Assembly (NCBI GenBank): GCA_022795855.1
Contig: JAAWHL010000019.1
Span: forward strand, 1 to 35,200
DNA from: Lawsonibacter sp.
Lineage (GTDB): Bacteria > Bacillota > Clostridia > Oscillospirales > Oscillospiraceae
DNA: 35,200 bases
Reading direction: 5' to 3'
Shown: piece by piece, positions 1 through 35,200 of the stretch
Layout of the letters: every line of letters starts with the position of its first letter
Position numbering within the stretch: the stretch's first letter is position 1
Program-made: the position numbers and the translations under genes
Notes under the pieces: model-generated
Seen by the model: only the letters and a program-made list of their open reading frames with translations
What the model was told of the DNA's origin: nothing
Database searches by the model: none

Positions 1-18
1 ACCCGCCCCGGGGCGGGT
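1..18. terminator. GC-rich palindrome at the window edge, possible terminator of the glmM operon
   Basis: ACCCGCC CCGG GGCGGGT is a perfect 7-bp stem. It lies 29 bases beyond the stop of the minus-strand kinase gene, the usual place for a terminator. The T tract that would follow on the minus strand lies outside the window, so the call is tentative. Confidence 0.4.
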
Positions 19-46
19 ATCCGCTTTGTAATATAGGGCTGAAACT

Positions 47-571
47 CTACAAAACGGAGAACGCGCGGGCCTGAAATATCCGGTCCAGCAGAGCCAGGAA
101 CGCCGTCTCCGTCTCCTCCAGGGGGAGGCGGTTGTCGTAGGTGTAGTCGTAGGGATAGCCGGCCACGTTGTCGTCGGAGGGGTTCCGGTAGACGCGGGCC
201 GCCCGGGCGGAATTGGTAATCAGCAGCGTCGCCGCCCGCCCGGACAGGGCGGCCGCAAAGCGGGCGATCTCCTCCGGCTCCCGGATGTGGACGAACAGCA
301 CCTCCTCCTCCCCCTCCAGAAACCGGCGGTACTCCTCCAGAATATAGCGGAAGCACAGGTCGTTGTACCCGGTGAACAGGGCCTTCAAGTCGGACAGCAG
401 GCGGCGGGACCGGTCGTCCTTCTCCCCGTTCCAGCCCCCCGTCCGGGCCACGGCCTTGACCGGCTCGGCCGAGGAGACGTTGCGCACCCGGTACTTCCCC
501 GCCGCGAACGCGCACAGGGTGTCCTTGCCTACCCCTCCGGCGCCGTTAATCACTACAGCCAGCTTCTTCAC
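47..571 (-). CDS. P-loop nucleotide kinase-like protein (function unassigned)
   Basis: A 174-residue protein with a Walker A loop near its N-terminus (residues 10-18, GAGGVGKDT) and a later IREPEE segment. Together these resemble dNMP-kinase or adenylate-kinase-like P-loop folds. The KD after the loop glycine is typical of small-metabolite and nucleotide kinases rather than GTPases. I chose the GTG start at 571 because it overlaps the glmM stop as GTGA, a classic coupled junction; a longer upstream reading frame is proline/glycine-rich shadow sequence. It is the last gene of the minus-strand GlmU-like, glmM, kinase operon, so it is probably co-transcribed with amino-sugar activation. The substrate cannot be told from the sequence; deoxynucleoside monophosphate or a sugar/mevalonate phosphate are both possible. 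Confidence 0.7.
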   Translation of the reverse strand: MKKLAVVINGAGGVGKDTLCAFAAGKYRVRNVSSAEPVKAVARTGGWNGEKDDRSRRLLSDLKALFTGYNDLCFRYILEEYRRFLEGEEEVLFVHIREPEEIARFAAALSGRAATLLITNSARAARVYRNPSDDNVAGYPYDYTYDNRLPLEETETAFLALLDRIFQARAFSVL

Positions 572-1935
572 GGGGCCTCGTACCCCCGGCGGCGGATGGC
601 CTCCGCCACCCGGTCCGTCAGCTCCCGGCACTGCGCCTCGGTCTCGGCTTCCACCATAACCCGCACCAGGGGCTCGGTGCCCGACTCCCGCACCAGAATG
701 CGGCCGGAGTCCCCCAGCTCCCCGGCGGCCGCCTGGACGGCGGCCTTGACCTCCGGGTCCTCCTGGGCAGCCCGCTTGTCCGTCACCCGCACGTTGACCA
801 GCACCTGGGGATAGATGGTCACCGGCTCGGCCAAACGGCTCAGGGGCAGCTTTTTGGCCAGCATGACCTCCAGAATCTTCAGCGAGGTGAGGATTCCGTC
901 CCCCGTCCGGGCGTACTTGGAGAAGATGATATGCCCCGACTGCTCCCCGCCGATACGGTTCCCGCAGCGCACCATGTGCTCATAGACATATTTGTCCCCG
1001 ACCGCGGTCTTCACATAGTCGATGCCCGCCCGGTCCAGCGCCTTGTACAGGCCGAAGTTGGACATGACGGTAGTGACCACCGTGTTGGTAATCAGCTTGC
1101 CCCGCTCCTTCATGTACACGCTGTACAGATACATGATTTTGTCCCCGTCCACCAGCTGTCCGTGCTCATCCACGGCCAGGCAGCGGTCCGCGTCCCCGTC
1201 ATAGGCAAAGCCCGCGTCCATGCCCTGCTCCCTGACGTACTTCTGAAGGCCCTCGATGTGGGTGGATCCGGCGTTTAAGTTGATGTTCAGCCCGTCCGGA
1301 CGGTCGTTGAGCACATGCACCTCGGCCCCCAGCGCCCGGAACACGCCGGGCGCGATGGACCAGGCGCTGCCGTTGGCGCAGTCCAGGGCAATCTTTTTCC
1401 CCTTGAAGGAGTACATGGCCAGGGAAATCAGATACCCGATGTACCGGTTCCGGCCGGCGGCGTGGTCCACCACCCGGCCCACGTCCTCCCCCACCGCCAG
1501 GGGCAGCTCGTCCCAGCGGCGGCCGTCCACCTCCAGGCAGCCGTCCAGATAGGCCTCCACCAGGGCGATGGTCTCCTCGTCCATCTTCTCCCCCTCCCGG
1601 TTGAGCAGCTTGATGCCGTTGTCCCAGAAGGGGTTGTGGCTGGCAGAAATCATCACGCCGCAGTCAAATTCCTCCGTCCGGGTCACGTAGGACACCGACG
1701 GGGTGGTGGTGACGTGGAGCAGGTACACGTCCGCCCCGGAGGCGGTCAGCCCGGCGCTCAGGGCGTACTCCAGCATATAGCTGGAGCGGCGGGTGTCCTT
1801 GCCCACCACAACGCTGGCCCGGCCCTCCCGGCCGTAGTACCAGCCCAGAAAGCGGCCCACCTGAAAGGCGTGGGCGGCGGTCAGGCCCTCGTTGGCCTTG
1901 CCGCGGAAACCGTCCGTTCCAAAATATTTTCCCAT
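568..1935 (-). CDS. glmM: Phosphoglucosamine mutase
   Basis: Converts glucosamine-6-phosphate to glucosamine-1-phosphate in the cytoplasm, on the path to UDP-GlcNAc for peptidoglycan. The 455 residues match the family length (about 445-460). Visible landmarks in order: GTDGFRG at residues 6-12, the phosphoserine loop ISASHNP with catalytic Ser99, the Mg-binding DGDADR at 246-251, the sugar-binding GEQSGH loop, and the C-terminal phosphate loop RESGTEP. The start at 1935 is an ATG preceded by GAAAGGGGAA. The gene begins 2 bases after the stop of the upstream beta-helix gene and ends in a 4-base GTGA overlap with the kinase gene, so the three form a tight operon. A phosphomannomutase is the alternative, but the N-terminal GTDGFRG and overall pattern favour GlmM. 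Confidence 0.93.
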   Translation of the reverse strand: MGKYFGTDGFRGKANEGLTAAHAFQVGRFLGWYYGREGRASVVVGKDTRRSSYMLEYALSAGLTASGADVYLLHVTTTPSVSYVTRTEEFDCGVMISASHNPFWDNGIKLLNREGEKMDEETIALVEAYLDGCLEVDGRRWDELPLAVGEDVGRVVDHAAGRNRYIGYLISLAMYSFKGKKIALDCANGSAWSIAPGVFRALGAEVHVLNDRPDGLNINLNAGSTHIEGLQKYVREQGMDAGFAYDGDADRCLAVDEHGQLVDGDKIMYLYSVYMKERGKLITNTVVTTVMSNFGLYKALDRAGIDYVKTAVGDKYVYEHMVRCGNRIGGEQSGHIIFSKYARTGDGILTSLKILEVMLAKKLPLSRLAEPVTIYPQVLVNVRVTDKRAAQEDPEVKAAVQAAAGELGDSGRILVRESGTEPLVRVMVEAETEAQCRELTDRVAEAIRRRGYEAP

Positions 1936-1937
1936 GG

Positions 1938-2609
1938 TTATTCCCCTTTCCCGGTCCTGGAGACGATAACGCCGCCGGTCTTATAGATGCTGTCCGGGGG
2001 CACCGTCCCCCGCACGCAGGAGACCGGGTAGACGCTGCATCCCCGGCCCAGCACACAGCCCGGATTCAGGACGCTGTTGCACCCCACCTCCACCCGGTCC
2101 CCCAGGATGGCCCCGAACTTTTTCCGTCCGGTGGGGATTGCCTCCGGCCCGTTTTTTACCGAGACCGGGGTCTTGTCGGATTTGACGTTGGAGGTGATGG
2201 ACCCGGCCCCCATGTGGCTGCGGTAGCCCAGAATGGAGTCGCCCACATAGTTGTAGTGGGGGGTCTGCACACGGTCAAACAGAATGACGTTCTTCAGCTC
2301 CACCGAGTTGCCCACCACGCAGTCCTCCCCCACCAGGGCGCTGCCCCGGACAAAGGCGCAGTGGCGCACCTCCGTGCGGGGGCCGATGATGCAGGGCGCG
2401 CCCAGAAAGGCGGTGGGGGCCACCCGGGCAGTGGTATGTACCCAGACCTGCGGCTGGACCTGGACATAGTCCTCCGGAAGGGAGGGGCCCAGGGTAAGAA
2501 TCAGCTCCTTGATGCCGTCCAGGGCCTGCCAGGGGTACAAAAACCCGGCCAGGTACTCCCCGGCCAAGGTATGAGACAAATCCAGCAGACTTTTCGTTTC
2601 CAATTGCAT
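1938..2609 (-). CDS. Left-handed beta-helix acyltransferase-like protein resembling the C-terminal half of GlmU
   Basis: A 223-residue hexapeptide-repeat protein. After a roughly 55-residue N-terminal region come repeated I/V-G-x-x coils (for example APCIIGPRTEV, VGEDCVVGNSVE), then YVGDSILG and GAGSITSN, which mirror the GlmU acetyltransferase segment containing the glucosamine-1-phosphate site. The uridyltransferase (Rossmann) half of GlmU is absent. It is often annotated as a UDP-GlcNAc pyrophosphorylase-related protein, but only the beta-helix is present here. It is first in an operon with glmM, so a role in acetylating or binding glucosamine-1-phosphate is a reasonable inference. A strong promoter lies just upstream on the minus strand. 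Confidence 0.75.
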   Translation of the reverse strand: MQLETKSLLDLSHTLAGEYLAGFLYPWQALDGIKELILTLGPSLPEDYVQVQPQVWVHTTARVAPTAFLGAPCIIGPRTEVRHCAFVRGSALVGEDCVVGNSVELKNVILFDRVQTPHYNYVGDSILGYRSHMGAGSITSNVKSDKTPVSVKNGPEAIPTGRKKFGAILGDRVEVGCNSVLNPGCVLGRGCSVYPVSCVRGTVPPDSIYKTGGVIVSRTGKGE

Positions 2610-2663
2610 GTAAGTTACCTGCTTTCCCTCAGATTACGCGCCGCAAAAGAGGCTCTACCCTTT

Positions 2664-2692
2664 ATTATAGCACGCCGGCCGGGGGAATACAA
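2664..2692 (-). promoter_or_regulatory. Sigma-A type promoter of the glmU-like/glmM operon
   Basis: On the minus strand, TTGTAT, a 17-base spacer and TATAAT precede the beta-helix gene by about 55 bases. Spacing and -10 box are consensus. Confidence 0.65.
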
Positions 2693-2790
2693 CACGGAAA
2701 GGGCGGCTGATGCGGAAATCCGTTTCGCCGCGGACCGGGCGCGGCGGCCCCGGCGCGCCGCCGGCCCCTTCCCCGCCGCTTGTTTTCCCG

Positions 2791-2819
2791 TTGCTATTTC
2801 CACAGATTGGTGATAAAAT
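2791..2819 (+). promoter_or_regulatory. Sigma-A type promoter of the alanine-racemase-like gene cluster
   Basis: TTGCTA, a 17-base spacer and TAAAAT lie 75 bases upstream of the ATG at 2894. Together with the minus-strand promoter at 2664-2692 this makes a divergent promoter pair in the 284-base gap; nothing else is evident in that gap. Confidence 0.6.
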
Positions 2820-2893
2820 AGGGTGTCACCTGGTTACAATGGACGGGGGCGGCCGCCGCTCCCGCGCCTGGACAGAGAGAAGGGAGCGTCACC

Positions 2894-3958
2894 ATGCGCA
2901 AGCTCATCATCAAAAAGGCCGCTGTCAAAAACAACATCAAGGTGGTCAAGGAGCGTTCGGGCAGCGCGGCGGTCTACGCGGTGCTGTCGGGAGACGGCGG
3001 CGGGGCGGGCATTGTGCCCCTGGCCCGGCTGCTGCGGGACGAGGGCATCCGCCGCTTTGCCGTGAGCGAGGTATCCGAGGCCGAGGCGCTGCGCAAGGCC
3101 GGCTTTGTGGAGGAGGAGATCCTGATGCTCCGCTCCACCACCGACCGGGAGCAGCTGGAGCGGCTGGTAGACCTGAGCGTGGTGTGCACCATCTCCTCCG
3201 TGGACACGGGGATGGCCCTGAACGCCCTGGCGGAGAACCGCTCCACGGTGGCCGAGGCCCACATCCAGGTGGACACGGGGATGGGCTTCGGCGGCTTCCT
3301 GGTCAGCGAGCCGGAAAAAATCCTGCTGGCCTACCGCTCCCTGCCCAACGTGGCCCTGTCGGGCATCTATACGCAGATCCACGCCGCCCCCAAGGGGGAC
3401 GGCACCCAGACCCAGCTTCAGCAGTTCCACCAGGTGCTGGACGCCGTCCACGCCGCCGGGTTTGAGACGGGGACCGTTCACGCCGCCGGGTCCTACGCCC
3501 TGATGCACCGGGATCTGGCCCGCCTGGACGCGGTGCGGGCCGGGTCGGTGCTGCTGGGCCGGTGCCTGCGCACCGGCGACGACGGGCTGAGCACGGTGGG
3601 CACCGGCGAGGTCGGCATCTCCGAGGTGCGCTGGCTGCCCAAGGGGCACACCGTCGGGGTGGACAAGCCCGTCGCGCTGAAAAAGCCCACCCGGGTGGCG
3701 GTGCTGCCGGTGGGCTATCAGAACGGCTTCGGCATCGAGCGGCCCAGGCAGGGCGGCTTCTGGGCCATGGCGGCCCAGTGGCGCAGGCAGCGCCGGGCGT
3801 TTGTCCTCATCGGCGGGCAGCGGGCCCGGGTCATCGGCCGCATCGGCGCCACCGAAACGGTGGTCAATGTCACCAGCCTGAAGTGCTCCGCCGGGGACGC
3901 CGCCTGCTTCGACCTGGACCCCCTCTTCGCCCGGGGCTTTTCGGTGGAGTACCGGTAG
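2894..3958 (+). CDS. Alanine-racemase fold protein lacking the PLP-binding lysine (probable pseudoenzyme)
   Basis: 354 residues laid out like alanine racemase: N-terminal barrel, VDTGMG (126-131), the VRAG arginine (Arg215), and the C-terminal LPVGYQNG with Tyr275. The segment that should be AVVKANAYGHG is AVLSGDGGGAG (29-39), so Ser32 occupies the position of the PLP Schiff-base lysine, and the tyrosine and histidine of that motif are also gone. The C-terminal CMDQ loop reads GATE (318-321). From family knowledge, loss of the lysine should abolish PLP chemistry. AGAAGGGAG precedes the ATG. It heads the plus-strand cluster with a D-Asp ligase-like gene and a racemase. A binding, scaffold or regulatory role for D-amino acids is inference; decay is unlikely because the frame is intact and well conserved elsewhere. 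Confidence 0.8.
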   Translation: MRKLIIKKAAVKNNIKVVKERSGSAAVYAVLSGDGGGAGIVPLARLLRDEGIRRFAVSEVSEAEALRKAGFVEEEILMLRSTTDREQLERLVDLSVVCTISSVDTGMALNALAENRSTVAEAHIQVDTGMGFGGFLVSEPEKILLAYRSLPNVALSGIYTQIHAAPKGDGTQTQLQQFHQVLDAVHAAGFETGTVHAAGSYALMHRDLARLDAVRAGSVLLGRCLRTGDDGLSTVGTGEVGISEVRWLPKGHTVGVDKPVALKKPTRVAVLPVGYQNGFGIERPRQGGFWAMAAQWRRQRRAFVLIGGQRARVIGRIGATETVVNVTSLKCSAGDAACFDLDPLFARGFSVEYR

Positions 3959-3960
3959 CT

Positions 3961-4341
3961 ATGGACTGTTTTTCACAGGGCGCCCGGCTCAAAGCCCGTT
4001 TGCAGGACGCCTACGGCACGCCGGCGGAGCGCCTCTGGGCCAAGTTTCCCGATTACGCCGTCTTCCGGCATCCGATGAGCGGCAAATGGTACGCCGCCTT
4101 CCTCTCCGTTCCCCGAAACAGGCTGGGGCTTGAGGGGGACCGGACGGCGGACATTTTGGACGTAAAATGCAGCCCGCTTATGATAGGGACGCTGCTGTCC
4201 GAGCCGGGGTTTTTCCCCGCGTACCATATGAATAAAAGCACCTGGATTTCCATTCTGCTGGACGGGCCGGTCCCGGACGACACCATCCTTTCCCTGCTGA
4301 GCCTGAGTTATGATTCCGTGTCCCCGAAACGCAGAAAATAA
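3961..4341 (+). CDS. YjbR/MmcQ-family (DUF419) small protein
   Basis: A 126-residue protein with the family's CyaY-like layout. It has an N-terminal helix, the FPDYAVFRHPMSGKWYA strand-turn segment, then DILDVKCSPL and a PAYHMNKSTWISILLDG segment that matches the MNK.HW.s..ldg signature. These proteins are small cytoplasmic, possibly DNA-binding, and of unknown role. The ATG lies two bases after the stop of the racemase-like gene, so translation is likely coupled. The product ends 23 bases before the ATP-grasp gene. No cell-wall role is known; the position suggests co-transcription only. Confidence 0.8.
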   Translation: MDCFSQGARLKARLQDAYGTPAERLWAKFPDYAVFRHPMSGKWYAAFLSVPRNRLGLEGDRTADILDVKCSPLMIGTLLSEPGFFPAYHMNKSTWISILLDGPVPDDTILSLLSLSYDSVSPKRRK

Positions 4342-4364
4342 GCCGTCAAAAAGAGGTCTTTCTC

Positions 4365-5576
4365 ATGTCCGTTTCTTTCCAGCCGCTGCTCTTTGGCGGC
4401 GACATCAACGTATACAGCGTGGCCCGGGCCTTTCACGAGGCCTACGGGGTGAAAAGCGTGGCCTTCGGCAAATACAACACCTTCCCCTGCGCCTACAGCT
4501 CCATTATCGACTACCGGGTCTGCCGGGACAACGACGTGCCGGAGGTGTTTCTCTCCAACGCAGAGGCGGTGTGCCGGGAATTTGCCGGAAAGACGGTGCT
4601 GGTCATCGGCTGCGGGGAGAACTATGTGCAGCTGGCCTCCCGCTTTCGGGACCGCCTGCCCGCCAACGCCGTGGCCCCCTATATTGACGAGGCGCTGCTC
4701 AACCGGCTGATTAACAAGGAGCATTTCTACCAGCTGTGCGACCAATACGGCCTGGACCACCCGGCCACCTTCATCTATGAAAAGTCCATGGGGCACGGCT
4801 TCACCCTGCCCTTCTGCCCCCCCTACGTGGCCAAGCCCGCCGACAGCGTGGCCTATTGGCAGCACGAGTTTGAGGGCATTAAAAAGGTCTATATCTGCCA
4901 GAGCCGGGAGGAGCTGCTCTCCGCCCTGGACGCGGTGTACGCCGCCGGCTACCCCGGCCACATGGTACTCCAGGAGTTCATCCCCGGGGACGACACCTAC
5001 ATGCGGGTGATGACCAGCTACTCCGACCGGAACGGCCGCGTGGCCCTGATGTGCCTGGGCCATGTGCTGCTGGAGGAGCACTCCCCCTACGGCATCGGCA
5101 ACTACGCCGTCATTATGACCGAGCACGACCGGGAGCTGTCCCTGAAAATCCGGGACCTGCTGGAGGCCCTGCACTACACCGGCTTCTCCAACGTGGACAT
5201 CAAGTACGACAGCCGGGACGGGAAGTACAAGCTCTTTGAAATCAACTGCCGCCAGGGCCGCAGCAACTACTACGTCACCGGCGCGGGGCACAGCATCGCC
5301 CGGCTGGTGGTGGAGGACCGGCTGGAGCAGAAGGACCTCCCCCTGGTCATCACCGAGGAACGGTCCCTGTGGCGGATGGTGCCCAAGTGCGTGGCCTTCA
5401 AATTCATCCCCAGGGCCTACCACGCCCAGATGAAGCAGCTGCTCCGGGCCGGAGCGGCCTCCCACTCCCTGGAGTACCGCCGGGACTACACCCCCGGCCG
5501 CATCTGGCGGGTATGGAAAACCCATATCGGCAATATCGTGCGCTTCAACCGGCACAACAAGGTTCCCGAAAACTAG
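4365..5576 (+). CDS. ATP-grasp carboxylate-amine ligase resembling D-aspartate ligase
   Basis: A 403-residue ATP-grasp enzyme. The N-terminal domain starts FGGDINVYSVARAF, the ATP-binding segment has YVAKPAD with Lys157, then LQEFIPGDD (202-210), and the metal site FEINCRQGRS with Glu292 and Asn294. Overall layout and the start resemble D-aspartate ligases that attach D-Asp to the side chain of the third stem residue of peptidoglycan precursors via an acyl phosphate. AAGAGG precedes the ATG. An aspartate racemase gene follows, the same pairing known from Enterococcus faecium, which supports D-Asp as substrate. Other ATP-grasp peptide ligases remain possible. The stop TAG overlaps the left end of a 163-bp repeat element. 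Confidence 0.75.
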   Translation: MSVSFQPLLFGGDINVYSVARAFHEAYGVKSVAFGKYNTFPCAYSSIIDYRVCRDNDVPEVFLSNAEAVCREFAGKTVLVIGCGENYVQLASRFRDRLPANAVAPYIDEALLNRLINKEHFYQLCDQYGLDHPATFIYEKSMGHGFTLPFCPPYVAKPADSVAYWQHEFEGIKKVYICQSREELLSALDAVYAAGYPGHMVLQEFIPGDDTYMRVMTSYSDRNGRVALMCLGHVLLEEHSPYGIGNYAVIMTEHDRELSLKIRDLLEALHYTGFSNVDIKYDSRDGKYKLFEINCRQGRSNYYVTGAGHSIARLVVEDRLEQKDLPLVITEERSLWRMVPKCVAFKFIPRAYHAQMKQLLRAGAASHSLEYRRDYTPGRIWRVWKTHIGNIVRFNRHNKVPEN

Positions 5577-5738
5577 GCCTCGTTTGAAAAATGAAAATAT
5601 GACCTGACGCGGAGGATTTTACTGCCGGACAAGGCCGGCTTTTCGCCGGAATCCTGGGTGGATTCCAAGAAAAATCGGGGAAGTATGGCGGTAAAAGGCC
5701 CGCCGGTTGGGCGGATTGACCATTTTCAAACAGGCCCT
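5575..5738 (+). repeat. Dispersed 163-bp inverted-repeat element, copy 1
   Basis: Ends are AGGCCTCGTTTGAA and TTCAAACAGGCCCT, near-perfect inverted repeats. The interior has GGAATCC..GGATTCCAAGAAAA and GGCCCGCCGG blocks shared with two other copies in this window. There is no transposase, so MITE-like or REP-like. It starts on the stop codon of the ATP-grasp gene. Confidence 0.8.
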
Positions 5739-5809
5739 GGATCCCCGCCTGCTTCCCGGTATTCTGCGGAGCACCGGACACGTCAGGCGCAAAACAAAGT
5801 TCTGCACAA

Positions 5810-5850
5810 AAAGTTTTCTTTTGATTCTTTTCTTTTTCAAAAGAAAAGAA
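5810..5850 (+). repeat. AT-rich hairpin repeat, left partner
   Basis: AAAGTTTTCTTTTGATTC followed by a perfect 12-bp hairpin (TTCTTTTCTTTT, TC, AAAAGAAAAGAA). The same block occurs inverted at 6597-6643, so the racemase gene is bracketed. It lies 20 bases before the racemase start. Confidence 0.7.
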
Positions 5851-5870
5851 TGAACAACAGGGAGGTGTTT

Positions 5871-6587
5871 ATGGAATACCGTCTCGGCGTTCTGGGCGGC
5901 ATGGGCCCTCAGGCGACCAACACCTTTTATCAGTTCGTGATTGACTGCACCGACGCCGGCTCGGACCAGGAGCACGTCAACGCCCTGATTTTGTCGGACA
6001 GCGGGATGCCCGACCGGACCGCCGCCATCCTGGGCAGCGAGGAGGCCCGGGAGGCGGTCTACCGCCGGCTGCTGGCCGACGCGCGCCTGCTGGAGGGGGC
6101 CGGGTGCACGGTGATTGCGGTGCCCTGCAACACCTCCCATTTCTTTCTGGACCGGGTGCAGGAGCAAATCGGCGTCCCCATTCTCCACATGATCCGGGAG
6201 ACCGCCCGGTTTCTGGCCGCCCAGGGGCTGAAGCGCCCGGGCATTCTGGCCACCGACGGCACCATCCAAACCGGCCTCTACCAGAAGGAATTCGCCGCCG
6301 CAGGCATTCAGGCGGCCGTCCCCGCCCCCCAGACCCAGGAGCAGGTCATGTCCCTGATTTACGACGACATCAAGGCCGGCCGGGACGGCGACCCCCGGAA
6401 ATTTGCCCACATCCACCGGGACCTGCTGGCCCAGGGCTGCGACTGCGGCGTTCTGGCCTGTACCGAGCTGTCCGTCTTCGCCGACCGGCACCACCTGCCC
6501 CCCTTCTACACCGACGCCATGGCCGTCCTGGCCCAGCGCTCGGTGGAGGCCTGCCGCAGGCCCCTGCGGCGCTTCTTTATCAAGTGA
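5871..6587 (+). CDS. Aspartate/glutamate racemase family protein, probable aspartate racemase
   Basis: 238 residues, cofactor-independent Cys/Cys racemase fold. It has GVLGGMGPQAT at 6-16, the first catalytic cysteine in VPCNTSH (Cys86) and the second in ACTELS (Cys197). The GGMGP start and CTEL motif are characteristic of aspartate racemases (glutamate racemases start GVFDSG). GGGAGG precedes the ATG at 5871. It follows the D-Asp ligase-like gene, so supply of D-Asp for the ligase is the natural inference. The gene sits between two AT-rich hairpin repeats in inverted orientation and downstream of a MITE-like element, which suggests a separately acquired or re-shuffled cassette. Confidence 0.88.
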   Translation: MEYRLGVLGGMGPQATNTFYQFVIDCTDAGSDQEHVNALILSDSGMPDRTAAILGSEEAREAVYRRLLADARLLEGAGCTVIAVPCNTSHFFLDRVQEQIGVPILHMIRETARFLAAQGLKRPGILATDGTIQTGLYQKEFAAAGIQAAVPAPQTQEQVMSLIYDDIKAGRDGDPRKFAHIHRDLLAQGCDCGVLACTELSVFADRHHLPPFYTDAMAVLAQRSVEACRRPLRRFFIK

Positions 6588-6596
6588 CGGGAGCTG

Positions 6597-6643
6597 TTCT
6601 TTTCTTTTTTGAAAAAAAGAAAAGAACCAAAAGAAAAAACTTT
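6597..6643 (-). repeat. AT-rich hairpin repeat, right partner
   Basis: A hairpin of TTCTTTTCTTTTTT against AAAAAAAGAAAAGAA, then CCAAAAGAAAAAACTTT; in reverse complement it matches 5810-5850. It begins 10 bases after the racemase stop and may also act as a weak terminator. Confidence 0.7.
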
Positions 6644-6732
6644 GGGAAAAACTGTGTTTTTCCCCTGGGGATACCGCTCCTGCCTTCCCCGGGCGGAACG
6701 CAAGGGACATGCCTGACCGGGAGGCCTGCGCA

Positions 6733-8046
6733 ATGGAAAAAATCAAGGCGGACCCTCTGGCGCTCAACGCGATTTTTCATGCGGTGCTGAAGGGGCCAAG
6801 CACCACGCCGGACGACTTCGGGCGGGTCACGCTGGCGGACACCTTTTCCATAATTTACCACACCTTCCCCGACTGGGCGGAGGTCTCCCCGGGCGACTTC
6901 TCCATTCTGGGCCGGCTGGAGAACCTGCACACCCTGCACTTTCCCAACGACCCGGGCCGGCCGCCCATCCGGGTCAGCGATTTCTCCTTTCTCGCCCGGT
7001 GCCCCAGGCTGAAGCGGCTGGACGTGGCCCGCACCAATTTCTCCGACTGCTCCATCCTGCTCCGGCTGCCGCCCCTGAGCTATGTGCGCCTGCCCCAGAG
7101 GTCCCAGCTGACCCATCTGGAGGCGCTGGACCGGCTGCCCAAAAAGACCCGGGTGAGCTTTCTCGCCCCGCCCGCGCCCTGGCCCCCCTCCGCGCCCCCG
7201 TTCCCGCTCCCCAGAGCTCCCCGGGGCAGCGAAACGGCAAAGGCCATTCTGGCGGAGATCCAGCGGCAGACCGCCTGCCCCTGCTATGAAATCGAGCTCC
7301 GGCCCGGCGCCGCCCCCGGCCTGACGGACAGCAAGTTCGGCGGCCTGCCCTACTGGGACCCGGCCCTCCCCTATCCGGAGGACCGGAACGGGGAAAAGCT
7401 GATCCTGCTGGCCCAAATCAATTTTGACCAATTCCCCCCGGAACCTCCTCTGCCCCCGGGCGGGATGCTCCAGTTCTTCGCCGGAGGGGGCGATTTGTTC
7501 GGCATGGACTGGAGCTGCCCGGACCGGCCGGACGGGTTCCGGGTGGTTTACCACCGGCGCATCGACCCCTCCGTCACCCCGGAGCGGCTGGCCGCCCTGC
7601 ATCTTCCCACCCACCGGGAACCGGCTTACTTTCCGGTGCTCCGGGAGACGGCGGTCTCCCTGCGGCGCTCCACGGCCTGGATGGGGCCGGCGGACGGCCG
7701 CTTTGACGCCGTGTTCGCCCGGGCCTTTCAGGCCGTGACGGGGCGGGCCCCGGCGCAGGGGGAAAACTTTATGGACGTCCTGGGGGATGAGGACGTCCGG
7801 TTTCTGCTCGCGGCCCTGTCCGGCGGCGGGCACCGCCTGCTGGGTTATCCCAGCTTCACCCAGGGGGACCCCCGCCCGGCGGACAGCCCCTGCCGCGCCC
7901 TGCTGTTCCAGATGGACTCCGACTTTGCGGACGGCACAGACTATGTGATGTGGGGCGACGCCGGGGCGGGACACTTCTTTATCCGCCCGGAGGACCTGGA
8001 GCGCCGGGACTTCTCCCGGGTGTACTACACCTGGGACTGCGGATGA
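6733..8046 (+). CDS. YwqG-family (DUF1963) protein with an N-terminal leucine-rich region
   Basis: 437 residues from the ATG at 6733, which has GGGAGG eight bases before it; an ATG at 6709 in the same frame has a weaker site. Residues 45-155 contain repeated L..L.L segments (FSILGRLENLHTLHF, CPRLKRLDVA) like short leucine-rich repeats. The C-terminal 260 residues carry YwqG features: KFGGLPYWDPALPYPED, LLAQINFDQ, GMLQFF and a late GYPSFTQGDPR. The function of YwqG proteins is unknown. It lies 47 bases before murE-argB in the same direction. No signal peptide or membrane segment is visible, so cytoplasmic. Confidence 0.75.
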   Translation: MEKIKADPLALNAIFHAVLKGPSTTPDDFGRVTLADTFSIIYHTFPDWAEVSPGDFSILGRLENLHTLHFPNDPGRPPIRVSDFSFLARCPRLKRLDVARTNFSDCSILLRLPPLSYVRLPQRSQLTHLEALDRLPKKTRVSFLAPPAPWPPSAPPFPLPRAPRGSETAKAILAEIQRQTACPCYEIELRPGAAPGLTDSKFGGLPYWDPALPYPEDRNGEKLILLAQINFDQFPPEPPLPPGGMLQFFAGGGDLFGMDWSCPDRPDGFRVVYHRRIDPSVTPERLAALHLPTHREPAYFPVLRETAVSLRRSTAWMGPADGRFDAVFARAFQAVTGRAPAQGENFMDVLGDEDVRFLLAALSGGGHRLLGYPSFTQGDPRPADSPCRALLFQMDSDFADGTDYVMWGDAGAGHFFIRPEDLERRDFSRVYYTWDCG

Positions 8047-8093
8047 CAATCAGGACGCTGCGCCGGCAGCCGCCAAGAAACGAGGTAACGCCC

Positions 8094-10466
8094 ATGGACA
8101 AGACCATTCACACCCTCAGCGACTATATCGCCCTGCTGGAGGAGAAGGGCCTGCTGGCCGCTCCCCTCCCGGAGGGGCTGGACCGGTCCGCCCCGGTATC
8201 CCTGGTGTCCTACGACTCCCGGGAGGTGGTCCCCGGCACCCTGTTCCTGTGCAAGGGGGCCCATTTCAAGGCGGAATTTCTCAAAATCGCCCAAGACCGG
8301 GGGGCGGCTGCTTACGTCAGCCAGACCCCCTATCCCGGCACAGGCCTGCCCTGCGTTCTGGTGAAGGATATGCGCCTGACCCTGGCCCCCCTGGCCGCGC
8401 TCTACTACGGCCATCCCTCCGAAACCCTGAAGGTCATCGGCGTCACCGGCACCAAGGGCAAATCCTCCACCGCCTACTACCTGAAATATATTCTGGACGA
8501 GTATATGGACGAGCAGGGCCTGCCGGAAAGCGCCATTATCTCCTCCATCGACACCTACGACGGCGCGGAGCGGTTCGAGTCCCATCTGACCACCCCCGAG
8601 CCTTTAGAGCTCCAGCGCCACTTTGCCCGCGCTCTGGAGGCGGGCATCCCCTATCTGACCATGGAGGTGTCCAGCCAGGCCCTGAAGTACCACCGCACCC
8701 TGGACACCCGCTTTGCCGCCGCCTGCTTCCTGAACATCGGCACGGACCACATCTCCCCCATCGAGCACCCGGACTTTGAGGACTACTTCGCCTCCAAGCT
8801 GAAAATTTTTGCCCAGGCGGAGGTCTCCTGCGTCAACCTGGACTGCGAACACGCCGGCCGGGTGCTCCAGGCGGCCCGGGACTCCGGCTCCCGGGTTATC
8901 ACCTTCTCTCAAAAGGACCCGGAGGCCGACGTGTACGCCAGCCAGGTCCACAAGGAGGGGGGCGACATCCTCTTCCGGGTGAAGAGCCGCCGCTTCCTGC
9001 GCCGGTTCCGGCTGACCATGCCGGGACTGTTCAACGTGGAAAACGCCCTGGCCGCCATCGCCGTGTGCCAGGGGCTGAACATCCCGGAGCGGTGCATCTA
9101 TGTGGGCCTGATGAAGGCCCGGGTCCCCGGCCGCATGGAGGTCTACACCAACGCGGACGACACCGTTACCGCCATTGTGGACTACGCCCACAACCGCATG
9201 AGCTTTGAGACCCTGTTCCGCTCGGTCCGGGCGGAGTACCCCGGCCGGCGCGTCGTCACCGTCTTCGGCTGCCCCGGGAACAAGGCCCTGGACCGCCGGA
9301 GGGACCTGGGGGAGGCGTCGGGGCAGTACTCCGACCTGGTGGTGCTCACCGAGGAGGACTCCGGCGAGGAGGACACCCTGTCCATCTGCCGGGAAATCGC
9401 CGGGCATGTGGAGGCCCAGGGCTGCCAGTACTCCATCGAGCCCAACCGGGGCGAGGCCATCCGCCAGGCCGTTCTGGGCTGCCGCCGGCCCAGCGTGCTG
9501 CTGATTACCGGCAAGGGGGCCGAGACCCGCCAGAAGCGGGGGACGGAATACATCGACTGCCCCTCCGACGTGGACTATGTCCAGAGCTTTTTGCAGGAGT
9601 ACGACACGCTCCACGGCCTGGACGGCATGGAAAAGGTGCGCAGCCTGCTGTCCATCCTCCCCACCCTGAAGCGGGAGGAGGGGAAAACCGTGGTGGTGAA
9701 ATACGGCGGCTCCGCCCTGGCCCGGGGGGAGAACGTGGACACCATGCTCCAGGACGTGGCCGCCCTGAAAATGGTGGGCCTGCGGGTGGTGCTGGTCCAC
9801 GGGGGCGGCAAGCACATCTCCGCCCTGCTCCAGCGGCTGAACGTCCCCACCCGATTTGAAAACGGCTACCGGGTCACCGACGAGGCCGCCCTGGAGTGCG
9901 CCGAAATGGCGCTCTCCGCCCAGGTGAACAAGGCCGTCGTTTCCGCCCTGGGACAGCTGGAGGTGTCCGCCGCCGGCCTGTCCGGCCGGGACGGCGGGCT
10001 GCTCACCGCCAATTTCAAGGACCCGGCCCTGGGCCGGGTGGGCTCCATCACCCGGGTGAACCCCGGGGTCCTGAACACCCTGCTGGACGGCGGCTTTCTC
10101 CCGGTGGTCTCCCCCATTGCCGCCGGAGCGGACGGCCTGGGCTTCAACTGCAACGCCGACGACGCCGCCCAGGCCATCGCCGAGGCCATGGGCGCCGACC
10201 GGCTGGTGTTCCTCACCGACGTGGGCGGCGTGCTGATTGACAGCCACAACCAGAAGACCGCCGTCCCCCATATGGACGTGAAGCGGGCCGAGGAGCTCAT
10301 CTCCAGCGGCCTTATCGCCGGAGGCATGGCCCCCAAGGTCCGGAGCTGCATCCACGCCGTCCGGGCCGGAGTGGGGCAGGTGTCCATCCTGGACGGACGG
10401 GTGGAGCACGCCCTGCTGCTCCAGTTCCTGGGCCAGCGGGTCCAGGGGACCACCATCACCGGATAA
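8094..10466 (+). CDS. MurE-type Mur ligase fused to acetylglutamate kinase (ArgB)
   Basis: A 790-residue fusion. Residues 1 to about 505 are a MurE ligase, which adds the third residue to UDP-MurNAc-dipeptide. It has SYDSREVVPGTLF, P-loop GVTGTKGKSS (116-125), LTTPEPLELQ, EVSSQAL, SPIEHP, the carbamylated-lysine segment FASKLKIF (Lys235), DYAHN (363-367) and GCPGNKALDRRRDLG. The DYAHN and GNK...RR..LG forms recall streptococcal L-lysine-adding MurE, not the DAP type. Residues 512-790 are a full-length ArgB: VVKYGGSA, VHGGGKH, GLSGRDGG, NADDAAQ, TDVGGVL and AGGMAPK, consistent with an active kinase making N-acetylglutamyl phosphate for ornithine/arginine. The junction reads through with no stop; an in-frame ATG at 9627 starts the ArgB part but lacks a clear ribosome site. 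GAGG precedes the start at 8094. No other arg gene is in the window. Confidence 0.9.
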   Translation: MDKTIHTLSDYIALLEEKGLLAAPLPEGLDRSAPVSLVSYDSREVVPGTLFLCKGAHFKAEFLKIAQDRGAAAYVSQTPYPGTGLPCVLVKDMRLTLAPLAALYYGHPSETLKVIGVTGTKGKSSTAYYLKYILDEYMDEQGLPESAIISSIDTYDGAERFESHLTTPEPLELQRHFARALEAGIPYLTMEVSSQALKYHRTLDTRFAAACFLNIGTDHISPIEHPDFEDYFASKLKIFAQAEVSCVNLDCEHAGRVLQAARDSGSRVITFSQKDPEADVYASQVHKEGGDILFRVKSRRFLRRFRLTMPGLFNVENALAAIAVCQGLNIPERCIYVGLMKARVPGRMEVYTNADDTVTAIVDYAHNRMSFETLFRSVRAEYPGRRVVTVFGCPGNKALDRRRDLGEASGQYSDLVVLTEEDSGEEDTLSICREIAGHVEAQGCQYSIEPNRGEAIRQAVLGCRRPSVLLITGKGAETRQKRGTEYIDCPSDVDYVQSFLQEYDTLHGLDGMEKVRSLLSILPTLKREEGKTVVVKYGGSALARGENVDTMLQDVAALKMVGLRVVLVHGGGKHISALLQRLNVPTRFENGYRVTDEAALECAEMALSAQVNKAVVSALGQLEVSAAGLSGRDGGLLTANFKDPALGRVGSITRVNPGVLNTLLDGGFLPVVSPIAAGADGLGFNCNADDAAQAIAEAMGADRLVFLTDVGGVLIDSHNQKTAVPHMDVKRAEELISSGLIAGGMAPKVRSCIHAVRAGVGQVSILDGRVEHALLLQFLGQRVQGTTITG

Positions 10467-10492
10467 CCTGCTGAAAAATAATTTTTATTTTG

Positions 10493-10520
10493 GTTTTCAT
10501 ATTTACACCAATATGAAAAC
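10493..10520. promoter_or_regulatory. Perfect 11-bp inverted repeat, probable operator
   Basis: GTTTTCATATT, 6 bases, AATATGAAAAC: both arms are exact reverse complements. It covers the -35 box of the promoter of the following ribbon-helix-helix gene, so autoregulation is likely. Confidence 0.7.
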
Positions 10521-10530
10521 GTGCTATAAT
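10502..10530 (+). promoter_or_regulatory. Sigma-A promoter of the RHH regulator gene
   Basis: TTTACA, 17 bases, TATAAT, inside an AT-rich patch in an otherwise GC-rich region, 54 bases before the GTG start at 10585. Its -35 box lies within the inverted repeat 10493-10520. Confidence 0.75.
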
Positions 10531-10584
10531 TCGGCCTGAGGGAGCTTGGTCTCGTTTTCTCAGGGCCGGTGGGGAGGAATCAGC

Positions 10585-10815
10585 GTGACAGTGCCGAAGG
10601 CCAACCAGAGGGCGGTCAACAAGTATGTAAAGGCCAACTATGACCGCATCAACGTCACCATGCCAAAGGGGAAGAAGGACCTGCTCCAGACCTGCGCCCA
10701 GGCCCACAACGAATCGGTGAACAGCTTTATCAACCGCCTGATTTCCGAGGCGCTGAAGCGGGACGGCGCGGACGAGGCCGCGGAGGGAGCCGCAGGGCCC
10801 AGTCAAAAAAAATAA
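10585..10815 (+). CDS. Ribbon-helix-helix (Arc-type) DNA-binding protein
   Basis: 76 residues from a GTG start with GGGGAGGA seven bases upstream. The core DRINVTMPKGKKDLLQTC gives the RHH beta-strand (INVTMP) and first helix, and NESVNSFINRLISEALK gives the second helix. Such proteins dimerise and bind inverted repeats through the strand pair, acting as transcription regulators or antitoxins. A perfect inverted repeat overlaps its own promoter. The next gene on the same strand is an unknown 184-residue protein 56 bases away; no recognised toxin is adjacent, so a stand-alone regulator is more likely than an antitoxin. Confidence 0.8.
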   Translation: MTVPKANQRAVNKYVKANYDRINVTMPKGKKDLLQTCAQAHNESVNSFINRLISEALKRDGADEAAEGAAGPSQKK

Positions 10816-10871
10816 CACCGGTCTGCCGGAGGGAATCGACTTGCCGGACATAAGCTAAGGAGGCAATTCTT

Positions 10872-11426
10872 ATGAACCCTGTCAGCAATTCCCCCGCGCC
10901 TGATTGGAGGCCCTGTTACCGCATGGACTCCGCCACCGGGGAGTGGGTCAAGGGGACCTTTGACTGGAACGAGGTGCTCAAGGCGGCGGCCGGCCGGAAA
11001 GCGGCGGAGGAGACAGAGGAGTCGGGCGAATTCCGGATCATGTGGGTGCTGGAGACGGACCAGCTGCAAGCCCTGGCGGACAAGTACGACGCCCGGCACA
11101 TGACCAAGGAGGAGCTGGACCGCTTCGCCCTGGAGCTGGAGGACCTGAAGGTGCTGGAAAAGGGGGAGCGCCTGGCTCTGATCCCCGGCATCGTCTTCCT
11201 TGACCCGGCAAATCTCATTACCGCCCAAACCATCCGGCCCGGAGCACCCATCGACCGCACCCCCGCCCCCGAGCTGGAGGACTTTGACGGAGACGCTGCG
11301 GCCTGGCTGAGGGAGCTGTCCGTCTGGAGCCTGAGCCAGTGGCAGGACAGCCGGAAGGCGGAGATCTGCCGGAGGGCGGCCAGCGTGCTGGAGCATATGG
11401 CGGAGCTTCAGGGCGCTCCGGTTTGA
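10872..11426 (+). CDS. Hypothetical protein
   Basis: 184 residues, not recognised. It has an excellent ribosome site (AAGGAGG) before the ATG. Visible features: a polar N-terminus, [12 protein letters not shown], a charged helix-rich middle ([19 protein letters not shown]), a short hydrophobic strand around [10 protein letters not shown], and a helix-rich end. No signal peptide, membrane segment or cysteine cluster, so a soluble cytoplasmic protein. It lies downstream of the RHH regulator and may share its transcript. It could be regulated by that protein or be its partner; there is no sequence sign of nuclease or toxin motifs. Confidence 0.75.
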
Positions 11427-11538
11427 AGAATTTGACCTGAACGGGGGCCCGTCCCCCAGTAAGAGAGGTGGTATGCGTGAAGCGGTGCATTGCCCTGTGC
11501 GGGATCGTCCGGTAAAAAAATGCACAGGAGGTTCTCAG

Positions 11539-12174
11539 ATGATCCCGCAATGGAAAATCTATCCCCGCTCCCAGGGGCACAGCACGGTTTATCTGCAAAA
11601 CGTGGTAACCGACCCCTCCATTTCCGTGGGGGAGTACACCATTTATGATGATTTTGTCCGCGACCCCAGGGAGTTTCAGAAAAATAACGTGCTCTATCAC
11701 TACCCCGTCAACCGCGAGCGGCTGGTCATCGGCCGGTTCTGCTCCATCGCCTGCGGCGCAAAATTCCTGTTCAACAGCGCCAACCATACCCTGAACAGCC
11801 TGTCCACCTACCCCTTCCCGATTCTCTTTGAGGAGTGGCCCCTGGACGTGGAGGATATCCCCCGCGCCTGGGACAACCGGGGGGACATCGTCGTGGGAAA
11901 CGACGTCTGGATTGGCTATGAGGCGGTAATTCTGGCGGGGGTGACCATCGGAGACGGCGCAGTCATCGGCGCGCGGGCGGTGGTCACCCGGGACGTGCCG
12001 CCCTACACCATCGTGGGCGGAATCCCCGCAAAGCCCATCCGGACCCGGTTTGACCGGGTCACTGTGGAGCGCCTGCTGGAGCTGAAATGGTGGGACTGGC
12101 CGGCGGAGCGCATCGCCGCGAACCTGGAGGCCATCCAGTCCGGCGACCTGGCCCGGCTTGCCCAAGAGCCTTAA
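11539..12174 (+). CDS. Xenobiotic acetyltransferase of the Vat/CatB family
   Basis: 211 residues, the usual length of Vat and type-B CAT enzymes. It has [10 protein letters not shown], the [20 protein letters not shown] segment containing the catalytic histidine (Vat form is GANHRMNG), STYPF, then hexapeptide coils [18 protein letters not shown] and [21 protein letters not shown] with PAKPIRTRF, and the C-terminal WWDWP. These trimeric cytoplasmic enzymes acetylate streptogramin A or chloramphenicol using acetyl-CoA; the actual substrate here is unknown. AGGAGG lies six bases before the ATG at 11539; the open frame begins earlier at 11473 but without a better site. GC content resembles its neighbours, so recent acquisition is not evident. 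Confidence 0.82.
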
Positions 12175-12254
12175 TATCTCTCAGCACGCCGAATGACGGG
12201 CCTTTTTCCAGAAGGCCGCGGCCTGCCCAACCACCCCCCTCTTCAACTATTGTT

Positions 12255-12284
12255 CAAACCGCCTGCCGGATGGCAGGCGGTTTG
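12255..12284. terminator. Perfect 13-bp hairpin between convergent genes
   Basis: CAAACCGCCTGCC, GGAT, GGCAGGCGGTTTG. It sits between the acetyltransferase gene and the convergent potCD gene and can serve either direction, although neither side has a long T tract. Confidence 0.65.
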
Positions 12285-12324
12285 ACATTTGACACTATCC
12301 AGATAACAGGAATCAAAGTTTGGG

Positions 12325-12388
12325 GCCGCCCTTTTCAAAGGGCGGCGGGGTCCGGGGCAGAGCCCCGGCGGGCCTGGGCAGAGCCCAG
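12325..12388. repeat. Cluster of three GC-rich hairpins (REP-like) downstream of potCD
   Basis: Three adjacent palindromes: 12325-12346 (GCCGCCCTTT/AAAGGGCGGC), 12352-12368 (CCGGGGC AGA GCCCCGG) and 12374-12388 (CTGGGC AGA GCCCAG). It begins 22 bases after the potCD stop on the minus strand. The GGGGCAGAGCCC core recurs at 23924-23939, also right after a minus-strand operon. Confidence 0.7.
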
Positions 12389-12409
12389 CCGGGGCTGCAC
12401 CGGGTACGC

Positions 12410-14428
12410 TCAGGAAAGCCCCAGCTGAATCCAAAGGCTGTTGTACAGGCTGAGGGTGGCGGGGGGCAGGTTCTGATAGGCCTGGCACCGCTCCAGCACC
12501 TCGGGCGGAGTGACCATGATATCATAAATCTCCGGGTCCAGCTCCTCCCCCTCCTGCTCCAGGTAGTAGTCGGGATACTGCTCCAGGGCCTCCCGGTTGG
12601 GGGATGCGTAGCCGATATAGTGCATATTGGCCAGATTGGCCTCAGTGGAGGCGATAAAGTTGATCCACCGGTGGGCCTCCTCCCGGTGGGGGGCGTCCTT
12701 CAGCATACACATGGCGTCCACAAACCAGTTGGAGCCCTCCTCCGGGATGACAAAGGACAAATCCTCGTTGTTGCTCTGCATGGTGACAAAGTCCCCGGCG
12801 TAATAGGTGGCGATGGCGGCGTTGCCGCCCTCCATCTTCTGATACACCTCGTCGGACACCCGGCCCTGGAACACCCCCCGGCGGTTGGCGTCCTCAATCA
12901 CGGCGCAGGCCTGCCGTATCTCCTGCTCGTCGGTGGTGTTGACGGAATAGCCCAGGTACAGCAGGGCCTCCCCCAGGGCGTCCCGGGAGTTGTTGATCAG
13001 CAGCACGTTCCCGGCGTACCGGCCGTCATACAGCGCGCCCCAGCTGGTGATTTCCTCATCCACCATGGCGGTGTTGTAGATAATGCCCAGGGTGCCCCAG
13101 GTATAGGGGACGGTGTACTCGTTGGCCGGGTCAAAGGCCAGGTTCCGGAAGCGCCCGTCCACCAGGGAGAAATTGGGGATCCGGCTGTAGTCCAGCTTGT
13201 CCAGCATATCCTCGGCGATGAAGCGGCCCACCATATAGTCGGAGGCGACCACCACGTCGTAGTCCGCGCCGCCGCTCTTCAGCAGGGAGTACAGCGCCTC
13301 GTTGCTCTCGGCAGTCTGGTAGTTCACCCGGATGCCGGTGGCCTCCTCAAACTGGGTAATCAGGCTCTCGTCAATATACTCGCCCATGCTGCACACATTG
13401 ACCACGGGCCGGGAGCCGGTGGCATAGCTGAGAAAGGACACGCTGGCCGCGAAGGCGCACACCAGCGCCGCCGCCGCCCCCCGGCGTACCCACCGGAACC
13501 GGGGGCCGGAAAACTTCTGCCGGGCCCGCTCCAGGGCGGAGGGGGCGCTGGCCGCCCCCCGGCGGTGCCGGGCCTCCTGGCGGGCCTCCTTCAGGTTGGA
13601 CAGCACCAGCAGCGCCAGCACCGACAGGAACAGCAGGGTGGACACCGCGTTGATTTCCGGGGTGACCCGCTTTTTGGTCATGCCGTAGATGGTCATGGCC
13701 AGCGTGGAGCTGGCAGACCCGGCGGTGAAGTAGGAGATGATGAAATCGTCAATGGACATGGTGAAGGCAATCAGCGCCCCGGAGACGATGCCCGGCTTGA
13801 TTTCGGGCAGCATCACCCGCCAGAAGGCCTGCATCCAGGTACAGCCCAGGTCCTGGGCCGCGTCCATCAGATTGCGGTCCATCTGCCGCAGCTTGGGGGC
13901 CACGTTGAGAATCACATAGGGGATGTTGAAGGCCACATGGGCCAGCAGCAGGGTGCCAAAGCCCAGCACCAGCCGGTCGGGGAGCCGGAGGGCATGTCCC
14001 ATCAGGGCCAGCTCCTGGGCGTTGAACCATTTCGCAAAGACGCCCCACCCCTGGAAGAAGGCCACGAAGAACAGGCACAGGGAGACGCCGGTGACGATGT
14101 CGGCGTTCATCATGGGGATGCTGTTCACGGTGAGCAGGGCCTCCCGCTTCCGCCGGCCCAGGCTGTACAGGCCGATGGCGGCAAAGGTGCCCGCCGCGGT
14201 GGCGATGACGGTGGCCAGCAGGGAGACCAGCAGGGTGGTATAGACGCTCTCCATAATCAGCCGGTTCCGGAACAGCCGGCCGTACCAGTGCAGAGAGAAC
14301 CCTTTCCACACGGCGCCGGAGTCCCCGGCGTTGAAGGAAAAGACAATCAGCAGCAGAATGGGGGCGTACAGAAAGAGGAAGGTCAGCCCGATGAACAGGC
14401 GGCTTCCAACGCGGCCGTTTCTTTTCAC
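12410..14428 (-). CDS. potCD: Fused spermidine/putrescine ABC transporter permease PotC and binding protein PotD
   Basis: 672 residues. The first ~265 are a PotC-like permease with six membrane segments and the inner EAA loop (DAAQDLGCTWMQAFWRVMLPEI). After a basic linker comes a further membrane segment (AAAALVCAFAASVSFLSYA), then a PotD-like binding domain: VNVCSMGEYIDESLITQFEEATGI, YDVVVASDYMV, VPYTWGTLGIIYN, and WFVDAMCMLKDA near the end. The transmembrane anchor replaces the usual lipoprotein signal, tying the receptor to the permease outside the cell. The GTG start at 14428 overlaps the potB stop as GTGA and follows GGGGGAGG. Import of polyamines is inferred from family and gene order. 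Confidence 0.9.
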   Translation of the reverse strand: MKRNGRVGSRLFIGLTFLFLYAPILLLIVFSFNAGDSGAVWKGFSLHWYGRLFRNRLIMESVYTTLLVSLLATVIATAAGTFAAIGLYSLGRRKREALLTVNSIPMMNADIVTGVSLCLFFVAFFQGWGVFAKWFNAQELALMGHALRLPDRLVLGFGTLLLAHVAFNIPYVILNVAPKLRQMDRNLMDAAQDLGCTWMQAFWRVMLPEIKPGIVSGALIAFTMSIDDFIISYFTAGSASSTLAMTIYGMTKKRVTPEINAVSTLLFLSVLALLVLSNLKEARQEARHRRGAASAPSALERARQKFSGPRFRWVRRGAAAALVCAFAASVSFLSYATGSRPVVNVCSMGEYIDESLITQFEEATGIRVNYQTAESNEALYSLLKSGGADYDVVVASDYMVGRFIAEDMLDKLDYSRIPNFSLVDGRFRNLAFDPANEYTVPYTWGTLGIIYNTAMVDEEITSWGALYDGRYAGNVLLINNSRDALGEALLYLGYSVNTTDEQEIRQACAVIEDANRRGVFQGRVSDEVYQKMEGGNAAIATYYAGDFVTMQSNNEDLSFVIPEEGSNWFVDAMCMLKDAPHREEAHRWINFIASTEANLANMHYIGYASPNREALEQYPDYYLEQEGEELDPEIYDIMVTPPEVLERCQAYQNLPPATLSLYNSLWIQLGLS

Positions 14429-15321
14429 AGCATTACCGCCTCCCCCTCGCCCTCGCCGAAGCGGTTCATAACCACCATGCACACCACCACGATGACCATC
14501 ATCACCATGGAAATGGCCGCCCCCAGGTGGGGGTCGTAGGCCCCGCCCAGGAACTGCTGCTCAATCAGGTCGCCCAGCATCATCTGGGTGCCGCCCCCCA
14601 GCAGGCGGGAGATGGCAAAGGTGGACACGGAGGGGACAAACACCATGGTCACCCCGGACAGCACCCCGGGCAGGGACAGGGGCAGAATCACCCGGCGGAA
14701 CACCCGGCGGCTGTCCGCCCCCAGGTCCCGGGCGGCCTCCAGCAGGCTGCGGTCCAGCTTGACGATCACCGAGTAAATGGGCAGAATCATAAAGGGCAGA
14801 TAGTTGTACACCATGCCCAGCACCACCGCGCCGGAGCTGCCAATCATGGGGATATAGGCGGTGGGCTCGTAGAGCGCCGGGTCGGCGGCAAGCCGGCAGG
14901 CAATCTGATTGTACAGATCCACCAGCCCGACGCTCCGGAACAGCTGGTTGAGCAGGCCGTTGTTCTCCAGAATGGACATCCAGGAGTAGGTCCGCAGCAG
15001 AAAGTTCATCCACATGGGCAGCATGATGAGGGCCATGGCCACCCGCTGAAATCCGGGGCCCTCGTGGGCCATCCAGTAGGCCGCCGGATAGCCGATGAGC
15101 AGGCACACCAGGGTGGCGATGAGGGCCAGGCGGAAGGAGCGGAGAAAGACGGAGGAGTAGACGCTCATGCCGGTGAAATTCTCCGCCGTGACCTCAAATT
15201 CCCCGGCGCCCGGCTCCCCCGCGGTGAAGGCGTAGACCACCATGATGAGAATGGGGATCACCACCATCACAGCCATCCACACCACATAGGGCACCGCAAA
15301 CCAGGACAGCTTATTCCTCAT
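14425..15321 (-). CDS. potB: Spermidine/putrescine ABC transporter permease
   Basis: 298 residues, integral membrane. N-terminal segment [26 protein letters not shown], several further hydrophobic helices, and the EAA loop [26 protein letters not shown] that contacts the ATPase. Partner of PotC in the heterodimeric channel. It overlaps potA by 11 bases at its start and the potCD fusion by 4 bases at its end, so all three are translated as a coupled unit. Confidence 0.92.
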
Positions 15322-16474
15322 TCCCGCCGCCCTCCCCCTCCGGGCCCGCGCTGCTGATCTCCTCGTACTCCTCGGAGTAGGAGGAGTAGTCGCCGAACAG
15401 GCCGGAATACTGGCTCTTCTTCATGACATGGATGCCGTCCGGGTCGATTTTGATGCCGATATAGCTGCCCACGGGGGACAGGTCCGTGGTCTGAATCAGC
15501 CACTTGAAGCCGTAGAAGTCCACAATGATATCGTACTGCATCCCCTTGAAGGTGACGTTGGTGACGGTGCCCTTCAGCTGCCCCTGGTCTGCGGGGACAA
15601 TGTCCACATCCTCGGGGCGGATGACCACGTCCACCGCCTCGTCCTTCCCAAAGCCGCCGTCCAGGCACTGGAACCTCCGGTTGAAAATCTCCACTACCCC
15701 GTCGGCGCGCATAATGCCGTCGATGATGTTGGACTCGCCGATGAAGTCGGCCACAAAGGCGTTCTGCGGCTCGTTGTAGATGTCCTCCGGGGTGCCGATC
15801 TGCTGAATCCGGCCCGCGTCCATCACCACCACCGTGTCCGACATGGCCAGGGCCTCCTCCTGGTCGTGGGTGACGTAGACAAAGGTAATCTCCATGGCCT
15901 TCTGAATGCGCTTGAGCTCGTTCTGCATGTCCTTGCGCAGCTTCAGATCCAGCGCGCCCAGGGGCTCGTCCAGCAGCAGCACCTTGGGCCGGTTCACCAG
16001 CGCCCGGGCAATGGCCACCCGCTGCTGCTGGCCGCCGGACAGCTGGGTGATATGCCGGCGCTCAAACCCCTTCAGGTTGACAATCTCCAGCATCTCGGAC
16101 ACCCGCTGCCCAATCTCCTCCTCGGACAGCTTCACCTTCCGGCCGCTCCCGTCCGTCTTGGGGATGCGCAGGCCGAAGGCGATATTCTCAAAAATGTTCA
16201 GGTGGGGAAACAGCGCATATTTCTGAAATACCGTGTTCACCGCCCGCTTATGGGGCGGGACAGCATTAATCCTCACCCCGTCGAACAAAATATCTCCAGC
16301 GGTCGGCGTCTGAAAACCACCAATCATTCTGAGCGTGGTTGTCTTGCCGCACCCGCTGGGTCCGAGCAGTGTGAGGAATTCCTTATCTTGAATTCTTAAA
16401 TTGATGTTGTCGAGCACGACCTCGTCGTCAAACGCCATGGTGCAGTTGGCCAGGCGGATCAGCTCCTTGGACAT
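15311..16474 (-). CDS. potA: Spermidine/putrescine ABC transporter ATP-binding protein
   Basis: 387 residues. Walker [11 protein letters not shown]-loop FQKYALFPH, signature [15 protein letters not shown], Walker [13 protein letters not shown] and H-loop THD, followed by a C-terminal TOBE regulatory domain ([11 protein letters not shown]...). The extreme C-terminus is acidic and Ser/Tyr-rich ([10 protein letters not shown]), beyond the usual PotA end. First gene of the operon, with GGGGGAGGAT before the ATG and a consensus promoter 119 bases upstream. Confidence 0.93.
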
Positions 16475-16592
16475 GTATCCTCCCCCATTTCCAGTTGTTG
16501 TTTGTTGTCAGCTCCCTCGATTTATTCGCCGGGCGGCGGGCCGTCCAGGGGGACGGCGGCGCGGTGACCGGTTTTCACGGATAGCGAGATAA

Positions 16593-16621
16593 ACTATAGC
16601 GGTTTCCGGCGGAAATGTCAA
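16593..16621 (-). promoter_or_regulatory. Sigma-A promoter of potA-potB-potCD with palindromic spacer
   Basis: Minus strand TTGACA, 17 bases, TATAGT. The spacer holds TTCCGCCGGAA, a palindrome with a single central base, in the same place as in the TAXI-TRAP promoter at 31513-31541. Confidence 0.75.
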
Positions 16622-16705
16622 TCACTTTGATGCAAAATCCTGGGGAATTTTGCGGCGGGACGAAACGGGGGAATCCATTTTGCCCCAGGGACGGAACCGG
16701 GCGGA

Positions 16706-16734
16706 TTGACAAAGCCCGGCTGAACGGGTATCAT
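16706..16734 (+). promoter_or_regulatory. Sigma-A promoter of the cysteine-rich protein gene
   Basis: TTGACA, 17 bases, TATCAT. It directs transcription through repeat copy 3 into the gene at 16933, so the repeat would form most of the leader. Confidence 0.65.
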
Positions 16735-16736
16735 TA

Positions 16737-16899
16737 AGATCCTGTTTGACATCTCCCGGCACACCGGGCGGCGGGCCTTCTGCCGCCATACCGTGCGGAA
16801 TTTTCTTGGAATCCGCCAAGGATTCCTGTGAAACGCTGCCTTGCCCGGCGGGAAAATCCCCTGCCATCCGGCATACTTCGAGATATTAAACAGGCTCTA
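16737..16899 (-). repeat. Dispersed 163-bp inverted-repeat element, copy 3 (inverted)
   Basis: Reverse complement of the family seen at 5575 and 17366: ends GATCCTGTTTGAC and TTAAACAGGCTCTA, interior GGATTCCAAGAAAA and AAGGCCCGCCG blocks. It is the most diverged copy but has the same length. Confidence 0.7.
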
Positions 16900-16932
16900 A
16901 GAGCCCGAATCAAGGAAAAAGGAGAAAACGAT

Positions 16933-17367
16933 ATGAGCTCAATCTGCGGAGCCGACTGCGGCCAATGCCCCTGGAGCGCGGACTGCGGCGGCTGTTCGGA
17001 GACCGGCGGCCGGCCCTTCGGCGCGCCCTGCGCCATAGCGGAGTGCTGCCGGAGCGGGCCGGGGGCCCTGGACGCGTGGAAGAAGCAGCTGATTGCCGCC
17101 TTCAACGACCTGCACATCCCGGATATGGAGGAGGTCACCGGCCTGACCCCCCTGAGAGGTTCCCTGATTAACCTGGAATACCCCCTGCCCGGGGGGCAGA
17201 AGGCCAGATTCTGGGACGACAGCCGCATCTACCTGGGCGCCCAGCTCCCCAAGGGGGACTCCGGGCGCTGCTACGGCCTGGCCGCCGACGAGCGGTATCT
17301 CATGGTGGCGGAATACGGGGACGGCGGCGACGGGGCCCAGGTAGTGGTGTGGAAGCGCTGGAATTAG
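16933..17367 (+). CDS. Cysteine-rich small protein, DUF3795-like
   Basis: 144 residues. The N-terminus is a cysteine cluster (CGADCGQCPWSADCGGC, residues 5-21) resembling the zinc- or iron-binding start of DUF3795-type proteins, with more cysteines at about 33-40. The rest is short beta-rich sequence (RIYLGAQLPKG, YLMVAEYGDGG, VVVWKRW). AAAGGAG precedes the ATG. The gene is bracketed by two copies of the 163-bp repeat in opposite orientation, and its stop TAG lies in the left end of copy 2. Function unknown; no neighbouring gene suggests one. Confidence 0.75.
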   Translation: MSSICGADCGQCPWSADCGGCSETGGRPFGAPCAIAECCRSGPGALDAWKKQLIAAFNDLHIPDMEEVTGLTPLRGSLINLEYPLPGGQKARFWDDSRIYLGAQLPKGDSGRCYGLAADERYLMVAEYGDGGDGAQVVVWKRWN

Positions 17368-17528
17368 GCCTTGTCTGAACAATGGAAATAGGACCAAACG
17401 CGGAGGATTTTGCTGCCGGACGAGGCCGATTTTCCGCAGGAATCCTGGATGTCTCTCCAGAAAAATCGGGGAAGTACGGCGGCAGAAGGCCCGCCGGTTG
17501 GGCGTATTGACAATGTTCAAACAGGCCC
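17366..17528 (+). repeat. Dispersed 163-bp inverted-repeat element, copy 2
   Basis: Ends AGGCCTTGTCTGAACA and TGTTCAAACAGGCCC are inverted repeats. Long stretches match copy 1, for example CGGAGGATTTT.CTGCCGGAC and AAAAATCGGGGAAGTA. As with copy 1 it starts on a TAG stop codon. Confidence 0.8.
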
Positions 17529-17547
17529 TGGCCCCTGCCCGAAAAAC

Positions 17548-17580
17548 AGGCCCCCTCCGGCCTCAGGCCGGAGGGGGCCT
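17548..17580 (-). terminator. Rho-independent terminator of the ECF/P1-peptidase operon
   Basis: A perfect 15-bp stem with a 3-base loop (AGGCCCCCTCCGGCC / GGCCGGAGGGGGCCT). On the minus strand it is followed by GTTTTTC, as expected for the operon ending at 17623. Confidence 0.85.
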
Positions 17581-17622
17581 CCTCTCTCCTCCCGCGCTTG
17601 CCCCCGCGGGGGGCGGGAGGGC

Positions 17623-18588
17623 TTACGCTTTTTTCCAGTCGGCCAGCCCGGGCAGGCCGTAGGCGGAGGCCGCAGACTGCACGGCCCGGACAATCGCCCG
17701 CTCCATGGCCAGGGCGGCCATCGCCCCCACCACGTTCACGTCGCCGGGCAGGTCCCCCAGGGAGAGGGCATAGATGCTGTCCCCGTCGGCGGTGGTGTGC
17801 ACCGGGCGGATGGCCCTGGCATAGCCGTTGTGGGTCATCCCGGCGGCCTTGGTCAGCTGGGTTTTGTTCAGCTTGGCGTTGGTGACCACCACGCCCAGGG
17901 TGGTGTTGCCGGGGGTCAGGCCGGCGGCCCGGTCCGCGTCCCCGAACAGCTCCTCCAGGGTGGAGGACAGCCCGGCCCGGTCCGGGGTGAGCAGTCCGGC
18001 AATGGGCGCGCCGTTGGGGCCGTACACGTCCCCCAGGGCGTTCACCGCCGCCAGTGCCCCCACCTTCAGCGCCCCCGCCTGGAGGGCGTATACCCCGAAG
18101 CCCGCCTTCATGGCCCGCTCCATCCCCCGGTACTTGCCTACCGAGCAGCCCGTGCCCGCGCCCGCGTTCCCCTGGGCGGGGGTGCTGTAAGAGGCGTTCA
18201 CACAGGCGGCGTAGGCCATGGCGCTGTCCGGGCGCACGTCCTTGCGGCCCACCCCCAGGTCGAACAGGCAGGACTGGCTGACCAGGGGGACCTTGGCCAC
18301 CCCCGTTTCAAAGCCGATGTTCCGCTCCTCCAGATATTTCTGCACGCCCCCCGCCGCGTCCAGGCCGAAGGCGCTGCCCCCCGACAGGAGGACGGCGTTG
18401 ATCCCCTCGGCGGCGGCCACGGGATTCAGGATCTGGGACTCCCGGGAGGCGGGGCCCCCGCCCCGCACGTCCAGGCCGGCGGGACTCATGCGGTCGCACA
18501 GAATCACGGTGCAGCCGGTGGCGGCCTCCATGTCCTGGGCGTGGCCCACACGAAAGCCGCCCACCTCCATAATTCCGATTTCCCTCAT
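17623..18588 (-). CDS. P1 (S58, DmpA/BapA-like) family peptidase
   Basis: 321 residues. Family features: an N-terminal VGGFRVGHAQD strand, DVRGGGPASRE, LLSGGSAFGLDAAGGVQ, and GNTTLGVVVTNAKLNKTQ, where the self-cleavage and nucleophile site of this N-terminal-nucleophile fold is expected; here it is a threonine rather than the serine of DmpA. Such enzymes release N-terminal residues, including beta-alanine and D-amino acids, from short peptides. No signal peptide, so cytoplasmic. The ATG overlaps the ECF S-component stop as ATGA, so the two are made together, which hints that the transporter imports the peptidase substrate or product (inference). Confidence 0.88.
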   Translation of the reverse strand: MREIGIMEVGGFRVGHAQDMEAATGCTVILCDRMSPAGLDVRGGGPASRESQILNPVAAAEGINAVLLSGGSAFGLDAAGGVQKYLEERNIGFETGVAKVPLVSQSCLFDLGVGRKDVRPDSAMAYAACVNASYSTPAQGNAGAGTGCSVGKYRGMERAMKAGFGVYALQAGALKVGALAAVNALGDVYGPNGAPIAGLLTPDRAGLSSTLEELFGDADRAAGLTPGNTTLGVVVTNAKLNKTQLTKAAGMTHNGYARAIRPVHTTADGDSIYALSLGDLPGDVNVVGAMAALAMERAIVRAVQSAASAYGLPGLADWKKA

Positions 18589-19223
18589 GCGGCAGCGCTC
18601 ACCTCATTTCGATTTACGGTTTTCTCCAGCGCCCGGCACACCGCGGCGCCCAGCACCAGGCAGGCTGCCGCCTCGGCCAGCCCGTTGACGGCCACCAGGC
18701 CCATCATAAACACCAGCAGGCTGAACCCTCCCCCGCCGGCGTAGCCGTAGGCGCTGACCGAGACGCCCAGCCAGGTGTCGTGGAAAATCATCCAGTTGCC
18801 CGCAATGTACAGCACGGTGTTCAGCACCGGCGTAAGGAAACAGCACAGGGCCAGCCCCGCAGTGCGGAACCTGGGCGCCCGCTTCAGCCCCCGATAGAGC
18901 AGGCCGGGCACCGCCCCCACCACGACGCGGTTGACCACACAGCAGAAAAAGGTGCCCGCAGGGTTTTCCGCCAGGAAAACGGCCCCCAGCGCGCTGCCGC
19001 CGAAGCACTGGGCAAAGCTGGTCAGCCCGAACACCAGGCCCAGGAAGGCCCCCGCGCCGGGCCCCAGGATCAGGGAGCCTACCGCCACCGGGATGACGAT
19101 GAAGGTAATCTCCACGCCCCAGGGGGTGCGCAGGTAGCCCAAGGGGGTGTAGGCCATAACCAGCACAATGGCCATCAGCAGGGCCAGCTGGGTCAGGCTG
19201 CGTACATTGGTCTTCTTTTTCAT
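18585..19223 (-). CDS. ECF transporter S component (substrate unknown)
   Basis: 212 residues with about six membrane segments. The N-terminal LALLMAIVLVMAYTPLGYLRTPWGVE followed by FIVIPVAVGSLILGPGAGAFLGLVFGLTS matches the S-component family that includes pantothenate-type transporters. It would use a shared energising module (EcfA, A', T), which is not in this window. The ATG at 19223 has GGAGGA nine bases upstream; the open frame extends far upstream without support. It is first in an operon with a P1-family peptidase, preceded by a long leader of about 135 bases. Confidence 0.82.
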   Translation of the reverse strand: MKKKTNVRSLTQLALLMAIVLVMAYTPLGYLRTPWGVEITFIVIPVAVGSLILGPGAGAFLGLVFGLTSFAQCFGGSALGAVFLAENPAGTFFCCVVNRVVVGAVPGLLYRGLKRAPRFRTAGLALCCFLTPVLNTVLYIAGNWMIFHDTWLGVSVSAYGYAGGGGFSLLVFMMGLVAVNGLAEAAACLVLGAAVCRALEKTVNRNEVSAAA

Positions 19224-19363
19224 ATTCAATTCCTCCTGCTGCCGCTCCGCCCGATGCGGATGCAGCGCAATTTTGGCCCTGAATTCATAACCGGAGCTGT
19301 GAATCCGGGCTCTTTTGGGGGCTCCCGCCGGGCAAGACAGGGCCCCGGCCTTTCGCCACAGGG

Positions 19364-19392
19364 AATATAGCTCGCTTCCGAGAAAAAAGCAA
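19364..19392 (-). promoter_or_regulatory. Sigma-A promoter of the ECF S component operon
   Basis: Minus strand TTGCTT, 17 bases, TATATT. The predicted leader of about 135 bases is GC-rich and may fold; I did not recognise a known riboswitch in it. Confidence 0.6.
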
Positions 19393-19463
19393 GGTTTTTT
19401 CCCAAAGCAGGGGCATTTTTTCTCAAGGGGCATAGGATGAACCAGCCAAAAGGAGGAATGACC

Positions 19464-20162
19464 ATGAAACTGCCCGCAGAGCTGGACAAGGCGCCCGTCA
19501 TGCGCTGGAAGGAGGAGGAGCAGACCCTGACCCTTGTAGGGGAACCGGTCCTGGAGATGAGCCTGTCCTGGCCGGAGTGGACGGGCCAGGGCGCGCTGGC
19601 GCGGCACGCGGGGCGGTATTACGCCCGGCTGGCCCGGCGCTGGAGGGAGCACTGGGCGCGGGAGGGGTACATCCGGGCCTGCCTGGCCCTTGCGGAGCGG
19701 CGGGAGCAGTCCAGGCCCTTTGCGCCCTGGTCGGTCTCCCTGAGCGGGCGTGTGACCCTGGACGGCGGGGAGTACCTGTCCCTGGCTCTGGCGGCCCGGG
19801 AACGGCGGGAGGACGGCCGGACCCTGGAGTACCGCTGGGGGGACGTGTGGCGCAGGTCCGACGGGGCGGCGGCGGGGCTGGGGGAGCTGCTGGGCGGGGA
19901 GCGCCGCTGGCGGCGGCATCTGCGTCAGGCGCTGGAGCAGGCCGCCCAGGACGCACGGCGGGCGGGACTGTGCCTGGATCCGGAGCTGGAACGGCCCCTG
20001 CGCCGCTGGTTTTCCCCCCGGCGCGCCACCCTGACGGAGGAGGGGCTGGAGGTATACTACCCCCAGTGCACCCTGGCTCCGGCGGCGGAGGGCGCACCCG
20101 TTCTCCGGCTGTCCCTGCCCCAGAGCGCCCGCTGGGCGGGGCGGGAGGAGGTCAGCTCCTGA
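19464..20162 (+). CDS. DUF3298/RsiV-like C-terminal domain protein
   Basis: 232 residues, very rich in Arg, Trp and Leu. The end LTEEGLEVYYPQCTLAPAAEGAPVLRLSLP resembles the end of DUF3298 domains (strand, then a pattern like f.Y.lAP.a.G...i.iP). The rest matches the two-strand plus helical layout of that domain loosely (WSVSLSGRVTLDGGEYLSLALAAR). Unlike RsiV anti-sigma factors there is no N-terminal membrane anchor and no sigma gene beside it. The start ATG at 19464 lies seven bases after AAAGGAGG; an ATG two codons earlier is too close to it. The last 11 bases overlap the convergent SLH gene. Confidence 0.65.
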   Translation: MKLPAELDKAPVMRWKEEEQTLTLVGEPVLEMSLSWPEWTGQGALARHAGRYYARLARRWREHWAREGYIRACLALAERREQSRPFAPWSVSLSGRVTLDGGEYLSLALAARERREDGRTLEYRWGDVWRRSDGAAAGLGELLGGERRWRRHLRQALEQAAQDARRAGLCLDPELERPLRRWFSPRRATLTEEGLEVYYPQCTLAPAAEGAPVLRLSLPQSARWAGREEVSS

Positions 20163-21234
20163 CCCGCTCCAGAAAGTTTTTCAGCATCTGGGCCGCCTCC
20201 GCCCGGGTTGCCCGGCCCTCCGGCTCCAGACCGCTTCCCCTGCCCTGAAGGACGCGGTGCTCCGCTGCCCAGCGCAGCGCCTGCGCCTCCTCTCCGGATT
20301 GGGCCGCGTTCCCGCCGTCCCGGGGACTTCCCGCGTACCGCCACAATACCAGGCTCAGCTCCTGCCGGGTGACGGGCTCCTCCGGGCCGAAACGGCCGTC
20401 CCCCAGGCCGGAGAGGGCCCCTGTCTCCGCCGCCCAGGCGGAGCTCCGGGCATACCAGCTCCCCGTCTCCACATCGGAAAAGCCGCCCAAGCCGGCCGGC
20501 TCGGGCCTGCCCTCCAGGTTGTACAGCACCTGGGCCAGCATCCCCCGGGTCATCAGGGCGTCGGGGGAGAACACCCCGGCGGCGGTGCCGCAGAACAGCG
20601 CCCGGGCGGAGACAAAGTCCGCCGCGGCGGTGTACCAGCTCCGGGCCGGAACGTCCGCAAAGGGGACGCCGCCATCGGCCAGCTCCACCCGGGCCGAGCC
20701 CTCCAGGGGAATGACAAACACGCCCCTCTCCCAGTCCATCACGGCCCGGGGAATCACCCTGGGCGCGCCCTCCCCCTCTGTCAGCCGCGCCGCGGTGCCG
20801 GGCCCCGCGCCCTGGACAGAGAGCTCCGCCGTCAGGCCGCCGGGGACGCGGGCGAGAACCTCCTCCCCCGCCTGAACCGCCAGGGACAGCACGTCCCCCT
20901 GCCTCCGGACCAGCAGGGAGAGCGCACCCTCGGGCAGGCGGAGCAGCGCACCGTTGGGCACGGTAATCCGAACGTCCGGCAGCTCCACCACCAGCGCGGC
21001 CCCGGTCTCCCGGCCCAGGGCCCGGACAGCGGAGGCGGGGAGCGTCACCCGAACGCTGCGGATTCCCTCCGGGATTTGGGGCGCAATCACCGCCGCAGCG
21101 CTGCCGCTTTCCCCGGCCCGGGCGGCCAGCTCCCCTCCGGTTTCGGGGGACAGCACCACGCAGGCGGTCCCGTCCCGGAGGACGGCCGGCGGAGAGACCG
21201 CCGTCTGGAGGCCGCTCTGTCCCGGGAGGGGCAC
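20152..21234 (-). pseudogene. C-terminal part of a frameshifted SLH surface protein
   Basis: This frame encodes the missing end of the protein that starts at 23483. It contains about 150 residues of beta-rich sequence, then three SLH motifs (VPFADVPARSWYTAAADFV.., GFSDVETGSWYARSSAWAAETG.., and ALRWAAEHRVLQGRGSG..). SLH domains bind pyruvylated secondary wall polymers and anchor proteins to the cell wall. The frame is open upstream through the 24-bp repeats as EGNPGGGT, and the GTG at 21234 has no ribosome site, so separate translation is unlikely. Joined to the upstream frame by adding one base, the gene would encode 1110 residues. Confidence 0.75.
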
Positions 21235-23483
21235 GGCGTTTCCCCCGCTGCCGGGACGCTCCCCGCCGGTCCCGCCGCCGGGGTTCCCCTCTGTCCCGCC
21301 GCCGGGGTTCTCCTCTGTCCCGCCGCCGGGGGTCTCCTCCGTCCCGCCGCCGGGGTCTCCTCTGTCCCGCCGCCGGGGTTCCCCTCTGTCCCGCCGCCGG
21401 GGTTCCCCTCCGTCCCGCCGCCGGGGTTCCCCTCTGTCCCGCCGCCGGGGTTCTCCTCCGTCCCGCCGCCGGGGTTCCCCTCCGTCCCGCCGCCGGCGGG
21501 GCGTATCTTGACGTCCAGCAGGACCGTCCCCCGGACCGTGCGGTAATTGCCGCTGTCCGGCGTGAAGGTCCAGGCATAGGCCTCCTGCCCCGGACGGACA
21601 AAGGCCGCCGCGTCCAGGGCCAGCGTCCCGCCTACCCGGGTGTTCTCCCGGCTCAGGCGGACGGAGGCGGGGGCCCGGTCCAGAAAGAGCTCCCCGCCGT
21701 CATAGGTCACCGCGCCGATCTCCGGGTCGGCCGGACGGACGGTAAAGACTCCTACGGCGGTGCCGGTATAGTTTCCTATCCCCTGAAGGACCGCCAGGGC
21801 CTCCCCGGCGTTCACGTTCTCCTCCCAGGTCAGAATGTAGTCCTTCCCCCGGTGCAGGGCCTGCCCGTCCAGGGCGGCGGCGGGGACGGGCGTGACGGGG
21901 CTGCCGGTGTAGACCGCGTCGGACAGGCCGGTTATCTCCGCACCGGACAGGCTTCTGGGTACAACAACGGCAGTGCCGGACCAGACCGGGATGTCTTCAT
22001 AGCTCCGGCCGTCCACACTGCCGTGGAACAGGATGGTATAGGTCAGCTCCCCTGCGTCGGGGACCGGCGCCGCGCCGCCCCAGAGGACGGTATACCGCCC
22101 CTCCCCGGCACTTCCGTTCAGGCTGACCTCAATGTCCCCCAGGGTGACTATCTCCTCCAGGGATACGCCGTAGACCGGATCCTCCCGGACCGAAAAGCCG
22201 CAGCCGGGGGAGACCGGCCGGCCGCCGGAGGCAAAGCGGAGCTCCTGAACGGAAAAGCGTATGGTTCCGGTTATGCTGCCGGTATAGTTTCCCTCTGCGA
22301 GGAGGCGGAAGGAAATCTCGCCGGAGCTCCCCGCGGGCAGGGTGTTCAGCGCCGCAGTCAGCGCCTCATAATCGTAATCCGTCCCATTCAAGGAGTACAC
22401 CAGCCGGCCGGTCACATCCCCGAACTCCGGCTGGGCAAAGGCGGCCCCGCCCGGGACAAAGACGCGCTCCTCCGCAGGCCGCCGGGCGGTTACGTCCCGG
22501 GGCAGGACGGTCCCCAGCAGCCCCTCCGGCTGGCGCAGGACATAATTTCCGGCCTGCGCCCCGGCCAGGGTGAAGGGCCGGGAGAGGGCTGCCGGGATCC
22601 CCGACCCGGCGTCCGGGCCGGAGAGGGTCCCGGGGACAGACGTCTCCGCGACGCATACCTGCTCCCCGTCCAGCACGCCCTCCAGCGCACCGGCCAAAAC
22701 GGAGACCTCCACGCCGCCGTCATAGACCTTCTCCTCCACGCAGGCGGTCAGGGTCAGCACCCGGGGCTCCACGGTCAGGACGCCCAGGCACACCCGGCCC
22801 AGAAATTTGGGGTCGTCCTCCGCCGCCTGGGCAAAAATGTAGTACGTCCCGGCCTCCCGGGCGCCCTCCGTCTCCGTCAGGCCCTCCGGGTCGGTGCAGC
22901 AGAGAACGGAAAAGCGGCCTTCCACCTCCGGATTGCTCCAGGTGACGGCCGCTTGGTGAAGGGTTCCGCTGTATTCCTCGGTGCGGGGAAGGTCGGTGAC
23001 AAAATCGCTGGGAAGCAGGCCGCCAATCAGGTTGAGCGGCAGGGTGCTTTCGTACTCGTCATAATAGACAATGGCCCGGATGAATCCCCGCGCCCCGTAG
23101 GACAGGCACAGCCGCCCCTTCCGGTCCGGGTCGAACCAGACGCTGGACAGGCCCGGGTCGTCGGTCTCCCACTGCGCCTCGTCCGTCACGTCCTCCGTGC
23201 GGCCGTCGCTGTAGTAGGCCTCCGCAGTCAGGATAAGCTCCGCCGGCGGCGCATCCGGGGTCTCTGGCGTTCGAATCCACTCCGCCTCCTCCCAGAGGAT
23301 CCTGACCCCAATCAGCACAGATTCCGGAGGCCCCTCCGGCTCGGACTCCGCCCCGCCGTCCAGGGGATCCCCCGCCCCAGCGGGTTCCGGCTCCGGTTCC
23401 GGCCCGGCGGCCAGCGCGCCGGTCACGGCCAGGCTCAGGGACAGGCACAGGCACGCAAGGATAGCAAGCAGCTGTTTTTTCAT
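21087..23483 (-). CDS. N-terminal part of a secreted surface protein with bacterial Ig/YDG-like domains (frameshifted)
   Basis: 798 residues as read, of which about 710 are in the proper frame. It has a signal peptide (MKKQLLAILACLCLSLSLAV, cut near GALAA), then an acidic Pro/Glu stretch, Ig-like domains and YDG/MBG-like modules (KVYDGGVEVSV..., VYTGSPVTPV..., GNYTGTAVGVFTV), then GGGTEGNP repeats. In the fourth repeat counted from the 3' side a G is missing from a G run, so the frame changes to RRRPPAAGQ and ends at 21087 without the SLH anchor. GAAGGGAG precedes the ATG. The product as read would be secreted but not anchored. Confidence 0.75.
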   Translation of the reverse strand: MKKQLLAILACLCLSLSLAVTGALAAGPEPEPEPAGAGDPLDGGAESEPEGPPESVLIGVRILWEEAEWIRTPETPDAPPAELILTAEAYYSDGRTEDVTDEAQWETDDPGLSSVWFDPDRKGRLCLSYGARGFIRAIVYYDEYESTLPLNLIGGLLPSDFVTDLPRTEEYSGTLHQAAVTWSNPEVEGRFSVLCCTDPEGLTETEGAREAGTYYIFAQAAEDDPKFLGRVCLGVLTVEPRVLTLTACVEEKVYDGGVEVSVLAGALEGVLDGEQVCVAETSVPGTLSGPDAGSGIPAALSRPFTLAGAQAGNYVLRQPEGLLGTVLPRDVTARRPAEERVFVPGGAAFAQPEFGDVTGRLVYSLNGTDYDYEALTAALNTLPAGSSGEISFRLLAEGNYTGSITGTIRFSVQELRFASGGRPVSPGCGFSVREDPVYGVSLEEIVTLGDIEVSLNGSAGEGRYTVLWGGAAPVPDAGELTYTILFHGSVDGRSYEDIPVWSGTAVVVPRSLSGAEITGLSDAVYTGSPVTPVPAAALDGQALHRGKDYILTWEENVNAGEALAVLQGIGNYTGTAVGVFTVRPADPEIGAVTYDGGELFLDRAPASVRLSRENTRVGGTLALDAAAFVRPGQEAYAWTFTPDSGNYRTVRGTVLLDVKIRPAGGGTEGNPGGGTEENPGGGTEGNPGGGTEGNPGGGTEGNPGGGTEETPAAGRRRPPAAGQRRTPAAGQRGTPAAGPAGSVPAAGETPCPSRDRAASRRRSLRRPSSGTGPPAWCCPPKPEGSWPPGPGKAAALRR
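21269..21495 (-). repeat. 24-bp tandem repeat array encoding GGGTEGNP
   Basis: Nine units plus a partial one, units 24 bases long (GTCCCGCCGCCGGGGTTCCC.. on the plus strand), except unit 4 (21341-21363) with 23 bases. The short unit has GGGG at 21352-21355 where its neighbour of the same type has GGGGG. It encodes a flexible linker between Ig-like domains and the SLH anchor. Confidence 0.92.
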
Positions 23484-23621
23484 GATTTTTTCTCCCTTCT
23501 GAATCAGCGCCTGTGCCTACAGCCTCAAACGCGCACCCAGGCGGGCCCCATTCTCCGTTATAAGCGCAGGCTCTGGAAATCTGGGCCGCGGACCGCCTCT
23601 CCGCCGTCCGGGTCCGGTTCT

Positions 23622-23646
23622 ATTTTACCATGCCCAAGCGCGGCGG
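23622..23646 (-). promoter_or_regulatory. Possible extended -10 promoter of the SLH protein gene
   Basis: Minus strand TGGTAAAAT (TGn plus TAAAAT at 23622-23627), about 140 bases before the ATG. No good -35 box is present, so the call rests on the extended -10. The remaining 456-base gap holds one plus-strand terminator and no open gene. Confidence 0.35.
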
Positions 23647-23762
23647 AAAAGACTTTTTTCGATAATTTTCGACATCCCCGGCGCCCCTTTTTCGGATTGG
23701 CGCCGATGATGCTCAAATTTCCAGATCCCCTGTCAAAAGGCCGGCCGGCCCTGATTGAGAAG

Positions 23763-23794
23763 CGGGCGGTGCCTTGCCGACACCGCCCGTTTTC
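23763..23794 (+). terminator. Plus-strand hairpin with T tract, no gene upstream
   Basis: CGGGCGGTG / CACCGCCCG with a 9-base loop followed by TTTTCTG. It is shaped as a rho-independent terminator on the plus strand, although the nearest genes on both sides run on the minus strand. Confidence 0.6.
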
Positions 23795-23923
23795 TGTGCT
23801 GTTGTTCCCTTGTTTGCGCCGCCCCGTTTTCCGCTGCCCTTAAAAAACATTGCTTTCCCCGGGGGGTTTTCCATGTTTTCTCATGGCAGCTCCCATAACC
23901 GGGGCCTCCTTTATACAGAAGGC

Positions 23924-23939
23924 CCGGGGCAGAGCCCGG
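23924..23939. repeat. GGGGCAGAGCCC hairpin after the GNAT gene
   Basis: CCGGGGCAGAGCCCGG, directly after the minus-strand stop at 23940. It shares its core with the hairpin cluster behind potCD and may be a terminator or transcript-end stabiliser. Confidence 0.5.
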
Positions 23940-24500
23940 CTACAGGCGCCGGACATACCGCAAATCAATGCAGACCGTATCCGGCGGAAAGGGAATCTCC
24001 TCCCAGGTGCCGTCCCAGGCAAAGCCATGGCGGGCGTAGAAACGCCGGGCCCCCTCGTTCTCCCGGAGCACATAGAGATAGCAGTCCTGAAAACCGCCGG
24101 CCTTCAGCCGGCGCAGGATCTCCTCCATCAGAACCGAGCCGTAGCCCTTCCCCGTCTCGCCGGGGTGGGTATAGAAAGAGATAATCTCCCCCCAGCCGGC
24201 ATAGACGGCATTATGGAATTTGCACACGCTGCCCGCCTGGACTCCCGCCTCCGTGCGGGCGTGGCCGTAGGTGGCACAGCACACGGGGCGGCCGCCGCTA
24301 TAGAGCAGGCAGCTGCGGGCCCGGCCGGTGCGCCGGTTCTCCCGAAAGGTCTCAATCCAGCGTCCGTCGGTAATCTCCTCATCCAAAAACTTCTGCGGGA
24401 CGTATCCGGGGTAGGTGGCCCGCCACCCAAGAGCGTGGATGAGAGACATGGCCGCAAAGTGCTCCTCCTCTGCGGCGTCCACAAAGCGAAGGGCATCCAT
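23940..24500 (-). CDS. GNAT family N-acetyltransferase
   Basis: 186 residues. Acetyl-CoA-binding motif A is visible as ISFYTHPGETGKGYGSVLMEEIL (HPGETGKGYG for Q/RxxGxG/A), and motif B as LYVLRENEGARRFYARHGF. The N-terminal VDAAEEEHFAAMSLIHALGWRATYPGYVPQ is typical of acetyltransferases related to RimI/YjcF types. Substrate unknown. It follows the ABC ATPase gene by 11 bases, so it is the last gene of the amino acid transporter operon. A role in acetylating the imported compound is possible but unproven. Confidence 0.88.
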   Translation of the reverse strand: MDALRFVDAAEEEHFAAMSLIHALGWRATYPGYVPQKFLDEEITDGRWIETFRENRRTGRARSCLLYSGGRPVCCATYGHARTEAGVQAGSVCKFHNAVYAGWGEIISFYTHPGETGKGYGSVLMEEILRRLKAGGFQDCYLYVLRENEGARRFYARHGFAWDGTWEEIPFPPDTVCIDLRYVRRL

Positions 24501-24511
24501 GGCCGGCCCCC

Positions 24512-25297
24512 CTAATTTGCGGTGTAGCGGGACAGGAACTGCCGCGTGCGCTCCTGGGCGGGCTGCTCAATGACCTGCCGCGCCGCGCCCTGCTCCACAA
24601 TCACGCCGCCGTCCATGAAGATCACCTGGTCGGCCACATCCCGGGCAAAGGCCATCTCGTGGGTGACGATAATCATGGTGGTGTTCTGGTCGGCCAGGGC
24701 GCGGATGACCTTCAGTACCTCGCCGGTCAGCTCCGGGTCCAGGGCGGAGGTGGGCTCGTCAAAGCAGAGAATATCCGGCTGGAGGGCCAGCGCCCGGGCT
24801 ATGGCCACCCGCTGCTGCTGCCCGCCGGAGAGCTGATGGGGATAGTGCCCCGCCCGGTCGGCCAGCCCAATCTCCCGGAGCAGCTCCATACCCCGGGCGT
24901 CCATCTCCTCGAAAATCGCTTTCTTATTGGCCTTGAAATCAGGCCGCTCCCTGGCCAGCAGCCTGCCCGCCAGGGTAACGTTCTCCAGGGCGGTATACTG
25001 GGGAAACAGGTTGAAAGACTGGAACACCAGCCCGAAATGCAGGCGCTTTTTGCGGATCTCCCCCTCCCGCTGGGTGGCGGGGTCGTCCGCGTCAAACAGC
25101 ACCTCGTCCCGCACCGAGATGCGGCCGCGGTCGGGGGTCTCCAAAAAGTTGAGGCAGCGCAGCAGCGTGGTCTTGCCGCTGCCCGAGGATCCAATGATGG
25201 CCAGGGCCTGCCCCTGGTCCAGCGTGAAGCTGATGTCCTCCAGCACCTTGGTCCTGCCAAAGTGCTTTTCAATGTGCTCTGCCGAGAGAAATGACAT
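24512..25297 (-). CDS. Polar amino acid ABC transporter ATP-binding protein (GlnQ-like)
   Basis: 261 residues. Walker A GSSGSGKTTLLRCLN, Q-loop FQSFNLFPQYTALENV, signature [15 protein letters not shown], Walker B ILCFDEPTSALDPE and H-loop VTHEM. The FNLFPQ and PTSALDPE variants are those of the polar amino acid uptake family. AAAGGAGG precedes the ATG. It is third in the operon after the binding protein and permease; the substrate is set by the binding protein. Confidence 0.92.
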   Translation of the reverse strand: MSFLSAEHIEKHFGRTKVLEDISFTLDQGQALAIIGSSGSGKTTLLRCLNFLETPDRGRISVRDEVLFDADDPATQREGEIRKKRLHFGLVFQSFNLFPQYTALENVTLAGRLLARERPDFKANKKAIFEEMDARGMELLREIGLADRAGHYPHQLSGGQQQRVAIARALALQPDILCFDEPTSALDPELTGEVLKVIRALADQNTTMIIVTHEMAFARDVADQVIFMDGGVIVEQGAARQVIEQPAQERTRQFLSRYTAN

Positions 25298-25312
25298 GTC
25301 CGGTTCCTCCTT

Positions 25313-26065
25313 TCAGCGGAAAAATTCCAGCTTCTTTTCCAGCCGGGACAAAAGGATGGTAACGATCCCGCTGAACACCAGGTAGTACACCGCAGTAAAG
25401 AACAGGGGCCAGATCAGGCCCGCGTACCCCTGGTTGCCCTTCAGGAAGGACTCGCTCATCCAGATGACCTCCTGCAGGGCGATGACCCGGGCCAGGGAGG
25501 TGTCCTTCACCAGAGTGATGATCTCATTGGACAGAGGAGGGACGATGCGCTTGATCATCTGCAGCAGGGTGACCCGAAAAAAAATCTGAGACCGGGTCAT
25601 GCCCAGCACCAGCCCCGCCTCCTGCTGGCCCGCCGGCACGCTCTGGATGCCGCCCCGGTAAATCTCGGAGAAGTAGCAGGCGTAATTGATGATAAAGGCC
25701 ACTGCCACCGCGGCAAACCGCCCCGACATGCTGCCGCCCCAGATGGGGAAGCCCTTCAGGGACGGGATGAAAAACAGGGCGATGATCTGGAGCACCAGGG
25801 GGGTGCCCCGGACAATCCAGACCAGGAAACGGCACAGCAGACTGATGGGCCGCAGACCTCCCGCACGCCGGATCGGGCGCGGGAGGTTCAGATGCGTCAG
25901 GAAACGGAACGGGGTCCAGGTGTTCATGGAGCCCAGCGAGATAACCAGCCCCAGGGGAATGGCCCCCACCAGAGTGACAAAAAACAGCTGGAGGGTCCTG
26001 GCAAAACCGGTATTCAGGGCAGCGAACACCGTCTGAAACTCGGCGGACGCAAAGAAAGTGAACAT
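25313..26065 (-). CDS. Polar amino acid ABC transporter permease (HisM/GlnP-like)
   Basis: 250 residues, integral membrane. It has about five hydrophobic helices and the family loop QEAGLVLGMTRSQIFFRVTLLQ, which contacts the ATPase, followed by PPLSNEIITLVKDTSL, typical of this permease class. TLQLFFVTLVGAIPLG begins the conserved core. It ends 15 bases before the ATPase gene. A strong hairpin lies between it and the binding-protein gene upstream. Confidence 0.92.
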   Translation of the reverse strand: MFTFFASAEFQTVFAALNTGFARTLQLFFVTLVGAIPLGLVISLGSMNTWTPFRFLTHLNLPRPIRRAGGLRPISLLCRFLVWIVRGTPLVLQIIALFFIPSLKGFPIWGGSMSGRFAAVAVAFIINYACYFSEIYRGGIQSVPAGQQEAGLVLGMTRSQIFFRVTLLQMIKRIVPPLSNEIITLVKDTSLARVIALQEVIWMSESFLKGNQGYAGLIWPLFFTAVYYLVFSGIVTILLSRLEKKLEFFR

Positions 26066-26111
26066 GGGGATCGTCCTCCCTTTTTATTTGTGCGGAGGGT
26101 ACCGGAACCGC

Positions 26112-26144
26112 CCAAAGGCAGAGAGGTCGCCTCTCTGCCTTTGG
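26112..26144 (-). terminator. Perfect 15-bp intercistronic hairpin
   Basis: CCAAAGGCAGAGAGG, TCG, CCTCTCTGCCTTTGG between the binding-protein and permease genes. With no long T tract, it more likely protects the binding-protein mRNA 3' end, or attenuates, than stops transcription fully. Confidence 0.7.
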
Positions 26145-26159
26145 TGCGCTGTTAAAATT

Positions 26160-27029
26160 TTAGTCCAGCAGCAGGGACTCCTGCACGCCGTAGACGGTGC
26201 CGGTGGCCAGGGCCGTGCCGTCGGCCACGCTGGCCGCCCAGAAGTCGTTGTACGCGGCCACCAGGTCGGAGCCCTGGCGGAAGCCCACGCCGTACTCCTC
26301 AGACTCCAGGCCCTGAATATCGTTCAGATTCAGGGTATAGGTCAGGTTGGCGTAGCTGGTGCCCTCGCCAATCATGGCCCCCGCCATCAGCAGGTCAATC
26401 ACCGCCGCGTCGGAGGTGCCGGCGGCTACCTCCATCAGCGTATCCGCCTGCTTGGCCACCGGGATGACTGCGGCCCCCAGGGCCTCGGCGGCGTCCTCGC
26501 CGGCGGATCCGGACTCCACAGCCACGTTCAGCCCCTCCAGGCTGGTCAGATTCTCAAACTCGGCGGCCTTATCTGCGGGAACCACCAGCACCTGGGCGTT
26601 CAGGCAGTAGGGCACAGAGGTGTCCATGGCCGCCTTCACCTCGTCGTTCAGGGTCATGCCGTTCCACACACAGTCAATGTTCTTGGCGTTCAGCTCCATC
26701 ACCTTATAGTCCCAGGTGATTTCCACAAACTCGGCGGTCACCCCCAGGCTCTCGGCAAAGGCCTTGGCCATGTCGGCGTCAAACCCAATCCACTCGCCGT
26801 TGGAATCCTGATAGTCCATGGGGTCAAAGTTGGTGATGCCCACCAACAGGGTGCCCTTGTTCTTCACGTACTCCAAATCGCTGTCAGCGGCCGCAGGCTG
26901 GCTGGCCGCGGGCGCGCTTGCGGCAGGCTGGGAGGGGCCGGAGCTGCCGGGGGGCGGGGGATTGCTGGAGCAGGCGGCCAGGGCCAGACACAGGGCCAGG
27001 GCCGAAAGCAGAGACAACGTCTTTTTCAT
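26160..27029 (-). CDS. Polar amino acid ABC transporter substrate-binding lipoprotein
   Basis: 289 residues. A signal peptide ends in a lipobox (LALAACSS, Cys at about 20), then a Pro/Ala/Ser linker with QPAAS units, then the class-3 binding fold: GTLLVGITNFDPMDYQDSNGEWIGFDADMAKAFAESLG, VEITWDYKVMELNAKNIDCVWNGMT, and a late GVGFRQGSDLVAAYNDFW. First gene of the operon, so high expression of the receptor is expected. The ligand cannot be fixed from sequence, though the ITNFDPMDY start resembles cystine and general amino acid receptors. Confidence 0.92.
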   Translation of the reverse strand: MKKTLSLLSALALCLALAACSSNPPPPGSSGPSQPAASAPAASQPAAADSDLEYVKNKGTLLVGITNFDPMDYQDSNGEWIGFDADMAKAFAESLGVTAEFVEITWDYKVMELNAKNIDCVWNGMTLNDEVKAAMDTSVPYCLNAQVLVVPADKAAEFENLTSLEGLNVAVESGSAGEDAAEALGAAVIPVAKQADTLMEVAAGTSDAAVIDLLMAGAMIGEGTSYANLTYTLNLNDIQGLESEEYGVGFRQGSDLVAAYNDFWAASVADGTALATGTVYGVQESLLLD

Positions 27030-27061
27030 TCCTATGTATCCTCCAATTGTGTTCGATTGAG

Positions 27062-27084
27062 GCGTCAGGCGTCCCTCCTGACGC
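27062..27084 (-). promoter_or_regulatory. Hairpin at the predicted 5' end of the transporter mRNA
   Basis: An 8-bp stem (GCGTCAGG / CCTGACGC) with a 7-base loop. It begins about where transcription from the promoter at 27091-27119 would start, so it probably stabilises the transcript or is a protein-binding leader element. Confidence 0.5.
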
Positions 27085-27090
27085 TTTCAC

Positions 27091-27119
27091 ATTTTAGCAC
27101 GCTAATACGCTGTTGTAAA
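27091..27119 (-). promoter_or_regulatory. Sigma-A promoter of the amino acid ABC operon
   Basis: Minus strand TTTACA, 17 bases, TAAAAT, 62 bases before the binding-protein ATG. The adjoining region to 27304 shows no gene and no clear terminator for the SASP gene. Confidence 0.7.
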
Positions 27120-27304
27120 GGGCCTTTTCGCGTTTCCGGCAGTTTCCATTAAAAAGGGCCGGACACTTTCCGGCGTTTTGGGAAAACTGTCTTGCACAGC
27201 CCCGGCTTTCGCCAGGCTCCGCGCGACAGCATCCCCCAAAACCGGTCCGTGCCCGGCCTGAGCGCTAACAAGTCAGGTCAGCAAAGCCGCTCCCCAGGGG
27301 GAAG

Positions 27305-27505
27305 TTACTTCATGCCGTTCTCGTAGGACTCAATCATCTTCTTGACCATCTGGCCGCCCACAGAACCGGCCTGCTTGCTGGTCAGATCACCGTTGTAGCC
27401 CTGCTTCAGGTTGACGCCCACCTCGTTGGCAGCCTCCATCTTGAACTTGTTCATGGCCTCGCGGGCATTGGGAACCATAATCTTATTGCTATTGTTGTTA
27501 GACAT
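27305..27505 (-). CDS. Alpha/beta-type small acid-soluble spore protein
   Basis: 66 residues, the usual SASP length. NKIMVPNAREAMNKFKMEAANEVGV and the conserved YNGDLTSKQAGSVGGQMVKKMIESYE fit the two-helix DNA-binding SASP pattern, including the GPR protease site region around KMEAANEVGV (E-A/F-A-x-E-x-G type). These proteins coat spore DNA and supply amino acids on germination. The ATG at 27505 has AAAGGAG ahead; the longer frame upstream is not coding. Monocistronic. Confidence 0.95.
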   Translation of the reverse strand: MSNNNSNKIMVPNAREAMNKFKMEAANEVGVNLKQGYNGDLTSKQAGSVGGQMVKKMIESYENGMK

Positions 27506-27565
27506 AACCGTCTCTCTCCTTTTCAAATTCAGGTTGTTTGTTGTTTTGGATGGAACATCCGAAGG

Positions 27566-27595
27566 TAGCATTGCCCGGAGCGGTTGATCTATGCA
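27566..27595 (-). promoter_or_regulatory. Possible sigma-G promoter of the SASP gene
   Basis: Minus strand TGCATA, 17 bases, AATGCTA resembles the sigma-G pattern (TGAATA / CATACTA) and stands 60 bases before the start. The match is partial; forespore control of SASP genes is family knowledge. Confidence 0.35.
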
Positions 27596-27644
27596 GGAAA
27601 CGCGCTTCCTCTTTTTTGAAATTCCGGCATATCCTTCCGAACGC

Positions 27645-27678
27645 AAAGAAAACCCCGGTACGGAAAACCGTACCGGGG
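27645..27678 (-). terminator. Rho-independent terminator of the TAXI-TRAP operon
   Basis: CCCCGGTACGG, 4-base loop, CCGTACCGGGG, followed on the minus strand by TTTTCTTT; 15 bases after the permease stop. Confidence 0.9.
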
Positions 27679-27693
27679 AAGGATGCAGGGAAC

Positions 27694-29847
27694 TCAGGCC
27701 GCCGCAGGCTGGTTTTTCTGGAAAATCAGCTGGTAGGCAATGGCGGCTGCCAAAATCGCCAGACCGGCCACGTCGGTGACGGTCCCGGGGATAATCAGCA
27801 GCAGTCCGCCGGCAATGGAGATAATGCGGAGGGGCCAGTTCAGATCCTTGAGCATGTAGCCCATCAGGCCGGCGGCGATCAGGAACATGCCCACAAAGGA
27901 GCTGATGATGACCATGACCACCTCGACAGGGGTGGTATTGATGAACAGCATCGCGTTATTGAAGGCGAAAATGTAGGGGACGATGAAGGCGGCAATCGCC
28001 AGCCGGGTAGCGTTGAAGGCGGTCTTCATAGGAGGCGCCTTGGCAATGGCGGATCCGGCATAGGCGGCCAGGGCCACCGGCGGGGTGATGTCGGCCACAA
28101 TGCCGAAGTAGAACACGAACATGTGGGCCGCGATGACCTCCATCTGCATACCGGTAATCAGGATGGGGGCGCAGGTGGTGGCCATGATGACATAGTTGGC
28201 GGTGGTGGGCACGCCCATGCCCAGCACGATGCAGCACAGCATGGTCAGCACCAGGGCAATAATCAGCTGGCCGTTCGCCACGCCCACGATGGCGGAAATC
28301 AGCACCTGGCCCAGGCCGGTCATGGTGACCACGCCGGCAATGATGCCCGCGATGCCGCAGGCCACGGCTACGGACAGGCAGTTGCGCGCGCCGTTCTCCA
28401 GCGCGTTGAAGAAGGTGTAGGACTGGCGGCGGTTCTCCGAGCTGACGGCCATGTTCACCAGCACAAAGGCCAGGTAAACCAGCATCATGAAGGTGGAGAA
28501 CTTCATGCCCAGGGGCCGGACGGCCTTGAACTGCTCCTCCAGGAAGGTGAGCACCAGCAGCGGCAGCACGGACAGGGCCATGATGAGCTTTTTGCCCATC
28601 ACCGGCTCACGGCTGACCATGGAGACGGTGATGGTGTAGAAGGTGGCGTAGACCGCAGCGGTGGCCATGGTCTTGCCGTTGATAATCATATAGACCAGAA
28701 TGGCCAGGGGGATAATCAGATAAATTTTGGGCAAAATCATCCCGGCCTTGGGCAGCTCCTCCCTGGGCAGGCCCTTCAGGCCCATCTTTTTGGCCTTGAA
28801 GTGGACCATCAGGAAAATGCCGGTGAAGTACAGGGCGGCGGGCAGAATGGCCCGGGTCAGAATGTAGCTGTAGGGGTTGTTGGTCATCTCGGCCATCAGG
28901 AAGGCGGCCGCGCCCATGATGGGGGGCATAATCTGCCCGCCGGTGGAGGCCGAGGCCTCTACCGCGCCGGCAAACTCGCCGGGATAGCCGGTCTTCTTCA
29001 TCAGAGGAATGGTGACTGAACCGGTGGTGACGGTGTTGCCCACGGAGGAGCCGGACACCATGCCGCACAGAGCGGAGGAGATGACGGCCACCTTGGCGGG
29101 ACCGCCGGTGGCCCAGCCGGCCAGGGCGTTGGCGCAGTCAATGAAGAAGCTGGCGATGCCGGTGGCCTCCAGGAAAGCGCCGAAAATCACGAAGAGGACA
29201 ATGTAGGTGGAACACACCCCGATGGGGGTGCCGATGATGCCGGTGGTGGTGTAGAACAGGTTGTACACTACCGTGCGCAGGGATTTTCCGCCCAGCGTGA
29301 AGGCGTAGAGGATAAACACCGTGGCGACGCACAGGATGGGGATGCCCACTACCCGGCGGCAGCATTCCGCCAGCACCAGGGCGCCTACAATGCCCAGCAC
29401 AATCAGCAGGGGAATGGAGGTGCCGCCGATGTTCAGGAGAAAGCCCGCGTTGATGCGGGTGCCCAGATCCACAATCTTATTCAGATTGGCGGCGTAGAAG
29501 AAAAAGCTCCCCGCGCCCAGGACTGCCAGAACAATATCGTACCAGGGGATGTAGTTTACCTTTGTAGCGCCCTTGCGCATGGGGTAAATCAGGAATACAA
29601 ACAGGATAATCAGACCCATGAACACCGGACGGCGGAAACGCTCATCCTGGGTGGAGAACAGGTTTACCCACACCAGATAGATGGCAAAGAGCGCCAGCAG
29701 AACACGGATCACCAGCTTGGGAGTCCCCTCCCAGATGCGCACGTTGGATTCGCGGTCATACTTCTTCATGATCGCGTCCACGTCCTCAGCCGTACCTACC
29801 TCTATTTCCGGCGAGGTGTTGACTTTCGCTTTGTCGTTTTCCGACAC
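27694..29847 (-). CDS. TRAP transporter fused permease (TAXI type, small and large subunits joined)
   Basis: 717 residues, about 16 or more membrane segments. The N-terminal ~220 residues form the small (DctQ-like) part and the rest the large (DctM-like) part, with conserved loops SALCGMVSGSSVGNTVTTGSVTIP and EASASTGGQIMPPIMGAAAF, and a second repeat GMGVPTTANYVIMATTCAP and ITPPVALAAYAGSAIA. These are the ion- and substrate-binding hairpins of sodium-driven TRAP carriers. The GTG start at 29847 is preceded by GGAGG at good spacing. It works with the TAXI binding protein at 30425-31453; the substrate is probably a carboxylate (family knowledge). Confidence 0.93.
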   Translation of the reverse strand: MSENDKAKVNTSPEIEVGTAEDVDAIMKKYDRESNVRIWEGTPKLVIRVLLALFAIYLVWVNLFSTQDERFRRPVFMGLIILFVFLIYPMRKGATKVNYIPWYDIVLAVLGAGSFFFYAANLNKIVDLGTRINAGFLLNIGGTSIPLLIVLGIVGALVLAECCRRVVGIPILCVATVFILYAFTLGGKSLRTVVYNLFYTTTGIIGTPIGVCSTYIVLFVIFGAFLEATGIASFFIDCANALAGWATGGPAKVAVISSALCGMVSGSSVGNTVTTGSVTIPLMKKTGYPGEFAGAVEASASTGGQIMPPIMGAAAFLMAEMTNNPYSYILTRAILPAALYFTGIFLMVHFKAKKMGLKGLPREELPKAGMILPKIYLIIPLAILVYMIINGKTMATAAVYATFYTITVSMVSREPVMGKKLIMALSVLPLLVLTFLEEQFKAVRPLGMKFSTFMMLVYLAFVLVNMAVSSENRRQSYTFFNALENGARNCLSVAVACGIAGIIAGVVTMTGLGQVLISAIVGVANGQLIIALVLTMLCCIVLGMGVPTTANYVIMATTCAPILITGMQMEVIAAHMFVFYFGIVADITPPVALAAYAGSAIAKAPPMKTAFNATRLAIAAFIVPYIFAFNNAMLFINTTPVEVVMVIISSFVGMFLIAAGLMGYMLKDLNWPLRIISIAGGLLLIIPGTVTDVAGLAILAAAIAYQLIFQKNQPAAA

Positions 29848-29932
29848 ACAGATTCCTCCTTCTTCGTCTTTTGCACCTGATTCCGCAGCAGGGGACGCGG
29901 TCCGTCCGGCGTGCTCCGGCCGCGGGGATCAT

Positions 29933-30418
29933 TCAAAACAGTTGGAACTCGTAATTAAAGCGAATGGCTGTATTTTTTCCGCACAGATCGCGCAGACTGA
30001 TTTCTTGGCCGTTTACCTGCAGAACATGGTCGTATACAGTGCCGACAATGTAGCCGACATTGTTTCTCAGCTGGTGAATATTGCCCACAATCATGGAGCC
30101 GTCCTCACCGTAGGTCAAAGTCTCCCCCTCGTTGAGCTGGGTCTGCACTCCAGCGCCGAAGTGATAATAGACAGTCTCCTCCACATAAATGTCCCCGCCC
30201 TCAATCACATACACATCAGTCACGGGACTCAGATTGACAGAGTGCTTGAAGGTGACGGAAAAGCGGCCCCCCTCGCTCAGGGGATAGCGGGCGTATACCT
30301 CCCGGCTGTCCCGGTCCCGCACCGTCAGAAAGCGGTGGGGACTGATAAAGAGGGCTGCCGCGATAATAGACACTATTATCACGGCAGCCGCTTTTACGCA
30401 CTTACCAGACGTAAACAC
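29933..30418 (-). CDS. DUF1850 membrane-anchored protein of a TAXI-TRAP system
   Basis: 161 residues. One N-terminal membrane segment (AAAVIIVSIIAAALFISP), then an outside domain with FSVTFKHSVNLSPVTDVYVI and YYHFGAGVQTQL, the DUF1850 pattern (KHSV..sPv.e.y.i, y.sfGaGl). DUF1850 genes often accompany TAXI-type TRAP genes; their job is unknown. The start is a GTG six bases after the binding-protein stop, with no clear ribosome site, so it probably depends on translational coupling. An 85-base gap separates it from the permease gene. Confidence 0.82.
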   Translation of the reverse strand: MFTSGKCVKAAAVIIVSIIAAALFISPHRFLTVRDRDSREVYARYPLSEGGRFSVTFKHSVNLSPVTDVYVIEGGDIYVEETVYYHFGAGVQTQLNEGETLTYGEDGSMIVGNIHQLRNNVGYIVGTVYDHVLQVNGQEISLRDLCGKNTAIRFNYEFQLF

Positions 30419-30424
30419 CGAAAA

Positions 30425-31453
30425 TTAAAGTACGCCGACTTCCTTGTAGAACTTCTCGGCGCCGGGATGCAGGGGGACGGAGGCGCCGGAGGAGGCATAG
30501 GCGGCATCCAGGAACTGGAACTTGGCGTGGGCGGTAACCAGAGCGTCCTTGCTGTCGAACATGGTCTTCAGCAGCTCGTACACCACGTCCTCGGAGATGT
30601 CCTTGGAGGCGACCAGAGCGGCCTGCACGGCGACGCAGCGGGTCTCGGGAATGCCCTTGTAGGTCTCAGCGGGCAGGTTGTCGTCCACCAGGAAGGGGAA
30701 GTTCTCGTGGATGTAGGCCAGAGCCTCGTCCGTCAGAGAGAGCATGTTGAAGGAGTTGGTGGTGGCCAGGTCGGTGATGGCGGTGGTGGGAGCGCCGGCC
30801 ACGGTGAAGGCGGCGTCAACCTTGCCGTCCTTGATGCCGTCCACGCCGTCCTGGAAGGAGCCGGACACGGCGTTGACATCGTCGGCAGTCATGCCGTAGG
30901 CGGCCAGAATCTGCTCGGCGTTCACACGGGTGCCGGAGCCCACGTCGCCCATGCAGACGGTTCTGCCGGCCAGCTGGGACACGTCGGTGATGTCGGTGGT
31001 GGCGATAATCTGCACGGTCTCATTGTACAGGCCGGCAACCCAAAGGGCGCTGTCCTCTACGCCGGTCTCGGCAAAGGTGTTGGTGCCGGTGTGGGCGTAG
31101 GACACCACGTCGGACTGCAGAATGGCCATCTGGGCCTCGCCGTCGGTAATCAGGTTCACGTTGGCCTTGGACGCGCCGGTGGACTCAGTGTTCAGCTCGC
31201 ACAGGGTCAGCTTGTCGTTGAGCACGGTCTGCATCGCGCCGCCTACGGCATAGTAGGTGCCGGAGGTTCCGCCGGTGGCCAGGGTGACCTTGATAGCGCT
31301 GGCAGCGGGCGTGCTGGCAGCGGGCTGGCTGGCGGCGGGTGTGCTGGCAGCGGGCTGGCTGGCAGCGGGCGTGCTCGGGGTGCTGCTGTTGCCGCAGGCG
31401 GCCAGACCGAGGACCATAGCCAGAGACAACGTCATAGCGATGATTTTCTTCAT
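30425..31453 (-). CDS. TAXI-family TRAP transporter substrate-binding lipoprotein
   Basis: 342 residues. Lipobox LGLAACGN with Cys at about 20, then a linker of alternating TPAAS and QPAAS units, then the TAXI domain: VTLATGGTSGTYYAVGGAMQTVL, NVNLITDGEAQMAILQSDV, and LAGRTVCMGDVGSGTRVNAEQIL. It delivers the ligand to the fused permease downstream, with DUF1850 between. A consensus promoter lies 60 bases before the start. First gene in a three-gene operon. Substrates of known TAXI systems include glutamate and other carboxylates; the one here is unknown. Confidence 0.93.
   Translation of the reverse strand: MKKIIAMTLSLAMVLGLAACGNSSTPSTPAASQPAASTPAASQPAASTPAASAIKVTLATGGTSGTYYAVGGAMQTVLNDKLTLCELNTESTGASKANVNLITDGEAQMAILQSDVVSYAHTGTNTFAETGVEDSALWVAGLYNETVQIIATTDITDVSQLAGRTVCMGDVGSGTRVNAEQILAAYGMTADDVNAVSGSFQDGVDGIKDGKVDAAFTVAGAPTTAITDLATTNSFNMLSLTDEALAYIHENFPFLVDDNLPAETYKGIPETRCVAVQAALVASKDISEDVVYELLKTMFDSKDALVTAHAKFQFLDAAYASSGASVPLHPGAEKFYKEVGVL
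31298..31372 (-). repeat. Five 15-bp tandem units in the lipoprotein linker
   Basis: GCTGGCAGCGGGCGT / GCTGGCAGCGGGCTG units alternate on the plus strand and encode TPAAS and QPAAS. Length changes would alter only the flexible spacer between lipid anchor and binding domain. Confidence 0.85.
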
Positions 31454-31512
31454 ATTCTTGTTCCTCCAATTCAGGCTTTTCAGCCGGCTTCACCGGCCTA
31501 CTCGCATTTGAA

Positions 31513-31541
31513 ATTATATTACAGTTCCGGCGGAAATGCAA
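31513..31541 (-). promoter_or_regulatory. Sigma-A promoter of the TAXI-TRAP operon with palindromic spacer
   Basis: Minus strand TTGCAT, 17 bases, TATAAT. The spacer begins TTCCGCCGGAA, the same palindrome in almost the same position as in the pot operon promoter. Confidence 0.78.
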
Positions 31542-31580
31542 GGGAGTTTTTCCCTGTTTGTGCGATTTGCACGATTTCCG

Positions 31581-32357
31581 TCATTTTGCCGGTTTTTTCC
31601 CCAGCTTCTTTTCACAGCATCCCGGAGCGGCGCTTCGAGATGCCCTCCGCTCCCGGCAGACGCCGTCCCCCTTCTCGTCCATGGCCTCCTCCAGCTTTCC
31701 CAGCGCCCGCTTTTCAATGCGGGATACATAAGAGCGGCTGATACCGCAGCGCTGGGCAATTTCCCGCTGGGTGCGGGGCGGACTGTCGTCCAAACCGTAG
31801 CGCATGGTGATAATCGTCCGCTCCCGGGGGGTCAAACAGCGCTCCACACACAGGCGCACTTTTTTGCAGGACTCCTTGTTGTCCAGTTCCTCCAGCATAT
31901 TGTCGTCAACTGCGATGACGTCCATCAAAGAGAGAGATCCCGATTCATCGCCCGGGTCCAGGTTGTCAGCCAGGGAGACCTCTCCAGCCAGTTTTTTCTG
32001 CGCACGGAAGTGCATCAGAATCTCATTTTCAATGCATCGGCTGGCATAAGTGGCCAAACGTACATTTTTATCCGTTTTGAAGGTGGATATCCCCTTAATC
32101 AGGCCGATGGTCCCAATCGAAATCAGGTCGTCCTGATCACCGGTCTGGGCGTAATATTTTTTTACAATGTGCGCCACCAGCCGCAGGTTATGCTCCACCA
32201 AAACATTGCGGGCCTCCAGGTCGCCGGCAGCGCAGCGCTCCAGATATTCCTGCTCCTCCGCCGGTTTCAGGGGACGTGGAAAAGAGCCTGTTCCTCCGGA
32301 CAGGCGGAGCGAAAAAAACAAAGCGTTCATCATCAGACAGATCACCGGGGACAGCAT
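31581..32357 (-). CDS. sigK: RNA polymerase sporulation sigma factor SigK
   Basis: 258 residues. Region 2 has NVLVEHNLRLVAHIVKKYY and DLISIGTIGLIKGISTF, then LATYASRCIENEILMHFRA; region 4 has LTPRERTIITMRYGLDD and TQREIAQRCGISRSYVSRIEKRAL. The VAHIVKKYY and SRSYVSRIEKRAL forms fit SigK rather than SigE. The first ~20 residues (MLSPVICLMMNALFFSLRLS) are hydrophobic, like a membrane-tethering pro-sequence. I chose the ATG at 32357, eight bases after GGAGG; a GTG seven codons earlier overlaps that site. The coding region is continuous, with no skin-type insertion. The C-terminal tail is about 30 residues longer than usual. Confidence 0.93.
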   Translation of the reverse strand: MLSPVICLMMNALFFSLRLSGGTGSFPRPLKPAEEQEYLERCAAGDLEARNVLVEHNLRLVAHIVKKYYAQTGDQDDLISIGTIGLIKGISTFKTDKNVRLATYASRCIENEILMHFRAQKKLAGEVSLADNLDPGDESGSLSLMDVIAVDDNMLEELDNKESCKKVRLCVERCLTPRERTIITMRYGLDDSPPRTQREIAQRCGISRSYVSRIEKRALGKLEEAMDEKGDGVCRERRASRSAAPGCCEKKLGKKPAK

Positions 32358-32510
32358 GAACAACACCTCCACGGCCACTGTATTCTCCGGCGGCCAGTCC
32401 CTATTCCCGTCGGAATCCCGGTTTTTGCAGGAAACACGTCAAAATGCGCCTGGAATTCCCTTCCGAAATTAGGTGAAATGTCGATTTTGCAGGGATACGT
32501 GAAAAACATT

Positions 32511-32539
32511 TTGCACCGGGGCAGGTTTCAGTATATAAT
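32511..32539 (+). promoter_or_regulatory. Sigma-A promoter of the Na/Pi cotransporter gene
   Basis: TTGCAC, 17 bases, TATAAT, about 84 bases before the ATG at 32623. Confidence 0.75.
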
Positions 32540-32622
32540 CTGAGCTGAAATTGAAAGAAGGAAATGTATCCGCTCCCTGCGCGGGCCTTCAGGGGAAGGC
32601 CTGTCTGATGTATGAGGAGGAA

Positions 32623-34401
32623 ATGAATTTGGGAATTCGGGACGTAATCTCCCTGCTGGGCGCGCTGGCGGTGTTTCTGTTCGGCATGTCCACCATGACA
32701 TCCGGGCTGGAGCAGCTGGCCAGCGGAAAGCTGGCCGGTCTGCTGGAAAAGCTGACGGACAATATTTTCAAGGGTGTGGCTCTGGGCGCGGTGGTGGCCG
32801 GAATGGTCCATTCTTCCGCAGCCACTACGGTGATGTGCATCGGCTTTGTCAATGCAGGCATTCTTCAGCTGCGCCAGGCGGTGGGCGTCATCATGGGAGC
32901 CAATATCGGCACCACCATCACCGCGCAGATTCTGCGTCTGGGCGATCTGTCCTCGGACAGCCTGCTTCTCTCTCTGCTGAAGCCGGATATGCTGGGCCCT
33001 CTGCTGGCCTTTGGCGGAATTTTGCTGTTCTCCTTTTTCAACGGAGGCAGAAAAAAAACCGTAGGCCGTGTACTGCTGGGCCTGGGTCTGCTCTTTATCG
33101 GCATAAAATCCATGGAAACCGCCCTGCTCCCGCTGACGGAGATGGAGGCCTTCCGGCAGCTGTTTGTCCAATTCTCCAACCCCGTGCTGGGCATCGCAGT
33201 GGGCGCCCTGATTACCGCTCTGATTCAGAGCTCCACCGCGTCGGTAGGCATTCTTCAGGCCCTGGCGGCCAACGGGATGGTCACCTTCTCCACCGCCATC
33301 CCCATTATCATGGGACAGAATATTGGCACCTGTATTACCGCCATCATCTCCAGCATCGGGGCCAGCCGGAACGCCAAGCGCACCGCCGCCGTCCACCTGT
33401 ATTTCAATCTCATCGGCACGCTGTTTTTCCTGGTTCTGCTTTATGGCGCCAACGGCCTGGTGGGGCTGCCCTTCTGGGAGCAGATTATGGACCGGGGTTC
33501 GATTGCTGATCTTCACTCGGTGTTCAATATCGCCTGCACTGTGCTCCTGCTGCCCTTTAACCGGCTGCTGGTCAGACTGGTGGAGCTGACCTTCCCGGAC
33601 AACGGCACTGCGGACTCGGTCTCTACCGTGCTGGACCCCCGCTTTCTGGCCACTCCGCCTGTGGCCCTGGAGCGGGCCCGCACCGTGGTGATTCAGATGG
33701 GCGAGCTGGCCCTGGAGAATTATCAGACGGCAGTCGGCCTTCTGGAGGATTACGATGCCAAACGGCTGGAGCAGCTGAACGAGCGGGAGGAGCGGCTGGA
33801 CCACATGGAGGGCAAGCTGGACGACTATCTGGTTCAGCTCTCCCGGCATTCCCTCAGCTCCCGGGAGAGCGACCTGGTCTCCGACATGCTCCATGCCCTG
33901 TCTGACTTTGAGCGAATCGGCGACTATGCGGTTAACCTGTCCGAGAGCGCCTCGACCCTGGAGGAGCAGAAGCTGCGCCTGTCTGCCGAGGCGCTGGACG
34001 AGCTGCACTATGTCTCCGCCGCCGTAGGCGAGGCCCTGGAAACAGTGGTTACCGCCTACCGCTCCCACGACCCCCAGGTGGCGTTCCGCGTAGAGCCCCT
34101 GGAGGAGGTGGTGGACTTGATTACCGCCTGCCTGCGGGAACGGCACGTGGAGCGGCTGAAGGACGGAAGCTGCACCGTGGATGTGGGCACCCAGTTTCTG
34201 GAGCTGCTGATTAACCTGGAGCGCATCTCCGACCACTGTTCCAATGCCGCTGTCCGGGTGATTCAGCAGTATTCCGACCATCAGTCCCTGATCCGGCAGG
34301 ATCCCCACGCCTATCTCCAGCAGCTGCACCATGGAAATTCCCAGCAGTTTGATCAGCTGTTTGCCCTGGATAAAGCAAAATATTACGAGCCTATCGCTTG
34401 A
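32623..34401 (+). CDS. Na/Pi-cotransporter family protein with PhoU-like C-terminal domain
   Basis: 592 residues from the ATG at 32623. The N-terminal ~310 residues are two inverted membrane repeats, each with the QSS-type signature: MVHSSAATTVMCIGFVNAG with GANIGTTITA, and IQSSTASVGILQALA with MGQNIGTCITAI. The C-terminal ~200 residues are helical and PhoU-like (LSDFERIGDYAVNLSE and INLERISDHCSNAAVR). The transporter part imports phosphate with sodium; the PhoU-like part probably regulates it. Start choice is uncertain: GGAGG lies only two bases before this ATG; a TTG six bases on and an ATG at 32608 are alternatives. It is divergent from sigK. Confidence 0.9.
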   Translation: MNLGIRDVISLLGALAVFLFGMSTMTSGLEQLASGKLAGLLEKLTDNIFKGVALGAVVAGMVHSSAATTVMCIGFVNAGILQLRQAVGVIMGANIGTTITAQILRLGDLSSDSLLLSLLKPDMLGPLLAFGGILLFSFFNGGRKKTVGRVLLGLGLLFIGIKSMETALLPLTEMEAFRQLFVQFSNPVLGIAVGALITALIQSSTASVGILQALAANGMVTFSTAIPIIMGQNIGTCITAIISSIGASRNAKRTAAVHLYFNLIGTLFFLVLLYGANGLVGLPFWEQIMDRGSIADLHSVFNIACTVLLLPFNRLLVRLVELTFPDNGTADSVSTVLDPRFLATPPVALERARTVVIQMGELALENYQTAVGLLEDYDAKRLEQLNEREERLDHMEGKLDDYLVQLSRHSLSSRESDLVSDMLHALSDFERIGDYAVNLSESASTLEEQKLRLSAEALDELHYVSAAVGEALETVVTAYRSHDPQVAFRVEPLEEVVDLITACLRERHVERLKDGSCTVDVGTQFLELLINLERISDHCSNAAVRVIQQYSDHQSLIRQDPHAYLQQLHHGNSQQFDQLFALDKAKYYEPIA

Positions 34402-34758
34402 GAAAGACCTGCGGGAAGCGGGAGCAAAGGGTGAGCGGCTGCCTGCCAAAATGCTTTTGGAAATTTTCAGGCCTGGCCCATTTCGATATACCGAACCCAA
34501 AGAGTTTTCGCTCCCCAGTCTGTTTGGCCGATGATGTGCATAGCATACCAGTGTGATTCCGCCAAGGAAGATGGAACGCCGGTATGAAAATATGGCAGAT
34601 GTCTCTATGCCCCCCTATACTCCTCCAAGATACTTTCTTCCTTTCGACGGCGTCAGGTGTTGCAGCTCAACTTTAACCGATTTGGTCTCATTTTTCGCCT
34701 TTGTCCAGTATTGATTGTGCTCCTACGCTATTCAATTAAATAAAATTATGTTTAGGTC
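34402..34758. other. Non-coding stretch of lower GC, nothing recognised
   Basis: About 360 bases between the cotransporter gene and the tRNA promoter. Composition shifts to AT-rich after about 34600, and no open frame of convincing length, hairpin or known element is visible. It could be decayed mobile DNA. Confidence 0.4.
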
Positions 34759-34786
34759 TTTACTTTTATCAAAAATCTGCTATAAT
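34759..34786 (+). promoter_or_regulatory. Strong promoter upstream of the tRNA region
   Basis: TTTACT, 16 bases, TATAAT in an AT-rich patch. It would transcribe both the truncated and the complete tRNA-Ala copies. Confidence 0.65.
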
Positions 34787-34910
34787 ATATCCATCTGGTT
34801 TAATTGAACCAACGTTGCGTTGCAGATCTATAGCGAAACGTATCTGGCCCGATTTTCCGCCCCTATTTCCTTATCCGGTTTGTAACTTCTTTGTGTGAAA
34901 GTACCGGCTT

Positions 34911-34949
34911 GGGCCTGTAGCTCAGCCGGGAGAGCGCACAGTCCGCATT
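34911..34949 (+). pseudogene. Truncated tRNA-Ala(CGC) copy (5' half only)
   Basis: GGGCCTGTAGCTCAGCCGGG... matches the complete tRNA at 35080 from position 1 through the anticodon loop (TCCGCAT, anticodon CGC at 34944-34946), then breaks into a copy of the tRNA upstream flank (ATAGCGAGATACAT, compare ATAGCGAAACGTAT at 34832). The 3' half is missing, so it cannot form a tRNA. Confidence 0.8.
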
Positions 34950-35079
34950 CATAGCGAGATACATCCGGCCCGATTTTTCCGCCCTGTTTTCCTGTCCGAT
35001 TTGTTGGACTTTTTCCCAAAAATCGAATATTTGAGAAATCCAAAATTTGCAGCTTTTTCTGTGTAAAAAGCGCCAATTT

Positions 35080-35156
35080 GGGCCTGTAGCTCAGCTGGGA
35101 GAGCGCACGGTTCGCATCCGTGAGGTTCGAGGGTTCGATCCCCTTCAGGTCCACCA
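35080..35156 (+). tRNA. tRNA-Ala with anticodon CGC
   Basis: Acceptor GGGCCTG pairs with CAGGTCC and includes the G3-U70 pair that marks alanine tRNAs. D-arm GCTC...GAGC, anticodon stem CACGG/CCGTG with loop TTCGCAT (CGC at 35113-35115), T-stem GAGGG/CCCTT with loop TTCGATC, discriminator A and an encoded CCA. The variable loop is six bases (AGGTTC), one more than usual. Confidence 0.93.
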
Positions 35157-35161
35157 ATAAG

Positions 35162-35196
35162 AAAATCACCTCAGTGAAAACTGGGGTGATTTTTCT
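35162..35196 (+). terminator. Terminator of the tRNA-Ala gene
   Basis: AAAATCACCTCAGT, GAAA, ACTGGGGTGATTTTT with a following TCTTTT: a long stem ending in a T tract, five bases after the encoded CCA. Confidence 0.85.
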
Positions 35197-35200
35197 TTTG

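Follow-up and report, generated by a model that had tools for sequence, protein, structure and literature searches.

The window, that is, the whole stretch of 35,200 nucleotides of Lawsonibacter sp. analysed here, encodes a protein in which a MurE-type peptidoglycan ligase (MurE2) is fused to an acetylglutamate kinase (NAGK, or ArgB), and this MurE-ArgB fusion is real. Our preferred reading is that the fusion takes part in making a cell wall branched with D-Asp, for which the fused kinase would supply ornithine; we give this whole scheme a probability of about 0.48. The D-Asp context is well supported and a pathway with a D-Asp-branched basic residue is quite probable, while we infer that ornithine is the substrate of MurE2.

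The fusion is encoded by a single stop-free frame of 790 amino acids, which opens with ATG and closes with TAA (Table 1). Pfam places Mur_ligase_M at aa 117-325, Mur_ligase_C at aa 346-475 and AA_kinase at aa 531-766, and the protein passes the curated NCBIfam cut-offs of both murE (TIGR01085, 296.8 bits against 257.3) and argB (TIGR00761, an equivalog-domain model, 233.5 bits against 151.3). The first-pass annotation had described one unbroken frame from a MurE-type ligase into an acetylglutamate kinase, with catalytic motifs in both halves. Both points are confirmed, and what it overlooked are the missing DAP motif of the ligase and the separate murE and argB of the same genome. The score against the lysine-type MurE equivalog (NF010628) is 309.1 bits, below the cut-off of 536, and that against the bifunctional MurE-MurF (NF008896) is 269.9 bits, below the cut-off of 1023. 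Like the latter, the fusion is a multidomain protein led by MurE, but its second domain is an amino-acid-synthesis kinase and not a Mur ligase.

Table 1. Location of the fusion, its parts and the neighbouring genes in the window.
Feature	Position	Strand	Basis
Alanine-racemase-like PLP enzyme, head of the region; conserved within the genus	2894..3958	+	Genus comparison
Asl-like ATP-grasp ligase (P0002), 403 aa, putative D-aspartate ligase	4365..5576	+	Homology, gene order
Aspartate-type amino-acid racemase	5850 or 5871..6587 (ORF opens at 5658)	+	TIGR00035, PDB 1jfl, PCNT/ACTE
DUF1963 gene separating the racemase from the fusion; not constant in the cassette	6709..8046	+	Locus comparison
MurE2-NAGK fusion protein (P0001)	8094..10466	+	ORF, Pfam/NCBIfam domains, relatives
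MurE-type ligase half, aa 1-504	8094..9605	+	TIGR01085 score; best PDB match MurE 2wtz
TEEDSGEED, aa 419-427, where MurE of DAP type has the DAP-binding DNPR	9348..9374	+	Alignment; motif role from the available part of PMC3829189
GKGAET, aa 473-478; Glu aligns with the Glu of MurE that binds the side-chain amine	9510..9527	+	Alignment; available part of PMC3829189
In-frame stop-free join, aa 505-512	9606..9629	+	ORF reading
Acetylglutamate-kinase-like half with N-terminal helix region	9627..10463	+	Pfam, TIGR00761, motif alignment

The same two-domain order, for which the first-pass annotation had proposed a search of related genomes, recurs in ten genera within a single family. Of 400 genomes searched in the family, 85 match at E <= 1e-85, and 33 match rows from these ten genera, the window's own included, span the query from 1-7 to 788-790 with no internal stop. 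One of these rows comes from a single-contig genome (G263), and another lies past position 577,000 of its contig (G132). Consequently, although the genome is a draft (2.5 Mb in 127 contigs, 93% complete), a sequencing or assembly error that joined two genes is so improbable as to be negligible: near-full-length stop-free joins are found in the 33 rows and in named isolates, and an assembly join is rejected by the identical join in many independent genomes. Named carriers are Pseudoflavonifractor phocaeensis, P. capillosus An386a and Flavonifractor sp. An100, and versions with a collapsed kinase occur in Flintibacter muris and Clostridiales bacterium CCNA10. Altogether 148 relatives were extracted, of which 116 are distinct: the kinase motifs K(Y/L)GG and GGMxPK are kept in 50, the kinase half is collapsed in 21 and absent in 43, one ORF is truncated by a contig end and one is fused to another ligase. 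Order-wide, 51 of 394 genomes match, and in this search rows covering the kinase come solely from the window's own family. L180, a deep fused relative retrieved with the fusion as query, may belong to this family or to another; it has kinase motifs in the KLGG form and branches deeper than the fused clade described below. No such fusion was found among the matches listed in a literature search for MurE, acetylglutamate kinase and fusion, which covered titles and abstract openings, with subscription papers poorly covered; this agrees with the first-pass annotation, to which none was known. The parts are of known kinds, and a MurE of a D-Asp-bridge pathway with a fused amino-acid-synthesis kinase is new as a combination as far as the papers searched go.

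In MurE of DAP type, the Arg of DNPR binds the second carboxylate of DAP, while in S. aureus MurE the side-chain amine of lysine is held by the first Asp of DNPA and by Glu-460 (PMC3829189, in the part available). The fused ligase shares with other TIGR01085 MurE the family cut-off, the Mur middle and C-terminal domains, the P-loop GTKGKS and the GKGxE glutamate, and differs from them in its extra C-terminal kinase and in the absence of DNPR. That is, the alignment has EEDSG where meso-DAP-type MurE has DNPR with its carboxylate-binding Arg, and the fused ligase is therefore expected not to use DAP. Most stand-alone MurE2 read from sister genera have TEDDPG or TEDDPA here, and TTDDPA/TTDDPG is found in MurE of Enterococcus faecalis (annotated as lysine type) and Latilactobacillus curvatus. 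Because the Asp-to-Glu change in the specificity loop is shared by the stand-alone MurE2 L127, L128 and L212, it does not track the fusion. The Deinococcus MurE compared gave no clear ornithine signature. The best match in the plasmid collection is MurE of Collinsella aerofaciens (39.8%), with the motif EDPA and asnB as a neighbour, which may be of ornithine type; we take the wall of this species to be of that type. An ornithine wall type for C. aerofaciens was not stated in the literature searched, nor in the available parts of PMC6113628 and PMC11382707.

Could the fusion be the only murE and argB of its genome? This is rejected, since the genome has a separate MurE of DAP type, with DNPR and GKGHE, and a stand-alone argB within an argH-argC-argJ-argB-argD-argF operon, to whose product the fused kinase is 41% identical. 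DNPR is present in the separate MurE of all 17 genus loci read, and a stand-alone argB occurs in all 11 genus genomes whose fused kinase is intact, although only part of the gene was seen for two of these fusions and for one argB. Given the separate MurE, the operon argB and a kinase that groups apart, each half is a paralogue and presumably serves a special purpose. The full arginine operon is kept, so the fused kinase is extra, and since a stand-alone argB accompanies every intact fused kinase, the latter is not needed merely for ornithine. With a DAP-type MurE still in the genome, two stem types or stage-specific use must be assumed.

The genes upstream of the fusion point to D-Asp. The racemase passes TIGR00035 (194.4 bits, cut-off 93.1) and carries the motifs PCNT and ACTE, whose cysteines we take to be the two catalytic ones, so that it has the marks of a predicted aspartate racemase; it also passes the NCBI cysteate-racemase cut-off (196.5 against 190). 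The Asl-like protein reaches none of the curated cut-offs of Pfam or NCBIfam. It matches proteins from three lactobacilli at 34-37% identity, with 98% of its length covered, and two of these proteins are annotated as carboxylate-amine ligases. For example, in L. curvatus the gene of the carboxylate-amine ligase comes after an amino-acid racemase and aspS; the ligase, which is not a characterised Asl, is identical to the Asl-like protein at 149 of 412 aligned positions (36%), and the racemases are 38% identical in pairwise comparison. According to the available part of PMC4155827, AslA is an ATP-grasp enzyme that adds D-Asp to L-Lys3, racD lies in the same operon, AsnH amidates D-Asp, and L. 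fermentum has L-Orn as residue 3. The window resembles the racD-aslA arrangement of lactic acid bacteria in that a racemase adjoins an ATP-grasp ligase, with the difference that both stand here in line with a MurE of their own, in the order asl-racemase-murE.

This neighbourhood recurs. Note that the loci of relatives were retrieved with the fusion as query, so the counts are weighted to close relatives: the Asl-like gene lies upstream on the same strand in all 61 such loci with at least 4.2 kb upstream, and is accompanied there by the racemase in 58. Of 20 kinase-less loci of the family, 18 have Asl linked to MurE2 and 16 have the racemase linked to it; in 16 of the 20, the identity of MurE2 to that of the window is below 60%. 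For 19 further, more distant loci of the family or order, Asl is found with MurE2 in 10 and asnB nearby in five; within the stretch fetched, nine have no Asl beside MurE2. In one locus (L136), a protein of 914 aa joins MurE2 in frame to a domain of Asl type. A chance neighbourhood is thus rejected, because the linkage recurs across fused and kinase-less loci. A search near the cassette for T-box or riboswitch RNAs (gathering threshold, 16 sources) returned only two tRNA genes and one pemK RNA.

Within the genus, the cassette has a counterpart. Among 37 genomes, which are related and so are not 37 independent cases, MurE2 is present in 25, the Asl gene in 27, both in 24 and at least one in 28; in the four with just one of the two, that gene is at most about 0.75 kb from a contig end. 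In eight others (G002, G005, G007, G008, G024, G029, G033 and G035), a MurE match follows a dapF match on its strand at a distance of 60-63 bp, and DNPR was read in two of these MurE (G007 and G008). The Asl-like gene was not found in the eight, and three of them (G024, G029 and G033) showed no MurE beyond the dapF-linked one. The cassette, whole or in part, and the dapF-murE pair occur together in none of the 37 genomes, and G032 has neither; many of the genomes are drafts, which affects these counts. The dapF-murE pairs are like the fusion in that a MurE stands beside an enzyme making its amino acid, and unlike it in that they are of DAP type with DNPR (as read in two of eight), consist of separate genes and were found with no Asl-like gene. 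Since dapF adjoins MurE in the genus, a MurE that carries an ornithine-starting enzyme would be a like arrangement, and by this analogy the pairs are the best argument that the fused ArgB may serve an ornithine-using MurE.

The kinase half in the window has KYGG, HGGGK, GYRVT, NCNADD and GGMxPK. For 47 aligned fused domains, chosen for having KYGG, the motifs HGGG, NxNAD and GGMxPK and the Arg of GYR are present in all 47; we take KYGG, HGGG, the GYR Arg, NxNAD and GGMxPK to have catalytic roles in NAGK. The fused kinase has in common with TIGR00761 ArgB the cut-off, the general catalytic motifs and the N-helix region. It differs in being fused to MurE2, in grouping apart, in the C-terminal loop, and in two substitutions relative to operon ArgB, HGGGP to HGGGK in 43 of 47 and NADT to NADD in 47 of 47. 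The altered loop reads EHALLLQFLGQRVQGT in the window and PHSLLIELLSDEGIGT in the genome's own operon ArgB. Feedback arginine sits close to helix H and the N-helix, where the C-lobe ends (PMC3329491, in the part available), and the changed C-terminal loop suggests that inhibition by arginine may be altered or absent in the fused kinase. In a quick tree with SH-aLRT support only, 48 fused kinases group together on a long branch apart from operon ArgB (the row S_L260, labelled stand-alone, is a fused domain from G451). With only the well-supported branches of this tree, degenerate operon argB is compatible with one origin.

The kinase half has not been kept everywhere. A tree of the ligase region was built by quick search with SH-aLRT support only, excluding rows more than 95% alike, below 47% identity or without the N-terminal part; the fused clade (SH-aLRT 95) holds 82 of its 110 rows. 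The 17 first-branching rows of this clade all have intact kinases, whereas 23 rows inside it lack the kinase, L191 and 22 that group in a single clade, and another 18 have a collapsed one (three clades, with 7, 8 and 3 rows). Collapsed proteins have lost KYGG, HGGG, NxNAD and GGMxPK, but their frame remains open, and the N-helix region and C-terminal strand are still present; in the four kinase-less loci examined (L131-L134), no kinase-like sequence follows the ligase. The first-pass annotation had held that close relatives with a stop at the join would speak against the fusion. Some relatives do have such a stop, but on the tree they fall within the fused clade, as secondary losses. The kinase is thus dispensable, being absent or collapsed there while MurE2 stays.

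Selection on the two halves was compared by pairwise Nei-Gojobori dN/dS, in which pairs are non-independent; L111, L112 and L167 were dropped as they have no clear split point. Among intact genus members (118 usable of 120 pairs), the ligase has a median dN/dS of 0.256 and the kinase one of 0.254; in two other genera, g67 and g97, the ligase/kinase medians are 0.152/0.193 and 0.166/0.267, respectively. Purifying selection on the two halves is similar in intact lineages. Where the kinase has collapsed (clades with 8, 3 and 7 rows, in this order), the remnant has medians of 0.652, 0.438 and 0.565, against 0.192, 0.185 and 0.256 for the ligase. Therefore, the kinase looks functional where intact and like a relaxing vestige where collapsed; judged from sequence, it looks useful, not essential. 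The idea that losing the fused kinase goes strictly with gaining a new arginine cluster did not hold up: of 14 collapsed genus genomes, eight have two stand-alone argB and six have one. The four genomes of the kinase-less clade have one stand-alone argB in three cases and none in G406.

The scheme that we prefer would work as follows. MurE2 would add a basic residue, ornithine or lysine, as the third stem residue, the choice of ornithine over lysine being suggested by the fusion itself. The racemase would convert L-Asp into D-Asp, which the Asl-like enzyme, by homology and gene order, would put on the side-chain amine of that residue (L-Lys-D-Asp or L-Orn-D-Asp). The NAGK half is predicted to phosphorylate N-acetylglutamate, the committing step, and to feed the operon ArgC, ArgD and ArgJ towards ornithine; the changed loop may let ornithine reach the wall while arginine shuts down the operon ArgB. 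The first-pass annotation had suggested that the fusion couples the synthesis of ornithine to its use. In favour of this are the loss of the DAP motif, the D-Asp neighbours and the dapF-murE pairs, while the extra arginine operon and the loss of the kinase in sister lineages weigh against it, so the coupling is plausible and partly supported. The literature searches found no cell-wall analysis of these organisms. As a tentative extension, doubtful as it stands, gut Oscillospiraceae might make L-Orn(D-Asp) peptidoglycan beside or instead of DAP, by a MurE carrying an arginine-insensitive acetylglutamate kinase, with one genus having either that or a dapF-murE pair.

MurE2 might instead add L-lysine to give an L-Lys-D-Asp wall, the kinase being a captured structural or regulatory part (oligomerisation by the NAGK N-helix, or a nitrogen/arginine sensor) that is free to decay. 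The loops of most sister-genus stand-alone MurE2, TEDDPG or TEDDPA, are indeed close to the TTDDPA/TTDDPG of E. faecalis and L. curvatus, the kinase has been lost repeatedly on the tree, and the N-helix region and C-terminal strand survive in collapsed kinases where the catalytic motifs do not. However, a scaffold would not need the catalytic motifs, yet the intact kinase half keeps them and is about as constrained as the ligase, and the remnants are under relaxed selection (median dN/dS 0.44-0.65); we regard the lysine reading as rather unlikely.

Products other than peptidoglycan are an improbable alternative, in which a small D-aspartyl or D-cysteyl peptide or a cofactor is made, an N-acyl-glutamate being activated on the way by the kinase. 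Mur-ligase folds also serve in other pathways, a DAP-type MurE is already in the genome, and the racemase passes the cysteate-racemase cut-off. On the other side, MurE2 scores above the murE cut-off, the Asl-like protein and racemase match the racemase-ligase pair of lactobacilli, and asnB beside some relatives fits the amidation of D-Asp (PMC4155827, in the part available). It is also quite improbable that the kinase has taken a new substrate, such as another N-acyl acidic amino acid or a peptidoglycan precursor, in place of N-acetylglutamate: HGGGK (43 of 47) and NADD (47 of 47) differ consistently from operon ArgB and the fused kinases sit on a long separate branch, but the general catalytic motifs are retained and the argB equivalog-domain cut-off is passed.

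If the preferred reading of a D-Asp-branched wall with ornithine supplied by the fused kinase is true, a large group of gut commensals has an unrecorded, or second, type of peptidoglycan, and amino-acid supply is physically tied to wall synthesis. The genes beside the fusion that resemble D-Asp-adding ones suggest that common gut commensals have a further wall chemistry, so far unrecorded. For Oscillospiraceae, the review table in the available part of PMC11382707 gives no type for Oscillibacter and only meso-DAP as diamino acid for Faecalibacterium. Since muramyltripeptides with L-lysine or L-ornithine are NOD2-agonistic (same source), the choice of residue would alter how the host senses these bacteria. 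The series of intact, collapsed and deleted kinases is, moreover, a natural experiment on domain fusion and decay. With only the well-supported branches of the ligase tree, the collapse is compatible with one origin; in the alignment, the limits of the deletion in the 7-row collapsed group differ from those in the remaining collapsed rows.

In ten genomes of the genus, the separate argB of the arginine operon has lost the kinase motifs KYGG, HGGG and GGMxPK (L220, L222, L224, L226, L227, L228, L230, L231, L233 and L234), with its frame still open and with a C-terminal loop that resembles that of operon ArgB. This degenerate gene adjoins argH and argF. Of these genomes, eight also carry a collapsed fused kinase, that is, a kinase half of the MurE2-NAGK fusion without catalytic motifs in an open frame, while the fusion was not found in the draft genomes of the other two (G016 and G026). 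A second, intact argC-J-B-D cluster was read in five of the ten (L221, L223, L225, L229 and L232), and a second argB in three further ones. The product of the degenerate operon argB is perhaps an arginine-sensing pseudokinase. On the sequence tree, the degenerate form has two origins, or possibly one if only the well-supported branches are counted.

Two genes of the window near the fusion are listed in the following table.

Genes near the fusion in the window
Feature	Window position	Strand	Remark
Alanine-racemase-like PLP protein	2894-3958	+	Score below the alr cut-off
DUF1963 gene	6709-8046	+	Between racemase and fusion

The alanine-racemase-like protein has counterparts with 70-86% identity in all 15 genus cassette loci fetched; among 20 loci from elsewhere in the family, a single one has a counterpart, at 44% identity. 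Genus members lacking the cassette (for example, G005 and G007) likewise carry alr matches below the cut-off. The DUF1963 gene occupies the same position in L043, and a short match occurs in L046; an ORF resembling it is present in L142, a locus where the racemase was not found.

As for the MurE variants, dapF precedes MurE in eight cassette-less genus members (L330 as well as G002, G005, G008, G024, G029, G033 and G035). In four loci (L131-L134) from the clade in which MurE2 was kept but its kinase half lost, MurE2 is followed by an additional, DNPR-bearing MurE, and in L136 (G266) MurE2 is joined in frame to an Asl-type ATP-grasp ligase, giving 914 aa. Within the plasmid collection, the nearest MurE to MurE2 is that of Collinsella aerofaciens (L216), which has an EDPA motif and adjoins asnB.

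Elsewhere in the window, at 20152-23483, an ORF with S-layer homology domains overlaps a 798-aa YDG-domain ORF, both on the minus strand.
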